A DNA stretch of 64,000 nt. Origin: Anaerophilus nitritigenes (lineage in GTDB: Bacteria > Bacillota > Clostridia > Peptostreptococcales > Thermotaleaceae). The stretch covers positions 1 to 64,000 of the forward strand of contig NZ_RYYS01000043.1 of NCBI RefSeq assembly GCF_004138215.1, read 5' to 3'. The number at the start of each line of letters is the position of its first letter. Position 1 is the stretch's first letter. This document shows positions 1 through 64,000 of this stretch, piece by piece. The notes beneath the pieces were generated by a model. The model was not told the DNA's origin. It made no database searches and worked only from the letters and a program-made list of their open reading frames with translations. The translations under genes were made by a program, and so were the position numbers.

Positions 1-37
1 CAACGAAATTCTTTCATTTCATTCAGAATTTCCGTTG
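1..37. repeat. Inverted repeat at window edge
   Basis: The arms CAACGAAATTCT (1-12) and AGAATTTCCGTTG (25-37) pair with one bulge around a 12-nt loop. No clear T-run follows on either strand, so a terminator for a gene beyond the left edge is possible but not shown. Nothing else is visible between here and position 111. Confidence 0.4.
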
Positions 38-111
38 CTTAAAATTTGATGAAAATCTAACTTTCTAAAATTATCCACAATTTATTCATTTATATAATTT
101 CTTAAAGAGTT

Positions 112-159
112 AAAAAAGACAATAAAAATGAAGAAATATTTCATTTTCATTGTCTTTTC
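112..159 (-). terminator. Terminator after FG-GAP-like gene
   Basis: Two 18-nt arms (114-131 and 141-158) pair with one mismatch around a 9-nt loop, and the minus-strand transcript then runs into U residues. The hairpin lies 23 nt past the stop of the gene at 182. Confidence 0.8.
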
Positions 160-181
160 TAAAAAATATATAAACTTTATC

Positions 182-1222
182 TTATACCTTCAATCCATTT
201 ACAATAATAGCTGTTCCTTGAGGAGGTATACTTCTTGTTAAGATTCCATTAAAAATAATATCTACTTTTTGACCTATTTTTAAATCTTCAAAATCTATTA
301 TAATAGTATTTTCATAGATATGAAAAATATATTCAAAATTCTTTTCATCTTCAATCAACAATGATCTTTTTCCTTCTCTAGTATTTATTTCTTTTATTGT
401 ACCTGTAATCATCTCATATTGATCTTTTCTTATATGTTCTATATCTTCATTTGGAAGTGGTAATTTCCCATCATCATCTATACTACCACCAAATATTCCT
501 ACTGTCTGGAAAAAAGGCACAAATTCTTTTTCTTTCCAGGCAAGAGATGTTTGAACATATCCTAATCCATCTGCATTATATCTTCCAGCAATTCTTTGAT
601 CAGCATATAATTCATAAGTACCGTCCCTTTGAAAATCAATAGGATACAATCCTCCCAATGGATTTACCCAGCCTTGTATAGGTGCTTTAAGTTTTCCATT
701 TTCATCATAAATCTCTGATAAATATTCTTCTCCCTTATAAGTAATATCTAAAATATATTTTGTATTGGTACTTTGACTGATTACCTCTACTCTATAGTTA
801 TCTTTATAATTTACTTCATATACAAAAGCATCGTTAAATTTTTCAAAATCAAATAAAATTTTAGGCTGATTATTTACAAAAGAATAAATGTAATAAAAAG
901 CATAGCCACCACTGCCACCAGAATCTATGCTGATTAAAATATCATTAATTTTATCTTTTGAAAAATCTCCTAAGAATAAACTGGGACCATACCCTGCATT
1001 TTGTTTTAATGGAATAATAGTTTCTTTATGGGTTTTTCCATCTACAATCTTCAACCTTATATTGTCTCTAAAAGGACTATCTTCATAAGGTTTATCTCCT
1101 ATTAAATATACATAGTCTATGACACCATCTCCATTTACATCTCCTGTTTTACAATCTAATACATATCCATTTTGATGATTCAAAGACATAGAATCTTGAA
1201 AATACCTAGGATCATAATACAT
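182..1222 (-). CDS. VCBS/FG-GAP repeat-like protein, function unknown
   Basis: A 346-aa protein without signal peptide or membrane segment. The N-terminal two thirds contains DxNxDGxxD-like calcium loops, GDVNGDGVIDYVYLIGD (27-43) and LGDFSKDKINDILI (about 85-98), typical of FG-GAP/VCBS beta-propeller repeats. A later segment reads YPIDFQRDGTYELYADQRI. The last 75 residues (from about 272, GTIKEINTREG) look like a small OB or DUF3221-type beta domain. Such proteins are common in spore-forming clostridia, often of unknown role. The start is the ATG with GAGAGGAGATATAAT just upstream. It is monocistronic with its own terminator. The substrate or partner cannot be read from sequence. Confidence 0.75.
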   Translation of the reverse strand: MYYDPRYFQDSMSLNHQNGYVLDCKTGDVNGDGVIDYVYLIGDKPYEDSPFRDNIRLKIVDGKTHKETIIPLKQNAGYGPSLFLGDFSKDKINDILISIDSGGSGGYAFYYIYSFVNNQPKILFDFEKFNDAFVYEVNYKDNYRVEVISQSTNTKYILDITYKGEEYLSEIYDENGKLKAPIQGWVNPLGGLYPIDFQRDGTYELYADQRIAGRYNADGLGYVQTSLAWKEKEFVPFFQTVGIFGGSIDDDGKLPLPNEDIEHIRKDQYEMITGTIKEINTREGKRSLLIEDEKNFEYIFHIYENTIIIDFEDLKIGQKVDIIFNGILTRSIPPQGTAIIVNGLKV

Positions 1223-1307
1223 ATTATATCTCCTCTCTTTTTCAAACTTACTGATATAATATGCATGTTATCCAAATTTTGTTATATAATTTTTTCTATA
1301 TTACATC

Positions 1308-1389
1308 TTAAGAAAGACTAAACACAACATTCAAAAACATCTTAAATCTTTGGGTCGCGAAAAGAGCATGGGGGAATATGTGCATTCAT
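1308..1389 (-). pseudogene. Relic of a cupin gene (internal deletion and frameshift)
   Basis: This stretch matches the two ends of the intact cupin gene at 19266-19610. Positions 1373-1400 keep its start codon and ribosome binding region (minus strand GAAGGAAAACATATGAATGCAC), and 1291-1375 keep its last ~24 codons and downstream DNA. About 85 internal codons are missing, and an extra C after the ATTCC string shifts the frame, so no cupin can be made. Similarity continues outside the gene: positions 1400-1475 match 19697-19780, including the shared string TATTATGATACCCATTTTA, with a second deletion between. It looks like a decayed segmental duplicate. Confidence 0.75.
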
Positions 1390-1486
1390 ATGTTTTCCTT
1401 CTCATAATTTTTTATTTTAGTATTATGATACCCATTTTAGCCAATTCATTTCATTATTTATATCAATATTTTTTAAAATTTCTTAT

Positions 1487-1523
1487 CTATAAAAGAAGAA
1501 AAATTTAATTTCTTCTTTTATAG
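1487..1523 (-). terminator. Terminator of the hyp operon
   Basis: Arms CTATAAAAGAAGAAA (1487-1501) and TTTCTTCTTTTATAG (1509-1523) pair perfectly around a 7-nt loop, just past the hypE stop at 1541. The downstream tract on the minus strand is A/T-rich rather than a clean U-run. Confidence 0.7.
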
Positions 1524-1540
1524 TAATATATTCTTCAAAA

Positions 1541-2548
1541 TCAACATATTCTAGGTAGTAAATCTTCTGTATACATATTCAATATACGAGTACCTCCTAT
1601 CTCAGTTTTTAAATATACTTTATTTTTATTATCATCTATTACCTCTCCTATGATTGCAGAATCTTTTCCTAAAGGATTCCTTTTCATAGCTTCAAGTACT
1701 TTATAAGCATCCTCTCTTGATACAATCACTACGACTTTTCCTTCATTTGCTACATATAAAGGGTCCAATCCTAACATTTCACACATACTCATAACTTCCT
1801 CTTTCACAGGTAGATCTTCTTCATTTAAAACAATACTCTTATGACTACCTTCTATTATTTCATTTAGTGTTGTGGCTAAACCTCCTCTTGTTGGATCTCT
1901 CATCATTTTTACTTCTTTACTTATATTTAATAAATCATCAACCAATCTATTTAATACATTGCAATCGCTTTTTATATCTACATCAAAATCTAAACCTTTT
2001 CTTTGACTCATAATACACATGCCATGATCTCCTAATGTTCCACTTATGATTATTTTATCTCCCTTTTTTATATTATTGGCACATAAATATAACTCTTCAT
2101 CTTTTACAAAACCAATACCTGTTGTATTGATAAATATTCTATCTACACTTCCTTTTTCAACAACTTTTGTATCTCCAGCAATGATTTTTACATTTGCTTG
2201 TTTTGCCGTTTTAGCCATTGAACTCACTATCTTTTCTAAGATATTTATATCCAGTCCTTCCTCTATGATAAAACCCACTGTGATATACATTGGTTTTGCT
2301 CCACTCACAGCTAAATCATTTATAGTTCCACATATAGATAATTTTCCTATATCTCCTCCTGGAAAAAATATAGGTTTTATAACAAATGAATCTGTTGTTA
2401 CAGCTATTTTCCCATCTAGTTTTTGTAAAATACTAGAATCATTTTGTTGCAATAATATATCATTTTCAAAATGTTTATAAAATATATCTTTGATTAGTTT
2501 ATGGGTTGTCTCTCCCCCACTTCCATGTGATAATGTAATGACATTCAT
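1541..2548 (-). CDS. hypE: Hydrogenase maturation factor HypE
   Basis: HypE converts the carbamoyl group received from HypF on its C-terminal cysteine into a thiocyanate, the source of the CN ligands of the [NiFe] centre. The protein is 335 aa from the ATG at 2548, which has ATAAGGAG upstream. A longer reading frame to 2617 exists, but its extra 23 residues overlap hypD and lack a better ribosome site. The N-terminus ITLSHGSGGE is the family signature. The PurM-type ATP-binding region includes GDTKVVEKG and DPTRGGLATTLNE. The chain ends in PRIC, so the acceptor cysteine is the last residue. It is the last gene of the operon. Confidence 0.96.
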   Translation of the reverse strand: MNVITLSHGSGGETTHKLIKDIFYKHFENDILLQQNDSSILQKLDGKIAVTTDSFVIKPIFFPGGDIGKLSICGTINDLAVSGAKPMYITVGFIIEEGLDINILEKIVSSMAKTAKQANVKIIAGDTKVVEKGSVDRIFINTTGIGFVKDEELYLCANNIKKGDKIIISGTLGDHGMCIMSQRKGLDFDVDIKSDCNVLNRLVDDLLNISKEVKMMRDPTRGGLATTLNEIIEGSHKSIVLNEEDLPVKEEVMSMCEMLGLDPLYVANEGKVVVIVSREDAYKVLEAMKRNPLGKDSAIIGEVIDDNKNKVYLKTEIGGTRILNMYTEDLLPRIC

Positions 2549-2559
2549 ATGAAAACTCC

Positions 2560-3645
2560 TTATCTTATTCCATATTTGTAGTATGTAGAGCAAGTTCCTT
2601 CTTGTGAGATCATACAAGCTCCTATTGGATTTGATGGATTACAAATCTTAGAAAATAATTTGCATTGTGTAGGCTTTTTTAAACCTTTTAGTATTTCACC
2701 ACATAAGCATTCCTTATGAATAGAAGATTGTACTATTTTTATATTAAATTTAGATTTTACATCATAATTTCTATATTCTTCTTTTAACTCAAAGCCTGTA
2801 TCTTTTATTCTTCCAAAACCTCTCCATATACTATCAGAAGGAATAAATACTTCATGAATCATGGATAATGCTTTTTCATTCCCATTATATTCTACAATTC
2901 TATGATATATATTTTTCACTTCATACTCTTCTTTGCCTATCATTTTTACTAAAAAATATATAGCAGCTACTATATCACAATATTCAAAACCTGCTATAAC
3001 AGATGAAAAACTATATTCTTTAGATAAAATTTCAAAGGGTTTCACCCCTATAATCGTACTTACATGTCCTGGACATAAAAATCCATCTATATGAACTTCT
3101 TGATCCGTTACGATCTTCTTGATAACATTTGGCATTGTTTTTATAGATTGTAGTACACTAAAGTTCTTTATGTTTTCATTTTTAGCTTTATAAATACTAA
3201 GTGCTATGATTGGAGCTGTTGTTTCAAAACCTATTGCTAAAAATATAATTTCCTTATTGGGATTTTGTTTTGCAATTTTAAGGGAATCAAGAGGAGAAAT
3301 AACTACACGAATATCTTTTCCTAGAGCCTTCTCCATTTTAAGTGAACTATATGTTCCAGGAACCTTGACAATATCCCCAAATGTAGTAATGATTACATTA
3401 TTTCTTTTACAAAGTTGTATAGCTGTATCTATATAACTTTGAGATGTTACACATACTGGACAGCCTGGTCCTGATATTAAGTTTATATTTTCAGGCAATA
3501 AATCTCTTATTCCATTTTTAAATATTGACATAGTATGCGTTCCACACACTTCCATTATGGTTAGATCTTTTTTCACTTTATAAGATAGCTTATTTAATAT
3601 ATTCTTTGCTAATTGAGGATTTCTAAATTCTTCTATGTATTTCAT
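2560..3645 (-). CDS. hypD: Hydrogenase maturation factor HypD
   Basis: HypD is an iron-sulfur scaffold that, with HypC, assembles Fe(CN)2CO for the [NiFe] site. The 361-aa protein shows the family motifs CGTHTMSIF (34-42), GPGCPVC (59-65), CPGHVSTIIG and, near the C-terminus, the cysteine set for the [4Fe-4S] cluster (CLCGEIL, CKLFSKICNP, ACMISQEGTC). Length is typical. The start has GAGGG upstream. It sits 18 nt after hypC and 11 nt before hypE. Confidence 0.96.
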   Translation of the reverse strand: MKYIEEFRNPQLAKNILNKLSYKVKKDLTIMEVCGTHTMSIFKNGIRDLLPENINLISGPGCPVCVTSQSYIDTAIQLCKRNNVIITTFGDIVKVPGTYSSLKMEKALGKDIRVVISPLDSLKIAKQNPNKEIIFLAIGFETTAPIIALSIYKAKNENIKNFSVLQSIKTMPNVIKKIVTDQEVHIDGFLCPGHVSTIIGVKPFEILSKEYSFSSVIAGFEYCDIVAAIYFLVKMIGKEEYEVKNIYHRIVEYNGNEKALSMIHEVFIPSDSIWRGFGRIKDTGFELKEEYRNYDVKSKFNIKIVQSSIHKECLCGEILKGLKKPTQCKLFSKICNPSNPIGACMISQEGTCSTYYKYGIR

Positions 3646-3663
3646 AAATCATCCCTCTATAGA

Positions 3664-3879
3664 TTACTCTTTTAAAATATATTCAAACAATTCTACTGTT
3701 TTTTTTGCTTCTTCTTGATCTATTTTTTGTATAGCACATCCTGCATGTAATAAAATATATTCTCCTATCTGTAAACCATCTACCAAAGACGTATCTACTT
3801 TTGTCTTGACTCCTCCAAAGTTTACTAAAGCTTGATTTTCATAAACTTGTAGCACTTTAGCCGGAACTGCTATACACAT
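3664..3879 (-). CDS. hypC: Hydrogenase maturation chaperone HypC
   Basis: HypC is a small chaperone (71 aa) that carries the iron intermediate with HypD and delivers it to the large subunit. The start is chosen at 3879 because family members begin with Met-Cys and the Cys2 thiol binds iron. This gives MCIAVPAKV with TAAGGAGTG upstream; a longer frame to 3909 would bury that cysteine. The OB-fold core VNFGGVKTKVDTSLV and GEYILLHAGCAIQKID are clear. It begins 5 nt after the hypF stop, which suggests translational coupling. Confidence 0.95.
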   Translation of the reverse strand: MCIAVPAKVLQVYENQALVNFGGVKTKVDTSLVDGLQIGEYILLHAGCAIQKIDQEEAKKTVELFEYILKE

Positions 3880-3883
3880 CCTA

Positions 3884-6148
3884 TCACTCCTTACAATTGG
3901 CATTGGCAATAACTAATTGCCCCATACATATGCCACTATCATTACAAGGTATAAATTTATGGGTATAAACTTCAAAGCCTTGTAGAACTAATTTTTCACA
4001 AATCCCTTTTAATATTATTTCATTTTGAAATACACCACCGCTTAATGCAACTTTATATATATTATATTTTGGGGCAATGATACTACACATTTTCACTGAA
4101 AAGTCAATGACTGTATTATGAAATTTTTTAGATATAATACTAGCATTCATGCCTTCTTTCATATCTTTTATAATTCCTTTGATAATATGATCTGTATTTA
4201 TGACATACTTTTGATGGATATATTCTATATTGTAATTATACTGACTTTTCTCTTCTTCATCTGCAATATTTTCTAATCTTATAGCTGCTTCACCTTCAAA
4301 TGTTACTTTACCAATATATCCTGTTATTGCTGATATAGCATCAAAAAACCTTCCCATACTAGAACACTTTGGAGAATTAATATTGTTTTTTATAATAGAT
4401 AATATAGATTTTATATTTTTGTATTTTACAGTAAATGGTATGTTTTCATATATATCTTTTTTATACGTTTGATAAATATAACTGATAGCCATTTTCCATG
4501 GCTCTTTTGTGGCAGCATCTCCTCCAGGCATGCTTACTTCATTGATATGTCCAACTCTTTCAAAATCTTTATCATCACATATTAAAAATTCAGATCCCCA
4601 TATTTTTCCATCTGTTCCATATCCAACACCATCATAAGCAATTCCTATAATTTTATCTTTTATTTTGTTCTCCATCATACAACTTACTATATGTGCATGA
4701 TGATGTTGTACAGGTATTTTATTTATATTTTTTTTCTGTACGTATTTTAAGGACCAATAATTTTTATGCATATCATAGGCAATGATTTGAGGAGTTATAT
4801 TATAGATTTTTTCAAAATGAGATACACTATTTTTAAATCGATTGTATGTCTCTACATTTTCCATATCTCCTATATACTGACTTATAAATATATTTTGATT
4901 TTTAGATACAGCAAATGTATTTTTTAAATGTGATCCACATGCTAACGTATCTTTTATATTTGCCATATTCATACATATTGGAGCATATCCTCTAGCACTT
5001 CTTATCACTCTTTCTTCATTTAAAACAACTTTACTTACAGAATCATCTACTGGAATGTATATATCTCTATTATGAATTAATAAATAATCTACAATATGGT
5101 TTAGTTTCTTTAATGCTTCTTCATTCTTATAAACCATAGGAATTTTACTTACATTTGCACTAGTCATAATTAACACTTCAATACCTTCTTCAAACAATAA
5201 ATAATGAAGTGGCGTAAATGGAAGGATAACTCCTAACTGTTTCATATTAGGTGCTATATTATATGGTAAGTTTTCTTCTTTTTTATTTAAAAGCAATATA
5301 GGACGTTTATTACTAGATAGTATTTTTTCCTCTTTTTCATTTAATTTGCAATATTTTTTCACAGTATTTACATCTTTCATCATTACAGCTAAAGGCTTTG
5401 TAGGTCTACACTTTCTATCTCTAAGTGTTTGTATAACATTTTGATTTTTAGCATCACAAGTTAAATGAAATCCTCCTAACCCTTTTACTCCAACGATCAT
5501 ACCTTTTTTAATAAATTGGATAGTGCGTGTTATAGGATCATTACATGATATTCTATATCCAAATTTATCTACAAGCTCTACCTTTGGTCCACATTTTTCA
5601 CAAGCATTTGGTTGTGCATGAAATCTTCTATCTAACGGATTCATATATTCACGATGACACTCATAACACATTTGAAATTTATCCATAGTGGTTACAGCTC
5701 TGTCATAAGGTAATTTTTTTATGATTGAAAATCTAGGCCCACAATTTGTGCAATTTGTAAAAGGATATCTATATCTTCTGTTTTTCATGTCTTTTATATC
5801 ATTTAGACAATCATCACATATTCCTATATCCGGCGATATGAAAGTTATAGTATCCTCTTCTTCATCACTGTGTCTTATTTCAAAGCTTCTGTAGTTTATT
5901 ATTTCTTTATCTTGTATATATACTTCATCTATCTTAGATAAATTAGGAGATTTATGTTTTAAATGATCTATAAAATTATTAATACCACCTATTTTCCCTT
6001 CCACATCTATATATACACCCTCTGAACTATTTTTCACCCATCCCTTTAAATTGTTATATGTAGCAATTTTATACACAAAAGGTCTAAATCCAACCCCTTG
6101 TACGATTCCTTTTACTATTATATATTTTCTTATAGTATTTACTGAAAT
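3884..6148 (-). CDS. hypF: Carbamoyltransferase HypF (probable non-AUG start)
   Basis: HypF makes carbamoyl-adenylate from carbamoyl phosphate and passes the carbamoyl group to HypE. The order is acylphosphatase-like domain, two Cys4 zinc fingers (CDDC and CTNCG, CYEC and CEKCG), a YrdC-like domain (VKGLGGFHLTCDA) and a Kae1-like domain with HHHAH and GYGTDGKIWGSE. The first available GTG (6076) would cut off the acylphosphatase motif. The frame stays open upstream and encodes VKGIVQGVGFRPF, essential in the family, yet holds no ATG, GTG or TTG before the stop at about 6155. The best start is ATT at 6148, 8 nt after GGAGG, overlapping hypB by 10 nt and giving 754 aa. ATA codons are alternatives, and a sequence error cannot be excluded. 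Confidence 0.93.
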   Translation of the reverse strand: MSVNTIRKYIIVKGIVQGVGFRPFVYKIATYNNLKGWVKNSSEGVYIDVEGKIGGINNFIDHLKHKSPNLSKIDEVYIQDKEIINYRSFEIRHSDEEEDTITFISPDIGICDDCLNDIKDMKNRRYRYPFTNCTNCGPRFSIIKKLPYDRAVTTMDKFQMCYECHREYMNPLDRRFHAQPNACEKCGPKVELVDKFGYRISCNDPITRTIQFIKKGMIVGVKGLGGFHLTCDAKNQNVIQTLRDRKCRPTKPLAVMMKDVNTVKKYCKLNEKEEKILSSNKRPILLLNKKEENLPYNIAPNMKQLGVILPFTPLHYLLFEEGIEVLIMTSANVSKIPMVYKNEEALKKLNHIVDYLLIHNRDIYIPVDDSVSKVVLNEERVIRSARGYAPICMNMANIKDTLACGSHLKNTFAVSKNQNIFISQYIGDMENVETYNRFKNSVSHFEKIYNITPQIIAYDMHKNYWSLKYVQKKNINKIPVQHHHAHIVSCMMENKIKDKIIGIAYDGVGYGTDGKIWGSEFLICDDKDFERVGHINEVSMPGGDAATKEPWKMAISYIYQTYKKDIYENIPFTVKYKNIKSILSIIKNNINSPKCSSMGRFFDAISAITGYIGKVTFEGEAAIRLENIADEEEKSQYNYNIEYIHQKYVINTDHIIKGIIKDMKEGMNASIISKKFHNTVIDFSVKMCSIIAPKYNIYKVALSGGVFQNEIILKGICEKLVLQGFEVYTHKFIPCNDSGICMGQLVIANANCKE

Positions 6149-6813
6149 TCTTTATTCCTCCTCTTATCATTGATTTGACTCTCTAGATATTTACATAATT
6201 CATCTATACCTCTTTCTTCTCTACAAGAGACTTTAAAAATTTTTATATTTTCATTTAATGAATATACATCTTTATAAAATTCTTCTATATCAAAATCTGT
6301 AGAATCTATAAGGTCTATCTTATTGAGTATTAAGGCATTTGAACGTTGAAACATTGCTGGATATTTAAGAGGTTTATCATTTCCCTCCGTTACACTCATA
6401 ACTGTTATTTTCATATCTTCACTCAAATCATAAGATGCAGGACAAACTAAGTTCCCAACATTTTCTATAACTAAAAAATCTAAATTATTTATATCTATAT
6501 GCTCAAAAGCCTGGTCTATCATAGATGCATCTAAGTGACATGCTCCTCCTGTATTTACTTGAATAACATCTACATGATGCTTTTCTATTCTTTGTGCATC
6601 TTTCGTAGTGTATAAATCTCCTTCTATCACAGTCACATCCACGTTATGTTTTATATTTTTTATGATTTGCTCTAATACAGAAGTTTTTCCCCCTCCTGGA
6701 GCTCCTAATAAATTTATAGTAAATACCCCTTTATCCTTTAGAATTTGTCTATTTTTACTTGCAATGTCATCATTATTTTGTAATATATTTTTTTCTATTA
6801 ATATCTGTTTCAT
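6139..6813 (-). CDS. hypB: Hydrogenase nickel incorporation GTPase HypB
   Basis: HypB is a SIMIBI-class GTPase that with HypA inserts nickel into the hydrogenase large subunit. The 224-aa protein has a P-loop LLGAPGGGKTS (35-45), GDLYTTKDAQR, the metal-site region NTGGACHLDA and VCPASYDL, and the base-recognition motif LNKID. It lacks the N-terminal histidine-rich or CxxCxC nickel-storage extension of some HypBs, so nickel storage is not expected. It starts one base after the hypA stop behind GGGGGAG, and its end overlaps hypF. Confidence 0.96.
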   Translation of the reverse strand: MKQILIEKNILQNNDDIASKNRQILKDKGVFTINLLGAPGGGKTSVLEQIIKNIKHNVDVTVIEGDLYTTKDAQRIEKHHVDVIQVNTGGACHLDASMIDQAFEHIDINNLDFLVIENVGNLVCPASYDLSEDMKITVMSVTEGNDKPLKYPAMFQRSNALILNKIDLIDSTDFDIEEFYKDVYSLNENIKIFKVSCREERGIDELCKYLESQINDKRRNKEFQ

Positions 6814-6814
6814 T

Positions 6815-7156
6815 TTACTCCCCCTCTATCTTTTCTAATAACAATTCATACCCTGTTATAATATTTGAACTAAATTGATTACATTTTGGACATAATTTAT
6901 TTGTATAACAAATATAAAACGTTTCCCCACAATTATCACAATAAGCACTAGCCTTTACTTTTTGTATGATTAATTTTGCATTTTCACATATTGTTCCTTT
7001 AGATATCACTTCAAACGAAAATCTCAGTGCATGTTCTTCTACACAAGTAAACTCTCCTATTTTTAATAATATTTGATCTATTTTTTTTAGATTGTAGATT
7101 TTAATATTTTCATTTATGATTTCAAATACTTCTGTCATTACAGCTACTTCATGCAT
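6815..7156 (-). CDS. hypA: Hydrogenase nickel metallochaperone HypA
   Basis: HypA binds nickel through its N-terminal Met-His and docks with HypB. The start at 7156 gives MHEVAVMTEV, preserving His2. A GTG three codons earlier would add residues and block the site. The 113-aa protein has the Zn site CDNC (73-76) and CPKC (89-92). Its first codons overlap the end of the maturation protease gene by 8 nt, a typical coupled arrangement. Confidence 0.95.
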   Translation of the reverse strand: MHEVAVMTEVFEIINENIKIYNLKKIDQILLKIGEFTCVEEHALRFSFEVISKGTICENAKLIIQKVKASAYCDNCGETFYICYTNKLCPKCNQFSSNIITGYELLLEKIEGE

Positions 7157-7610
7157 TGAATTCACCCATTTTAATTTTTATTTTATTCAAAACCTCACTA
7201 CATATATCTTTAAATATAATTTGTAAATGATCTGAAAGATTTAAACTAAAATCAATATTACAAGCTTCAATACCAATTAAGTATCCTCTTATATGGATTT
7301 TATAATTTGTAATTATATGAATAAGACTTATTTCATGTTGCGAAGCAGTATGATTTAAATATCTTTTAGCCTCTTCAAATGAAAACAATGTGACTTTTCC
7401 TATTTTAAACCCTAAATATGTACTATCTACTATAATCACAAAATCATGATCATTTATTTTATTTAAACAATATACAAAGTCTGTTTCTCCAATAATCACT
7501 TCTATTTCTGAATTCAATTTCTTAATTTCATTTTTGATTTCTTCCAAAACATATAGTGCTACTCCATCATCACCCATAATTCTATTTCCTATAGCAATAA
7601 CTTTCATCAT
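7149..7610 (-). CDS. [NiFe] hydrogenase maturation endopeptidase (HyaD/HybD family)
   Basis: This 153-aa protease removes the C-terminal tail of the hydrogenase large subunit after nickel insertion. The N-terminus IAIGNRIMGDDGVA is the family signature with the nickel-sensing acidic residue, and the second conserved Asp lies in IIVDSTYLG, followed by the histidine segment TASQHEISL. The start (tandem ATG at 7610/7607) abuts the stop of its presumed substrate, the large subunit at 7613. The ribosome site is weak, so coupling is likely. Confidence 0.93.
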   Translation of the reverse strand: MMKVIAIGNRIMGDDGVALYVLEEIKNEIKKLNSEIEVIIGETDFVYCLNKINDHDFVIIVDSTYLGFKIGKVTLFSFEEAKRYLNHTASQHEISLIHIITNYKIHIRGYLIGIEACNIDFSLNLSDHLQIIFKDICSEVLNKIKIKMGEFNA

Positions 7611-7612
7611 AT

Positions 7613-9022
7613 TTAAACAACTCTTATACGAACATGATCATATTTGTCACTTGTAATATGAGTAGCACAAGAAACACACGGATCAAATGATCGAACGATT
7701 CTTCCTATCTCTACCGGATTTTTTATATCTTGAATATAAGTTCCCATTAACGCTTTTTCTACAACTCCCTTTATACCATTTGAATCTGTTGGTGATACAT
7801 TCCATGTTGTAGGGGTTATAATTGTATACCTTTTAATTTTTTTATTTTCTATAAATAACCAATGACCCAAAGCTCCCCTTGTAGTCCCCTTAAGTCCAAT
7901 ACCATATGCTTGATCTGGTATTGGATATTTTTCTTGTTTTGTAGGATCTAGTCTTATTTTTATTAAAAGATTTTCAATTGTATTACATATTTTCTCAGCT
8001 TCTAATGCTCTAGCAATGGTTCTATCCATAGTAGATACTCCTCTAGTATAATCTCCACTAATCCATACTCTAGCTAAAGGCCCTACTTCCATTGGATATC
8101 CATTATATCTAGGTGCTTTAATAAAACTGTATGCATTTTCTTTATGAATATCTGGCTCCACATATCCTTCTTCAGGTAAAATATCTACCTTATCTCCTTT
8201 ATACCAAGCATTGTATATATTTTCACTAATTTTATTCTCATCAAAAGGATATCTTTGATTATTTATTAGAATTGCTGGTTTTACATATATAAAAGGTGCA
8301 TTATAGTAGTTATCAAACACTCCATAGCTCATAAAGTTGCCATATCCTTTGCCATTATGAAAATAATCACTATAATATTTAGATATAATATAAACATCTT
8401 CTATCATAATATTTTTTATAAAATCCTTGATAGAAGCTAGTATTGATTTTAATTCTATAAATATGGATGCATCCATATTTACTGTAACACCACCAACAAA
8501 TACACCATGATTATGAGGAGCTTTCCCTCCAAGAATTGCTAGCATTTTATGAGCTTTTCTACTATATTTTATAGACTCTATGTAATGTTTACTTAATTTT
8601 TCATTGATCTCTTTAGGAAGTCTATAATCTCCATAAGATTCTTGATATAATGGATTGATTTGTGGACCTTTTACATAGTCAGGAAAAGTATATTGATAGA
8701 AATGTCTTAAATGATTTTGTAAAAATTCACAGCCATGAATCATATCCCTAATCATACTATCATTTTCATTAGGTACTACTTTTAATGCATTTTCAAGTGC
8801 TAGAGCTGATGCTATAGAATGTGCAGTTGAACAAATCCCGCATATTCTTTCAGTAAAATATATGGCATCTAGTGGAGGTCTTCCTTCTAACATTTTTTCA
8901 AACCCTCTAAAAAGCATCCCACTACTTTTTGCATCTACTACAACATGATTTTCTATATTGACTTCTATTTCTAAAAATCCACTGATTCTTGTAAGTGGAT
9001 TGATGATAATTTTATCCCCCAT
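7613..9022 (-). CDS. [NiFe] hydrogenase large (catalytic) subunit
   Basis: This 469-aa subunit carries the Ni-Fe(CN)2CO active site for H2 oxidation or evolution. The L1 motif RICGICSTAH (59-68) and the L2 motif DPCVSCATH (447-455) supply the four cysteine ligands. Processing after His455 would remove a 14-residue tail, so a maturation protease is needed and is encoded next door. Other family blocks are INPLTRISGFLEIE near the start and EVGPLARVWISGDY. The uptake-type architecture (full length, DPCxxCxxH) separates it from energy-converting Ech enzymes. The exact group should be set by phylogeny. Confidence 0.96.
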   Translation of the reverse strand: MGDKIIINPLTRISGFLEIEVNIENHVVVDAKSSGMLFRGFEKMLEGRPPLDAIYFTERICGICSTAHSIASALALENALKVVPNENDSMIRDMIHGCEFLQNHLRHFYQYTFPDYVKGPQINPLYQESYGDYRLPKEINEKLSKHYIESIKYSRKAHKMLAILGGKAPHNHGVFVGGVTVNMDASIFIELKSILASIKDFIKNIMIEDVYIISKYYSDYFHNGKGYGNFMSYGVFDNYYNAPFIYVKPAILINNQRYPFDENKISENIYNAWYKGDKVDILPEEGYVEPDIHKENAYSFIKAPRYNGYPMEVGPLARVWISGDYTRGVSTMDRTIARALEAEKICNTIENLLIKIRLDPTKQEKYPIPDQAYGIGLKGTTRGALGHWLFIENKKIKRYTIITPTTWNVSPTDSNGIKGVVEKALMGTYIQDIKNPVEIGRIVRSFDPCVSCATHITSDKYDHVRIRVV

Positions 9023-9036
9023 ATCATCATCCTCCC

Positions 9037-9909
9037 CTAATATCTTATAAATGGTTCCATAGCGTCAGGAAAACCATTTCTTGCACACCCTATACATGGT
9101 GTATTATCACCTATAGGCCAATTGATGCTATCATTCCATCTTCTTATAGGACACTCTGTTTTCGTAACAGGCCCTCTACATCCTAATTTAAACATACATT
9201 CCTTTTCCCCTAATTTTGTTGCAAATATCTCTTTATCGAAATATGATCTTCTTGGACATCTATCATGAATGGTAATCCCATAGAAAAGTATGGGTCTATT
9301 TTCTTGATCAAGTGTTGGTTTCCCAAAAGATATAATATGAGCTATGGTTCCTATGATCCATTGTGGATGAGATGGACATCCTGGAACTCTTATCACTTCT
9401 CTGTCTAAAAAATCATACACACTCTTACTTAAGGATGGATTAGGCCTTGCTGCTGAAGGTCCTCCATAGGATGCACATGAACCTACAGCTAAAACATAGT
9501 TTGCTTTTTTTCCTGCCATATCTACAGCTTTCATTCCTGTTATAAGTCTTCCTTTATATCTAGCGATCACATTATACAATCCATTATCTTTTGTAGAAAC
9601 TGCACCTTCTACCACAAGAATAAATTCCGTATCCAATGTTTCTAAGAACTTCTCAAATGCTTTTTCTCCCTCTTGTGCCATAAGACTGTTGTTGTACGTC
9701 ATATTTACCATCTTATTGAGAAAATATATTACATCTGGATCTTCTCCATTTAATAAAGATATAATATTTCCTGCACATCCACATGCCTCAATCCATATAA
9801 GATTCATTTTTTTCATTTTGTTTTGATTGATATATTCTATAGCTAAATCAACTATTTTTCTAGGAATTGTTCTTTTGCTATCTACTATGGGACACTTTGT
9901 ATGAAACAA
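9037..9909 (-). CDS. [NiFe] hydrogenase small (iron-sulfur) subunit, no Tat signal
   Basis: This subunit relays electrons from the active site through three Fe-S clusters. The 290-aa protein has the proximal-cluster cysteines (ACGCAGN, GSCASYGG, PGCPSHP) and distal plus medial motifs (HDRCPRRSYF, KECMFKLGCRGP, CIGCARNGFPD). It begins with TTG at 9909 behind GGAGG, and the N-terminus has no twin-arginine leader, so the enzyme is predicted to be cytoplasmic or bound through a partner. It lies between the large subunit and a cytochrome-b5-like gene. Confidence 0.95.
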   Translation of the reverse strand: MFHTKCPIVDSKRTIPRKIVDLAIEYINQNKMKKMNLIWIEACGCAGNIISLLNGEDPDVIYFLNKMVNMTYNNSLMAQEGEKAFEKFLETLDTEFILVVEGAVSTKDNGLYNVIARYKGRLITGMKAVDMAGKKANYVLAVGSCASYGGPSAARPNPSLSKSVYDFLDREVIRVPGCPSHPQWIIGTIAHIISFGKPTLDQENRPILFYGITIHDRCPRRSYFDKEIFATKLGEKECMFKLGCRGPVTKTECPIRRWNDSINWPIGDNTPCIGCARNGFPDAMEPFIRY

Positions 9910-9925
9910 TATAGATCCTCCTCTT

Positions 9926-10360
9926 TTATTTCCTTAAAATCCCCACTTTGGGTAAATTTCTTAAAATTTCTTGTTTATTTCCATGACAACTCATGAATTG
10001 ATTTGTTAAATCTTTTCCTGCATATAAGCCAAAATGAGTACCTCCACCCCATGTAGCCTCTATGCTCAGATCATAAACAATCCCATTGACTGCTACATAT
10101 GCTGGTTTAGCATTTGATCCGTCATATTGAGATAATTCTTCTATTGTAAACTCTTTTTGATTTTTAAAATTGTCTTGTTGACTATTCATATTATTTGCAT
10201 ACTTCATTAGTTGTCTTAGTTTATTTGTTTCATATGTTAAAAGCTCATAATAGTAAAATTTTTCATATATACATAAAACAAAATTATCTATTTTTTGTAA
10301 ATAGTTTATTGTTTCAGTACTTTCATAAATTTTTAATTTTATATATTCATTATGGTTCAC
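9926..10360 (-). CDS. Cytochrome b5-like heme-binding domain protein of the hydrogenase operon
   Basis: This is the first gene of the hydrogenase operon, 16 nt before the small subunit. The C-terminal ~75 residues form a cytochrome b5/steroid-binding-type fold: EFTIEELSQYDGS, AYVAVNGIVYDLS, then WGGGTHFGLYAGKDLT with one candidate axial His, and MSCHGNKQEIL with a second. The N-terminal ~65 residues are helical and charged, with no export signal or membrane helix. Start is GTG at 10360, 8 nt after AGAGG; a GTG at 10369 overlaps the ribosome site. Inference: it may be an electron acceptor replacing the membrane cytochrome b of typical uptake hydrogenases. Whether it binds heme needs experiment. 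Confidence 0.85.
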   Translation of the reverse strand: MNHNEYIKLKIYESTETINYLQKIDNFVLCIYEKFYYYELLTYETNKLRQLMKYANNMNSQQDNFKNQKEFTIEELSQYDGSNAKPAYVAVNGIVYDLSIEATWGGGTHFGLYAGKDLTNQFMSCHGNKQEILRNLPKVGILRK

Positions 10361-10457
10361 CTGATCCACCTCTTATTTTCAAGAAAATATATCCCCTAAT
10401 CACATCCCTATCTTTTAATAAATATTAGATGGTGTCATATTTTATGACAATAAAATA

Positions 10458-10486
10458 ACCGTACTAAAATAGTCATCTAGTACGGT
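10458..10486 (-). terminator. Hairpin, probable terminator of the DUF421 gene
   Basis: Arms ACCGTACTA (10458-10466) and TAGTACGGT (10478-10486) pair perfectly. On the minus strand the stem is followed by TATTTTATT. It lies between the DUF421 gene and the hydrogenase operon, whose promoter should be in 10370-10457. Confidence 0.65.
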
Positions 10487-10488
10487 AC

Positions 10489-10560
10489 CTATAAAGTATT
10501 TCTAGCTACAGAATAGAAACTGATCTCTTCTCCTTGATACCAAGTTCCATCAATATTCAT
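10489..10560 (-). pseudogene. Short cupin-like relic or 23-aa ORF
   Basis: A 23-codon frame starts with ATG at 10560, overlapping the end of the DUF421 gene, and ends at 10489. Its middle, YQGEEISFYSVARNTL, resembles the intact cupin's DQGEEISSHSAGGDAL, and the DNA shares CTTCTCCTTGAT plus flanking bases with 19458-19470. Its first codons MNID also resemble the cupin's N-terminal KNID. It may be a second decayed cupin copy with an internal deletion. The match is short, so chance is possible. Confidence 0.4.
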
Positions 10561-11290
10561 GATAAGTTGATATGCTCATCTCTCCTTTTTTGTTTATAGA
10601 TGCATAAAATATTTCACTATAACTACTAATTCCTTGTTGTTTTAATTTATTTTCTATTCCTTCTTCAGAAAAACCTAATTTTTCTATTTTATCTTTTTGT
10701 AATTTACCATCTATAATTATAGAAAAATAAATATTAGACTCTGGTATGACTTTATTCATATCTTTAATAGTTATATTTTCATACTCAGGCTTTTTAAGTA
10801 TAGATAGGTTGCCATTTGATTCTATTATTCCGTAATCCACTTTATTTATATCAAAAATATCTTTTTCTCTTAATAACATTAAAATATCATGTATCGTATA
10901 ATTAATTTTTTTAATATTTGAATATATAAATTTACTGTTTTTTATGATGATCGTAGGTTCAAAAGTGATTGTTTTTCTTACTCGATTGCTCTTAGTCATC
11001 CAAAACCCTATTAATCTCTGAAATATTGAAAGTATAATTACAGAAAAAGCAGTAGGAAGGTGTTTAATTTCAGGATCAGCAATATCTGCACCCACAATAG
11101 CTCCTATTACAATAATAGATAAAAAGTCAAATACTGGTAATTCTCCTATAGGCCTCTTTCCCATAATAAATAAGGTTGAAAATAATAAAAGAAGCATAAT
11201 AGAAACAATTCTAAAAAATATAATAATATACAAATCCAACACTTTCACCTCATTAACTTGCAAAGTACTAAATCTCTTTATGTTATTCAT
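10550..11290 (-). CDS. DUF421 (YetF/YcaP-like) membrane protein
   Basis: A 246-aa protein with about three N-terminal membrane helices (residues ~20-100). It carries the DUF421 signature MGKRPIGELPVFDFLSI and GADIADPEIK, followed by a cytoplasmic alpha/beta region. Unlike the DUF421 protein at 32727 it has no C-terminal DUF1657-like segment. The function of the family is largely unknown; several members are tied to spores or envelope stress. The start is uncertain: ATG at 11290 has only a weak GGGA upstream, and TTG at 11302 is possible. It may be cotranscribed with lipBA, 50 nt upstream with no terminator between. Confidence 0.85.
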   Translation of the reverse strand: MNNIKRFSTLQVNEVKVLDLYIIIFFRIVSIMLLLLFSTLFIMGKRPIGELPVFDFLSIIVIGAIVGADIADPEIKHLPTAFSVIILSIFQRLIGFWMTKSNRVRKTITFEPTIIIKNSKFIYSNIKKINYTIHDILMLLREKDIFDINKVDYGIIESNGNLSILKKPEYENITIKDMNKVIPESNIYFSIIIDGKLQKDKIEKLGFSEEGIENKLKQQGISSYSEIFYASINKKGEMSISTYHEY

Positions 11291-11340
11291 TACTATTCCC
11301 AAAAGTTATGGATTGTATAACAACTATAATCACAATTTTA

Positions 11341-12198
11341 TTACGAATACTTCATAGCCTCAGATGCATGATATGAACTTCTTACGAAAGGTCCTGATGC
11401 TACATATCTAAAGCCTAATTGAAAAGCCTCTTTTTTATATTTTTCAAATATTTGTGGATGTACATATTCTACAACTGAATAATGATTTTTGCTAGGAGCT
11501 AAATATTGTCCAATCGTTAAAAAATCACATCCCACTTTTCTTAAATCTTTTAATACCTCTATTACTTCTTCTTCTTTTTCTCCAAGCCCTACCATTATCC
11601 CGGATTTTGTAAGTATATTTTTATCCATTATTTTTACATTCTTTAATAATTGTAAAGATCGCTCATATATTGCCATAGGTCTTACATTTTGATACAACCT
11701 TGGAACTGTCTCTACATTATGATTGATTACCTCAGGCTTTTCTTTTACAACTTTGCTTAAGGCTTTATTGTCTCCTTTAAAATCCGGAATCAATACCTCA
11801 ATAATTATTTTAGGATCATTAAGTTTTACAGCTTTTATAACCTTTGCAAAATGACCTGCTCCTCCATCTACTAAATCATCTCTTGTGACAGATGTAATTA
11901 CAACATGCTTTAGTTTAAGCTCTAGTGCTGCATTTGCAACATTTTCTGGCTCTTTTTCATCCACTTTTTCTAGCTTTTTATGAGAAACATTACAAAATTT
12001 GCAATTTCTAGAACACTCTTTACCAAGAATCATAAAAGTTGCTGTTTTTTTACTAAAACATTCCATTCTATTAGGACAATTTGCTTCTTTACATACGGTA
12101 TTTAAAGAATATTTTTTAATTAAATTCTCTAGATCATCTAAATTTCTTCCTTGACTTAAATTGATTCTAAGCCATGATGGCTTTCTTTGAACTTTCAT
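11341..12198 (-). CDS. lipA: Lipoyl synthase LipA
   Basis: LipA is a radical SAM enzyme that inserts two sulfurs into protein-bound octanoyl groups. The 285-aa protein has the auxiliary-cluster cysteines C36, C41 and C47 and the radical SAM CxxxCxxC at 62-69 (CSRNCKFC), plus the C-terminal RSSYHA serine that ligates the auxiliary cluster. It overlaps lipB by 4 nt (ATGA). It modifies GcvH and any other lipoyl proteins; GcvH is the only one encoded in this window. Confidence 0.97.
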
Positions 12199-12890
12199 AT
12201 ATCTCCCCCCCTATCCTCTAAAAACAATTGATCTAAGGTTACTTCTTTATATGTATCATAATGAAATATTTCTAAAAAATAATTCAGTACAAATTGATTC
12301 GCTATATGAAAATCAACATTTTTTCCAATAATATTCTGAATAGATGTAACTCCCCGATTCTCTATTCCACATGGTATAATCCATTTAAAATGATCTAAAT
12401 TTGTATTTACATTAAAAGAAAATCCATGCATAGTAACACCACGTTTTACTGCTAAACCTATTGCCACTATTTTTTCTTCTCCTACCCAAACCCCTGTATG
12501 CTTTGGATCTCTTCCTGCAACAATATGATATTTTTCATTGATTAACTGAATAAATAATTTCTCAAGATTGGTAACAAAATCTCTTATACCCATAGAAATA
12601 CTTTTCAAATGAATAATTGGATATCCTACAATTTGTCCATCCCCATGATAAGTCACATCTCCTCCTCTATTGATTTGAAATATATCTATTCCTTCTTTTA
12701 AAAAAAATTCTTCACTTTTTAAAATATGTCCCTTTTCTCCTCGTCTTCCTACAGTAATAACAGGTGTATGTTCTACTAAAATCAATGTATCTTCTATCTC
12801 TTGATTTTGCCTTTTTTTCAAAAGCTCACATTGAATCTTTAAAGCTTTTTCATATTCACATCTCCCAAGAAATAAAACATTTAATTTCAT
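12195..12890 (-). CDS. lipB: Octanoyltransferase LipB
   Basis: LipB moves octanoate from acyl carrier protein to the target lysine of lipoyl domains. The 231-aa protein contains [12 protein letters not shown] (75-86), the catalytic Lys140 in [13 protein letters not shown], and the nucleophile Cys174 in [14 protein letters not shown]. It lies immediately downstream of a strong terminator-like hairpin that ends 22 nt before its start codon. It must therefore be read by read-through or from a promoter inside the hairpin; a TATAAT occurs at 12908-12913. Confidence 0.96.
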
Positions 12891-12911
12891 AGATTCACCC
12901 CCTCGTATTAT

Positions 12912-12944
12912 AAAAGAAAGTAAGAAATCATCTTACTTTCTTTT
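12912..12944 (-). terminator. Hairpin between lpdA and lipB
   Basis: Arms AAAAGAAAGTAAGA (12912-12925) and TCTTACTTTCTTTT (12931-12944) pair perfectly around 5 nt, 26 nt past the lpdA stop. It probably ends or attenuates the glycine cleavage transcript before lipBA. Confidence 0.75.
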
Positions 12945-12969
12945 ATTTATCTATTATTTATCTCTACTT

Positions 12970-14367
12970 TTATCTTTTAGAAGGTACCATATGAATAGCT
13001 TCTCCTTTTAGTCCTAAAATAGCTTCTGATAAAGATTCTGATAAAGTGGGATGAGCATGAATGATATTTGAAATATTATCTACTTTCATTTTTGTACCAA
13101 TAGCTAAAGCACCTTCATGAATCAAATCAGATGCATGAGGTCCCATAATATGTACACCAATGATTTCGTCTTTTTCATTGGCTATTACCTTTACCATTCC
13201 TTCTGATTCTCCTAATGTAAGCGCCTTTCCATTTGCTCCAAATAAAAATTTACTTGTATGATATGCAATCCCCTTACTCTTTGCCTCTTGCTCTGTAATT
13301 CCTACACTTGCAATCTCTGGAAAAGTAAATACACAATCAGGAATTACTTCTTGATTGATTGTACTTTTTATTCCCATTATTTTTTCAGAAACAATCATTC
13401 CCTGATGTGAAGCAACATGAGCAAGCATTTTTTTACCAATACTATCTCCTATAGCATAGATATGATCTATATTTGTTTTAAAATTTTCATCTACTTTAAT
13501 TCCTTTTTGATCAAATTCGATTTCTAATCCTTCAAGGTTTATTCCTTCTACTTGAGGTGCTCTTCCACTAGCTAATAAAACACAATCTGCTTCTACTTTT
13601 AATTTTCCTTTTTTCCCTTGTGCATACACAACAAACTCATTATTTTCTTTTTGAATTTTATTTGCTGCTGTATCAGTATATATTTGAATTCCTTTCTTTT
13701 TAAGAGAAACTGTCAATCTTTTGCTTAAATCTAATTCCACTTTATCTAAAATATTATTATATAATTCAATCACAGTAACTTCTGATCCTAAAGCATTAAA
13801 AATAGTAGCAAACTCTATTCCTATAACTCCTCCACCAATAATAATGAGTCTCTTTGGTATCTCTTTAAAATCTAAAATTTCTTTACTTGTAAGAATTCCT
13901 TCTAAATCAGCTCCTGGGATTGGAGGAACTAATACTTTTGAACCTGTAGCAATAATAATATTTTTTCCCCTGACCTCTATTTGTTCTCCATTACTTAAGG
14001 TTATAGAAACTGTATTTTTATCCTTTAATATACCCTTTCCATAAATTACTTCTACTTTATTAGCGTTCATAAGCTTAGATATGCCTTCTACAAGTTGTTT
14101 GATAATATTTTGTTTTCTTTCTTGTATCTTTGAAATATCTATATTGTAATCATTTACATATATCCCATATTGATCTATATTCTTTAATGTATTTAATATT
14201 TGTGCATTCCTATATAAAGCTTTGGTAGGTATACACCCTAAGTTTAGACAAGTCCCACCTAGAGTTTCTTTTTCAATTAATGTTACCTTTGCTCCTAGTT
14301 GAGCTGCCCTTATAGCCGCATAATATCCTCCTGGTCCTCCTCCTAAAACAACAATATCTCTATCCAT
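12970..14367 (-). CDS. lpdA: Dihydrolipoyl dehydrogenase (L protein)
   Basis: This FAD enzyme reoxidises the dihydrolipoyl arm of GcvH with NAD. The 465-aa protein starts MDRDIVVLGGGPGGYYAA behind AGAGGTG; an upstream GTG frame adds five residues. The redox disulfide is GGTCLNLGCIPTKA (C40, C45), a second GxGxxG (IIGGGVIGIEFA) binds NAD, and HAHPTLSESL supplies the catalytic His-Glu pair. It has no N-terminal lipoyl domain. It is the fifth gene of the glycine cleavage operon. Confidence 0.96.
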   Translation of the reverse strand: MDRDIVVLGGGPGGYYAAIRAAQLGAKVTLIEKETLGGTCLNLGCIPTKALYRNAQILNTLKNIDQYGIYVNDYNIDISKIQERKQNIIKQLVEGISKLMNANKVEVIYGKGILKDKNTVSITLSNGEQIEVRGKNIIIATGSKVLVPPIPGADLEGILTSKEILDFKEIPKRLIIIGGGVIGIEFATIFNALGSEVTVIELYNNILDKVELDLSKRLTVSLKKKGIQIYTDTAANKIQKENNEFVVYAQGKKGKLKVEADCVLLASGRAPQVEGINLEGLEIEFDQKGIKVDENFKTNIDHIYAIGDSIGKKMLAHVASHQGMIVSEKIMGIKSTINQEVIPDCVFTFPEIASVGITEQEAKSKGIAYHTSKFLFGANGKALTLGESEGMVKVIANEKDEIIGVHIMGPHASDLIHEGALAIGTKMKVDNISNIIHAHPTLSESLSEAILGLKGEAIHMVPSKR

Positions 14368-14400
14368 CTTTTCACCTCTCATTCACAGCTTTTTAAGTCT

Positions 14401-15855
14401 TTATTTTTCCCACTTTAAAATTAAATTTCTTGCAGCTTTTGCTTCATCAATTCTTCTAACAGGTGTATGGTATGGTGCATTTTTTAAAAGATTTATATTT
14501 TTCTTTGCTTCTTTTGCTATTTTTATCATCACTTCAATAAATTTATCCAAAGTTTCTATACTTTCTGTTTCAGTAGGCTCAATCATCAAAGCTTCATTTA
14601 TTATGAGTGGAAAATATATAGTTGGCGGATGATATCCATAATCAATTAATCTTTTGGCTACATCAATGGTTGAAACTCCTAAGTGATCTCCCTTTAACCC
14701 CCCTAGAACAAATTCATGCTTACATACTTGATCTATGGGTAAAGAATAATATTCTTTTAATTTGTTCATCATATAATTTGCATTCAAAACTGCTGTTTCG
14801 CTTACTTCTTTGATACCTTCAGCTCCCATTGTAAGAATATATGCATAAGCTTTTATAAAAACTCCATAATTCCCATAAAACCCTTTCACCTTTCCAATAG
14901 AATCTGGTCGATCATAATCTAATATATATTTATCATCTTTTTTATCTATAGCTGGTATAGGTAAAAACGGAATAAGATGTTCTTTTACTCCTACTGGACC
15001 ACTTCCTGGTCCTCCTCCACCATGTGGTGTAGAAAAAGTTTTATGTAGATTATAATGCATCACATCAAATCCCATATCTCCAGGTCTTACTTTTCCCATA
15101 ATAGCATTCATATTGGCTCCATCATAATATAAAAGTCCCCCAGCTTCATGTACAAGATCAGCAATTTTTTTCATATTTTTCTCAAAAAGTCCAAGAGTAC
15201 TTGGATTGGTTAGCATAAGTCCTGCAACTTCATCATTCAAAACAGATTTTAAAGTATCTAAATCTAATGCACCACTTTTATTGGACTGAATTTCAATAAT
15301 TTCAAATCCTGCAACAGCAGCACTTGCTGGATTTGTGCCGTGAGCTGAATCAGGTACTATAATTTTTGTTCTTTTAAAATCTTTTCGACTTTCATGATAA
15401 GCTTTAATAAGCATAAGTCCTGTAAGCTCTCCATGAGCTCCAGCAGCAGGCTGTAGAGTTGTTTTATCCATACCAGATATTTCTGATAATAGATTGGATA
15501 AATTATACATAAGCTCTAAAGAACCTTGTACCGTTTCTTCTGGTTGATACGGATGTATATGGCAAAGCCCTTCAATAGATGCCACATCTTCATTGATCTT
15601 TGGATTGTACTTCATTGTACAAGACCCTAAAGGATAGAACCCTGTATCTACTCCATAATTAAGCTGTGATAAATTTGTATAATGGCGAATAATATCTACT
15701 TCACTTACTTGAGGTAAGTTGACTTCTTCCTCATTTAAAAACTCTTTAGGAATATATTCTATTAATTCTTTATTACATAAGGAACAATTTGGAAGAGAAT
15801 ATGCACATCTACCTTCTTTAGAAAGTTCAAAAATCAATTTGTCATATGATTTCAT
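14401..15855 (-). CDS. gcvPB: Glycine dehydrogenase (decarboxylating) subunit 2
   Basis: This is the PLP-carrying half of the split P protein that decarboxylates glycine and passes aminomethyl to GcvH. The 484-aa protein has the PLP lysine K272 in [17 protein letters not shown], and conserved [11 protein letters not shown] and [12 protein letters not shown]. It overlaps gcvPA by 4 nt. Two-subunit P proteins are usual in Firmicutes. Confidence 0.97.
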
Positions 15856-17195
15856 TTCATCCCCTCCAATACTTTTGAAAGCTTATTGATTTCCTCATCT
15901 ATTCTTTTTTCTGTCACAGCAAATAACAATCCATTTTTAAACTCTGTATAATCCTTACCTATTTCATATCCTCCCAAAATTCCATTTTTTAAAAGCTCTT
16001 GATTAACAACTTTACTCTCTATATGACTTGTTACTGCAAATTCTTTAAAAAACGGTTTATTGAATAAAGGCTTAAACTTATTTTCCTTTGTGATTTTATC
16101 TAGTGCATAATGAGATTTTTGAACACATCTTGTAGCTACTTCTCTAAGTCCCTTTTTGCCCATAGTAGTTAGATAAATAACTGCCATTAAAGCATTTAAT
16201 CCTTGATTAGAACAAATATTTGAGGTTGCCTTATATCTTCTAATATGTTGTTCTCTTGCTTGTAGTGTTAGTACAAAAGCTCTCTTTCCATCTTGATCCA
16301 TAGACTGACCTACGATTCTTCCTGGCATTTTTCTTACCCATTTAGATTTTGTTGCTAAAAATCCTAAATAAGGTCCTCCAAAATTAAGATTATTTCCTAA
16401 AGATTGACCTTCTCCTACTGCAATATCTGCTCCTAACTGTCTAGGAGTTTTTAATATTCCAAGAGAAATTGGATCTACATAAGTAATCAACATGCCCTTA
16501 TTTTCATGAATAATTTTTTCTACTTCTGTTAAATCCTCTATGATTCCAAAAAAATTAGGAGTCTGAATAATTACACCTGCAGTATTTTTATCTGCTATAG
16601 ATTTTAATTTTTCAACATCTGTTACTCCATCATTCATATCTACTTCCACAACTTCAATTTTTCTAAATTTCATGTAAGTATGTAAAACCTTTCTTACCTC
16701 TGGATGAACGGTCTTAGATACTATAATAGATTTTCTCTTTGTGCTTTCACACGCCATAATGGAAGCTTCCACACAAGCAGTTGGTCCATCATACATAGAA
16801 GCATTTGATACATCCATACCTGTAAGATTACAAATCATGGTCTGATATTCAAATATTACTCTTAAAGTTCCTTGACTAATCTCTGCTTGATAAGGTGTAT
16901 ATGCTGTCAAAAATTCTGATCTCGTAGTAATATGCTTTATAATAGCTGGAATATAATGATCGTAAGCCCCTGCCCCTAAGAAAGAAATAAGCTCATTGGT
17001 GCTTTTATTTTTATTAGCCAATTCCTTCATATGTTTGATAAGCTCTATTTCTGATAAAGATTTTCCTATATACAGCTCTCTACTCAATCGAAGCTCCTTT
17101 GGTATATCTTCAAATAAATCTTCTATAGACTTAGCCCCTATAGAATGTAACATATATCTTTTGTCATCCTCTGTATTGGGTATATATTTATGCAT
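15852..17195 (-). CDS. gcvPA: Glycine dehydrogenase (decarboxylating) subunit 1
   Basis: This is the second half of the heterotetrameric P protein. The 447-aa protein starts [16 protein letters not shown], the normal family opening, with [24 protein letters not shown] and [11 protein letters not shown] blocks. It has an excellent purine-rich ribosome site and lies 32 nt after gcvH. Confidence 0.97.
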
Positions 17196-17227
17196 ACTTT
17201 CCCCCCTCCCCCATCTATCAATCCATA

Positions 17228-17614
17228 TTAATGACTTTCACTTTTACAAAATTCTTCGTATTCTTTGAAATCTATCAACTGATTGATTTCAGATTGATCA
17301 GACAATTCTACTATTAATATCCAGTTTTCATAAGGTTTTTCATTGAGTAGTTGAGGTTGATCTTCTAATAATTCATTAATTTCTAAGACTTTTCCCGAAA
17401 CAGGTAAGTATACATCAGAAGCTGCTTTTACAGATTCTACAACTCCAAAAACATCTCCAACACTAAATTCATCATCTACCTCCGGCATTTCTACATAAAC
17501 AATTTCACCTAATGCATTCTGTGCATAATCAGTAATACCAATATAAACTTTTTCTCCTTCTACCTTCACCCACTCATGTTCCTTTGAATAATATAATCCT
17601 TCCAATATTTTCAT
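17228..17614 (-). CDS. gcvH: Glycine cleavage H protein
   Basis: This is the lipoyl shuttle of the glycine cleavage system. In the 128-aa protein the lipoylated lysine is K63 in [15 protein letters not shown]. The family frame [13 protein letters not shown] and [14 protein letters not shown] is intact. The gene lies 13 nt after gcvT. It is the likely substrate of LipB and LipA encoded downstream. Confidence 0.98.
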
Positions 17615-17627
17615 TTTCTACTCCCCC

Positions 17628-18734
17628 TTATTTTTTATAATTTTTTTGATAAAATTTCTTTTTTACTACCTGAGCTTTTAATATTTTGTTTCTGATCTTT
17701 ATGTCTATGTTTGTACCTAACTTTGTATATTCCATATCTACCATTGCCATTCCAACATTTTTATTTACTGTTGGAGCTGCATAACCAGTAGTTACAAAAC
17801 CAATTTTTTTACCATCTACAATAACCTCATATCCATGTCTTGGAATTCCTCTATCTATCATTTCAAATCCCACAATCTTTCTTTTAAGTCCTTCAGATTT
17901 TTGTTTCTGTAATGCTTCTTTTCCTATGAAATTTGGTTTATCCAATTTTACAAAAAAGCCTAATCCTGCTTCTAATGGAGTAATATCCTTTGAAAGTTCA
18001 TTGCCATAAAGAGGTAGTGCCACTTCAAATCTTAAAGTATCCCTAGCTCCAAGTCCTGCTGGCTTTATCCCATATTCTTTTCCTACTTCCATTAATTTTT
18101 CCCACACCATCTTTATATCCTCATTAGATAAATAAATCTCAAATCCGTCTTCTCCTGTATATCCTGTTCTTGATATTAAACAATTTGCAGATGCTACAGA
18201 TACATTTCTTTTACAATAGAAAAATTTAATTTCTGAAAGATCTGTATCTGTTAGCTTTTGTAGTATTTGTTGAGCATTGGGCCCTTGAATGGCAATTTCA
18301 GATACATCATCTGATATATTTTTAATTTTCACATCATAACCTAAATCATTTTCTTTCATCCACTTAAAATCCTTTTCTATATTACTTGCATTAACCACAA
18401 GATAAAAATGATTTTTATCAAACTTATATACCAATAAATCATCTACAATTCCCCCATGAGGGTAGCACATAAAAGTATATAAAACCTGATCATCATTAAG
18501 TACTGAAACATCATTGGTAATCAAATTTTGTACAAAATCAGAGGCTTGATTCCCTGTAATCTCTATCTCTCCCATATGTGATACATCAAAGATCCCTGCA
18601 AAATTTCTTACTGCTTCATGCTCTGCTTTTATACCTTCATATTGCACTGGAAGTGCCCATCCTGCAAAGTCAATAATTTTACCACCATATTTTTTATGAT
18701 AATTCAATAAAGATGTTTCTTTTAATTGATTCAT
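17628..18734 (-). CDS. gcvT: Glycine cleavage T protein (aminomethyltransferase)
   Basis: GcvT releases ammonia and transfers the one-carbon unit from GcvH to tetrahydrofolate. The 368-aa protein starts [13 protein letters not shown] at 18734 behind GGGGGAGGATGAA. The frame remains open to 18830, but those 32 extra codons only read through the riboswitch terminator, so the longer start is rejected. Motifs include [39 protein letters not shown] and [10 protein letters not shown]. It is the first gene of the operon. Confidence 0.97.
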
Positions 18735-18774
18735 TTCATCCTCCCCCTTTAATTTTTTATTTTCCACATAAAAA

Positions 18775-18825
18775 ACAGAGGAGTATAATGGCATAGTAAA
18801 TAAACATGCCATTATACTCCTCTGT
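18775..18825 (-). terminator. Terminator of the glycine riboswitch expression platform
   Basis: Arms at 18775-18794 and 18806-18825 form a perfect 20-bp stem followed by U residues on the minus strand. Its 5' arm overlaps the 3' end of aptamer 2 (CAGAGGAG), so ligand binding should prevent the stem, giving an ON switch. Confidence 0.9.
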
Positions 18826-19000
18826 TTCATAGCCTGAGAGCTTTAAAAAACTTACTCTTCTCCTTCGGCGTCCATCTATAGGACTCTTCAGAGTTCCATC
18901 AAATAGCGATCCTTTTGCCTGAAAGTTTCTACAAAAACATGGCTGTTTTTATATTGCTTCTTCGGCTACCCACTTAAAGATATCTCTCGCTATTCTCATC
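18826..19000 (-). ncRNA. Tandem glycine riboswitch
   Basis: Read on the minus strand, two glycine aptamers follow each other. Aptamer 1 runs from ATAGCGAGAG (about 18994) through GTAGCCGAAGAAGCAA and TTTCAGGCAAAAGGATCGCTAT. Aptamer 2 has GGACGCCGAAGGAGAAG and GCTCTCAGGC. The paired P1 strands (ATAGCGA with TCGCTAT) close aptamer 1. The terminator at 18775-18825 forms the switch. Glycine would turn on gcvT-gcvH-gcvPA-gcvPB-lpdA and possibly lipBA. Confidence 0.95.
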
Positions 19001-19024
19001 TAGTCTTATATTTTTTTATATAAT

Positions 19025-19056
19025 ATTATAATAATATAATTTATAGAAAATTTCAA
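19025..19056 (-). promoter_or_regulatory. Probable promoter of the gcv operon
   Basis: On the minus strand TTGAAA (19056-19051) is followed by A/T-rich DNA with TATTAT (19036-19031) and TATAAT (19030-19025), about 30 nt before the first aptamer. The spacings (14 or 20 nt) are imperfect, so the exact boxes are uncertain. Confidence 0.4.
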
Positions 19057-19265
19057 TAGTATATATTATTCTAATTATTCAAGTATTAATATTTTAGTCA
19101 TTCTTGCTTAAGAATAATACACTTCTTAAAATATTTTCTAAAAATATTGTGAGCTTCTATTTCTCCATTTTTTATATTTACAAAGAACTGCTCTGATCAA
19201 TCATACTAAGCTAAAAAGATTTTTATCAAAATATGCATAATATACAAATTTTTCTATATTACCTT
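19057..19265. other. Intergenic region, no gene seen
   Basis: A/T-rich, with stop codons in every frame. The part next to the cupin (about 19231-19262) resembles 1255-1303 near the cupin relic, so it is part of the duplicated unit. I see no hairpin clear enough to call a terminator for the cupin gene. Confidence 0.4.
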
Positions 19266-19610
19266 TTAAGAAAGACTAAACACAACAGTCAAAAGCATCT
19301 TAAATTTTTGTGTTGCTAAAAGAGCATGTGGAATATTTGCAGGCATAACAATAGTTTCTCCTTTTTTGACAGTAAAGACTTCTTCCCCTATAGTAATTTG
19401 TACTTCCCCATCAAGTATATAAACTAATGCATCTCCCCCGGCGGAATGTGAACTAATTTCTTCTCCTTGATCAAATGCAAATAAAGTGACACTTAATGGT
19501 TTCCCTTGAGCCAATGTCCTGCTAACTACTCTTCCCTCTTGGTATTCTACTAGAGATTCCATTTCTATTACTTTCGCAAAATCAATATTTTTTATAAGAT
19601 GTGTATTCAT
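19266..19610 (-). CDS. Small cupin-domain protein
   Basis: A 114-aa single cupin. Motif 1 is degenerate: ISSHSAGGDALVYILDGE keeps one His of the usual metal triad plus the Gly and Glu positions. Motif 2, GETIVMPANIPHALLA, has the usual PxxxPH. Such proteins bind small ligands or metal, but no substrate can be assigned. The start has ATAGGAGGAAAATAT upstream. Two apparent relics of this gene occur at 1308-1389 and 10489-10560. A 34-codon open stretch of unknown origin lies just upstream. Confidence 0.9.
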   Translation of the reverse strand: MNTHLIKNIDFAKVIEMESLVEYQEGRVVSRTLAQGKPLSVTLFAFDQGEEISSHSAGGDALVYILDGEVQITIGEEVFTVKKGETIVMPANIPHALLATQKFKMLLTVVFSLS

Positions 19611-19634
19611 ATATTTTCCTCCTATTTATTTTTA

Positions 19635-19736
19635 CTTAATCTTACTTTCCATATATTGAATAAGTGGAGCAATTTGAACCAATGTAGGACCTCCCTCCTC
19701 TTCATAAATTTTTATTCTAATATTATGATACCCATT
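19635..19736 (-). pseudogene. Orphan C-terminal-like ORF fragment upstream of cupin
   Basis: Between a stop at 19737 and a stop at 19632 the minus strand is open for 34 codons and reads protein-like (ending GGPTLVQIAPLIQYMESKIK), but it has no usable start codon. It sits in the cupin leader. The first part (NGYHNIRIKIYE) is conserved as NGYHNTKIKNYE at the relic locus near 1420. It may be the 3' end of a lost gene. I do not recognise the family. Confidence 0.35.
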
Positions 19737-19739
19737 TTA

Positions 19740-20117
19740 ATCAATTTATTCCGTATCTTATGGTACTATTTAAAATACTTTTTATCTAGAAGATTATAAC
19801 TCACTACTCTATAAAAATTTCTATCTTTTATAAGATGATTTTCATTCATATAAATATACTATCATTAACAATATTGTAAAAATAAGTAATTAAAACTTCT
19901 CTTTTTTATACCATTTTATTTTTCCATGTTCTCATGCCCCCTTTATTATTTACCATTATCTTACTATTATTTATTCTTCTATTCAATATATACTCTCTTT
20001 TTCTCTAATATTATACAATCTTTATTCCTAATAACTCGCATCACATCAAGTAACAAATAGATTCATATTGAATACTATAGACTATAGGGATTTTACGGCT
20101 TAGGGAGGAATCTGTCT
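19740..20117. other. Divergent intergenic region upstream of ABC transporter
   Basis: A/T-rich DNA without a gene. It should hold the plus-strand promoter of the ABC genes and the minus-strand promoter of the cupin. I looked for a thiamine riboswitch, because ThiXYZ-like transporters often carry one, and saw no CTGAGA core. Confidence 0.5.
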
Positions 20118-20891
20118 ATGGAAAAAATCGTGGATGTTAAAAATGTATCTATGCACTATCATACATTAGAACGTGAAACTCCTGCTCTTAGAAATCTATC
20201 TTTTTGTGTATATAAAGGTGAAATGGTAGCCATTGTTGGACCTAGTGGTTGTGGAAAGTCAACTATACTCTCTATCATATCAGGACTTTTAAAACCATCT
20301 TCTGGAGAAGTAAAAGTAAATGAAAAAGCAGTAAACGGTTCCAATAAAAAAATAGGTTATATGTTTCAAAAAGATCATTTATTTGAGTGGAGAAATATTT
20401 TAAATAACGTACTAATTGGTCTTGAAATTCAAAATAAATTGAATGAAAAAACACAAGCTACGACCCAAAAACTATTAGATATGTATGGATTAGGAGATTT
20501 TAAAGATCATTATCCAAGTCAGCTATCAGGAGGGATGAGACAAAGAGTAGCACTTATTAGAACATTAGCTATTGAACCTGAACTACTACTTTTAGATGAA
20601 CCTTTTTCAGCCCTTGACTATCAAACTCGACTTGCTGTATCAGATGATATAGGTAGAATTTTAAAAAAAGAAAAAAAGACTGCTATCATGGTCACACATG
20701 ACATATCAGAAGCTATATCTATGGCAGATCGAATTATTGTTCTTACCAATCGTCCTGCTACTGTAAAAAGTATTCATACCATAAAGTTAACTCTAAAACA
20801 TGAAAGAACTCCCCTTACTTCTAGAGAAGCTCCTGAATTTAGACATTATTTCAATACTATATGGAAGGAGCTTGATGTACATGTCCAATAA
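20118..20891 (+). CDS. ABC transporter ATPase, nitrate/sulfonate/taurine class
   Basis: This 257-aa ATPase should energise import with the permease that follows. It has Walker A GPSGCGKST (41-49), signature LSGGMRQRVAL, Walker B LLLLDEPFSALD and the switch MVTHD. The SsuB/TauB/ThiZ subclass is suggested by the sequence around Walker B and by pairing with an SsuC-like permease. It starts behind TAGGGAGG. No substrate-binding protein lies beside it, so the substrate is open (sulfonate, nitrate, bicarbonate or a thiamine precursor are family options). Confidence 0.9.
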   Translation: MEKIVDVKNVSMHYHTLERETPALRNLSFCVYKGEMVAIVGPSGCGKSTILSIISGLLKPSSGEVKVNEKAVNGSNKKIGYMFQKDHLFEWRNILNNVLIGLEIQNKLNEKTQATTQKLLDMYGLGDFKDHYPSQLSGGMRQRVALIRTLAIEPELLLLDEPFSALDYQTRLAVSDDIGRILKKEKKTAIMVTHDISEAISMADRIIVLTNRPATVKSIHTIKLTLKHERTPLTSREAPEFRHYFNTIWKELDVHVQ

Positions 20892-21708
20892 AATTAACTG
20901 TAAAAATACCAATCATGAATTTTCAAAAGAGCATTTAGACTTTTTATGTGCACATCAAAAAAAGAAAAAAGCCATATTGATTACTCAAATTTCATTAATT
21001 GTAGTATTTTTTTTACTTTGGGAAATAGCTGCTAGACTTGAACTTATAGACACCTTTTTAACGAGCTATCCATCTCAAATGTGGAATCTATTTTTAAAGC
21101 TTTTAAAAGATGGCTCTTTAATGAAACATATTGGAATAAGTACCTTTGAAACTGTCATAGGCTTTTTACTAGGTACTATTTTAGGCACTATTGTTGCTAT
21201 TTTACTATGGTGGTCTGATTTTATATCTAAAGTATTAGACCCTTACATGGTAGTTTTAAATGCGCTTCCAAAAACTGCTTTAGCTCCTATTATTATTTTA
21301 TGGGCAGGTGCAGGAATCACAGGCATTATCGTTACTGCTTTATCTGTATCTATTGTTGTTACAATCTTAGAGGTATATGGTGCATTTAGAGAAGTTGATC
21401 AAGATAAAATTAAAATGCTAGAAACCTTTGGAGCTACTAAGCTTCAAGTCCTTCGAAAAGTTATTATTCCTGCAAGCATTCCTACTATAGTCAATGCATT
21501 AAAAATCAACGTAGGACTTTCTTGGGTAGGAGTAATTGTAGGAGAATTTTTAGTTTCTCAAGCAGGTATTGGATACCTTATTGTCTATGGAGGACAGGTA
21601 TTTAAGCTTGATTTGGTTATGATGAGTGTAATTATCTTGGCTATTTTAGCAGCACTTATGTATCAAGGAGTAGCTTATTTTGAGAAAAAATTAATGAAAT
21701 GGAGATAA
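20881..21708 (+). CDS. ABC transporter permease, SsuC/TauC type
   Basis: This inner-membrane partner of the ATPase is about 275 aa with six or seven helices. The start is near 20881 (MSNKINC), 10 nt after AAGGAG; ATG at 20875 is only 4 nt from it. Either start overlaps the ATPase end. The cytoplasmic EAA-type loop (EVDQDKIKMLETFGATKLQVLRK...PTIVNALKI) and NALPKTALAPIIILWAG are typical of the family. The two genes form a complete ABC core lacking a binding protein. Confidence 0.9.
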   Translation: MSNKINCKNTNHEFSKEHLDFLCAHQKKKKAILITQISLIVVFFLLWEIAARLELIDTFLTSYPSQMWNLFLKLLKDGSLMKHIGISTFETVIGFLLGTILGTIVAILLWWSDFISKVLDPYMVVLNALPKTALAPIIILWAGAGITGIIVTALSVSIVVTILEVYGAFREVDQDKIKMLETFGATKLQVLRKVIIPASIPTIVNALKINVGLSWVGVIVGEFLVSQAGIGYLIVYGGQVFKLDLVMMSVIILAILAALMYQGVAYFEKKLMKWR

Positions 21709-21738
21709 TCAGTTTGAAAAATAAAAAAGGAAAATTTA

Positions 21739-21761
21739 AAGTGGTCAAATTTTGACCACTT
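21739..21761. terminator. Palindromic terminator between convergent genes
   Basis: Arms AAGTGGTCAAA and TTTGACCACTT pair around a single base. The minus-strand side runs into a T-rich tract (TTTTCCTTTTTTATTTTTC), so it should end hcp; it also follows the ABC permease. Confidence 0.75.
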
Positions 21762-21779
21762 CCACATTCTATCTTTTAA

Positions 21780-23429
21780 TTATCCTAATATCACTTTTAA
21801 GTCTTCATCTGGTGTTGAAACAGGCTTAATATTAAATTTGTCAACTAGTACTTGTAAAATATTTGGCGTAACAAATGCTGGCAATGATGGACCTAAGTAA
21901 ATATCTTGAAGCCCTAAATAAAGCATTGTCAAAAGTACTGCTACTGCCTTTTGTTCATACCATGAAATAATAAATGAAAGTGGCAAGTCATTTACATCAC
22001 AATCAAATTCTTTTGATAATGCAAGTGCAACTTGAATTGCTGTATACGCATCATTACACTGTCCACAGTCAAGTATTCTAGGAAATCCAGCTACAGTGCC
22101 TAAATCCAATTTATTAAATCTATATTTACCACAGGCAAGAGTTAGAATTGCTGTATCCTGTGGAGTCTTTTGAGCAAATTCTGTAAAATAATTTCTACCT
22201 GGTCTTGCACCATCACATCCTCCTATTAAAAAGAAGTGTCTTATTTTACCTGCCTTAACAGCATCAACAATTACACCTGCATTACTCAATAAAGCATTTC
22301 TACCAAATCCCATAGGAATTTTCTTTTCTGGCTCATCCTCTGGAAACCCACCAAGTTCCAATGCTTTTTGTATAATAGGTGTAAAGTCCTTCTTACCATT
22401 TACATCTTTTATATGTTGCATCTCTGGATATCCAACTACACTTGAGGTAAATATTCTATCTTTGTAGCTATCTCTTGGCTTCATCAAACAATTACTTGTC
22501 ATTAGTATAGCTCCAGGTAGTCCATCAAATTCTTTTTGTTGATCTTGCCATGCACCACCGAAATTGCCTATTAGATGTGGATATTTTTTAAGACCAGGAT
22601 AAGCATTACAGGGTAACATTTCCCCATGAGTATATACATTAATACCTTTATCTTTTGATTGTTCTAATAAATCTCCTAAATCTCTTAAGTCATGGCCTGA
22701 AACAACAATAAATGGTCCTTTTTTCTTTGTTATTAGCATTTGAGTGGGTTCTGGATCTCCAAATGTGCCTGTGTTTGCTACATCTAATAATTCCATACAC
22801 TTAAGATTTATCTTTCCAAGCTCCATATTTAAATCAAAATATACTTCAGCAGTTAAATTTTTGTCTAATGTCGAGCCTAGAGCCTTGTACATAAAATTAG
22901 CTACTTCTTCATCAAACTTTCCAAGTACATATGCATGATGATGATATGCACCCATACCCTTTATTCCATAAATTAGAAATTCTCTTAAGGAACGAATATC
23001 CATATCTAAATTTTCATCATCCATAACGCCTAAATTTGGTCTGCAAGCTATATTTAGTATTTCTCCCCTTGTTTGCGGTGCTATAAAATCTGCTCCTTCT
23101 GGAATATTTTCAATATTTCCTGCACTCTCTTTAAGTTGTTTTTTTACTTCATTGGCTTTCTGTACATATTTTACAAATCTCTGAGCATCAAAGTTTACAT
23201 TTGTAAGTGTAGCAAATACACATTCTGTAAAAAATTCTCCAATCTCTTGTGAAATTTTATTGCCTTTTTCAATATTCTTCATAGCATAAAATCCGATACC
23301 TTTACATAAGTAAATTAATACATCCTGCATTTTAGCAACATCTGGATCTTTGCTACACACACCTAATTTTGTACATCCCTTACCACCAGCAGTTTGTTCA
23401 CACTGCCAGCAAAACATAGCATTATCCAT
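21780..23429 (-). CDS. hcp: Hybrid cluster protein (hydroxylamine reductase)
   Basis: Hcp is a cytoplasmic Fe-S-O protein that reduces hydroxylamine or nitric oxide under nitrosative stress. The 549-aa protein begins with the N-terminal cluster motif CWQCEQTAGGKGC...GVC (C7, C10, C19, C25). Hybrid-cluster ligands lie in LTLACGKYRFN, LDCGQCNDAY and IISWYEQKAV. Its length fits the class I/II clostridial enzymes. It has AAAAAGGAGGAATT upstream and no Hcr reductase beside it, so electrons must come from another donor. Confidence 0.96.
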   Translation of the reverse strand: MDNAMFCWQCEQTAGGKGCTKLGVCSKDPDVAKMQDVLIYLCKGIGFYAMKNIEKGNKISQEIGEFFTECVFATLTNVNFDAQRFVKYVQKANEVKKQLKESAGNIENIPEGADFIAPQTRGEILNIACRPNLGVMDDENLDMDIRSLREFLIYGIKGMGAYHHHAYVLGKFDEEVANFMYKALGSTLDKNLTAEVYFDLNMELGKINLKCMELLDVANTGTFGDPEPTQMLITKKKGPFIVVSGHDLRDLGDLLEQSKDKGINVYTHGEMLPCNAYPGLKKYPHLIGNFGGAWQDQQKEFDGLPGAILMTSNCLMKPRDSYKDRIFTSSVVGYPEMQHIKDVNGKKDFTPIIQKALELGGFPEDEPEKKIPMGFGRNALLSNAGVIVDAVKAGKIRHFFLIGGCDGARPGRNYFTEFAQKTPQDTAILTLACGKYRFNKLDLGTVAGFPRILDCGQCNDAYTAIQVALALSKEFDCDVNDLPLSFIISWYEQKAVAVLLTMLYLGLQDIYLGPSLPAFVTPNILQVLVDKFNIKPVSTPDEDLKVILG

Positions 23430-23764
23430 AATTAAAATTCCTCCTTTTTAAATTATATAATTGACTATGAATATAATTTGTTACAAAGATCTACTACTCA
23501 ACTGTTTTTATTATCTCTATATACAAAATATATTATTCTCATCATTATATAAAAATCTACTTTAACCATTTAAAATACAGTGACTAAAAAACATTCTCAT
23601 GATAAAATATAAATAATATAAAGTAGCTGTATTGAGAGGATAGATATTATGGAAAAATATGACCGATATTGCTCATCTTAAATCTGTTAAATAAACTAAA
23701 CATTTCAATTTGTTTTCAAAAAAGTCACTGGATAAAAACAAGAGGGGCAAGGAAGGGAAATATT
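23430..23764. other. Divergent intergenic region hcp / HD protein
   Basis: A/T-rich region with promoters for both directions expected. A 10-codon frame (ATG at 23650, with AGAGGA upstream) ends at TAA; it is probably not a gene. I saw no clear palindromic operator for a nitric-oxide-responsive regulator. Confidence 0.4.
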
Positions 23765-24247
23765 ATGATCTATAGAATCAGGCAGTTTATTCAAGGACTG
23801 CTTGCAAAAATCACAAAAGAAGACATTAAATTTATAGAAAAATATTTAAATAAAGAAGAAATAGAACTATTTAAGAAATTAAGAGTATCCGAGCAATATC
23901 ACAGTCTCTATGTAGCTTATGGATGTAAATCAAAGTTTGCAGATGATATTACGCTTATAAGAGCGGCCCTTTTACATGATATAGGAAAAATAGAAAGTAA
24001 TCTTACACTTATAAATAAATCTATTGTAGTCATATGCATTAAGTTACACTTTAAAAAAGATATTTTACCTAAATTTATACAAAAATCACTATATTATAAA
24101 AACCATCATCCCCAAATAGGATATAATATTTTATTTAATATGAATATAGAAGATGATGTATTATATTTAGTAAAAAACCACCATAATGAATATTGTATAT
24201 CTTCAAAAGCATTAGAAACTCTAAAATACTATGATGATATGTACTAA
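23765..24247 (+). CDS. HD-domain protein
   Basis: A 160-aa putative metal-dependent phosphohydrolase. The start at 23765 (MIYRIRQFIQGLL) has AAGGAAGGG upstream; a longer frame from 23669 has no ribosome site. The HD signature is ALLHDIGKIE, preceded by YHSLYVAYGC and followed by KNHHPQIGYNIL and VKNHHNEY. Small HD proteins of this type are common in clostridia; the substrate is unknown. Confidence 0.85.
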   Translation: MIYRIRQFIQGLLAKITKEDIKFIEKYLNKEEIELFKKLRVSEQYHSLYVAYGCKSKFADDITLIRAALLHDIGKIESNLTLINKSIVVICIKLHFKKDILPKFIQKSLYYKNHHPQIGYNILFNMNIEDDVLYLVKNHHNEYCISSKALETLKYYDDMY

Positions 24248-24248
24248 A

Positions 24249-24280
24249 AAATGAGCCTAGGATTTTTCCTAGGCTTATTT
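24249..24280. terminator. Bidirectional terminator
   Basis: Arms AAATGAGCCTAGGA and TCCTAGGCTTATTT pair (one mismatch) around TTTT between two convergent genes. Its minus-side arm overlaps the last codons of the LOR/SDH gene. Confidence 0.85.
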
Positions 24281-25360
24281 TACTAAATTATCTTTTAATT
24301 TTCCTAAAAAGTCTTGAATATTTGCAACAATAGTCGTTACTTCTAATGTTCCTCTATCTTGTAATTTATTTAAAACAAATTCAGATACATCTACTGCATA
24401 TATAAATACGGGTCTTATTTCTCCATCTACCATAATATAAGAAGGAGTCATATTTCCTGTTGCAATTGTATGAAGCTGAGTAGCAAGACAAATAAGTGTT
24501 GTCGCTTGTCTTGCATGATTTCTCATAGCATCTTGTGCATCATATACATTAGCAAATACACTAGGTAGTGGTCCATCATCTCTTATAGATCCTGCTAAAA
24601 CTAGGGGTACATTGCTTTTTACACAAGCATGTACAATTCCATCTTTTATATTTTCATCTTCAATTAATTGCTCAATAGATCCTGATTTTCTAGCTTTGTT
24701 TAAAGCATCTAAATGATGATAATGTCCATTGGGCTTTGAATCTTGATGATAAATATCTTGTCCTAAAGCTGTTTTAAAAATTCCACCTTCTAGATCATGA
24801 GTAGCTAAAGCATTTCCTGCTAAAACTGCATGAGCATATCCATTTTTAATAAGACTTGCCATAGACTCTCTTGATCTATGGTCAAAGGATACAGCAGGAC
24901 CTAATACCCATACAATATGCCCATTCTCTTTTTCATGCTGTAAAAGTTCATATAAGTTTTCATAATCTTTTGTAAAAGCAGTTTCTCTAGATCTGCCTGT
25001 TCTAAAGGCAAATATATCTTTTTTGTGATTATCCTTTTCAAACCCATTAGCATAAAGATAAATGCCTTCACTGGCATCTTCTGTTCTTCCTACAACTACT
25101 TGGTCTCCTACATGTAAATTTCTAAATTCTTTAATCTGTATCTTATCTTCCCCTACTAATACAGGAACTCCATCCATTCTACTTTCATTTGCCAAAATCC
25201 ATTTTCCATTGATTTTAAAATATTCTGGATACATAGATGTAGTATGATAATTATCTGGTGCTACCCCATCCTTTACTACTTTTTCTACGACTGCATTGGG
25301 TGCTGATAAAAATATTTCTTGATCAAAATTAGGTGCTTTATATTTTGGTAATTGAAACAT
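24275..25360 (-). CDS. LOR/SDH-family NAD-binding protein (archaeal ornithine cyclodeaminase type)
   Basis: This 361-aa protein matches the conserved LOR/SDH region family, known from archaeal non-canonical ornithine cyclodeaminases and from the C-terminal half of cyanobacterial arginine dihydrolase ArgZ/AgrE. Visible blocks are PDNYHTTSMYPEYFKINGKW, AVLAGNALATHDLEGG, KPNGHYHHLD and VPLVLAGSIRDDGPLP. A role converting ornithine to proline in amino-acid fermentation is inferred. It is shorter than the ~400-aa archaeal forms. Its neighbours give no further hint. Confidence 0.8.
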   Translation of the reverse strand: MFQLPKYKAPNFDQEIFLSAPNAVVEKVVKDGVAPDNYHTTSMYPEYFKINGKWILANESRMDGVPVLVGEDKIQIKEFRNLHVGDQVVVGRTEDASEGIYLYANGFEKDNHKKDIFAFRTGRSRETAFTKDYENLYELLQHEKENGHIVWVLGPAVSFDHRSRESMASLIKNGYAHAVLAGNALATHDLEGGIFKTALGQDIYHQDSKPNGHYHHLDALNKARKSGSIEQLIEDENIKDGIVHACVKSNVPLVLAGSIRDDGPLPSVFANVYDAQDAMRNHARQATTLICLATQLHTIATGNMTPSYIMVDGEIRPVFIYAVDVSEFVLNKLQDRGTLEVTTIVANIQDFLGKLKDNLVK

Positions 25361-25487
25361 TTCGATTCTCCCTTCTTTGCTACATAAACTTTAATCTATA
25401 AAAATGTCGTTATCTATCTTTTTTTATCGAAACTTGTTACATACTTATCTATCATAACATATCTATATTTAGAGTATCAACCCCACA

Positions 25488-25508
25488 AAAAAAGAGCCTT
25501 ACGCTCTT
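25488..25508 (-). terminator. Terminator of the GGDEF gene
   Basis: AAGAGC (25492-25497) pairs with GCTCTT (25503-25508), followed on the minus strand by seven T residues. Confidence 0.8.
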
Positions 25509-25574
25509 ATGAAATCATTCATTTTTATACTAATCTCCTTTATCGACATCTTTTATTCCATATTATGGTTTGTT

Positions 25575-27059
25575 TTATTTTTTGTCAATGATAATTTTAG
25601 ACTCTATTTCTTTTATTTTTTGTTTATATAGATACATATTCTGATCAGCAATTTTTATTAAATCATCATAATGTTTTCCATCTTTAGGAAAATTTGAAAT
25701 TCCATAACTAAAACTACAGATCACCTTTTGATCATCAAATATAATAGGATTATTTTTAAAATAATAAATATATTCATTCATATATTTATGGATGGCTTGA
25801 TTATCTTTTCCTTGAACTAACGCAATAAATTCATCTCCTCCATATCTAGCAAATATCCCTAATGTTTTAAATTTTTTTTTCATAAAAAAAGCAAATCCTT
25901 TAATTAACTCATCTCCTGCTAAATGTCCATAATAGTCATTTGCAATTTTAAGACCATTTAAATCAAATAAAATCACAAAAAAGCTTTCATGATTATTCAT
26001 AGCATTTTTCTTATAAATTTTAAACTGTTCTTCAAAATACCCTCTATTATATACATTTGTTAATGTATCATATCTAGAAAGATACATAGCTGTTTCATAA
26101 AGCTTATATTTGCTCATAGCAAGTTCTACTTGATTTTTCATATATTTCATAAGCTCTATATCTGTTTGATCAAAGGCATAGCTTTGATGACTATCTACAT
26201 TTACAAAACCTTTTAAATTTCCGTCTATTACAATAGGTGCACTCATAAATGATTTCATTTTTTGTTTTACATCTATAAAGTTAAAAATTTTTCCTTGTTT
26301 TTCGTCTATATGATCAATACAAATAATTTGATCCCAAACGCCTTTAGATGCATGCCATTGATAAGATTCTTTTAATGGAATAAAAAATTTTTCTGCTCCA
26401 TCATCATATCCTTTAGACACTCTAATTCTTAAATGGTTTTTTTTATCTAAATTAAGAATTGATCCACTATGAGCATCTTGTATACATTCAATAATTTTAT
26501 CTAATATCAATTTGAGTAATTCTTCTATATTTGTAGATTTCATAATAGCATGGTTTACTTCTATCATTCTCTCTTGTAGTCTTAATATTTTTTTTATCTT
26601 ATTTTCTGTATTGATTCTTTCTGTAATATCCACTAGCACACCTATAATCCCTATAACTTCTCTTTGATCATCTAGTATAGGCCCCTTTGTAAAAAGAACT
26701 TGATGTAATTTTCCATCTAAATATTTTAATTTAGATTCATATATCTTTTTCTGTTTCGTTTTCAAAACTTCTTGATCTATCTTAAAATGTATATCTGCTA
26801 ATTCCTTTGGAAGAATATCATATATATTTTTTCCTATTACATCTTCTTCTTTTAAACCCATATACTCTATATAAGCTATATTTATACACTGGTACATACC
26901 ATTAGGATCTTTATAAATAACCGGGTTGGGTATAGTATCAATTGCCATTTGTATATTTTTATTATAGTTCTTATGATCTTTTTGTTTTTTCTTAAAAAAT
27001 AATTTTTTGATTATATGATTTTTTTTCAAAAGAACTTTCATCCAGTTAAATATATTCAT
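25575..27059 (-). CDS. PAS-GAF-GGDEF diguanylate cyclase
   Basis: A 494-aa soluble sensor expected to make c-di-GMP. A PAS domain spans about 35-150 (IPNPVIYKDPNGMYQCIN, then VDITERI). A GAF-like domain spans about 165-320 (LLKLILDKIIECIQDAHSGSI, then MSAPIVIDGNLKGFVNVDS). The GGDEF domain spans about 330-490 with an intact active site RYGGDEF (GGDEF from residue 407). The inhibitory RxxD site upstream of GGDEF is absent, so product inhibition at that site is not expected. There is no membrane segment. The N-terminus is strongly basic. No c-di-GMP riboswitch was seen in the window. Confidence 0.93.
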   Translation of the reverse strand: MNIFNWMKVLLKKNHIIKKLFFKKKQKDHKNYNKNIQMAIDTIPNPVIYKDPNGMYQCINIAYIEYMGLKEEDVIGKNIYDILPKELADIHFKIDQEVLKTKQKKIYESKLKYLDGKLHQVLFTKGPILDDQREVIGIIGVLVDITERINTENKIKKILRLQERMIEVNHAIMKSTNIEELLKLILDKIIECIQDAHSGSILNLDKKNHLRIRVSKGYDDGAEKFFIPLKESYQWHASKGVWDQIICIDHIDEKQGKIFNFIDVKQKMKSFMSAPIVIDGNLKGFVNVDSHQSYAFDQTDIELMKYMKNQVELAMSKYKLYETAMYLSRYDTLTNVYNRGYFEEQFKIYKKNAMNNHESFFVILFDLNGLKIANDYYGHLAGDELIKGFAFFMKKKFKTLGIFARYGGDEFIALVQGKDNQAIHKYMNEYIYYFKNNPIIFDDQKVICSFSYGISNFPKDGKHYDDLIKIADQNMYLYKQKIKEIESKIIIDKK

Positions 27060-27249
27060 TTTTGTTTTCCCTCCCTGCTGTATTCCTGGAGAATCTTACT
27101 ATAATATGATTTGATCCTTTTAGTTTTTCAATCTTTCTATTAAAATAATTATCTATATTGTAATATTTTTTTGAAAAAAATATCGAATTTTTAAAATTTT
27201 ATTTATGTAAATTTGTTTTTATGATATTTTTTCATTGACTTTTTACGAA

Positions 27250-27291
27250 CTAAAAATAAAATCCGTGCCATGGCACGGATTTTATTTTTAG
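27250..27291. terminator. 42-bp perfect palindrome ending the pyc gene
   Basis: Positions 27250-27291 are a perfect inverted repeat centred on CCATGG with no unpaired loop; the outer arms are A/T-rich and the core is TCCGTGCC. It overlaps the pyc stop codon and the minus-side tail is T-rich, so it serves as the terminator. Confidence 0.85.
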
Positions 27292-30200
27292 TTGCTTAAT
27301 TTAATAATTAAATCTCCTACATTTACCTGTTGTCCTTCTTTTACAGGAATAGACTCCACTTTTCCACTAGTAGATGTTGTAATATTTGTCTCCATTTTCA
27401 TAGCTTCTACAACAGCTACAATTTGTTTTTCTTTTACTTCTTCTCCTTGTTTCACTAAAATCTTAATGATATTTCCTGGAATGCTTGCTCCTATTTCTAA
27501 TGGATTAGAAGGATCTGCCTTTTGCACATAATTTAATTCTTTCTTTACAGTCCCACGGTCTTTATCATAAATTTTTATAGCTCTTCTACTATCATTTACT
27601 TCAAATAAAACTGTTCTATTTCCTTCTTCATCTAATCTTCCAATTTCTAAAAGTTTAATGACTAAAATCTTTCCTTCTTCAATTTCTATTTCACAAGTTT
27701 CTCCTTCACTAAGTCCATGGAAATAAATATCACTTCCCATTCTACTAAAATCTCCATGTTCTTTAGTATACTCAATATATTCTTCATATACTTTAGGATA
27801 GAGTGCATAGCTTAAAACATCTTTTTTCGTAGGCTCTATATCAAATTTTGCTTTTAACAATTTCTCAATCTTATGAAAATCTTCAGGCTCTAGTAATTCT
27901 CCCGGTCTACAAGTAATAGGCTCTTTTCCTTTTAATACTAGCTTTTGAAGCTTTTCTGGGAATCCTCCCATAGGTTGACCCATCATCCCTTCAAAATAAG
28001 CTACCACTGAATCAGGAAAAGCCATATCTACTGCTTTTTCATATATATTTTCTGGAGTTAAATCATTTTTAACCATAAATATTGCCATATCTCCTACTAC
28101 TTTTGAAGAAGGAGTTACTTTGATAATATCTCCTAACATTTCATTTACTTTTTTATACATTTCTTTTATTTCATTGAATCTATGTCCAAGTCCAAAGCTT
28201 TCTACTTGAGGTTTTAAATTAGAATATTGTCCTCCAGGAATTTCATATTTATAAATTTCTGCTGTACCAGATTTTAGCCCTGATTCAAATTTTTCATAAA
28301 CTGGTCTAACATCTCTCCAATAGTCAGAAATTTTTTGAATATGATCTACAGAAATTTTTGTATCTCTTGAGGTATTTTCTAGTGCTGCTACTACTGAGTT
28401 GAGTGCTGGCTGACTAGTAAGCCCTGACATACTATTAAATGCCGTATCTATAATATCTACTCCAGCTTCAGCAGCCATAAGAACAGTTGCTACTCCATTT
28501 CCACTTGTATCATGGGTATGAAGATGAATTGGCATACTGATTTCTTCTTTTAATGCTTTTATTAATTTAAAAGCAGAATGAGGTTTTAATAAAGCTGCCA
28601 TATCTTTGATAGCTAGTATATGAGCTCCTGTTTTTTCAATTTCTTTTGCAAGATCTACATAATATTTTAGAGTATATTTATCTCTTTTATCATCTAAAAT
28701 ATCTCCTGTATAACACATACATGCTTCAGCAATTTTTCCGCTTTTTAACACTTCATCTATGGCAACTTCCATTCCCTTTAACCAATTTAGAGAATCAAAT
28801 ATTCTAAATACATCAATACCACTTTGAGCAGATTCTTGAATAAACTCTCTTATTACATTATCTGGATAATTTTTATATCCTACTCCATTTGCTCCTCGAA
28901 TCAACATTTGAAATAAAATATTAGGTACTTTTTCTCTTAAACTTTCAAGTCTTTTCCATGGAGATTCTTTTAAAAAGCGATAAGCTACATCAAAAGTAGC
29001 TCCTCCCCACATTTCAAGAGAAAAAAGATCTTTTCCAAGTACAGAAGTTGATTTTGCAATTCTTTCCATATCTTTTGTTCTAATTCTTGTGGCCATCAAA
29101 GACTGATGGGCATCTCTCATAGTTGTATCTGTAAGTAAAAGTTTGTCTTGACTTTTAATCCATTTTACAACACCCAAAGCTCCTTCTTTTTCAAGAATTT
29201 GTTTACTTCCTTCTAATGTATTTGGTATTATAAGTTTTGGTACTTTAGGAACATCAAATTCTTTTTTGTTTCCTTTTGTTTCATTCACTACTTTTTCTCC
29301 TATAAAATTTAGTACCCTAAGTTCTTTATCTGCTTTTGGCATAATATCAAATAGTTCTGGATTTTCTTCTATAAATCCTGTATGACAAGTTCCTTTTTTA
29401 AATTCTTCATGATTTAATACGTTTACTAAAAAGGGAATATTCGTTTTTACTCCTCTAATCTTTACTTCTCGAATAGCTCTATTGACTTTTCGAATAGCAT
29501 CTTCAAAAGTTCTAGACCATGAAGTAGCTTTTACCAAAAGGCTATCATAATAAGGACTAATCATAGATCCTGTAAATCCATTTCCACCATCTAATCGAAT
29601 CCCAAAGCCTGAACCTGTTCTATAGGTATCGATTTTTCCTGTATCTGGTGCAAATTGATTAAGTGGATCTTCTGTTGTAATCCTACATTGAATAGAATAT
29701 CCTCTTGGTTTTATATCATCTTGTCCTTTGATTCCAATTTCTTTAGAATCAAGACCATATCCTTGTGCAATTAAAATTTGACTTTGTACAATATCAATTC
29801 CTGTAACCATTTCTGTTACTGTATGTTCTACTTGAATTCTGGGATTCATTTCTATAAAGTAATGATTTCCTTTTATATCTACTAAAAACTCTACAGTTCC
29901 AGCACTTCTATAATCTACTGCTCTTGCAATTTTTAACGCATCATCACATATTTTTCTTCTTTGTTCTTCTGTAATAGATAAAGCTGGTGTAAACTCAATA
30001 ACCTTTTGATGTCTTCTTTGAATGGAACAATCTCTTTCATATAAATGTACAATATTACTATATTTATCTCCCAGTACTTGTACTTCTATATGTTTAGGCT
30101 TCTCTAAATATTTTTCAATAAACATATCATCAATTCCAAAAGCTTTTTTTGCTTCATTTTTTGCACTTTTGAATTCTATTAAAAGGTCTTTTTCTTCCCG

Positions 30201-30722
30201 AACAATTCTCATACCTCTTCCACCGCCACCAGCAGCAGCTTTTAATATAACAGGATATCCACAAAATCTTGCAAATTCAATAGCTTCTTCATCAGACGTA
30301 ACAGGTTTTTCGATTCCTGGTATCGTAGGCACTCCTACTTTATTTGCAACCATCTTCGATTTTATTTTATCTCCTAATTGATCCATCATCTCATGATCAG
30401 GACCTATAAACTCAATTCCTGCTTCCTCACACTTTCTAGCAAATTCTGAATTTTCTGATAAAAATCCATATCCTGGATGGATCGCATCTACACCTTTCTT
30501 TAATGAAATATTTATGATTTCTTCCATATCTAAATAAGCTTCTACAGGTCCTTTATTTTTACCTATTAAATATGATTCATCTGCTTTTGTTCTAAATAAT
30601 GAATTCTTATCTTCATCAGAATAAACCGCTACTGTACGAATACCGAGCTCACTGCATGCTCTAAATATCCTTATAGCAATTTCTCCTCTATTTGCTACTA
30701 AAACTCTTTTAAATTTTTTCAT
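27288..30722 (-). CDS. pyc: Pyruvate carboxylase
   Basis: This single-chain biotin enzyme (1144 aa) converts pyruvate plus bicarbonate and ATP to oxaloacetate. Domain order is complete: biotin carboxylase (1-450, VLVANRGEIAIRI, KAAAGGGGRGMR, FIEMNPRIQVEH), carboxyltransferase (from about 532, TDTTMRDAHQS, DTAFNSMSGLTSQP), a tetramerisation region, and the biotinyl domain with the biotin lysine at 1109 (VEAMKMETN). The start is ATG at 30722; the upstream GTG at 30734 falls within the GAGGAG ribosome site. It supplies oxaloacetate for anaplerosis. Confidence 0.97.
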   Translation of the reverse strand: MKKFKRVLVANRGEIAIRIFRACSELGIRTVAVYSDEDKNSLFRTKADESYLIGKNKGPVEAYLDMEEIINISLKKGVDAIHPGYGFLSENSEFARKCEEAGIEFIGPDHEMMDQLGDKIKSKMVANKVGVPTIPGIEKPVTSDEEAIEFARFCGYPVILKAAAGGGGRGMRIVREEKDLLIEFKSAKNEAKKAFGIDDMFIEKYLEKPKHIEVQVLGDKYSNIVHLYERDCSIQRRHQKVIEFTPALSITEEQRRKICDDALKIARAVDYRSAGTVEFLVDIKGNHYFIEMNPRIQVEHTVTEMVTGIDIVQSQILIAQGYGLDSKEIGIKGQDDIKPRGYSIQCRITTEDPLNQFAPDTGKIDTYRTGSGFGIRLDGGNGFTGSMISPYYDSLLVKATSWSRTFEDAIRKVNRAIREVKIRGVKTNIPFLVNVLNHEEFKKGTCHTGFIEENPELFDIMPKADKELRVLNFIGEKVVNETKGNKKEFDVPKVPKLIIPNTLEGSKQILEKEGALGVVKWIKSQDKLLLTDTTMRDAHQSLMATRIRTKDMERIAKSTSVLGKDLFSLEMWGGATFDVAYRFLKESPWKRLESLREKVPNILFQMLIRGANGVGYKNYPDNVIREFIQESAQSGIDVFRIFDSLNWLKGMEVAIDEVLKSGKIAEACMCYTGDILDDKRDKYTLKYYVDLAKEIEKTGAHILAIKDMAALLKPHSAFKLIKALKEEISMPIHLHTHDTSGNGVATVLMAAEAGVDIIDTAFNSMSGLTSQPALNSVVAALENTSRDTKISVDHIQKISDYWRDVRPVYEKFESGLKSGTAEIYKYEIPGGQYSNLKPQVESFGLGHRFNEIKEMYKKVNEMLGDIIKVTPSSKVVGDMAIFMVKNDLTPENIYEKAVDMAFPDSVVAYFEGMMGQPMGGFPEKLQKLVLKGKEPITCRPGELLEPEDFHKIEKLLKAKFDIEPTKKDVLSYALYPKVYEEYIEYTKEHGDFSRMGSDIYFHGLSEGETCEIEIEEGKILVIKLLEIGRLDEEGNRTVLFEVNDSRRAIKIYDKDRGTVKKELNYVQKADPSNPLEIGASIPGNIIKILVKQGEEVKEKQIVAVVEAMKMETNITTSTSGKVESIPVKEGQQVNVGDLIIKLSN

Positions 30723-30850
30723 ACAGATTTTCACTCCTCATTTATAACCCATGATTTTAGTATATGGTTATACTTATAATTATACAATTTTATAATAAAT
30801 TGTAGGTTTATACAAGCATTTTAAAAAGAATTTTTTTATTCTGTCAATTC

Positions 30851-30873
30851 AAAAAAGCAGGTAATTCCTGCTT
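30851..30873 (-). terminator. Terminator of the spoVA operon
   Basis: AAGCAGG (30855-30861) pairs with CCTGCTT (30867-30873), followed by a T-run on the minus strand. The hairpin includes the spoVAE stop codon. Confidence 0.85.
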
Positions 30874-31225
30874 ATCCTTTTGGTTTGAAAATTAATGCTC
30901 CCATAAATCCAAATATAATAGCTGATGAAATTCCAGCACTTGTAACTTCAAATATTCCTGTTAACACCCCTATTAATCCATATGTCTTTGCTTCTGCCAA
31001 TGCACCCTTCACTAAAGCATTTCCAAAACTACAAATAGGAATAGATGCTCCTGCTCCTGCAAATTTGATTAAAGGATCATAAAGCCCCAGTCCTCCTAAT
31101 ATGGCTCCTACCACTACTAAAGTAGTAGTCGTATGAGCTGGAGTCAATCTAAATACATCTAACATAATTTGACCAATCACACATATAAGTCCCCCTACTA
31201 CAAATGCCCAAAAGAATTTTTCCAT
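30872..31225 (-). CDS. spoVAE: Stage V sporulation protein AE (SpoVAEb type)
   Basis: This 117-aa membrane subunit of the SpoVA channel moves dipicolinic acid into and out of the spore core. It is highly hydrophobic with about four helices; the opening [20 protein letters not shown] parallels SpoVAC (AFFIGGIICTIGQGLQMI). It ends the operon 3 nt after spoVAD. Confidence 0.94.
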
Positions 31226-31228
31226 AAA

Positions 31229-32236
31229 CTATACCTCCATTTCAATAGACACAGCATGAGCAATACAAGGTATACTTTCCTTTTGTTGATAAGACATAGG
31301 AGACATTAATGCTCCTGTAGCTACTATTAATATTCTTTTTAATTCTCCTCTTTTCATTCTGTTTAGAAAATGTCCATACGTTACTGTAGCAGAACAACCA
31401 CACCCACTAGCTCCTGCCATTACAGGTTGATCTTTTTTATATATCATAACCCCACAATCTGTTAAAATATGCTCTGGTATATTCATTGCATGCTTTTGCA
31501 AAAGATCTTTACAAATCCTATGGCCCACTTTTCCTAAATCTCCTGTAGCAATCACATCATAATAAGCTGGATCTCTATTGAAATCTCTAAAATGGGCTTG
31601 TATCGTATCTACTGCTGCTGGAGCCATAGCAGATCCCATATTAAAAGGATCTGAGATTCCCATATCTACGACTCTTCCAATCGTTGCACCAGTAACTTTT
31701 GGTCCTTCTCCCTTTGCACTGAGTAATGCTGCTCCTGCTCCTGTAACTGTCCATTGAGCTGTAGGAGGCTTTTGAGCTCCATATTCGTTTGGATACCTAA
31801 ATTGTTTTTCTGCAGAAGCATTGTGACTACTGGCAGCTGCTAAAACATGATTGGCAGCTTTACTATCTACCAAAAGAGCTGCTAGTGATAATCCTTCCAT
31901 AGAGCTTGAGCAAGCTCCAAAAATACCTAAATAAGGAACTCCTAAAGTTCTAGCTGTAAAGCTACTTGGTGTAATTTGATTCATCAAATCTCCACTAACA
32001 AAAAAATCTATATCTTCTTTTTTCAACCCTGCTTTTTCAACAACTTTTTCACAAGCTTGTTCTAATAGTTTTTTTTCTGCTTTTTCAAAGCTGTCTTGCC
32101 CTAACCATAAGTCCTCATGTAAAATATCAAAGTCATCTGCTAGATTCCCCTTTGCTTCAAATGGTCCTCCTACTGTTGCTGAAGATAAAATCACAGGTTT
32201 TGAATCAAAAACCCAAGAACTATGTCCTTTAAGCAT
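31229..32236 (-). CDS. spoVAD: Stage V sporulation protein AD
   Basis: SpoVAD is a thiolase-fold protein that binds dipicolinic acid at the inner spore membrane. The 335-aa protein shows GHSSWVFDSKPVILSSATVG, FGACSSSMEGL with the remnant active-site Cys, and TGAGAALL. It begins one base after the spoVAC stop. Confidence 0.96.
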   Translation of the reverse strand: MLKGHSSWVFDSKPVILSSATVGGPFEAKGNLADDFDILHEDLWLGQDSFEKAEKKLLEQACEKVVEKAGLKKEDIDFFVSGDLMNQITPSSFTARTLGVPYLGIFGACSSSMEGLSLAALLVDSKAANHVLAAASSHNASAEKQFRYPNEYGAQKPPTAQWTVTGAGAALLSAKGEGPKVTGATIGRVVDMGISDPFNMGSAMAPAAVDTIQAHFRDFNRDPAYYDVIATGDLGKVGHRICKDLLQKHAMNIPEHILTDCGVMIYKKDQPVMAGASGCGCSATVTYGHFLNRMKRGELKRILIVATGALMSPMSYQQKESIPCIAHAVSIEMEV

Positions 32237-32716
32237 TTACATCCCACCTAACCACTGAATTGTAATTTTAATAAGAGCTACCACAAAAGCAGAAAAAACA
32301 CCATATACAATGACAGGACCTGCTATTTTAAACATATTTCCTCCTACTCCTAATACAAAACCTTCACTACGATGTTCTATAGCTGCTGATGCTACTGTAT
32401 TTGCAAATCCTGTAACAGGAATAATTGTACCTGCTCCTGCAAATTGAGCAATTTTATGATATGCTCCTATGCCTGTAAGAATTACCGTTGCAATAATTAA
32501 AATAGCAGTAGCAGGATTTCCTGCTGTAGTTTGTGTAAAATTAAAATATTTAATAAAAATCATTTGGAGTCCTTGCCCTATGGTGCAAATAATTCCTCCA
32601 ATAAAAAATGCTCTTAATATATTTCTCCCTACTCTTTTCTTTGGTTCTCTTTCTTTCGCAAAAGCTTGATATTCTTGTTGTATAGGGGTTAGTTTCTTAT
32701 TTTTTTGACTTGACAT
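32237..32716 (-). CDS. spoVAC: Stage V sporulation protein AC
   Basis: SpoVAC is the mechanosensitive membrane component of the SpoVA channel. The 159-aa protein has a charged N-terminal ~30 residues (TPIQQEYQAFAKEREPKKRV) and about four membrane helices. It has GAGGTG upstream and lies 10 nt after the DUF421 gene. Confidence 0.96.
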   Translation of the reverse strand: MSSQKNKKLTPIQQEYQAFAKEREPKKRVGRNILRAFFIGGIICTIGQGLQMIFIKYFNFTQTTAGNPATAILIIATVILTGIGAYHKIAQFAGAGTIIPVTGFANTVASAAIEHRSEGFVLGVGGNMFKIAGPVIVYGVFSAFVVALIKITIQWLGGM

Positions 32717-32726
32717 AAAATCACCT

Positions 32727-33587
32727 CTAATGTAATAAGTACGGTTCTAATTTATTCAACAATTCTTTGATCTGCAAAGAATTGTATAGATATATCTTCT
32801 TTGTCTTTTCATCATTTGTTTCTATAAAAAAACTTAAAAGGTCTGCTTCACATTTTTGAAGATTTGCATAAAGTAATTGTTTAACTTTAGGTTGTGCAAC
32901 TTGAATTGCATCATCAAACAAATCTAAATACAACTCCAAATCATCATCGACTTGTCCTAAAAACACATTATCTAAAGATATTCCTTGTCCATCTAATTGA
33001 AGTTTTACCCAATTTCTATTCAATCCAATTGTACTAAGTGGCTCATCTAATATATTTCCATCTAATATAATAGTTTGTGGTACTTTTTGACTTGGAACTA
33101 CTCTTCCCATATCACAAGAAGTAATAGGCTGTTTATCTGCCTTAAGTAAAACATTTAACTCACCTGTAGATTCCATAATTGCAAATTCTACATCTGCTAA
33201 GTTAAAAGCATTCTTAGATCTAAGTTCTTTTAAAAGTTCTTCCCCTGTAAGCTTTAACTGATTCATATTTTCTTCCATAATTTTACCATTCCTAATGAGT
33301 ATCTTTTCTTTTCCATAAATCATATCATGTAAAACTTTGCTCTTTAAAGAAACATACTCAAATATAATAGGAATTATGGTCCATACACCTAAAGCAATCA
33401 TTCCAAACGCGAGATTCGGAATCATATTAACAGAAATTAAAGCGGCTAATACAGAAATAGTAGTATAATATACAAATTGAAAAGGTGTAACTTTACTTAT
33501 TTGTCTTTGTCCAATGATTTTAATCATTAAAAAAGTTATAAAAAATAAGCCTATTGATCTTAGTAAAATCTCAATCCACTTTTCCAT
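32727..33587 (-). CDS. 2Duf-type protein: DUF421 membrane domain plus C-terminal DUF1657-like segment
   Basis: This 286-aa protein has two or three N-terminal helices and the YetF-like DUF421 region (IKIIGQRQISKVTPFQFVYY, then ELRSKNAFNLADVEFAIMEST). The last ~55 residues, KVKQLLYANLQ...FIETNDEKTKKI, align with the stand-alone DUF1657 protein encoded just upstream (KVKQTLATLK...SIQSEDEKFKNI). This DUF421-DUF1657 fusion is the 2Duf protein of spoVA2mob operons, reported to raise wet-heat resistance of Bacillus spores. The gene lies between DUF1657 and spoVAC in the same order as those operons. The assignment is by architecture and context. Confidence 0.88.
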   Translation of the reverse strand: MEKWIEILLRSIGLFFITFLMIKIIGQRQISKVTPFQFVYYTTISVLAALISVNMIPNLAFGMIALGVWTIIPIIFEYVSLKSKVLHDMIYGKEKILIRNGKIMEENMNQLKLTGEELLKELRSKNAFNLADVEFAIMESTGELNVLLKADKQPITSCDMGRVVPSQKVPQTIILDGNILDEPLSTIGLNRNWVKLQLDGQGISLDNVFLGQVDDDLELYLDLFDDAIQVAQPKVKQLLYANLQKCEADLLSFFIETNDEKTKKIYLYNSLQIKELLNKLEPYLLH

Positions 33588-33599
33588 TTTTTCTCTCCC

Positions 33600-33806
33600 T
33601 TAATAACCTTTATACTCAGGTTCTTCAAATTCTATTTTTTTTATTCTTTCTTCTAAATCATCTATAGCATTATGTGTAATATCTAATGCTTGTTGACAGA
33701 TATTTTTAAATTTTTCATCTTCACTTTGTATGCTATAGGTTTGTAAAGTACTTTGTGCACTTTTTAAAGTAGCTAATGTTTGTTTAACCTTTGCCCCTAC
33801 TGTCAT
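33600..33806 (-). CDS. DUF1657 protein, first gene of spoVA operon
   Basis: A 68-aa helical protein, MTVGAKVKQTLATLKSAQST..., ending in EEPEYKGY. It is a small soluble family found in Firmicutes sporulation operons, function unknown. A paralogue at 34485 ends in EEPQYNQQQ. ATG with GAGGAG about 10 nt upstream. It is 12 nt ahead of the 2Duf gene. Confidence 0.88.
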   Translation of the reverse strand: MTVGAKVKQTLATLKSAQSTLQTYSIQSEDEKFKNICQQALDITHNAIDDLEERIKKIEFEEPEYKGY

Positions 33807-33947
33807 ATATTTCAGCTCCTCTTCTTTATACTTATTTTCTCAATTATTCATTAAGTTCATTCATAAAATACAATATTTATTTTACATAATTTAAAAAATA
33901 TATATAAATTATCCATAAATTATTCATTTCTATCATTTCTATATATT

Positions 33948-33973
33948 AAAAAAGCCTAGAATACTAGGCTTTA
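33948..33973 (-). terminator. Terminator of the holin-like gene
   Basis: AAAGCCTAG and CTAGGCTTT pair around AATA, followed by a T-run on the minus strand; the stem touches the stop codon at 33971. Confidence 0.85.
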
Positions 33974-34369
33974 TAATACACGTTTTCCAGGTATAATCAT
34001 ATTGATAATACCTATTGCCAAAGCTGCTAAAACTGCTCCTAACATACTTACCCTTACTCCATTTACAAAGACTCCAGTAAGATAAATAATCACTGCTGAT
34101 ACAACAAATCCTGTTATGCCTCTTCCAAAAGGTGTTGTATCAAATCCTGTCATTCTTTCTATTAAGTAATCAAAAACCCCTATAAATATAGCTGCCATAA
34201 ATAGAGGCATAAACCCTCTTATAGAAAAAAACGGAGTGAAAAAAGCTACAATAGCTAATACAAGCATTGAAACTAGTATTCTTGTAATGATACTTCCTAT
34301 ACTAATATCATTTCTTTGATCATTTCTTTGATCATTTCTTTGATCATTTCTTTCTGGCAAATCAAACAC
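33971..34369 (-). CDS. Holin-4-like (YvlD-type) membrane protein with RNDQ repeats
   Basis: A 132-aa membrane protein with about four helices and a GxxxAALAIGIINMIIPGK ending typical of the phage_holin_4_2/YvlD family, which in chromosomes is usually not phage-related. The N-terminal cytoplasmic tail is four near-perfect copies of Arg-Asn-Asp-Gln, encoded by a 12-bp tandem repeat. It lies between the spoVA operon and a divergent DUF1657 gene, so a spore-membrane role is plausible but unproven. Confidence 0.75.
   Translation of the reverse strand: MFDLPERNDQRNDQRNDQRNDISIGSIITRILVSMLVLAIVAFFTPFFSIRGFMPLFMAAIFIGVFDYLIERMTGFDTTPFGRGITGFVVSAVIIYLTGVFVNGVRVSMLGAVLAALAIGIINMIIPGKRVL
34309..34353. 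repeat. 12-bp tandem repeat, about 3.75 copies
   Basis: Unit CATTTCTTTGAT starts at 34309, 34321, 34333 and partly at 34345. It encodes the Arg-Asn-Asp-Gln tail of the membrane protein in frame, so copy-number change would lengthen or shorten the tail without a frameshift. Confidence 0.95.
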
Positions 34370-34484
34370 CTCCTTGACATAAAGTATTCACCTTGTTTTC
34401 ATTTTTTATGTGTTTTTTGATTAATATTTTTTGATTTTTTGTAAATACTATTAAAGAAATTTATTTAGGAAGGAGTGTTTTATT

Positions 34485-34694
34485 TTGACTACTATCAACA
34501 AATTAGAACAAACTCTTGCTAGTGCAAAAGGTCTTGCTGCAGATTTAAAGACTTTTTCATTAGATACAGATGATCAACAAGCAAAACAAATGTTTAATCA
34601 ACTATCTACAACTATGGAAAATGCTGTTCAAACCATTCAAAGTAGAGTCAATTATGTAAGCAGCGAAGAACCTCAATACAATCAACAACAATAA
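34485..34694 (+). CDS. DUF1657 protein, paralogue
   Basis: A 69-aa helical protein, similar in size and pattern to the spoVA-operon DUF1657 protein (EQTLASAKGLAADLKTFSLDTDD, ending EEPQYNQQQ). It starts with TTG at 34485, 9 nt after AAGGAG. It is transcribed away from the spore cluster and has its own terminator. Confidence 0.85.
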   Translation: MTTINKLEQTLASAKGLAADLKTFSLDTDDQQAKQMFNQLSTTMENAVQTIQSRVNYVSSEEPQYNQQQ

Positions 34695-34705
34695 AACTGA
34701 TTATG

Positions 34706-34743
34706 AAAATAGACCTTATATTTAAAAATATAAGGTCTATTTT
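34706..34743. terminator. Bidirectional terminator
   Basis: Two perfect 18-nt arms (34706-34723 and 34726-34743), A/T-rich at the ends, lie between the convergent DUF1657 and thioredoxin genes. Confidence 0.9.
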
Positions 34744-34762
34744 TATACAATTTAATCATTTT

Positions 34763-35083
34763 TCACTCTACATATTTTTGAATCATTTTTTCAATATTTT
34801 TTTTTGTAGCTTCATCTTTTATTACTTCATCAATTTTTTCCCCATTCTGATATAAAGCGATAGTAGGAAGTCCTAATATTTTTTGAGAAATAGCCAGTCT
34901 TCTTGCCTTTGCTGTATTTACTTTTATAAATTGAATCTTTGTTTCATATTTTTTCTCCAATTCTTCTACATCTGGCATCAACACTCTACACGGTGCACAT
35001 GCTTCATGCCAATAGTCAACGATTACATAGGTTTTTATATCTAAAACCTGCTTTTGAAAATTCTCATTGTCTACTGATATCAT
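34763..35083 (-). CDS. Thioredoxin-like protein with CAPC active site
   Basis: A 106-aa single thioredoxin fold. The active site reads YWHEACAPCRVL, so the dithiol is Cys29-Ala-Pro-Cys32 instead of CGPC. The cis-proline loop GLPTIALYQNGEKID is intact. The ATG at 35083 has GAGGTG 8 nt upstream; a GTG at 35092 overlaps that site. Amino-acid-fermenting clostridia often have thioredoxins with altered CxPC motifs for glycine or proline reductase systems, but no such genes are in this window. Confidence 0.9.
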   Translation of the reverse strand: MISVDNENFQKQVLDIKTYVIVDYWHEACAPCRVLMPDVEELEKKYETKIQFIKVNTAKARRLAISQKILGLPTIALYQNGEKIDEVIKDEATKKNIEKMIQKYVE

Positions 35084-35216
35084 GTTCATCACCTCTTCTT
35101 ATTTTGATCTAATGATAAACCATTTTAACACTTCAACACGTATCTTTTTATTCTTCTTAATTTATTTTATCATTTTTAAAAATATATGTATATGAAAAAT
35201 TTTGTATAGATCATGG

Positions 35217-35250
35217 AAAAAGCTTATATTTCCAAGGAAATATAAGCTTA
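35217..35250 (-). terminator. Terminator of LysM-GH18 gene
   Basis: AAGCTTATATTTCC and GGAAATATAAGCTT pair around AA; the minus strand continues TTTTTCC. Confidence 0.85.
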
Positions 35251-36624
35251 AAAATCTCTTTTGATCACTATATCTTCTTTAAATACATTCCACATATTAG
35301 GATCTTCCATTCCTAATCTCCAAAGAGCAAGTCCTTTTATCCCAAGTTCCCATGCCTTTTGTGCTTTTATATAAATACTCTCTGCATTTTCAAACCATAC
35401 TTCATGTTGATTTCCATTTTCATCCACATAAGAAAATGTAGGCGTCTTCGTTTTTTCATCGAAAATAATTTCTTTATTGTATTTTCTTGCTAAATTCATA
35501 GCCATATTGTAAGTTACATAGGTATTTCTTCCTGTAGTAAGATTAAAATCAAAACCAAATACAGAAACAGCTGCCACAATTTTTTCTTTTGGCATTTTTG
35601 TCATTGTATATCTTAAAACTCTATCCATCCATCCTATAGATACAACAGGTCCTGGTCCACTTCCAGGCCATCCATGCTCATTATACAACATGACTACAAA
35701 TTCATCTACAGCTTTACCAATAGGTTCATATTCAAAAGGATCTGAAAAAGGATTAAAAGGTTCGTCGCTCACTCTTGCAGGAATAGCTGCTGATAAATAA
35801 TATCCTCTTCTTTTGAGAGCTACTCCTAGTTCTGTAAAAAGGGCTGATAAATTTTTACTATCTTCTAAATACACATCTTCAATATCCATACTTACACCAT
35901 CAAAATTGTATTTTTCAATGAGCTTAATAATATTTTGAATGAATGTTTGACGATTTTGTTTGGAAGAAACAATTGTTCTGACTACATCCTTAGAAACCTT
36001 CGTACCTCCATTTTTATAAAGAAGATTATGCACAACAGGCATCATCTTCACATTTTGACGATGTCCAATTTCAACTATATTGTTTACATATTCATCTGTG
36101 AAATCTCCAAAGTTTTCAATTTGTGTGGGATTTTCTCTATCGATCCTAAAAAGAAATAAAGCTCCCTCTGAAATTAATGATGTATTTTTTACAAAAGATT
36201 CATAAGAACTAGGAAGTGCCGGCCCTTCTGCTAGTGTATAATAAGAAAGATTACTAATGATAGGTTTTGATCCATCATATACAAATCTTTCAACAAGTGT
36301 TCCCTCTATCCATCCTGGCTTTCCATTATAAAGTCTTACCTTATACCACCCTTTTGAAAAAGCAGTTACTGGAAGGCGAGCATTTCTTTGAACTTGTGTC
36401 ACAATAGGATAATCAATCCCACCTCTCATTCTAATATTTGCTATATCTACAATGACTACCACCTCTGTATAAAGTGGAATTTTCAACTTTTGACCTGGTA
36501 CTACTAATGTATCTGTTAAATTATTTAAAGTCATAATACTTTCCACTATTGTATCAAACTTTTGTGCAATTAAATAAAGTGTATCTCCAGGTTGTACAAT
36601 ATATACTTCATTATTTCTACTCAT
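35248..36624 (-). CDS. LysM-SH3-GH18 spore cortex/peptidoglycan hydrolase (SleL/YaaH-like)
   Basis: The 458-aa protein has LysM (7-50, YIVQPGDTLYLIAQKF), a bacterial SH3 domain (55-115, NIRMRGGIDYPIVTQV) and a GH18 domain (about 122-455). The catalytic stretch is FDGVSMDIED with Glu249 as acid and Asp247 beside it. There is no signal peptide, as in the spore-associated N-acetylglucosaminidases SleL and YaaH, which degrade cortex fragments at germination. Position next to spoVA and coat-like genes supports a spore role. A vegetative wall hydrolase is the alternative. Confidence 0.88.
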   Translation of the reverse strand: MSRNNEVYIVQPGDTLYLIAQKFDTIVESIMTLNNLTDTLVVPGQKLKIPLYTEVVVIVDIANIRMRGGIDYPIVTQVQRNARLPVTAFSKGWYKVRLYNGKPGWIEGTLVERFVYDGSKPIISNLSYYTLAEGPALPSSYESFVKNTSLISEGALFLFRIDRENPTQIENFGDFTDEYVNNIVEIGHRQNVKMMPVVHNLLYKNGGTKVSKDVVRTIVSSKQNRQTFIQNIIKLIEKYNFDGVSMDIEDVYLEDSKNLSALFTELGVALKRRGYYLSAAIPARVSDEPFNPFSDPFEYEPIGKAVDEFVVMLYNEHGWPGSGPGPVVSIGWMDRVLRYTMTKMPKEKIVAAVSVFGFDFNLTTGRNTYVTYNMAMNLARKYNKEIIFDEKTKTPTFSYVDENGNQHEVWFENAESIYIKAQKAWELGIKGLALWRLGMEDPNMWNVFKEDIVIKRDF

Positions 36625-36793
36625 TTTTTCACCTTCTTTTATATTCTTCCTTACTATCTTATTCTCAAAGCACTAAAAATGTTAACAGTATTTTCTAATT
36701 CTATGTGTCACATAATATTTTTATCATGCATACTTTGTAGTAGATACACAATATACCTATTAAAAAGTTATATTGAATAAGGAGGCGAAATCT

Positions 36794-36994
36794 ATGGCAG
36801 AAGCATCATGCACAAACAATATCTTGGGTTGTAATGATAGTAGTTTGTTATTTTTCTTTTTACTTTTAGTAGTTTTATTCCAAGGTCCTTTATGTGGATT
36901 ATTTGGAGATAGTGACAGCTTGTTATTTTTCTTCTTACTTTTAGTCATTTTATTTTGTTACCCTACTTTAGGGTCCTTCTTCCCTGGATGCTAA
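36794..36994 (+). CDS. 66-aa hydrophobic coat-like protein with duplicated LLFFFLLLV segment
   Basis: The start at 36794 follows AAGGAGG; the frame upstream to 36773 is not needed. The protein has two almost identical hydrophobic blocks, SLLFFFLLLVVLF (17-29) and SLLFFFLLLVILF (42-54), separated by a Cys/Gly-rich linker, and ends in PGC. The DNA of the two blocks is also alike, so it arose by internal duplication. It is paralogous to the 33-aa protein at 44418. Small proteins of this kind resemble YjcZ-type sporulation or coat proteins; that role is inferred. The minus-strand frame across it is a shadow. Confidence 0.8.
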   Translation: MAEASCTNNILGCNDSSLLFFFLLLVVLFQGPLCGLFGDSDSLLFFFLLLVILFCYPTLGSFFPGC

Positions 36995-37019
36995 AAAAAC
37001 TAACGTATTAACTAATACT

Positions 37020-37050
37020 AAAGGCCAGGGAATTCCTGGCCTTATTTTTT
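37020..37050 (+). terminator. Terminator of the 66-aa gene
   Basis: AAGGCCAGG and CCTGGCCTT pair around GAATT, followed by ATTTTTTATT on the plus strand. Confidence 0.9.
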
Positions 37051-38458
37051 ATTCAAAATCCCTTATATATTTTTCATTGATTCCTTCTTTTAATTCGGAA
37101 ATAGGAATTTCAAAAGTAGGAATTCCTTCTGCATAAGAACCAATCTCATAAAGTCCAAAATAAATTCCAATTCTTTCATCCTTTAAATAATAAGATTGAT
37201 CTTCTCTAATCCTATCAAATCCTTCATACTGAGTATATATATTTTGAGGATCTTCCCCTTCTTGAATCAGTCTTTCTTTTTCTTCTTGATTGATTTGATC
37301 CATTTGTTTTCTTACCTTCTCACTAATAATCTTTTTATAATCATATCCATCTTTAAACAAATCCTTAAGATTGATTATATCTCCTGTTCTTAAATCTATA
37401 TTATAAGTAATATCATCATGACTTCCATGAGCTCCTCCTGTATAACTATAATAAACTACATAAATACTTAATATATTTTCTTCATTTTTCTTTTCTGTGA
37501 AAAAAACATCTGCAGAATATGGATGCAGTTCATATCCATATTTTTTAGCATCTTCATAACCTTCTTTTGCAGATTGAATCATCATATCTTTAAAATCTAG
37601 TATATCTTTCTCAAACATTTGATTTATTTTTTGTTGTATTTTTTCATTTTTCAAACCTGACACAATTGGCATATTTATATTTGATATAATATATTCATTA
37701 TCTTCTTTCATAGTCTTTATGCTTAATTTTACAGCTTGGGATTTAAGAGATATATTTGTATTTACTCTTTTTTTGAAAACGTCAAATGGAATTTCAAATA
37801 TACATTTTTCATTTTCTGCTCCACCAACTAAATAAGGTTCAAAGCATATTCCTATATTTTTTTCTTTTAAATAATAAGTACTCTCTTCTATAGCCTCTTT
37901 AGTGATCTTGTATTTATTTTTATATTTGTTATGAATATAATCTTTAATCACTTTTTGATAGTCTTCTTGTTCATCAAAGAACCTGTATAGATCTATTTGT
38001 TTTCCAGTCTTTAAATCTAGAGTATATGGAGTTTTTAAAACATATCCATCTTTTTTTCCTTCATTCACATTTTTTTCAATGATTAAACTGATAATATTAT
38101 CTGTTTGATAGGTTACTTCAAATTCACTTCCTATAATAGTTGGTGTATCTATTTCCTCTTGGGAAGATATCGAAAACTTAGTTTTTGTATCTATAAATTC
38201 CATTATTTCATTTTTAAGTAAATTATTGATCCGGTCCTGAGCTTCTACATTTTCAGTATTTCTCACAACTGGAATCTTTAAAGTTCCTTTTATATATTTT
38301 TTATCTAGTATAAAATCTTCTTGGGCAATCTCTACTTGATACATCTTTTCATTTTGTACATCTTGTGCTTTTACAAAAGATGTACAAGCTGTTAAAGACA
38401 ATATCATACTACCTAATACTACAATCCCAATTCCTTTGTAAAATATATTTTGTCCCAC
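37049..38458 (-). CDS. RsiV-like lipoprotein with two DUF4163/DUF3298 units
   Basis: A 469-aa lipoprotein starting with GTG at 38458, 7 nt after GGAGG. A hydrophobic signal ends in the lipobox LSLTAC with Cys25. Two tandem copies follow, about 50-240 and 250-465, each with a DUF4163-like beta-rich part and a DUF3298 part. Shared motifs are YTLDLKTGKQIDLYRFF versus YNIDLRTGDIINLKDLF, YYLKEKNIGICFEPY versus YYLKDERIGIYFGLY, and CIFEIPFDVF versus PTFEIPISEL. The fold is that of the RsiV extracellular domain, but no anti-sigma domain is present. It lies 57 nt after the SARP regulator and may share its transcript. Confidence 0.87.
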   Translation of the reverse strand: MGQNIFYKGIGIVVLGSMILSLTACTSFVKAQDVQNEKMYQVEIAQEDFILDKKYIKGTLKIPVVRNTENVEAQDRINNLLKNEIMEFIDTKTKFSISSQEEIDTPTIIGSEFEVTYQTDNIISLIIEKNVNEGKKDGYVLKTPYTLDLKTGKQIDLYRFFDEQEDYQKVIKDYIHNKYKNKYKITKEAIEESTYYLKEKNIGICFEPYLVGGAENEKCIFEIPFDVFKKRVNTNISLKSQAVKLSIKTMKEDNEYIISNINMPIVSGLKNEKIQQKINQMFEKDILDFKDMMIQSAKEGYEDAKKYGYELHPYSADVFFTEKKNEENILSIYVVYYSYTGGAHGSHDDITYNIDLRTGDIINLKDLFKDGYDYKKIISEKVRKQMDQINQEEKERLIQEGEDPQNIYTQYEGFDRIREDQSYYLKDERIGIYFGLYEIGSYAEGIPTFEIPISELKEGINEKYIRDFE

Positions 38459-38515
38459 TTTGTAACCTCCAATCACTTTATATACTTATTGTATGTTCTT
38501 ATAGTAAAAAATGGG

Positions 38516-39838
38516 TTACAAAAAATTTACAATCTTTTTCAGTTCTTTCATTCTACGATGATTTTCATCTCCATATAAAACTAAATGTAAAGTATCATAT
38601 TGATTTTTAAAAAGATAATATTTCAAGAATTGAAAAGAATATTCATCTATATAGTGAATATTTTTAATGAAAATAACCATGGGTTTTATTTCAATGAGGA
38701 TATTCAAAAGCTTTTCTACTCCACTAAAAATTCTATTTTTTTCTGTTTTTATACTAAGCTGATCGGTTACTACTAGTGTATCATCTATAGATAATACTTT
38801 GGATTGTATCCTTAGTATATCCTTCCAGTAATAAGATCTTAATTTTTTTAAGTCTTCTTCTTCATATCTCATCATAAGTATTTCTATTAAATTACTGATC
38901 CAATAATAATCAAGTCCTAATGGATAGCAAGGATTCTCTATAATTTTCTTTCCTTTATATATCTGTTTTTGTATCTTTTGAGAATTATCTTTGGGATTCC
39001 ATATAATATGGCTATTTGTATTTAATTTCAAATTTATTCCTTTTTCTTCAAAAACTTCAAATCTATTAATGGTTGTTTTACTTTCTTTTATTTTTTCATA
39101 GATTTTCTTAGTAGATTCCATAGGACCTATATTTAGTTCTTCTCTTAAAGTTGTACAACATCTATCATATTGATGAATAGCAGCATCTCGATCTCCTAAT
39201 TCTATATAAATCTGGATCAATTCTACATAAAGTTCTTCTTTTAATGGATTGATTTTAATCATTTCTTCTAATAAATCTATTGCTTTTACATATTCATGAT
39301 TTTTTTTATAAACATAGATAAGCTTATGAAGAATATCTATATATTTTCTCTGATATTTTTCTCTTTCATAAAAAATCCAATCATTAAATTCTATACACTT
39401 TTTTATATAAAACTCTTCTAAAAACTCTCCTTTATATAAATTCTTTATTTTCTCTAATTCATTCTTATAATCATAAATTTTTTTATCTTTTATCTCCTCA
39501 TAAACTTCATTCAGCTCTAGTACATCGATATAAAGATTGGCATTTGGATTGATCATACATGTATCTTTTATACTGATAATCATATTTTGTCCCACTTTAT
39601 CTTGTTTAATAATTTTTCTTAACGACCAAAGATTATATCTTAAATTATATCTAGCAGAATCCATATTACTAGCATCCCAAAAATAGGTTGCTAGTTTATC
39701 TCGACTAAATTTTTTCCCTTTATTTACTGCCAGATAACACAATAGTGCCGTGGCTTTATTACTTAATTTTTCTACTATAGATTTTCCATTCCATATAATT
39801 TTTAAATTACCAAGCATATATATCTCTAACTTTGCCAA
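38516..39838 (-). CDS. SARP/BTAD-type transcriptional regulator with a degenerate STAND-like C-terminus
   Basis: A 440-aa protein. The N-terminal winged helix (1-95, EIYMLGNLKIIWNGKSI, LSNKATALLCYLAVN, ARYNLRYNLWSLRK) and the BTAD helices (about 100-245, YIDILHKLIYVYKK, PLKEELYVELIQIYIELGD, LREELNIGP) define the family. The remaining ~190 residues look like an AAA/STAND domain reduced to its Walker B region (PMVIFIKNIHYIDEYSFQFL); no GxxxxGK P-loop is visible. TTG start with GAGGA upstream. The targets are unknown; neighbours are a lipoprotein and an amidohydrolase. Confidence 0.85.
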   Translation of the reverse strand: MAKLEIYMLGNLKIIWNGKSIVEKLSNKATALLCYLAVNKGKKFSRDKLATYFWDASNMDSARYNLRYNLWSLRKIIKQDKVGQNMIISIKDTCMINPNANLYIDVLELNEVYEEIKDKKIYDYKNELEKIKNLYKGEFLEEFYIKKCIEFNDWIFYEREKYQRKYIDILHKLIYVYKKNHEYVKAIDLLEEMIKINPLKEELYVELIQIYIELGDRDAAIHQYDRCCTTLREELNIGPMESTKKIYEKIKESKTTINRFEVFEEKGINLKLNTNSHIIWNPKDNSQKIQKQIYKGKKIIENPCYPLGLDYYWISNLIEILMMRYEEEDLKKLRSYYWKDILRIQSKVLSIDDTLVVTDQLSIKTEKNRIFSGVEKLLNILIEIKPMVIFIKNIHYIDEYSFQFLKYYLFKNQYDTLHLVLYGDENHRRMKELKKIVNFL

Positions 39839-39851
39839 TGATGATCATCCT

Positions 39852-41402
39852 CTATCTTAAATTAGTTTCATATAAAATATTTCCCTCTTTTATAGTAACC
39901 AATACTTTTATATTTTTTATCTGTGTAGAATCTATTTTTAAAGGATCTTCATTTAAAATTACAAGATCTGCATACTTCCCTTTTTCAATACTACCCTTTA
40001 TATCTTCCTCAAATACAGCATAAGCTCCATGAATGGTAAACATCTTCAAAGCGTCTAAAGGTCTTATTCTATGCTCTTTAACTGGATGATTAACTGCTGC
40101 ATAAATTCCAAGTATTGGATCTAGTGGAGTGACATCACTTTCTGATCCTGCTGCAATCATCAAACCTTGTTTCAAAATTTCTTTGAATGGATTGGCTTTT
40201 ACTCTTCTTTCCTCGCCTAACCTTTTCTCATACATTTGTCCTTTATGTCCCCAAAAATATTCATAAGAAGGTTGCATAGAAACAATAAGCCCAAGGTTTT
40301 TTGCCCTATTAATATGCTCTTTGGTAGGAAGTTCAAAATGTTCAATTCTATTTCTATGATTTTTTCTAGGATAAATTTTTTGAGCATATTCATGTGCTGT
40401 TAGAATTTGTTCAATAGCCCGCTCTCCAATAGCATGAACACTAATTTGTAATTTTTTTTCATATGTTTTTAAAATAAAAGAATTTAAATCTTCTTGAGTA
40501 AAATAAAGTTTTCCATTGGTAGTAGAGTCATCTATATAAGGTTCTTTTAATGCAGCTGTTCGAGAACCAAAAGAACCATCTATAAAAATTCCTCCTCCTA
40601 TTCTAGATAACTTTTTTTCTATTACTTTATTTACATTTACAGTTTGATAAAAAAGGCTAATATCAATAGGAAAGTTGTCCATATTTTCATAAACAAACTC
40701 GGCATCCTTATCATGAAAAGTAAAACCACCTTCCATTGCATTTAGAGAAGTAATTCCTTTTTCTATTGCTATCTCCAATACCTTATTGACACCTTTTAAT
40801 CTCATTCTATTAGAAAATTTATTCAAAATTTGTTTTCGTACAATGGCACTCGCTCTTCCTGTAAGAACTCCTGATGGTGTACCATTTTCATTTCGAATAA
40901 TTCCATCTGTATTGTAAGGTATCTTTAGCATATGAAGAGCCATTGAATTTACAATACTTGTATGATATTCTACCCTATTAATCCAAACAGGATGATTTGG
41001 AGCACATTGATCTAGCTCATATCGATTAGGTAGTCGTTTTTCCTTGATTTTTAATTCATCTAAACCAATAGCTCTTATAAATTTCCCTTCAGGAGTAATT
41101 TTACTTTCCTCTTCAATCTTTTTTAATATCTCTTCAATACTTTTTACATGACTTAAATCTAAACTTAAAATATTCAATCCTGTCTGGACAAGATGAACAT
41201 GACTATCATAAAATCCTGGAACCATAGTCCTTCCTTTTAAATCAATAGTATCTATGCAAATAGGGAAATATTTCTTATATTCATTTTCATATCCTATATC
41301 CACTATCTTCCCATCTTGAATAGCAAGCCATCGAGCAATAGGACTTTGGGGATCTAGTGTGATTATATTTCCATTATATACAAGTAAGTCAATCTTTCCC
41401 AT
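39852..41402 (-). CDS. Amidohydrolase family 3 (YtcJ-like)
   Basis: A 516-aa metal-dependent hydrolase. Conserved elements are GRTMVPGFYDSHVHL (metal His pair), DGSFGSRTAAL, SVHAIGERAIEQIL, RIEHFELP and GSESDVTPLDP. The C-terminal beta-sandwich ends KGKYADLVILNEDPL. There is no signal peptide, so it is cytoplasmic. The substrate is unknown. The M20 peptidase and NhaC antiporter genes upstream point the same way, suggesting uptake and hydrolysis of an amide or amino-acid derivative. Confidence 0.9.
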   Translation of the reverse strand: MGKIDLLVYNGNIITLDPQSPIARWLAIQDGKIVDIGYENEYKKYFPICIDTIDLKGRTMVPGFYDSHVHLVQTGLNILSLDLSHVKSIEEILKKIEEESKITPEGKFIRAIGLDELKIKEKRLPNRYELDQCAPNHPVWINRVEYHTSIVNSMALHMLKIPYNTDGIIRNENGTPSGVLTGRASAIVRKQILNKFSNRMRLKGVNKVLEIAIEKGITSLNAMEGGFTFHDKDAEFVYENMDNFPIDISLFYQTVNVNKVIEKKLSRIGGGIFIDGSFGSRTAALKEPYIDDSTTNGKLYFTQEDLNSFILKTYEKKLQISVHAIGERAIEQILTAHEYAQKIYPRKNHRNRIEHFELPTKEHINRAKNLGLIVSMQPSYEYFWGHKGQMYEKRLGEERRVKANPFKEILKQGLMIAAGSESDVTPLDPILGIYAAVNHPVKEHRIRPLDALKMFTIHGAYAVFEEDIKGSIEKGKYADLVILNEDPLKIDSTQIKNIKVLVTIKEGNILYETNLR

Positions 41403-41496
41403 AAATCATCCTTCTTCCAATTTATTAGTTTTTATCTTGTTTCTTCCTTATATTGTAACATTGTTTAAAATGAAAATACAATCCAAATCAGCAAAA

Positions 41497-41527
41497 CAAA
41501 AGCTCACACTAACCTGTATGAGCTTTT
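41497..41527 (-). terminator. Terminator of the M20 peptidase gene
   Basis: AAAAGCTCA and TGAGCTTT pair around about 12 nt, followed on the minus strand by T-rich sequence. It separates the M20/nhaC pair from the amidohydrolase gene. Confidence 0.7.
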
Positions 41528-41532
41528 ACTAT

Positions 41533-42735
41533 TTAGCCAAGTATATCTACTAAAAACGTATATATCACTTGTGCAGTTTCAACTACTGTATGAATTTTTA
41601 CATACTCATCAGCTGTATGATAATTTTCTCCATCTGGTCCAAATACAAAAGTAGGTACTTTTAATCGAGCTCCTAAATAATTAAAATCTCCAATACTTGA
41701 AAAATATCCAATATTAGGATTCTTATTACAAATTTTTTTAATACTTTGAGATAACTTTTTCACATATGGATCTTCTTCATCTACTATATAAGGTTTAAAT
41801 CCTTGTGTTTCTTCACTAGGTGCCTCTCTAAAGGTCATACTTACTTTTGATTGTATATCAGCTCTCTTTACTGCATCAAATAATTCTTTTTTTAAATATT
41901 CTTGGTCTTCACCTCTTACTACATGCCTAAATACTGTAAAAGAAGCTGTATCTGCAACACTGCAAGCTTGACCTCCACCATCAGATTTTATAATACAAAT
42001 AGATCCTTTTCCAAGTTTTTCATCTTCTATCATTTCTGAATTTTTCAGTTCTATCATAACCTTTGCAGCATCTAGAATAGCACTTGTTCCTTTTTCTGGA
42101 TTTGCTGCATGAGCAGATTTTCCTTTCAATGTAACTGTATAATTGTATCCTCCTCTAGCTCCAAGACAAACACATGGAAATGGAATAGAGCAAAATCCAC
42201 TACTTGGTTCTGTAACAATGGCCACATCTATATTATTTGTAATACCATCCTCTATAATTGCATTAGTTCCTAATCCATAGGGACCTTCTTCATCTGATAC
42301 AAAAGAATAAATAATCTCTCCTTTAAAATATTTTATAGTCTTTTGAAATGCTTCTAATGCAAGGAGTAATGCACTACATCCAGATTTCATATCTAATGCT
42401 CCTAATCCATAGAGCTTATTTTTTTCTATCGTTGCCTTTAACGGATCTTTTGTCCATCCTTCGCATATATTCACTGTATCTAAATGTCCATTTAATAAGA
42501 TTTTAGGACCTTCTTTCTCTCCTCTTAAATTTCCAACTATATTGAGCCCTTTAAACTTCGTTATTTTTTTTTCTTCATAATAATGAAATTGTGGATTTAA
42601 ATTTCTATCTGCTAGCCATTTATAGGTAAACTCCATAATTTCTTTTTCTTGAAAATATGGACTACGAATTTTTACTAAGCCCATCAAAAGTTCTATGACT
42701 TTTTCTTCATTGATCCATTCTAATCCCCTATTCAA
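41533..42735 (-). CDS. M20-family metallopeptidase (ArgE/DapE/YgeY-like)
   Basis: The 400-aa protein has the zinc motifs LLNGHLDTVN, GLGALDMKSG, SDEEGPYGLG (catalytic Glu) and AIVTEPSSG, the dimerisation insert GARGGYNYTVTLKGKSAHAANPEKG, and the final HTADEYV. It hydrolyses acylated amino acids or small peptides in the cytoplasm. Start TTG at 42735 after GGGGAG. It follows nhaC by 18 nt, so the two are one transcript. Confidence 0.9.
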   Translation of the reverse strand: MNRGLEWINEEKVIELLMGLVKIRSPYFQEKEIMEFTYKWLADRNLNPQFHYYEEKKITKFKGLNIVGNLRGEKEGPKILLNGHLDTVNICEGWTKDPLKATIEKNKLYGLGALDMKSGCSALLLALEAFQKTIKYFKGEIIYSFVSDEEGPYGLGTNAIIEDGITNNIDVAIVTEPSSGFCSIPFPCVCLGARGGYNYTVTLKGKSAHAANPEKGTSAILDAAKVMIELKNSEMIEDEKLGKGSICIIKSDGGGQACSVADTASFTVFRHVVRGEDQEYLKKELFDAVKRADIQSKVSMTFREAPSEETQGFKPYIVDEEDPYVKKLSQSIKKICNKNPNIGYFSSIGDFNYLGARLKVPTFVFGPDGENYHTADEYVKIHTVVETAQVIYTFLVDILG

Positions 42736-42753
42736 ATTACACTCCCCCTTTTT

Positions 42754-44202
42754 CTATTTTTCTTTCTCCATTTCATCATCATGATAAGTTTTTACAGATG
42801 AAATATCTCCTTCTTTAAACATAAACTTTCCTGTGAAACCATAAATAATAGCAATAATAGGCGTTAAAAAAGCTAAAAATACATAAGGTGCATATTCTAA
42901 GGTAGGTACATCCAATACCCCTGTAAAAAATGCTCCACATAATCCCCAAGGAATAAGAGGTGATGTTACTGTAGCTGAATCCTCACAAGTTCTTGAACAT
43001 ACTTGAGGTAAAAGTCTTTGCTTTTTATAAGCAGGAACCAACATTCTTCCTGGAAGAATAACAGCCATATATTGAGTAGCAGAGAAAATATTTACTGCAA
43101 TACTTGCTAAAACATGAGTAGTTATAAGCCCTCCTGTGCTACTTACAATATTTGAAATTTTATCTAGTAATACCTCAAGCATCCTTGTTTTTTCTAGTAT
43201 TCCACCAAGGCTTAATGCAATAAATCCTAAAGATATTGTCCACATCATACTTTGAAGTCCCCCACGACTTAGTAAAGCATCTACTGCTTTTATTCCTGTA
43301 TCTGATACAAAACCATCATTCATAAAAACAAACATTTCTCCTACTCCGTATCCTTGGAAAAGGATTGCAAACATAGCACCAATAAAAGATGCAATTACCA
43401 TTACTGCCAGTCCTGAAACCTTTTTTATAGCTAATATAACAACAACAATAGGTGGAATTAAAGTAACTGGGTGTATCCAATAATTTTCTTTTAATCCATT
43501 TAAAATGACATCGATTTGACTTGTATCAATAATTCCTCCTCTAAATTTCATTCCTAATACTGCATAAAAAATCAATGAAATTATAAAAGCAGGTCCTGTT
43601 GTATAAAGCATACTTCGGATATGGTCAAATAAATCTGCCTCTGCAACTCCTGCAGCTAAATTTGTTGCATCTGAAAGAGGTGACATTTTATCTCCAAAAA
43701 TTGCTCCTGAAACAATAGCTCCAGCTGTAAGTGGAGCTGGAATCCCAAGGCCCATTCCTATCCCCATAAAAGCTACTCCAAAAGTTGCCCCAGTAGTCCA
43801 ACTACTTCCTGTAGAAACTGATGCCACTGCACATACAAAGGCTGTAGTTAGTAAAAATACAGAGGGTGATAAAATCTTTAACCCATAATAAATGAGTGTT
43901 GGAATCGTTCCCGCTGGAATCCAAGTAGCAATAAGTACCCCTACTAACATAAGAATCAACATAGGAACCATAGCTATATTACATCCATATATAATTCCCT
44001 CTTGCACATCTTCCCATGTAAATCCATAAGCCATTGCCACTATTGTTGCCACTAATGTCGCTAACAATAAACTAATATGTGTTACCCAATTTTGATGTAA
44101 AACAAATATTTGCATATACATGACTAAACATAAAAATAAAATCACAAAAATTGAACCAGCAAAACTTGGTTTTTTCTCCTTTAAAACGTTTTCATTGTTC
44201 AT
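42754..44202 (-). CDS. nhaC: Na+/H+ antiporter, NhaC family
   Basis: A 482-aa membrane protein with about 11-12 helices. The family segment GDKMSPLSDATNLAAGVAEADLFDHIRSML is intact, with TGSSWTTGATFGVA before it. In catabolic operons members may exchange malate/lactate or amino acids rather than protons alone. Coupling to a peptidase gene hints at an organic substrate. It has AGAAGGAGG upstream. Confidence 0.9.
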   Translation of the reverse strand: MNNENVLKEKKPSFAGSIFVILFLCLVMYMQIFVLHQNWVTHISLLLATLVATIVAMAYGFTWEDVQEGIIYGCNIAMVPMLILMLVGVLIATWIPAGTIPTLIYYGLKILSPSVFLLTTAFVCAVASVSTGSSWTTGATFGVAFMGIGMGLGIPAPLTAGAIVSGAIFGDKMSPLSDATNLAAGVAEADLFDHIRSMLYTTGPAFIISLIFYAVLGMKFRGGIIDTSQIDVILNGLKENYWIHPVTLIPPIVVVILAIKKVSGLAVMVIASFIGAMFAILFQGYGVGEMFVFMNDGFVSDTGIKAVDALLSRGGLQSMMWTISLGFIALSLGGILEKTRMLEVLLDKISNIVSSTGGLITTHVLASIAVNIFSATQYMAVILPGRMLVPAYKKQRLLPQVCSRTCEDSATVTSPLIPWGLCGAFFTGVLDVPTLEYAPYVFLAFLTPIIAIIYGFTGKFMFKEGDISSVKTYHDDEMEKEK

Positions 44203-44299
44203 ATATATACCTCCTTCTTTGAATTATCTTTATATTAACAACCATTTATATTATCTAACGTTTTAAAATTTGTTTATAAAAATAAAATATTTTTAAATA

Positions 44300-44328
44300 T
44301 TAAAACTATTTTAAAACATTCTTAAAAC
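44300..44328. repeat. Three TTAAAAC direct repeats at 11-bp period
   Basis: TTAAAAC occurs at 44300, 44311 and 44322, one helical turn apart, between the divergent nhaC and 33-aa gene. It could be a regulator-binding array or chance in A/T-rich DNA. Confidence 0.35.
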
Positions 44329-44355
44329 ATTTTGTATCTGAAAAATATTATTGAT

Positions 44356-44384
44356 CACATTTTCTCTTTATTTTTCATAAAGTA
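44356..44384 (+). promoter_or_regulatory. Sigma-K-type promoter of the 33-aa gene
   Basis: CACA (44356-44359), a 16-nt spacer, then CATAAAGTA (44376-44384) match the sigma-K consensus mACm-N16-CATANNNTA exactly. The start codon follows 33 nt later. This predicts late mother-cell expression. Confidence 0.7.
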
Positions 44385-44417
44385 TAACAAGGAAAAAGTA
44401 ATATAGGAGGTGTTAAA

Positions 44418-44519
44418 ATGGCAAGTGCATCTCAATATGGATGTGGTTTATTTCATACTCAAACAGAATTATTGCTTTTCTTCTTGCTTTTAGTTGTTAT
44501 ATTTCAACAATACTGCTAA
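44418..44519 (+). CDS. 33-aa hydrophobic coat-like miniprotein
   Basis: ATG at 44418 follows ATAGGAGGTGTTAAA. The product begins MASASQYGCGLFHTQ and then has a single hydrophobic block ELLLFFLLLVVIFQQYC. The block matches both repeats of the 66-aa protein at 36794, and both start with Met-Ala-x-Ala-Ser. A sigma-K-like promoter lies upstream and a long hairpin terminator downstream, so this is a real small gene. A spore-coat or mother-cell membrane role is inferred. Confidence 0.8.
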   Translation: MASASQYGCGLFHTQTELLLFFLLLVVIFQQYC

Positions 44520-44580
44520 AACTTAAAACACTAAAATAAGAGCTAGGAATATCCTAGTTCTTATTTTAGTGTTTTAAGTT
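44520..44580 (+). terminator. Long hairpin terminator of the miniprotein gene
   Basis: Almost the whole 61-nt segment folds into one stem (outer arms AACTTAAAACACTAAAATAAGA and its complement) around AATAT. It starts right after the stop codon. Confidence 0.85.
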
Positions 44581-44852
44581 TTATAAAAAATTATATATTG
44601 GATAAAATTATATATAAGATGAAAAGTAATATTTTTTATAGAAATATTTATTATAAAAAAGAAAATACTATAGTTAAGGAAATTTATTTTTAAAAAATAT
44701 TTTTAAAACTTTTATTATATGAGACTTGATATTTATTGATTTAACGAATATAATAGATTAGTTAGTCAAATGATATATTAAAATATTATCTTAGTCTATT
44801 CGTATACAATAATTAATTTAAATTAAAATACATATAAAGAAAGGATTATTTT
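44581..44852. other. Leader/promoter region of the DEAD helicase gene
   Basis: Very A/T-rich and without an ORF. It should contain the helicase promoter and a long 5' untranslated region. No known riboswitch was recognised. Confidence 0.4.
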
Positions 44853-46439
44853 ATGAAATTTGAAGAATTAAATATTTCACAGGATTTAAAAAAGGCTATA
44901 CAAGATATGGGATTTGAGGAAACTACACAAATTCAAGAAGAATCTATTCCTATTGCTATGCAAAACTTAGATATGATCGGTCAATCTAAAACTGGATCAG
45001 GAAAAACACTAGCATTTGCTATACCTGTCATTGAAAAAGTAAAAAGATCTTTAAAGCATCCTCAAGCCATTATATTGTGTCCTACAAGAGAATTAGCGGT
45101 TCAAGTCACAGAAGAATTTAGAAAACTTACAAAACATCTACACGATCTTCATGTCTTAGCAGTATTTGGTGGAGACTCTATTACGAATCAAATTAAAGCC
45201 TTAAAAAAAGGTGTTCAAATTGTAATAGGTACTCCCGGAAGAGTTATGGATCATATGAATCGTAAAACTATTAAGTTTGATGATATCCATACAGTTGTAT
45301 TAGATGAAGCAGATGAAATGTTAAACATGGGCTTTCGAGAAGATATTGAATCTATTTTAGATCAAATACACAACGACAAACAAATGATATTGTTTTCTGC
45401 AACTATGCCAAAAGGCATTATTAAAATTGCACAAAAATATCAAAAAAACCCTAAACATATAAAAATTCAAAGCAAAGAACTTACTACGGATACAGTTGAA
45501 CAATATTATCTAGACATCAAAGAAAAACATAAATTTGAAGTCTTGACTCGATTAATTGACCTTCATAATTCAAAATTATCTCTAATCTTTTGTAACACTA
45601 AAAAAAGAGTAGATGACGTTTCTGATATGTTAATGAGTCGTGGTTATTCTTGCGACAAAATTCATGGAGATATCAAACAAACACAAAGATTAAGTGTTCT
45701 TTCAAAATTTGATAGAGGTATGGTCAACATATTAGTAGCTACAGATGTAGCTGCTCGTGGAATAGATATTGATGATATTGAAATGGTATACAATTATGAT
45801 ATTCCTGAGAACGAAGAATATTATGTTCATAGAATTGGTAGAACAGGTAGAGCTGGTAGATCTGGTAAAGCTATTTCTTTAGTAAATCGTTCTGAACAAA
45901 GAAGAATTCATAATGTAATGCAGTATACAAAGAAAAAAATAAAAAAAGGCCATATACCTTCTATTGAAGATGTAAATTCAGCAAAAATAAGTACTTTCTT
46001 AGATAAAACAAAACAAATTATTGATAAAGAAAATCTTGATGCTTATATCAAAATTATTCAAGAAAATACAACTGATGATTATTCTCCTTTAAAAATCGCT
46101 GCTGCTTTATTAACTATGAATCTTTCTATTAAAGAAGGAGATGATCTAGAGATTTCTACTAAAGAAAAAAAAGCTTTTATAGGAGCTAAAGAAGGAATGG
46201 ATCGATTATATATGAATGTAGGTAAAAGTCATCAAGTAAGAGTAGGTGATTTATTAGGTGCAATTACTGGAGAAACCAATATTCCTGGAAATGAAGTAGG
46301 TACAATAGATATGTTTGATAAATATTCTTTTGTAGAAATTCCTAGTCAATACACAAAGAACGTTATTAAAAAAATGAATCAAAAAAGAATCAAAGGAAGA
46401 AAAGTAAATATGGAACTTTCAAGTGGTAAAAAAAGATAA
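44853..46439 (+). CDS. DEAD-box RNA helicase with DbpA-type RNA-binding domain
   Basis: This 528-aa helicase has all motifs: Q motif (GFEETTQIQ), I SKTGSGKT, Ia PTRELAVQ, GG, TPGRVMDH, II DEAD, III SAT, IV LIFCNT, V ATDVAARGIDI and VI HRIGRTGRAG. The C-terminal ~75 residues (AFIGAKEGMDRLYMNVGKS...) form the DbpA RNA-binding domain that in DbpA proteins targets helix 92 of 23S rRNA. A role in ribosome assembly or cold adaptation is likely. Monocistronic. Confidence 0.93.
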   Translation: MKFEELNISQDLKKAIQDMGFEETTQIQEESIPIAMQNLDMIGQSKTGSGKTLAFAIPVIEKVKRSLKHPQAIILCPTRELAVQVTEEFRKLTKHLHDLHVLAVFGGDSITNQIKALKKGVQIVIGTPGRVMDHMNRKTIKFDDIHTVVLDEADEMLNMGFREDIESILDQIHNDKQMILFSATMPKGIIKIAQKYQKNPKHIKIQSKELTTDTVEQYYLDIKEKHKFEVLTRLIDLHNSKLSLIFCNTKKRVDDVSDMLMSRGYSCDKIHGDIKQTQRLSVLSKFDRGMVNILVATDVAARGIDIDDIEMVYNYDIPENEEYYVHRIGRTGRAGRSGKAISLVNRSEQRRIHNVMQYTKKKIKKGHIPSIEDVNSAKISTFLDKTKQIIDKENLDAYIKIIQENTTDDYSPLKIAAALLTMNLSIKEGDDLEISTKEKKAFIGAKEGMDRLYMNVGKSHQVRVGDLLGAITGETNIPGNEVGTIDMFDKYSFVEIPSQYTKNVIKKMNQKRIKGRKVNMELSSGKKR

Positions 46440-46443
46440 AAAA

Positions 46444-46474
46444 AGCTCTCTGGTATTTCCAGAGAGTTTTTTTA
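46444..46474 (+). terminator. Terminator of the helicase gene
   Basis: CTCTCTGG and CCAGAGAG pair around TATTT, followed by seven T residues. Confidence 0.95.
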
Positions 46475-46516
46475 TCTTTTTACAATTTTATTTTTATTCA
46501 TAAAATTAGGAGGATT

Positions 46517-46546
46517 TTGTAACATTTTGAAGAATATTAATATAAT
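46517..46546 (+). promoter_or_regulatory. Candidate promoter of the chemoreceptor gene
   Basis: TTGTAA (46517-46522), an 18-nt spacer and TATAAT (46541-46546) lie 23 nt before the ATG at 46570. Confidence 0.5.
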
Positions 46547-46569
46547 TACTAATTTAAGGGGGCATACTT

Positions 46570-48648
46570 ATGAATCAATTCCTTAGAAAACTAAAATTAA
46601 AACATAAACTCCTTTTAAATTTTATTATTGCTGGGCTCATTCCCATTTTATGTTTTAGTTTTTTTTCTTATGAAAAAGTAAAAAGTAATATAGAATCTGA
46701 AATCTTTCACAAAAATAGTATCTATTTTAATTTAACCTTATCTAAATTAAATAACTATTTTGAATCCACCCAAATAAATGCCCATATATTAGCAGCTACA
46801 AAAGATATTTACAAAGGTATTGATACTTTTAAAGAAAAAGAAAAAACCTCTTCTGAATGGCAATTGAATTATGAAAAATTAGACATACTTTTACAAGGAG
46901 CAAAAGAATCCTATGATTATGAAAAGATTTTTTTAACAGATAATCAAGGAATGATTATCTATGATAGTGAAAGAGTTGGAGAAGGAGCAGATATTTCTAC
47001 ACGTTCTTATATCACGAAAGCCTTTGAGCATAAACAAAATTGGTCTGAAATGTTTTATTCTGATATCAGTAATAGTAATAATTTTATATTATCTACACCT
47101 GTCTATAAAGATGGAACTTCTAAAGAACTTATAGGAACCCTTAATTTCTTAATGGGTCAGAAAATTTTAGATCAAATTGTTCATGAGGGTTTAGATAAAA
47201 TGGGTAATAGTGCTGATTCCTATCTTATAAGAGAAGATGGTATGTTGCTTACAAATACTACTCTAGGTTCATATGCAAAAGATGCTGCTCTTAAGAAAAA
47301 AATTAAAACTACAGGAGCAAATGCTATTGCACAAATTATAAAAAATGGAAATATAGATAAAAATCATAACCAAATCTATAAAAACTACTTAGGAGATTCT
47401 GTATTAGGAACTCTAGGTATGGTAAAAATTGGAGATCAAAATTCTGGTTTAATTATTGAAATTAATCAAAAAGAAGCTTTTAATAAAGTAGCTACTTTAA
47501 GAAACTTTCTCTTAATTATTCTTTTATCTGTCATTTCATTTGGAAGTATCATAGCCATATATTTTGCATCTTCCATCTCTAAGGAGCTTAAAAAAAGTGT
47601 AGATTTTGTAACATCCTTTGGAGAAGGAAATTTAACAGATACTATTGAGGTAACTTCAAAGGATGAGTTAGGTGATTTGGCTCAAGCTATGAATAAAGCT
47701 GTTACCAATACAAATCAATTGATTAAAGAGGTCATTGAAAAAGCTAATGAATTAAGTGCTTCTAGTGAAGAGCTTTCTGCTACAACAGAGGAAATCTCAG
47801 CTCAAACACAAACTGTTAATCATATTACTCAAGAAATTGCCTGTGGGATGAATGATAGTAATACAGCCACTGAAAACATTGGTTTATCTGTTAAAGAAGT
47901 TGCTCATTCTTCAAAAGACCTTGCAAAAAAAGCTGAGGAAGGAACTATGGTACTAAAAAAAATTGAAAATAGAGCAAAATCACTAAAAAACAATGCAGAA
48001 AAATCTAAACATCTTACACAAGAGTTGTATAAAGAAAGACAAATAGGGATTTTAAAATCAATAGAAAAAAAAGAAATCGTTAATCAAATACAAGAAATGT
48101 CTAATGGTATTTCAGAAATTGCAGAACAAATTAATCTTTTATCTCTAAATGCTGCTATTGAAGCTGCAAGAGCGGGTGATGCAGGAAGAGGATTTGCAGT
48201 TGTTGCAGATGAAGTACGAAAATTAGCAGAAGCTTCTAGTCATACAGTATCTAACATTCAAAATGTAATCAAGGAAGTTCAAGAAGCTTTTGAAGATCTT
48301 TCTAATCATGCTTCTAATTTATTAAAATTTATTGATGACAAAGTCAATCCAGATTATGATACATTAGTAGAAGTAGGAGGACAATATATGAAAGATGCCT
48401 TCTATGTAAGTAATTTAGTAAATGAATTCACAAAAAATATTCATCAAATATCAGATTCTATGAAAAATATAAATACTTCCATAGAATCTGTATCACAGTC
48501 TACCAAACAGGCCTCTTCTGGATCTGAACATATTTCTACTAATATAGGTGAAGTGAGTCAAGCTATAGAAGAAGTAGCAAAAGTAACAGAAAGTCAAGCT
48601 ACTTTAGCTCAAGAATTAAATGAAATGGTTCAAAAATTTAGAGTATAA
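46570..48648 (+). CDS. Methyl-accepting chemotaxis protein with dCACHE sensor
   Basis: A 692-aa transmembrane receptor. A helix at about 13-35, an extracellular dCACHE domain (about 38-305, [26 protein letters not shown]), a second helix (about 312-335), HAMP (335-390) and a cytoplasmic signalling domain with the hairpin [36 protein letters not shown]. dCACHE domains often bind amino acids. The ligand is unknown. No CheA or CheW gene is nearby. Confidence 0.95.
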
Positions 48649-48684
48649 AAAACAGGCATGTTTCTAAGAAACATGCCTGTTTTT
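48648..48684. terminator. Bidirectional terminator
   Basis: Two 18-nt perfect arms around one base between the convergent chemoreceptor and M15 peptidase genes, with A/T tracts on both sides. Confidence 0.95.
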
Positions 48685-49613
48685 TATTGTAATGCATTTT
48701 CTATTTTTGTAATATATTTTTTTATACCTTCATTATTAGGTACACCCTCATACCATATTTTAGTCGTTTTATGATAATCTCCAAAATATTTACTTTTCAA
48801 AATCAATTCTGGTCTATATTCAAAGTGTAGGATATCAAAATGTCCCCACTTTCCTCCCCAAATAAAATTATTGTTTTCAAAAATAGTAACAATCTCTTTT
48901 GGATAACTTAAAAGTCTTTTTTCTCCTTCTTTTCTAGTTGTCCATTTCCAATAATCTCTTTTATCTCTTGCAAGATCAATAGCAGTTCCAAATGAATGGG
49001 GACTCAATCTATAAGTTCCTAAAATAAGTCTATAATTAAAAGTACCACTAATTGGATATACAAAAGAATATATTTGTTTATTTTTTTCTATCAATTTTTC
49101 TATTTCGTCCATAGCCTCTTTTAAAGCTTTTGCTGCCTGATTATTTTTATTGAAAGGAAATTTTTGATATTTTGTTTGCACATTGATAATATTCTTTTCT
49201 ACATCATCTTTTGTTTGTCCATATACTTCCTTCATCAAATCATAATGTCTTATACGCCCTGGATCAAAATTCTCCTCCATAAGATGATCGATCTGATCTA
49301 TAGGATAAATTTCCTCCATCATATCTTGTAAATCACCATTGTCTATTTTTTCTGGGTAACTTTTTTTTCTTTTGTCATCGTAAAGTATTTTTTTTCCTGA
49401 TTTCATAATTATATATACATTTTCATCTTTTTTTTCTATATTTATGATATATTCTGGATAAGCCATCATCAAACATAACAAATCTCTTTTCATATTTTCT
49501 TCATAATAAGTATCTTCTTGAGGATAAATCATATTTTTTGTATATGGCTGTAAAGAACATCCTATTAAAGTAACTATTCCTATCATCCAGCAAAAAACTA
49601 TTTTTCTTAGCAT
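48684..49613 (-). CDS. M15-family (VanY-like) D,D-peptidase lipoprotein
   Basis: The 309-aa lipoprotein starts at ATG 49613 after GTGAGGG. The lipobox is TLIGC, about residue 19. The C-terminal catalytic region has the zinc ligands in LSPHSFGTAIDLA (His and Asp) and FDILHFEYRPE (His). This M15C-like enzyme should trim peptidoglycan stem peptides outside the membrane. The middle (about 60-180) is a helical region with no clear family. Confidence 0.88.
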   Translation of the reverse strand: MLRKIVFCWMIGIVTLIGCSLQPYTKNMIYPQEDTYYEENMKRDLLCLMMAYPEYIINIEKKDENVYIIMKSGKKILYDDKRKKSYPEKIDNGDLQDMMEEIYPIDQIDHLMEENFDPGRIRHYDLMKEVYGQTKDDVEKNIINVQTKYQKFPFNKNNQAAKALKEAMDEIEKLIEKNKQIYSFVYPISGTFNYRLILGTYRLSPHSFGTAIDLARDKRDYWKWTTRKEGEKRLLSYPKEIVTIFENNNFIWGGKWGHFDILHFEYRPELILKSKYFGDYHKTTKIWYEGVPNNEGIKKYITKIENALQ

Positions 49614-49701
49614 ATTATCCCTCACACTTATATCTAAACTCTAAGTTATTATATCAATAACCTATATTCTTATCCTTTGTATATTCTTTTAAAATATACA
49701 A

Positions 49702-49742
49702 AAAACTCAAAAGTTCTCTATTAAAGAGAACTTTTGAGTTTT
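49702..49742 (-). terminator. Terminator of the cheX operon
   Basis: Arms AAAACTCAAAAGTTCTCT and AGAGAACTTTTGAGTTTT pair perfectly around TATTA, and reach into the cheX stop codon. Confidence 0.9.
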
Positions 49743-50202
49743 ATTCATGAACAGCAATATTAATATCTATAGGAATTTGATCTACTAACATTTGAACACA
49801 TATAAACTGATCTACATTTACCTTTACTTCAAAATCCTTTCCATACATAAGAGTAGGAATTGATATATTTGTAGAAATATTCATATTTGAAAAATTGATA
49901 CTGGCATTTGCAGTAAGCATATTAGATAACTCAGAAATAGCACTTTGGGCCATATCATCTAATTCTAAAACCGGAGCTCCCATCATCATCTTTGAGGCAA
50001 TCTTTTTAGCATCTTCCAAATCTATATTGTAGATTACATTTCCCTTTAGATCTCCTACCACTCCTAAATTCATCATCACGCCAGAGCTTGTAAGACTAGA
50101 ACTTTTAACACTTATATTATTTTTTTTAATTTCTTGAAATCCTATTTGAGGCATAACGTTTAAAAAAGCCTCAATAAATGGATTAATCCATCTTACATCC
50201 AT
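49741..50202 (-). CDS. cheX: CheX-like chemotaxis phosphatase
   Basis: A 153-aa CheC/CheX/FliY-superfamily protein with a single ExxN phosphatase motif, SELSNMLTANAS (Glu91, Asn94), preceded by the amphipathic segment EDAKKIASKMMMGAPV. CheX removes phosphate from receiver domains such as CheY. It overlaps by 10 nt a gene that fuses a receiver to a CheX-like domain, so that protein is the likely partner. Confidence 0.9.
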   Translation of the reverse strand: MDVRWINPFIEAFLNVMPQIGFQEIKKNNISVKSSSLTSSGVMMNLGVVGDLKGNVIYNIDLEDAKKIASKMMMGAPVLELDDMAQSAISELSNMLTANASINFSNMNISTNISIPTLMYGKDFEVKVNVDQFICVQMLVDQIPIDINIAVHE

Positions 50203-51056
50203 TCTTCTTCACCCCTTTTAAATCCTATGTTTAAACATATTTCACCAAAATCAGTTTGTCCTACTATAGAATTAGTTTGAATATTAGATTTTGATAAATG
50301 AAGGGATTCTCCATGAAATATAGTAGGCGGTGCTACTCTCAAACCGAATATTTTATTTTTTTTATTAAGCATAGAACATGCATTTCCTGCAACAATATTT
50401 GCAAATTCTCCCACCATAGCTAATGCTTCATCTATACTTTTTACTTCTCTTTTTAAAGCTGTTTCTGTAATCTTTTTTCCTGTCTCATAAGATAAATCCA
50501 TAACCATTCGTCCAGAACATTTTCCTATTATTCCTATAACTACAGAAATCCCTCTAGAATCATTTATTTCACTTAATTTTATACTCTCTTCATATATAGG
50601 AATTGTTTTTGCTATTCGATTTAAATTATTTGTTAAACTTTCTTTAAATAAATCACAATATATACCTTGCAACTCTTTTAATAAATTATCATCTGCCATT
50701 GCTCTTTTTATTACAATAGAAAGTTCCTCTGGATCAGCCGGTTTTTGTACATATCCTGCTACTTTGTTTTCTTTTGCCTTTTTTACAATTTCATCATCTT
50801 TCATTGAACTTACAATAATCACTTTTATATTTTCATCTATCTGATGAATAGCTCTTGTACATTCTAATCCATCTGTTCCTGGAATCGTCATATCCATAGT
50901 CACTACATCTGGTTTTTTTTCCTTAACAACTTTTATAGTTTCCTCTAAAGAGCTTGCTTCTCCAATTACTTCAAATTCCTGTTCCTCAAGTAAATCTTTT
51001 AGAATACTAATCGAAAACGGGGAATCATCTACAATTACAATTTTTATTTTTTCCAT
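50193..51056 (-). CDS. Response regulator: receiver plus CheX-like domain
   Basis: A 287-aa protein. The receiver (1-120) has the acidic pair Asp10-Asp11, phospho-acceptor Asp55 (VVTMDMTIPGTDG), IIVSSMKD and the Lys of GYVQKPAD. The C-terminal half (about 135-285) is CheX/CheC-like with GEFANIVAGNACSML replacing the usual ExxN (Glu...Asn spacing kept in EFAN). It may self-dephosphorylate or tune signalling. There is no DNA-binding domain. It overlaps cheX. Confidence 0.88.
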   Translation of the reverse strand: MEKIKIVIVDDSPFSISILKDLLEEQEFEVIGEASSLEETIKVVKEKKPDVVTMDMTIPGTDGLECTRAIHQIDENIKVIIVSSMKDDEIVKKAKENKVAGYVQKPADPEELSIVIKRAMADDNLLKELQGIYCDLFKESLTNNLNRIAKTIPIYEESIKLSEINDSRGISVVIGIIGKCSGRMVMDLSYETGKKITETALKREVKSIDEALAMVGEFANIVAGNACSMLNKKNKIFGLRVAPPTIFHGESLHLSKSNIQTNSIVGQTDFGEICLNIGFKRGEEEWM

Positions 51057-51474
51057 ATTTTCACTCCTCTATGCATCATTTTGTTGTATGTTTTATATAT
51101 CCCAATACTATCCTCTTTAATCTTTGCTTTTTAACATTTGTTTACTGATTTTATATCTTTATATTTTTTACTGGTTACTATTTAATATATTTTAACAAAA
51201 TTTTTATTTTAAAACATAAAATTATATTTTCATCATGCATATATTTATATATTTTCTATTATAATTTTTCATTGTTTTGTATATCAAAATTCTTTTAAAA
51301 ACAAATTTTATATACCTTAAAAATCTTATTAAGTGGCTAATCTATTGGAATTTTCAACACTAACATTTTCTTATAATAATAAATCCATAATCATATATTC
51401 ATCATCATTCTTATTTTTTGTATTTTTATAAAAGTTTTTTAAATAATATTTCTAACCAATTGCCAAAATCAAAT
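51057..51474. other. 418-bp intergenic region, nothing recognised
   Basis: Extremely A/T-rich, stops in all frames and no convincing hairpin before the terminator at 51475. It must hold the promoter of the receiver-CheX/cheX pair. Confidence 0.5.
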
Positions 51475-51517
51475 ATTAGAAAAGCATCTACTATATATTG
51501 GTAGATGCTTTTCTAAT
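51475..51517 (-). terminator. Terminator of the DUF1002 gene
   Basis: Perfect 17-nt arms (51475-51491 and 51501-51517) around a 9-nt loop, with an A/T tail. Confidence 0.9.
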
Positions 51518-51525
51518 ATTTATAT

Positions 51526-52386
51526 CTATATCCAGTTTTTAATTTTATTCATAATACCTTGTAACATATCTAGAATCTTAGCCAAAAGAGATTTTGCTTC
51601 TTCATTTTGAGAAATCACTTGTGATAACTTTCCTCTTATATCTTTTAATTGATTGGATATTTCTTTCATATTTAAATCTAATTTACTAATCTGATTCATT
51701 ACATCTATAATCTTTTGAATCTGTTCTTCTGATAAATTTACATCATTATGTTTTGCAACTTTTTGTATAATGGTTCTAATATCATCGGGAGTTTTTACAT
51801 TATTACTTATTACTTCTTTTTTTACTTGCTGCATAAGATCTACAGCTTTATCTTTTCCAAATTGATCTCCTAACTCTCCTGTTGTAATAATTTCTTTATT
51901 GGCTGCATTTTTTGCATCTTGACTTAATTCTTTTCCCGTTGCTTTTTCAAAACCTTTCATAATTCCTGTTAATGCTGCAGTACCTGATACTTTAAAAGGT
52001 GCAGATGCTTTGACCTCTACATCTTTTATTCCTGCTGTAGTTAGAGAATTTGCAATCATTTCTTCTGTTACCCAAGTCAAATTTGCAATTGACACCTTTA
52101 TTCCTAATCCTTCTTCTAGAGGTTTCACATACGCACAAGATATAGATCTATTGCCAATTTTGGATAAGGAGACAATATCTTTTAAATATTGTCTTTCTTC
52201 TTCATTCGTTACATATATGATTTGTCCATCTCCATCTTCTATACCAAATTCTTTGAGCATAGTATTTTGTTGTTCCTGAGTCAAATCAGCACCTAATGTT
52301 ACTACCTTAAAACTATCTGCATATGAAACTGAAGTCATTAAAAATAAAATCATCCATAATAAAACAAACTTTTTCTTCATCATCAT
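51526..52386 (-). CDS. Secreted DUF1002 (YpuA-like) protein
   Basis: A 286-aa protein with a classic signal peptide (KKKFVLLWMILFLMTSVSYA, cleavage after about residue 23) and the DUF1002 core (VVTLGADLTQEQQNTMLKEFG, YVKPLEEGLGIKVSIANLTWV, GTAALTGIMKGFEKATGK). The last ~60 residues form a coiled coil (LDLNMKEISNQLKDIRGKL). The family function is unknown. Start among three ATGs after AAGGAGGA. Confidence 0.88.
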   Translation of the reverse strand: MMMKKKFVLLWMILFLMTSVSYADSFKVVTLGADLTQEQQNTMLKEFGIEDGDGQIIYVTNEEERQYLKDIVSLSKIGNRSISCAYVKPLEEGLGIKVSIANLTWVTEEMIANSLTTAGIKDVEVKASAPFKVSGTAALTGIMKGFEKATGKELSQDAKNAANKEIITTGELGDQFGKDKAVDLMQQVKKEVISNNVKTPDDIRTIIQKVAKHNDVNLSEEQIQKIIDVMNQISKLDLNMKEISNQLKDIRGKLSQVISQNEEAKSLLAKILDMLQGIMNKIKNWI

Positions 52387-52560
52387 TCCTCCTTAACTTT
52401 TCTACTTTGTAAATTTTACGAATTATTTCATATAAAATAATTATAGTCTTATTCATCTTCACTTATACTTTATCCACTAAAAATTCATTGACTCCTCCCT
52501 TTAAAAACAAAATCATTTTACTCTAGCAAAAGGATTATATCATATGTTTTCTCTTATGCC

Positions 52561-52608
52561 AATAGAAGGGGAAAAGACAGCTAATCAGCTGTCTTTTCCC
52601 CTTCTATT
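52561..52608 (-). terminator. Terminator of the PLP decarboxylase gene
   Basis: Perfect 22-nt arms (52561-52582, 52587-52608) around AATC, very stable, 14 nt past the stop. Confidence 0.9.
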
Positions 52609-52622
52609 TTACTTTTTTATTG

Positions 52623-54347
52623 TTAACAATCTACTCGATCTGCCGCCTTTAATATATAAGAAATAATATGTTCCTTTAATTCGTCTTCAGCACATATCAT
52701 ATAAGGTGACATAGGATAAGCTTTTATAGCTGCTATAGGTTCTTTATAACTTGTTACTCTAAAGTTACTAGTAAAACTTAAGGCAGGTCCATTTTCTTCA
52801 AATAGTATTTTTTGTAACTCGTTTACTACTTTAAATTGATACTCATTATATTTAACAAGAGATTCTTTATAACTTGGATCTTTAAACTCCTTATCATACT
52901 GCTCCTTGGCAAATTGTTCACTTCCTAATATCTTTTTTAAGCTTTTTGGATACACTCTAAACAAAGTCACCAATCCATGATCTTTATAATTGACACATAC
53001 CATAGAAGATTCATTTTCTATAACTTTGCGTAAAGACTTTTCTGATTCTATTAGATTTCCTAAAATAGCCCTATACCCTTCTAGTCCAAAATACTTTAAG
53101 TTACACCAGGCTCCCAAAGCATAATTTCCTCCTCTTGAGCATTCTAAGGTATACTCCCCTGGTGTATAAGCACTAAATTGATATAAATACGCCATTTGGT
53201 TTCTATCTCTAGTCACAAGATCTAATAAATTATGATCTTTTAAACAAATCATACTTGAATTATAAGATGTAAATCCTGTTTTATGAAAATCTATTCCTAT
53301 AGCATCTGCAAGATATAAATATTTTATTTTCTCTCTACATTCTTCTATGGCTTTTAAAGTATCTTTTGAAAACTCCATATCATTTTCTTTAAAATCATAC
53401 GAATTAAATACACTCCATGCCCATCCTATTACTGCATCTGCATAAATAAAAGGTCTATTTTTTAGGTTGTGTTTTTTTACAAATTTATCACATATTTCCG
53501 CAATACCCTTTAGATCATCTATCCCAAAAGCATCTGTAGTTCCCATAGTTGCAACAATCATAGCAATAGGTTTACCTTCTTCATAGCACCTTTCCATTAC
53601 TTGTTCTAAATGATCAAGATTCATAGAACTATCTTCCTGAATATCTATAGCCCTTACATTATTCATCCCTAAGCCTGTCCAATCCGTACAATTCTTTACA
53701 GCGTAATGACCCACCTTTGATACTAAAATTTGAGGATCTTTTCGAATTCCCTCCCATCTACTTTCTTTTCCAAGACATTTGGTTAGAGCCAATTTGGTGG
53801 CAAATAAATAAGCACCTGTTCCTCCAAAGGTAAAATGTCCTATAGACTGACTAGTATCATACCCTACAAGGTCTGAAATCATTCCTACGACTTCTACCTC
53901 TAAAGCTGCTATATTTCCTGAATATTCTTCTTCTACTAAATTAGGGTTAAACATAGCTCCCATTAAATTCCCCATTACAGATGGAATAGCAGCAGGTGGT
54001 GTTACATTGAACATAGCTTTTGGATGTACCCAATTAAACATACCATTAAAGTAAGAAGCTACCTCCTTCATAACTTCTTTTATTGAAGTAGACTCTTCTG
54101 GCATTTTTGCTTTTTCCTGTACTGTCAAAATATCATTTTTATCTTTGATAATATATTTAGATTCTCCTAAAAAACACTTTTGTTCTTCTTTATCTCCTTT
54201 TAACGAATTAATATTGTATAGTGTTTCTCTAACAATCTCTTTAAACTCCTTTTCTTTGTGCTCCTCTTGCCATGGAGCCAAAAACGCTGGTTGTACTTTT
54301 TCTTGTAAGATTTTTTTCCACTTTTGTCTTTCATTTTTTTCTCTCAT
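52623..54347 (-). CDS. Group II PLP-dependent amino-acid decarboxylase family protein
   Basis: A 574-aa enzyme of the glutamate/aromatic/diaminobutyrate decarboxylase superfamily. PLP-binding features are FTFGGTGAYLFATK, IVATMGTTDAFGIDD, YADAVIGWAW and IDFHKTGFTSYNSS with the Schiff-base Lys. The N-terminal part, WVHPKAMFNVTPPAAIPSVMGN, matches the group II entry region. The substrate cannot be assigned. The start is ATG at 54347; a GTG at 54359 lies at the ribosome site. Monocistronic. Confidence 0.87.
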   Translation of the reverse strand: MREKNERQKWKKILQEKVQPAFLAPWQEEHKEKEFKEIVRETLYNINSLKGDKEEQKCFLGESKYIIKDKNDILTVQEKAKMPEESTSIKEVMKEVASYFNGMFNWVHPKAMFNVTPPAAIPSVMGNLMGAMFNPNLVEEEYSGNIAALEVEVVGMISDLVGYDTSQSIGHFTFGGTGAYLFATKLALTKCLGKESRWEGIRKDPQILVSKVGHYAVKNCTDWTGLGMNNVRAIDIQEDSSMNLDHLEQVMERCYEEGKPIAMIVATMGTTDAFGIDDLKGIAEICDKFVKKHNLKNRPFIYADAVIGWAWSVFNSYDFKENDMEFSKDTLKAIEECREKIKYLYLADAIGIDFHKTGFTSYNSSMICLKDHNLLDLVTRDRNQMAYLYQFSAYTPGEYTLECSRGGNYALGAWCNLKYFGLEGYRAILGNLIESEKSLRKVIENESSMVCVNYKDHGLVTLFRVYPKSLKKILGSEQFAKEQYDKEFKDPSYKESLVKYNEYQFKVVNELQKILFEENGPALSFTSNFRVTSYKEPIAAIKAYPMSPYMICAEDELKEHIISYILKAADRVDC

Positions 54348-54565
54348 CTTTATCCCCACTTTCTAAAAAAGTTAGTAACTTTATAGCATTTTTAATATCT
54401 AATATTTATGTAAAATAATTCCGTTCCAAGATATATTATAGTATATTTCTACTAATTAATCCATTTTATAGTATATTTTTCCCTGATTATTTTAAAAATA
54501 AGATGGCTATTTTCTTTTTATACAACTTTCATCTATACATATAATCTAATGCTCCATCTATATAA

Positions 54566-54600
54566 AAATACAGCTAGAATAAAAATTCTAGCTGCATTTT
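54566..54600 (-). terminator. Terminator of cadA
   Basis: AATACAGCTAGAAT and ATTCTAGCTGCATT pair with one mismatch around AAAA; the minus strand continues into T residues. Confidence 0.85.
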
Positions 54601-56821
54601 ATTTTTGAAATCTTAATATCCTCATAGAATTAAGTATTGCAATGATAGATACTCCTACATCAGCAAAAACTGCTTCCCACATATTAGCAATTCCAAATGC
54701 TCCCAATCCTAATACCAATGCCTTAACCCCTAATGCAAATATAATATTTTGAATTACTATTCGTTTTGTTCTTTTTGATATTTTTATTGCGGTAGCAATT
54801 TTTGAGGGTTCATCTGTCATAATCACTACATCTGCAGCTTCAATGGCTGCATCTGATCCTAATCCTCCCATAGCAATTCCTATATCTGCTCTTGCCAAAA
54901 CTGGAGCATCATTGATTCCATCCCCTACAAATACAATATTTTTCCCATATGTTTTTTGTTGATCCATATTTTCAAGCTTTTCTACTTTTTCATGGGGTAA
55001 TAATTCCGAATACACTTTATCTACTTTTAACTCTTTTGCTACTTTATTTGCTATTTTTTCATTATCTCCCGTTAACATAACTATATTTTTCACTTGATTG
55101 TTTTTTAAACTTTTAATAGCTTCTATACTATCTTCTTTTATTGTATCTTCAATAACTATACTTCCTGCATAAACTTCATCTATGGCTATATATAATATAG
55201 TTCCTACATCATCCATTTCTTCAAATTTTATTTTTTTATGATACATGAGCTTATTATTACCTACTAAAACTTTTTTGCCTTCTACTTCGACTACTATTCC
55301 ATATCCAGAAATCTCCTCATACCCATTGATTTGATCTTTATTAATTTTATCTTTGTACTCTTTAATAATTGAAATAGCGATAGGATGATTAGAATAACTT
55401 TCTGCATACGCTGCATATTTTAAAACTTCATCTTTATTAAATCCATTTGTTGCATCTATTTGTGTCACATGAAATATTCCTTGGGTAAGTGTTCCTGTTT
55501 TATCAAATACCACTGTTTCTACATTATTAAGTGCTTCTAAATAGTTACTACCCTTAATTAAAATACCATACTTAGAAGCAGTTCCGATTCCACCAAAAAA
55601 TCCCAATGGAATAGATATAACAAGAGCACATGGACAAGAAATAACTAAAAATATAGAGGCTCTATATAACCACTCTACAACAGTTGCCCCCTCTATAAAA
55701 ATTGGAGGTATAATAGCCAACATAGCTGCTATGATTACTACAGCTGGAGTATAATATTTTGCAAATTTTGTGATAAAATTCTCAGCTTTCGCTTTACGAC
55801 TACTTGCATTTTCTACAAGCTCTAGTATTTTAGAAACTGTAGATTCTCCAAACTCTTTACTTACTTTTATACAAATAACACCCCTTTGATTGATAAATCC
55901 ACTTAAAACAGTTTCTCCTTCTTCTACATGACGAGGCATAGATTCTCCTGTAAGTGCGGAAGTGTCTACCATTGATTTTCCTTCTACAATCACTCCATCT
56001 AATGGAACTTTTTCTCCTGGCTTCACAACAATCATTTCATTAACTAATACTTCTTCCGGCGATACTTTAGTCAATTGTCCATCTCTTTTGACATTTGCAA
56101 AATCAGGTCTAATATCCATTAATGATGTAATAGATTTACGAGATTTATTTACTGCTATATCTTGGAATAATTCTCCTACTTGATAAAACAGCATAACTGC
56201 TACCCCTTCTGGAAACTCCCTAGTAGCAAATGCTCCAAAAGTTGCAATAGTCATTAAAAAATTTTCATCAAATACTTGCCCACGCATAATGTTTTTTAAA
56301 GCTCTTAAAACAACTTCCCCTCCTACAATGATATAAGCACTTAAAAATATTGCTAATTCTACATTTCCTTTAAAATTTCCAATAAGTCCAACAGTAAATA
56401 TTGCCCCACTTACTAAAAGCTTTAAAATTGTTTTTTTCGTATCTCCATCTCCATGACTGTGTCCATGCTCATCATTATGTTCATGGTGCTCATGATAACA
56501 ATCACAATGATTATGTGTATGGTGTTTATGATGATGATCATGTTCACCACAACAGCTTATTTCTTTTGGTGAAATCTTCAAATTCGTTTTATCTACTTTT
56601 TTCTTTACCACCACATGCGGTTCTAATTTGTGAACAATATCCTTTATTTCTTCCTCAATTTTGTCTAAATCCCTATCCTCTTTACATGTAAGTATCAAAG
56701 TTTTCGTCATAAAATTTACAGTTGCTTTTTCTATATGTTCTATTTTTTGAATCTTATCTTCTATTTTCGACGCACAATGAGCACAATCAAGATTTTCAAG
56801 CATCCATTGCATTTTACTCAT
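54599..56821 (-). CDS. cadA: Zn/Cd/Pb-exporting P1B-type ATPase
   Basis: A 740-aa pump. One N-terminal HMA domain binds metal through DCAHC (Cys13, Cys16). A His/Cys-rich linker follows (about 92-130, CCGEHDHHHKHHTH and more). There are eight helices with the metal site SCPCALVIS, phosphorylation site DKTGTLT, TGES loop and GDGINDAP hinge. CPC with a His-rich tail favours Zn, Cd or Pb over Cu. It is probably controlled by the ArsR-type gene upstream at 57182. Confidence 0.96.
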   Translation of the reverse strand: MSKMQWMLENLDCAHCASKIEDKIQKIEHIEKATVNFMTKTLILTCKEDRDLDKIEEEIKDIVHKLEPHVVVKKKVDKTNLKISPKEISCCGEHDHHHKHHTHNHCDCYHEHHEHNDEHGHSHGDGDTKKTILKLLVSGAIFTVGLIGNFKGNVELAIFLSAYIIVGGEVVLRALKNIMRGQVFDENFLMTIATFGAFATREFPEGVAVMLFYQVGELFQDIAVNKSRKSITSLMDIRPDFANVKRDGQLTKVSPEEVLVNEMIVVKPGEKVPLDGVIVEGKSMVDTSALTGESMPRHVEEGETVLSGFINQRGVICIKVSKEFGESTVSKILELVENASSRKAKAENFITKFAKYYTPAVVIIAAMLAIIPPIFIEGATVVEWLYRASIFLVISCPCALVISIPLGFFGGIGTASKYGILIKGSNYLEALNNVETVVFDKTGTLTQGIFHVTQIDATNGFNKDEVLKYAAYAESYSNHPIAISIIKEYKDKINKDQINGYEEISGYGIVVEVEGKKVLVGNNKLMYHKKIKFEEMDDVGTILYIAIDEVYAGSIVIEDTIKEDSIEAIKSLKNNQVKNIVMLTGDNEKIANKVAKELKVDKVYSELLPHEKVEKLENMDQQKTYGKNIVFVGDGINDAPVLARADIGIAMGGLGSDAAIEAADVVIMTDEPSKIATAIKISKRTKRIVIQNIIFALGVKALVLGLGAFGIANMWEAVFADVGVSIIAILNSMRILRFQK

Positions 56822-56852
56822 AAAATTCCCTCCTTTTTCATGTCTGAATATA

Positions 56853-56866
56853 TGATTATTTGTTCA
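56853..56866. promoter_or_regulatory. Putative ArsR/CadC operator, site 1
   Basis: TGAT-N6-TTCA, one base off the TGAA-N6-TTCA dyad seen at the two other sites, 32 nt before the cadA start. Confidence 0.4.
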
Positions 56867-56944
56867 TTCTTTGTTCAAAGTGATATTCATGCTTATTCTT
56901 AACATAATCAATGTTACTATTATGTATAATCATACTTCTAACAA

Positions 56945-56964
56945 ATATGAATAACTGTTCATAT
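56945..56964. promoter_or_regulatory. Putative ArsR/CadC operator, site 2
   Basis: ATATGAA-N6-TTCATAT, a perfect 7+7 dyad in the cadA upstream region. It matches the ATATGAA-N6-TTCA pattern known for SmtB/CzrA-type sensors. Confidence 0.65.
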
Positions 56965-57073
56965 ATTATATTGTTATTATATGCCCTCATTTTATGTATG
57001 TCAATACTATATGTGAAAATATATTCATATGTTAGTACATTCTATATTTTTTATTTTTTTGTATATTGAGAAC

Positions 57074-57113
57074 AAAAAAACTGCAAACAAAATATTTTGT
57101 CTACAGTTTTTTA
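57074..57113 (-). terminator. Terminator of the ArsR-type regulator gene
   Basis: AAAAAACTG...ACAAAAT and ATTTTGT...CAGTTTTTT pair with two mismatches, 70 nt past the regulator stop and upstream of cadA, so cadA is transcribed separately. Confidence 0.75.
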
Positions 57114-57181
57114 TTATTTTTATGTCTTTTTAAAAAAAATCATGGACTTATCCACAATTTTATTAAATATACAATTGTTTT

Positions 57182-57553
57182 TTATCTTCTTTCATTAATA
57201 TGTACTAAACCTTGATCAAATATTTTTTGAACATGTTCATCATCTAAAGAATAATATACTACTTTTCCATCTTTTCTATTTTTTACAAGTCTTGCTTGTT
57301 TTAAAACACGTAATTGATGAGATATAGCAGATTGAGTCATATTTAGTAAACTAGCGATATCACATACACACATTTCTGATGAAAACAAGGCACAAATGAT
57401 CTTTATTCTTGTAGAATCACCAAATACTTTAAAAAACTCTGCTAAATCATTTAATTTCTCCTCACAAGTCATTTCCTCTTTCACTTTTTCTATAACATCT
57501 TCATGAATAACATTGCAATCACATTTTTCAAAATCAATATTATTTTCAGCCAT
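57182..57553 (-). CDS. ArsR/SmtB-family metal sensor (CadC-like)
   Basis: A 123-aa winged-helix repressor expected to leave DNA when it binds Zn, Cd or Pb. CVC (Cys62, Cys64) together with N-terminal Cys11, Cys13 and Cys30 could form a CadC-type alpha3N site. Asp104, Asp105, His107 and His118 offer an alpha5 site as in SmtB/CzrA. The recognition helix is TQSAISHQLRVL. It lies upstream of cadA in the same direction but has its own terminator. Confidence 0.92.
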   Translation of the reverse strand: MAENNIDFEKCDCNVIHEDVIEKVKEEMTCEEKLNDLAEFFKVFGDSTRIKIICALFSSEMCVCDIASLLNMTQSAISHQLRVLKQARLVKNRKDGKVVYYSLDDEHVQKIFDQGLVHINERR

Positions 57554-57626
57554 ACATAATTCCTCCTTATTGTAACTGTTTCATCCACAATGTTATTATA
57601 CACTTATCTTATATTTTGTGAAATTA

Positions 57627-57640
57627 TGAACAATTATTCA
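57627..57640. promoter_or_regulatory. Putative autoregulatory operator of the ArsR-type gene
   Basis: TGAACAATTATTCA, a TGAA-N6-TTCA dyad 74 nt upstream of the start codon, with extension TATGAAC...TTCAGATA like known CzrA operators. Confidence 0.6.
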
Positions 57641-57695
57641 GATATAATAATGATATTATATTTCTTGTTATAAAAAATGTCAATAAATCCTAAAT

Positions 57696-57730
57696 AAAAT
57701 AGACAGTTTAATCACTCTACTGTCCATTTT
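57696..57730 (-). terminator. Terminator of uppP
   Basis: AAAATAGACAGT and ACTGTCCATTTT pair with one mismatch, next to the uppP stop. Confidence 0.75.
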
Positions 57731-57733
57731 ATT

Positions 57734-58582
57734 TTAATGAAATATTCCTAAAAATCCAGATGCTAAAACTATGATTGCAAAAATCATTCTATATATGGCA
57801 AATATCTTCATTGGTCTTTTCTTTAGATATGCAATAAACTTTCCAATAACGATTAAAGCTACTATAAAAGAAACTATAAACCCTACCGCCAAAGAAATAA
57901 TTTCTTCAAATGTAAGAATGAATAATCCACCCATTTTAACAAGCTTTAAAAAACTCATTCCTACCATAACAGGAATAGCTAAAAAAAATGAAAATTCAGC
58001 TGCTGCAACCGTAGAAAGGCCTGATACCCATCCCCCTATAATGGTAGATGCGGAACGTGACATACCTGGAATAATGGCTAAACATTGAAATAAACCTACA
58101 ATCCATGCTTGTTTTACTGTAACTCTTAACTCTCTTCCTATGTGCCTATTTCTTCTAAATTTCTTTTCAGCATAAATCATCCATATACCACCAAAAAATA
58201 AAGTGATAGCTACAGATATAGGTGAAAATAAATACTCCTCTGCTAAATCATCTAATAATATACCAAAGATTCCCCCAGGAATACAAGCAATAAAAATCAT
58301 AAACCAAAATCTAAAACCTGATTTTTCATAACCAACTTTTTGTGGAAAAAAATTTATAAGAGTATCTTTTATTTTGTCCCAATAAAGAATTACTACAGCA
58401 AGTATAGCCCCTAGTTGTATTACATATGTATACATCTCAACATAATTTGCACTTGTTCCTTTAAAACCTATTAAATTTTGAAAAATCACAAGATGTCCTG
58501 TAGATGAAACAGGTAAAAATTCTGTTAACCCTTCTACAATTCCTAAGATCATAGATTGAATAATCAAAGATATCATTTCCAT
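57734..58582 (-). CDS. uppP: Undecaprenyl-diphosphatase UppP/BacA
   Basis: UppP recycles the lipid carrier for cell-wall synthesis by dephosphorylating undecaprenyl pyrophosphate; extra copies give bacitracin resistance. The 282-aa membrane protein has about eight helices and the two catalytic blocks EGLTEFLPVSSTGH and PGMSRSASTIIGG. Start ATG at 58582 (or ATG two codons on). Confidence 0.96.
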   Translation of the reverse strand: MEMISLIIQSMILGIVEGLTEFLPVSSTGHLVIFQNLIGFKGTSANYVEMYTYVIQLGAILAVVILYWDKIKDTLINFFPQKVGYEKSGFRFWFMIFIACIPGGIFGILLDDLAEEYLFSPISVAITLFFGGIWMIYAEKKFRRNRHIGRELRVTVKQAWIVGLFQCLAIIPGMSRSASTIIGGWVSGLSTVAAAEFSFFLAIPVMVGMSFLKLVKMGGLFILTFEEIISLAVGFIVSFIVALIVIGKFIAYLKKRPMKIFAIYRMIFAIIVLASGFLGIFH

Positions 58583-58730
58583 ATTTAAAAATATCCTCCC
58601 TTTAAAATAAAGCCTCTATTTTTACATCCAATAAATATACCCAATCTATTATACTATATTTAAAGAAAATAACAAAAGCATCCTTTAAACAAAATCTTCA
58701 TTTTTTTAAGTACATCATTTACTATGTATA

Positions 58731-58771
58731 AAAGAAAGAATGATATAGTCATCCTATACCATTTTTTCTTT
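58731..58771 (-). terminator. Terminator of the acetyltransferase-like gene
   Basis: An imperfect hairpin (AAAGAAAgAATGaTATAG with CTATAcCATTtTTTCTTT) adjoins the stop codon; three mismatches. Confidence 0.6.
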
Positions 58772-59492
58772 ATTTTATATACTTAACAGATTTGCTTTGT
58801 GTAAATAGCTCAACTCCAATAAATCCATCATTTATCAAATTTTGTTGTGTTTCAAGATCTTCTAAAGGTACTGTTACACTTTGAGTGTAGTCTATATCTA
58901 TTATAGATTCTAAATCTTTGTGAAGAATAAATCTCCATAAACCATCATTTGTATCTTTTCCTGTTTGATATTTTTGTTTTAATGCTTTAATTTTAAGTCC
59001 ATTTTGCATAGTATTCAAAAGACTAAATAAATTAAACGGAGAAATAGTAGTTAATAGATGTCTATAGCCTAGTTCCTTTAGTAAAGGTATCGCTCCTTGA
59101 AATGTAATTCTTTGTAAGTTATTTCCTCTATAATCAGGATGAACAAGAGTCCTTTCTAATTGAGCTACTTTCACTAGCTCATTTTCAGGTAGTTGAATAT
59201 CTTTTCCTAAGTTACGATCTGATAATCCAGGAAAAGATATATGACGATACGCAATTAACTCATCCTCTTTATTAAAAATACCAATGATTTTAGCTCCTAA
59301 TTTCATATCCTCTATCATATCTTCATATGAAACGATATACAAAATTTGCTTATCTGTTAATAGATCATAAACAAAATTTTGAAATGATACTACTTTTTCT
59401 AATTCTTCTAATTTTATTAATCTCATTATATATGGATGGTTTGTAGTATTGTTACCATTGTATTTTGCCAATATTCCTCTTTTCAACTCCAT
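58770..59492 (-). CDS. GNAT-like acetyltransferase
   Basis: A 240-aa protein. The central strand-loop VAQLERTLVHPDYRGNNLQRITF is a GNAT motif A (acetyl-CoA pyrophosphate loop R-G-N-N), followed by LLKELGYRHLLTTISPFN. The substrate is unknown. It follows the BusR-like gene by about 190 nt but is separated from it by a terminator. Confidence 0.75.
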   Translation of the reverse strand: MELKRGILAKYNGNNTTNHPYIMRLIKLEELEKVVSFQNFVYDLLTDKQILYIVSYEDMIEDMKLGAKIIGIFNKEDELIAYRHISFPGLSDRNLGKDIQLPENELVKVAQLERTLVHPDYRGNNLQRITFQGAIPLLKELGYRHLLTTISPFNLFSLLNTMQNGLKIKALKQKYQTGKDTNDGLWRFILHKDLESIIDIDYTQSVTVPLEDLETQQNLINDGFIGVELFTQSKSVKYIK

Positions 59493-59640
59493 ACATATAT
59501 ACCTCCTTTCATTTAAAACAAACTTATCTCATTATTTATATTTGTTTCACAAGTTTGTTCTCTTATTATACATGATGCAACTTTCATTAATCAATAGAGT
59601 TGTATGATTTTTTTTTATAAATATAAATATTTATAAAATT

Positions 59641-59678
59641 AAAAATCCCTTGTTATTTTTAACATAACAAGGGGTCTT
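59641..59678 (-). terminator. Terminator of the GntR-RCK_C gene
   Basis: CCCTTGTTAT and ATAACAAGGG pair around TTTTTAA; the minus strand continues with T residues. Confidence 0.9.
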
Positions 59679-60317
59679 TTATCCATTTACAAATCTATTT
59701 ACTTTTTCAGATATATTTGCTGCATTTCCTACATAAAAAACAATATCATTAGGATAAAAAATTAATTTAGGTCCAGGTGAAAGATAAAGATGTCCGCATC
59801 TATGAATTCCTATAATCGTCGCACCTGTATATTCCCAAAACTTTACTTCTCCAATAGATTTTCCTACTATATGACTATTCTTAGATATTTTTAGTTCTAA
59901 AGGATAAATAATTCCGATATTTCTTAAAATCATTGCTTGTTCAATAATATCATCTAATCGATTCACAATGGTTTCTTCAATAATGTTTTTTTCTTCTATA
60001 AGATTTGTAATATCTTCTCTAAGAGTTAATATTCTATCTTTGGTTTTGTACTCTTTAATAAAAGTATTAGCTGCCTCTTTAGACTGAATTAATATTCCTT
60101 TTTTATCTATTACTGATACTACTTTAAGTTCTTCTAGGAGTTTTAGTGCCCTTCTAATGGTCTCAGGTGAAACACTATACTTTCCAGCTAAGGTTGATCT
60201 ACCCTTAACCATATCTCCAACTTTCCATTCATCATTATAGATACTATATGCTATATCTAGTGCTATTTTTTCATACTTTGCAATAGATTTACATTGACTA
60301 TCTTTAGATTTACTCAT
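59679..60317 (-). CDS. GntR-type regulator with C-terminal RCK_C domain (BusR-like)
   Basis: The 212-aa protein starts at ATG 60317 after TAGGTG. It has a GntR winged helix (12-80, GRSTLAGKYSVSPETIRRALKLLEELKV), a coiled coil (95-135) and a TrkA-C/RCK_C domain (140-212, SHIVGKSIGEVKFWEYTGATIIGIHRCG...LIFYPNDIVFYVG). This order is that of BusR, which represses osmolyte uptake when its RCK_C domain binds c-di-AMP. Here the adjacent upstream gene is a sodium symporter, a likely target. Ligand and operator are inferred. Confidence 0.85.
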   Translation of the reverse strand: MSKSKDSQCKSIAKYEKIALDIAYSIYNDEWKVGDMVKGRSTLAGKYSVSPETIRRALKLLEELKVVSVIDKKGILIQSKEAANTFIKEYKTKDRILTLREDITNLIEEKNIIEETIVNRLDDIIEQAMILRNIGIIYPLELKISKNSHIVGKSIGEVKFWEYTGATIIGIHRCGHLYLSPGPKLIFYPNDIVFYVGNAANISEKVNRFVNG

Positions 60318-60558
60318 TTTTTTCACCTACCATTATTAATTTGGATCTTAGTTATTACTATATTTACTGCATGTTCATAAATATATACATCCATCTACCT
60401 ATTTTTTATTCTACAAATCTATCTCATTTTCCTTTTTCTCAGCCTATAAAAAACACACTCCATCACTTTCAGAGTAGTTTATACTAAAATATCTAATTTT
60501 CAATACTTGTTTCTTTTAATCCATTGATCTTTTTATTAATTTCTACTCCAAATATTTA
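60318..60558. other. Intergenic region between symporter and regulator
   Basis: A/T-rich. A weak hairpin near 60452-60485 (ACTACTC with GAGTGTGT) may end the symporter transcript. No clear operator was seen. Confidence 0.3.
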
Positions 60559-61914
60559 TCAACCAATACCTCCATAAAATATACCAAGAATATATACAAC
60601 AATTGTCAGTCCACAGAATATATACTTACTCATAGGCTCAAACCATGGTCCAATCTTTTTTCTTCGTCCTAATTGTACCTGTTCTCTAGCAAATTCAGAT
60701 CCACACACCCAAAAGAATATAATTCCTGCTAATAATGCTCCTAAAGGAATTACATAAATAGATACTATATCCATCCAAAGCCCTAACTTATCTCCACTTT
60801 CAATCATCAATCCAACAAAAAAACTAATAGCTGCAATAATTGTTACTGAAGCTTTTCTTGAAAGCTTAAATCTATGCTGTAATGATTCAATAGGTGTTTC
60901 AAATAAATTCATAAGTGAACTTATACCTGCAAACAATACTGCTATAAAAAATACAATTGAGAATAATTGGCCCATAGGCATCATTTTAAATACTTTTGGC
61001 ATAATCACAAACATAAGGGGTGGCCCTGCTGCTGGATTCATACCAAATACAAACACAGATGGTATAATAACTAATGCTGCCAATATAGCCGCAAAAGTAT
61101 CAAAAAAAGCAACATTTTTTGCACAATCTACAATATCTTCTGTTTTCTTTAAATAACTACCATAAACAATTGTTCCAGAACCTGCTAATGAAAGAGAAAA
61201 AAAAGCCTGTCCTAAAGCAAAAATCCATGTTTTAGGCTCCTTCAAAAACTCCCATTTAGGTACAAACAAATATCTATACCCTTCTATTGCACCTGATAAA
61301 GTTGCTACACGAACAGCTAGAATAAGAAATAGTACAAAGAAAGCAGGCATCATAATTTTATTGGCCTTTTCAATCCCTTTAGATACTCCCATAAGCATAA
61401 CCATAAAAGTTAGAGCCAAACCAGTAAAATGCCACCCTACACTTCCAAATTCACCAGCAATTTCTACAAAGTAAGCACTACTATCTGCTGTTGATATCAC
61501 AGCTCCTGTGATGGAACCTATGGTAAATCTAAGAATCCAGCCTACAACAACTGCATATCCAATAGCAATCGACAATGAACCAATTACTGGAATAAGTCCT
61601 AATAAATATCCTTTTTTTATATCTTTTCTTTCTAATGCTCGTTGAAAAGCTCCTAATGGACCTGTGCCCATTGCTCTTCCAAAAGACATCTCTCCAATTA
61701 CACCTGTAATACCAATAACAATTACAAATAAAAAATATGGAACTAAAAAAGCTGCACCTCCAAATTGACCTACCCGATAGGGAAATAACCAAATATTCCC
61801 CATTCCTACTGCTGAACCAATACACGCTAAAATAAATCCAATTTTAGAATGAAATGTGTCACGGCTAGGTGCTTTTATATTATTTTCAATATTTTCCAAT
61901 TGGTTGTTAGCCAT
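60559..61914 (-). CDS. Sodium:neurotransmitter symporter family (NSS) transporter
   Basis: A 451-aa transporter with about 11-12 helices. Helix 1 carries the sodium/substrate motif GSAVGMGNIWLFPY, followed by GGAAFLVPYF. FALGQAFFSLSLAGSGTIVYGSY is the conserved helix 6 region. Bacterial members such as LeuT, MhsT and TnaT import hydrophobic or aromatic amino acids with Na+. The substrate is not assignable. Start ATG after AAAGAGGTG. Confidence 0.94.
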   Translation of the reverse strand: MANNQLENIENNIKAPSRDTFHSKIGFILACIGSAVGMGNIWLFPYRVGQFGGAAFLVPYFLFVIVIGITGVIGEMSFGRAMGTGPLGAFQRALERKDIKKGYLLGLIPVIGSLSIAIGYAVVVGWILRFTIGSITGAVISTADSSAYFVEIAGEFGSVGWHFTGLALTFMVMLMGVSKGIEKANKIMMPAFFVLFLILAVRVATLSGAIEGYRYLFVPKWEFLKEPKTWIFALGQAFFSLSLAGSGTIVYGSYLKKTEDIVDCAKNVAFFDTFAAILAALVIIPSVFVFGMNPAAGPPLMFVIMPKVFKMMPMGQLFSIVFFIAVLFAGISSLMNLFETPIESLQHRFKLSRKASVTIIAAISFFVGLMIESGDKLGLWMDIVSIYVIPLGALLAGIIFFWVCGSEFAREQVQLGRRKKIGPWFEPMSKYIFCGLTIVVYILGIFYGGIG

Positions 61915-62098
61915 ATATTCACCTCTTTATATTAATTTTTTACTTTTCTAAAATATAACGATTATCTACACGATTCCATACCATTCTACTCATATTTATG
62001 ATTGTATCTTTTTTAATGATCATTGTAAATATATCCTTACAACTTAATAAATATTTAAGGATTTCTTTTATAATCATGTTCCTATAAAAACTACTAAA
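61915..62098. other. Symporter upstream region
   Basis: A/T-rich DNA that should contain the symporter promoter. I found no dyad I could defend as a BusR-type operator. Confidence 0.3.
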
Positions 62099-62134
62099 AG
62101 ATGCTACTCCTTACTTTTTTCAGGAGTAGCATCT
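62099..62134 (-). terminator. Terminator of the helical-repeat gene
   Basis: AGATGCTACTCC and GGAGTAGCATCT pair perfectly around about 12 nt; the minus strand continues with TTTT. Confidence 0.9.
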
Positions 62135-62179
62135 TATATATATGATATAAAATAATTAAATTTCAAAAGATATACATTT

Positions 62180-63229
62180 TTAAGCAAATGCAGTGATATG
62201 CTCTACATTTATTTTTTTGTTGTTTTGTAATTCATTCAGCTTATTGATACCCTCTTCATAAGTATTTACTATATCTTTAGACCCTTGGTCTACTACTTTT
62301 TTAATCTCTGATGCCGAATTTTTTAAAGTATCCATAACATTTGTGCTTGTCTCTTTAATCTCAACTGCTACATTTTTAGCTGTATTTATTACTTCTTTCC
62401 CTACAGATACAATTGATTGTTGAATTGTTTGTATTTCAGATGATGAATTTTTAATTGTATCTACTATTTTATCATAATTCTTTTTTATATCTGTATATCC
62501 TGTAGAAAGGGTATTCGGTATTTTACTAATGGGTTCTTTTAAATCATCTATTCCATTTTTGATAGCATATATAGTGTTTGCTCCCTTTCCTATTACTCCC
62601 ATAGTAGGATCATTTAATCCACTTTTTATTTGATTGACTGTACGTCCAATAATAAATGCTGATGTTGTAATATCCTTGCCTACTGAAACTGCTGTCTGAA
62701 CAGTTGTTTTAACAATAGATTCAGCACAATTTTTCATCTCCAATGCTGCTTCCTTTAAATCTGATGCTGTAGTGGTCACTTGTTTTACTGTACTTGCTAT
62801 AGAAGATGCTGTGTGTGTAATCTTATTTTTTACAGATTCAGAAGTAGCTTTCATACTCTCACTTACTGAATGCATCGTATCCTTAGCAATATCTACTACT
62901 GAAGTTACTATACTTTTAACACTTTCTCCTATAGATATGGCTGTGTTCCCAACAGTTTTTACTTTGTCTAATGTAAATGAGAGGGATTCATATGCTGATT
63001 TTATAGAATCTCTTATAGAACTTTTTGTAGCTCTATTGTCTTTTTTTTCAATATTTTGTAATTCATTCTTATTTCTAACATCTACAGCTTTAACATCCTT
63101 TTCAATTTCTTTTATCGTTTTATTTTCTACCTTCTTTTTATATTCACGCCCCTCTACATCCTTCATTTTAGTCATTTTACTAGGCTGAATAGCTGTCAAA
63201 TGATTTATTGCACTATAATTTTTTATCAT
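62180..63229 (-). CDS. Long amphipathic-helix (LEA/apolipoprotein-like) protein, unknown
   Basis: A 349-aa protein starting with ATG at 63229 after AAGGAGTGAGGAGT. From residue ~65 onward it is a run of degenerate ~11-residue amphipathic helical repeats rich in Ser, Thr, Ala, Ile, Val and Lys (IGESVKSIVTSVVDIAKD, MKATSESVKNKI, TASDLKEAALEMK). There is no membrane span or signal. It resembles LEA or phasin-like proteins that coat membranes or granules. It lies 19 nt downstream of a glycogen-binding-like gene, so they are probably coexpressed. Confidence 0.7.
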   Translation of the reverse strand: MIKNYSAINHLTAIQPSKMTKMKDVEGREYKKKVENKTIKEIEKDVKAVDVRNKNELQNIEKKDNRATKSSIRDSIKSAYESLSFTLDKVKTVGNTAISIGESVKSIVTSVVDIAKDTMHSVSESMKATSESVKNKITHTASSIASTVKQVTTTASDLKEAALEMKNCAESIVKTTVQTAVSVGKDITTSAFIIGRTVNQIKSGLNDPTMGVIGKGANTIYAIKNGIDDLKEPISKIPNTLSTGYTDIKKNYDKIVDTIKNSSSEIQTIQQSIVSVGKEVINTAKNVAVEIKETSTNVMDTLKNSASEIKKVVDQGSKDIVNTYEEGINKLNELQNNKKINVEHITAFA

Positions 63230-63248
63230 ACTCCTCACTCCTTCTTTA

Positions 63249-63935
63249 TTAATATATCATTTCACCTTTTGATGAATATGAACTTGTAGTTGATACATTA
63301 AATTTATCTTCTAGTATAAACGCTCCATCTATAAATAATTTAACTGCCCATATCCCATAAGGAATTTCTCTTGTCTTATTTTCTAAATCCATCCAAAACC
63401 ACATCATAATGGGTTGATCATCTTTTGATGAATTAAATAAATTGTTTTCTGTAGTTTGAAATAATTTTCCTGTAGGAGTATACCATGCAGTTGTTACTGT
63501 ATGTACTCCTGTTACATTACTAAATTCAAACCTCGTTACAACTTTTTTGTCTAATAAAATATTAAAATTTTTTTTATTAGATATTATATTTTCCTCACTG
63601 ACCATAGATGTTATATGATAGGCTTTAATATGAGTAGTATATTGAGTATTATTATAAAGTCTTTGGTCTTGTTCATTGATTAAAATCATAGACCACAACT
63701 CTTCATGTTCATCTGGTACATAAATATTAGCTGTTGGATCATTAAGCTTTAATTCTCCATTTATTAAAAATTTATATTTATATTCTCCAGAAGAAAGATT
63801 GCAATTAAAATACCATCTATTATTTTTTTTTATCATTTTTCCTTTGTTCGTATCATAATTGTTAAAATCTCCTATAATAGATATGGAATGAATGGGAAAA
63901 TATTCATTTTCTTCATATTCAAAATTTACTTTCAT
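63249..63935 (-). CDS. Glycogen-binding-like (CBM48/AMPK) domain protein
   Basis: A 228-aa protein. The N-terminal ~85 residues form an E-set/CBM48-like sandwich: HSISIIGDFNNYDTNKGKMIKKN, RWYFNCNLSSGEYKYKFLINGE, LNDPTANIYVPDEH. The rest (about 110-228) is beta-rich with GVHTVTTAWYTPTGKLF and YGIWAVKLFIDGAFI, likely a second sandwich. It has no signal or catalytic motif. Binding to glycogen or another polymer is inferred from the fold. ATG after GAAAGGAG. Probably first in an operon with the helical protein. Confidence 0.75.
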   Translation of the reverse strand: MKVNFEYEENEYFPIHSISIIGDFNNYDTNKGKMIKKNNRWYFNCNLSSGEYKYKFLINGELKLNDPTANIYVPDEHEELWSMILINEQDQRLYNNTQYTTHIKAYHITSMVSEENIISNKKNFNILLDKKVVTRFEFSNVTGVHTVTTAWYTPTGKLFQTTENNLFNSSKDDQPIMMWFWMDLENKTREIPYGIWAVKLFIDGAFILEDKFNVSTTSSYSSKGEMIY

Positions 63936-64000
63936 ACGATACTCCTTTCATTCATCATAAATTTCTATATCTAAATATTATTATTCTATTATTATGTTAT

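Follow-up and report, generated by a model that had tools for sequence, protein, structure and literature searches.

A cytochrome b5-like protein paired with a clostridial [NiFe] hydrogenase: a likely electron partner with a possible link to sporulation

Which protein receives the electrons of a [NiFe] hydrogenase whose operon opens with a gene for a cytochrome b5-like protein? The question is raised by a stretch of 64,000 nucleotides from Anaerophilus nitritigenes (the window), in which a sequence-only reading had placed such a gene at the head of a [NiFe] hydrogenase operon. The open reading frame, the PF00173 match and the run of genes on the same strand all agree with that placement.

Hydrogenase operon, enzyme location and proximal cluster site

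The genes lie on one strand in the order b5, small subunit, large subunit, maturation protease, hypA, hypB, hypF, hypC, hypD and hypE:

9926..10360, minus strand: cytochrome b5-like protein, 144 aa (GTG start at 10360, alternative GTG at 10369; PF00173 E 2e-11)
9037..9909, minus strand: [NiFe] hydrogenase small subunit, TTG start, without Tat leader (TIGR00391 above cut-off, PF14720, PF01058)
9766..9777, minus strand: proximal-cluster motif C45-A-G-N48 of the small subunit, CxGN and not CxGC (alignment to 1frv; homologue counts)
7613..9022, minus strand: [NiFe] hydrogenase large subunit (PF00374 E 2.5e-110)
7149..7610, minus strand: hydrogenase maturation protease (PF01750, TIGR00072 above cut-off)
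6815..7165, minus strand: HypA (TIGR00100 above cut-off)
6139..6813, minus strand: HypB (TIGR00073 above cut-off)
3884..6076, minus strand: HypF (TIGR00143 above cut-off)
3664..3909, minus strand: HypC (TIGR00074 above cut-off)
2560..3645, minus strand: HypD (TIGR00075 above cut-off)
1541..2617, minus strand: HypE (TIGR02124 above cut-off)

The b5 frame opens at 10369, and the GTG at 10360, which has the better-placed ribosome-binding site, gives the product of 144 aa. Its Cyt-b5 match exceeds the gathering cut-off of the profile search, and the gene is the sole PF00173 gene of the whole genome (3.06 Mb, 99.5% complete). The large subunit carries both nickel motifs, L1 (RxCGxC, here RICGICSTAH) and L2 (DPCxxC, here DPCVSCATH), and is nearest to NiFeSe-type models in the profile search.

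It had also been stated from the sequence that a Tat leader is missing from the small subunit and that there is no membrane cytochrome b, which was taken to suggest a cytoplasmic hydrogenase. The small subunit begins with an ordinary extension and no twin-arginine leader, and in the predicted model a helix (7-28) stands where the leader would be. Profile searches of the whole genome found neither TatC nor a hydrogenase cytochrome b (Ni_hydr_CYTB, PF01292), which extends the second claim from the operon to the genome. With the leader, TatC and Ni_hydr_CYTB all absent, the enzyme is very probably located in the cytoplasm and unable to use the usual membrane cytochrome b. A study of clostridial acetogens found a Tat leader on none of their hydrogenases and classed them as group 1a (PMC9431212); these acetogen enzymes would belong to the same family as the one in the window.

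The site of the proximal cluster in the small subunit is altered. In alignment with 1frv, Cys45 falls on the first of the proximal ligands, and Asn48 stands in place of the second. The set of 95 small subunits, one of them masked at this site, left 94 readable homologues, and position 48 was Asn in 90 of these, Gln in two, Glu in one and Cys in one. The single Cys belongs to the Tat-type control (L139), the second small subunit of genome G338, which carries an RR leader. The Cys/His ligands of the medial and distal clusters are all present in 95/95, and 91/93 share an extra Cys6 in the N-terminal extension. The AlphaFold model gives the cluster-binding C-terminal part of the small subunit at low confidence and is therefore silent on Cys6 and on the proximal site. 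The nearest solved small-subunit families are the Desulfovibrio [NiFe] and [NiFeSe] hydrogenases (1frv, 4kl8), which share the medial and distal ligands, while the window's enzyme has Asn for one proximal Cys and, in addition, the conserved Cys6. The Desulfovibrio enzymes, unlike this one, are exported, and they use c-type cytochromes.

The b5 domain and its pairing with the hydrogenase

The b5 protein of the window consists of two parts, with the candidate heme ligands in the second:

10163..10360, minus strand: N-terminal two-helix hairpin, aa 1-66, variable in relatives (AlphaFold helices 3-27 and 31-66, confidence mostly high)
9935..10147, minus strand: b5 domain, aa 72-142 (PF00173 positions 1-73 of 74)
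10034..10036, minus strand: codon of His109, candidate heme ligand (invariant in 54 linked b5 proteins)
9983..9988, minus strand: codons of Cys125 and His126, the latter a candidate second heme ligand (both invariant in 54 linked b5 proteins)

The profile search found no domain other than PF00173, and the AlphaFold model (mean pLDDT 89) shows the hairpin and a b5 fold. The nearest solved folds are two archaeal b5 domains, 6nzx from Hadesarchaea (E 1.8e-8, 46% identity in the structural alignment) and 6vz6 from Methanococcoides burtonii (E 9.7e-8, 36% identity), followed by bovine b5; 1cyo is among the fold matches. Both archaeal proteins are similarly compact, but their PDB entries are single domains of 76-78 residues, with no N-terminal hairpin such as that of the window's b5. 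We know of no hydrogenase link for either of them.

Two candidate axial histidines had been pointed out in the sequence. Both H109 and H126 proved to be invariant across the 54 linked homologues, as are L76, Y88, Y96, W104, G115, D117, C125 and G140, and the heme would probably be held by this pair of histidines. H109 stands outside any canonical HPGG motif. PGRMC1, a MAPR-type b5 (structure 4x8y), is a weaker fold match, and the position of its axial Tyr falls beside H109 in a part of the alignment that is ambiguous. The clostridial b5 proteins of the order that are not linked to a hydrogenase are mostly of another kind, namely lipoproteins (e.g. L012, L020, L027; L and G numbers are our handles). 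They share the PF00173 domain with its W, His and AG.D motif but have a lipobox and PH replacing CH, and no hydrogenase adjoins them in the stretches examined.

As to the supply of heme, AhbD (TIGR04545) scored below its cut-off and was rejected as the only evidence for heme synthesis; we therefore checked the flanking ahbA/ahbB. AhbA and AhbB are both encoded in the genome, above their cut-offs, and next to them lie two radical-SAM genes, of either AhbC/AhbD or NirJ1/NirJ2 type, that do not reach theirs. Together, these genes make heme b derived from siroheme plausible. In the acetogen study, candidates were found for only some of the heme-synthesis genes (PMC9431212).

The sequence-only reading had regarded b5 as the hydrogenase's companion, had suggested a search for the pair across Clostridia and had named its absence from related genomes as a ground for refutation. 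Such an absence is decisively contradicted: the pair is widely present there, which supports a conserved b5 partner. In the order sample (148 genomes, small subunits of at least 56% identity counted) b5 was found at the same locus for 13/13 small subunits, and in 12 of the 13 loci the gap between the two, measured from domain to domain, is no more than about 40 bp. The exception is L007, from genome G043 of the window's genus, where a methyltransferase-like gene separates the two. A linked b5 also accompanies 11/13 further small subunits of the same type in the class sample and 9/9 best matches outside the class (phylum sample, 53-70% identity). Among 80 loci in a scan of named genomes 69 have b5, directly upstream of the small subunit in 59, downstream of the large subunit in nine and divergent in one; the remaining 11 have none, one of them at a contig edge. 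Even where the locus has no b5, 12 of 13 such genomes carry a PF00173 gene elsewhere according to the genome search, and among the 11 named ones nine have a hydrogenase-type b5 copy (sequences judged by eye). Genome G427 has only a secreted-type b5. In G432, a Haloplasma-labelled MAG (L092) with a hydrogenase of 71% identity and SpoIVA, no b5 was found anywhere in the genome. A decayed b5 copy with two stop codons still adjoins the small subunit in G386. The distances between b5 proteins correlate with those between small subunits (r 0.64, Mantel p 0.0005). These patterns argue strongly that b5 and the hydrogenase function together, and as judged from the sequences b5 is likely to be the electron partner of the enzyme.

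PMC9431212 had noted a b5 neighbour of the hydrogenase in three acetogens only (C. carboxidivorans, C. drakei and C. scatologenes), while we find it in C. ragsdalei P11 as well, where it lies downstream of the large subunit (L080:7719-8129, plus strand). The fusions, the CxGN site and sporulation are not treated in the accessible part of that paper.

Some loci show further peculiarities. A methyltransferase-like gene of one kind adjoins the hydrogenase in two distant genomes (L007:1729-2358 and L138:5454-6023). In L015 (genome G032, 40-1899) the gene directly after a hydrogenase-type b5 encodes a large subunit; a small subunit is missing from between the two, and none was found in this draft genome at the cut-off used. 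L088 has tandem b5 genes (3235-3804 and 3876-4874), which show long Gly/Thr repeats and a C-terminal domain (DDW..YITP); among copies related to these, some have lost the histidines.

Fusions and ferritin-like neighbours

Gene fusions give the best hint at the electron acceptor that the sequences offer. One MAG encodes a hydrogenase-type b5 joined to a complete rubrerythrin, rubredoxin domain included (L143:724-1566, minus strand; NF045767 above cut-off), which suggests that electrons may pass from b5 to rubrerythrin; the b5 of the window differs from this relative in having no such fusion. In L120, whose sequence is present in the order sample as L008, a rubrerythrin/Mn-catalase-like domain is fused to b5. 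The N-terminal region of the L099 b5 was judged ferritin-like solely from its resemblance to a neighbour gene in L101, with no Pfam call of its own; that neighbour matches Rubrerythrin with E 3.8e-9. Ferritin-like genes adjoin the hydrogenase in L087 and L101, two loci with no linked b5. The other fusion joins the pair itself: in G014, a single-contig genome, b5 and the small subunit form one frame of 440 aa (L009:1273-2592, plus strand), which has lost both the stop codon and the ribosome-binding site that are present in L010.

Most b5 proteins, the window's included, have no recognisable diiron site, so that a peroxidase step would be indicated by few fusions. A diiron site in the hairpin of the window's b5 was considered and rejected: its ligands were not seen, and the likeness to hairpins of encapsulated ferritins is topological and not significant (E 0.3-0.7).

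Promoter element, sporulation and competing readings

A sequence element, CATATAATTTA, is enriched upstream of b5 across the family. Of 70 b5 upstream regions, 14 contain an exact copy of CATATAAT, for the most part 35-39 bp ahead of the b5 start; Markov shuffles lead one to expect 0.4. Unseeded EM on 50 non-redundant upstream regions yielded CATATAATTTA / gCATATAATTTA with a log-likelihood of 116, compared with 35-42 in shuffled sets. The most constant parts of the element are CATA and the trailing TTTA, and conserved columns at -21 to -17 fit ATA/T-N16-CATA. A PWM exceeded 9 bits in 37/70 b5 upstream regions and in 18/572 other ORFs of the same loci (Fisher p 3e-27). Since the PWM had been trained on 26 of these 70 regions, the count is circular in part, and related sequences in it are not independent. 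L007, from the window's genus and outside the training set, scores 14.8 at -36. A CATA-type -10 with a matching -35 is thereby seen family-wide and the -10 in L007; in the window it is weak:

10361..10549, minus strand: operon upstream region, with weak matches to the CATATAATTTA element, e.g. CATAAAATATG and CATCTAATATTTA (PWM 6.5)

The mapped sigma-E promoter of C. difficile spoIIID is ATA-N16-CATATATA, and the mapped mother-cell promoters of sigK are CATATTAT and CATATAAT (PMC3789822). The family element ATA/T-N16-CATA resembles the first, and CATATAAT/CATATTAT resemble the sigK promoters. Expression of the [NiFe] cluster of C. beijerinckii is highest at T4-T5, the stages described as bright prespores and spore septum, and low during H2 production (PMC6362236); this lineage appears to fall in a clade whose b5 is mostly unlinked. 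SpoIVA was present in 46/47 carriers tested and in 14/14 carriers of the class sample compared with 208/291 genomes overall (p 0.008, which ignores kinship), a weak test because SpoIVA is so common in the class. On the whole, the view that the operon belongs to the sporulation programme has moderate support.

We consider the most probable account, with a probability of roughly 0.55, to be that of a cytoplasmic group-1-type [NiFe] hydrogenase with a dedicated b5 electron partner, linked to sporulation and having a ferritin-like protein as its likeliest acceptor. H2 would be split at the large subunit, and electrons would run through the proximal site with its CxGN alteration, the medial and the distal cluster to the b5 heme, with His109 and His126 as candidate ligands, and from there to a one-electron acceptor. 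In most clostridia carrying it, the operon would stand under a mother-cell-type promoter, that is, in the sporulation programme. The likeliest acceptor may be a ferritin-like (diiron) protein that reduces peroxide or O2 in the mother cell or the spore envelope; that electrons end on peroxide or O2 through such proteins is our hypothesis, drawn from the few fusions.

Expression data from another clostridium could be read differently, namely that hydrogenase and b5 recapture H2 in stationary phase and return the electrons through a soluble reductase to general metabolism (redox balancing, solvents), with nothing specific to the spore. C. acetobutylicum mbhSL is expressed throughout stationary phase (PMC2530871), and in an asporogenous, high-butanol strain its expression is up, not down, and the H2 yield lower (PMC3044671); the three [FeFe] hydrogenase domains encoded in the genome of the window could supply the H2. 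These mbhSL genes, however, may lie outside the b5-linked subfamily, the mother-cell-type element is strongly enriched upstream of b5, no reductase gene was evident among the neighbours inspected, and the fusion partners are ferritin-like. We consider recapture a possible but rather unlikely explanation.

The sporulation link itself would be an artefact if CATATAATTTA were a vegetative sigma-A promoter, and CATATAAT does include the vegetative -10 TATAAT. We find this improbable, since the deviating loci mostly retain CATA and the trailing TTTA while TATAAT varies (CATAAAATTTA, CATATGATTTA, CATAGTATTTA, CATATATTTAA), and since no TTGACA-like columns are present upstream, where the conserved columns instead fit ATA/T at N16. 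The use of CATATAAT and CATATTAT by mother-cell promoters of C. difficile and the RNA-seq timing in C. beijerinckii also speak against it.

The N-terminal regions of b5 bring in another reading, in which the protein is mainly a tether or assembly factor that anchors the hydrogenase to spore layers, with heme transfer secondary or absent. These regions differ among relatives (CPY-motif hairpins, Tyr/Cys-rich stretches, GPTGG[IV]T heptad repeats) and in several lineages resemble low-complexity spore-surface proteins, while the b5 domain is conserved; one b5 is fused to the small subunit, and some copies (L142, L145) have lost both histidines. A pure tether would need none of H109, C125 and H126, which are nevertheless invariant in the 54 linked copies; a few copies, such as L045, have almost no N-terminal region, and the fusion partners are redox enzymes. 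A mainly tethering role is thus distinctly improbable.

Mere co-inheritance of neighbouring genes, which is conceivable since gene order is heritable without function and many carriers are related, was rejected as hardly credible given the same pairing in other classes, the b5 position that varies by lineage (upstream, downstream of the large subunit or divergent), the b5 kept elsewhere by nearly all genomes with a b5-less locus, and the one-frame fusion.

The dedicated, sporulation-linked b5 partner is our preferred reading, and the evidence suggests that the pair is made during sporulation, where it possibly converts H2 into protection from O2. A bolder version of it, an H2-powered O2 scavenger in or around the forming spore, built from the CxGN hydrogenase, a b5 heme as relay and a peroxidase of the ferritin-like or rubrerythrin kind, the b5 N-termini serving as adaptors to spore layers, is tentative and, in our opinion, doubtful as a whole. 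If the preferred reading is true, a widespread clostridial hydrogenase gains a partner and a time of action, [NiFe] H2 oxidation becomes tied to sporulation, and a class of bacterial b5 proteins obtains a function in anaerobes thought to need little heme. It would also offer a testable account of how strict anaerobes shield the developing spore from O2, and the proximal site, with its CxGN motif, departs from textbook [NiFe] enzymes in a way that can also be tested. The scale of the pairing, the fusions and the sporulation link appear to be new in the literature searched, which covered few subscription journals; within it we found no spore hydrogenase papers on this enzyme and no link of [NiFe] H2 oxidation to sporulation.

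Two minor observations concern the surroundings of b5. In Lacrimispora-type b5 proteins (L103, L104, L106-L109, L116, L118) Gly/Pro/Thr-rich repeats, mostly GPTGG[IV]T heptads, link the N-terminal helix region to the b5 domain. Upstream of b5 in the window, at 10550-11302 on the minus strand, a DUF421/YetF membrane protein is encoded; the sigma-G regulon of C. difficile includes a DUF421 gene (PMC3789822).
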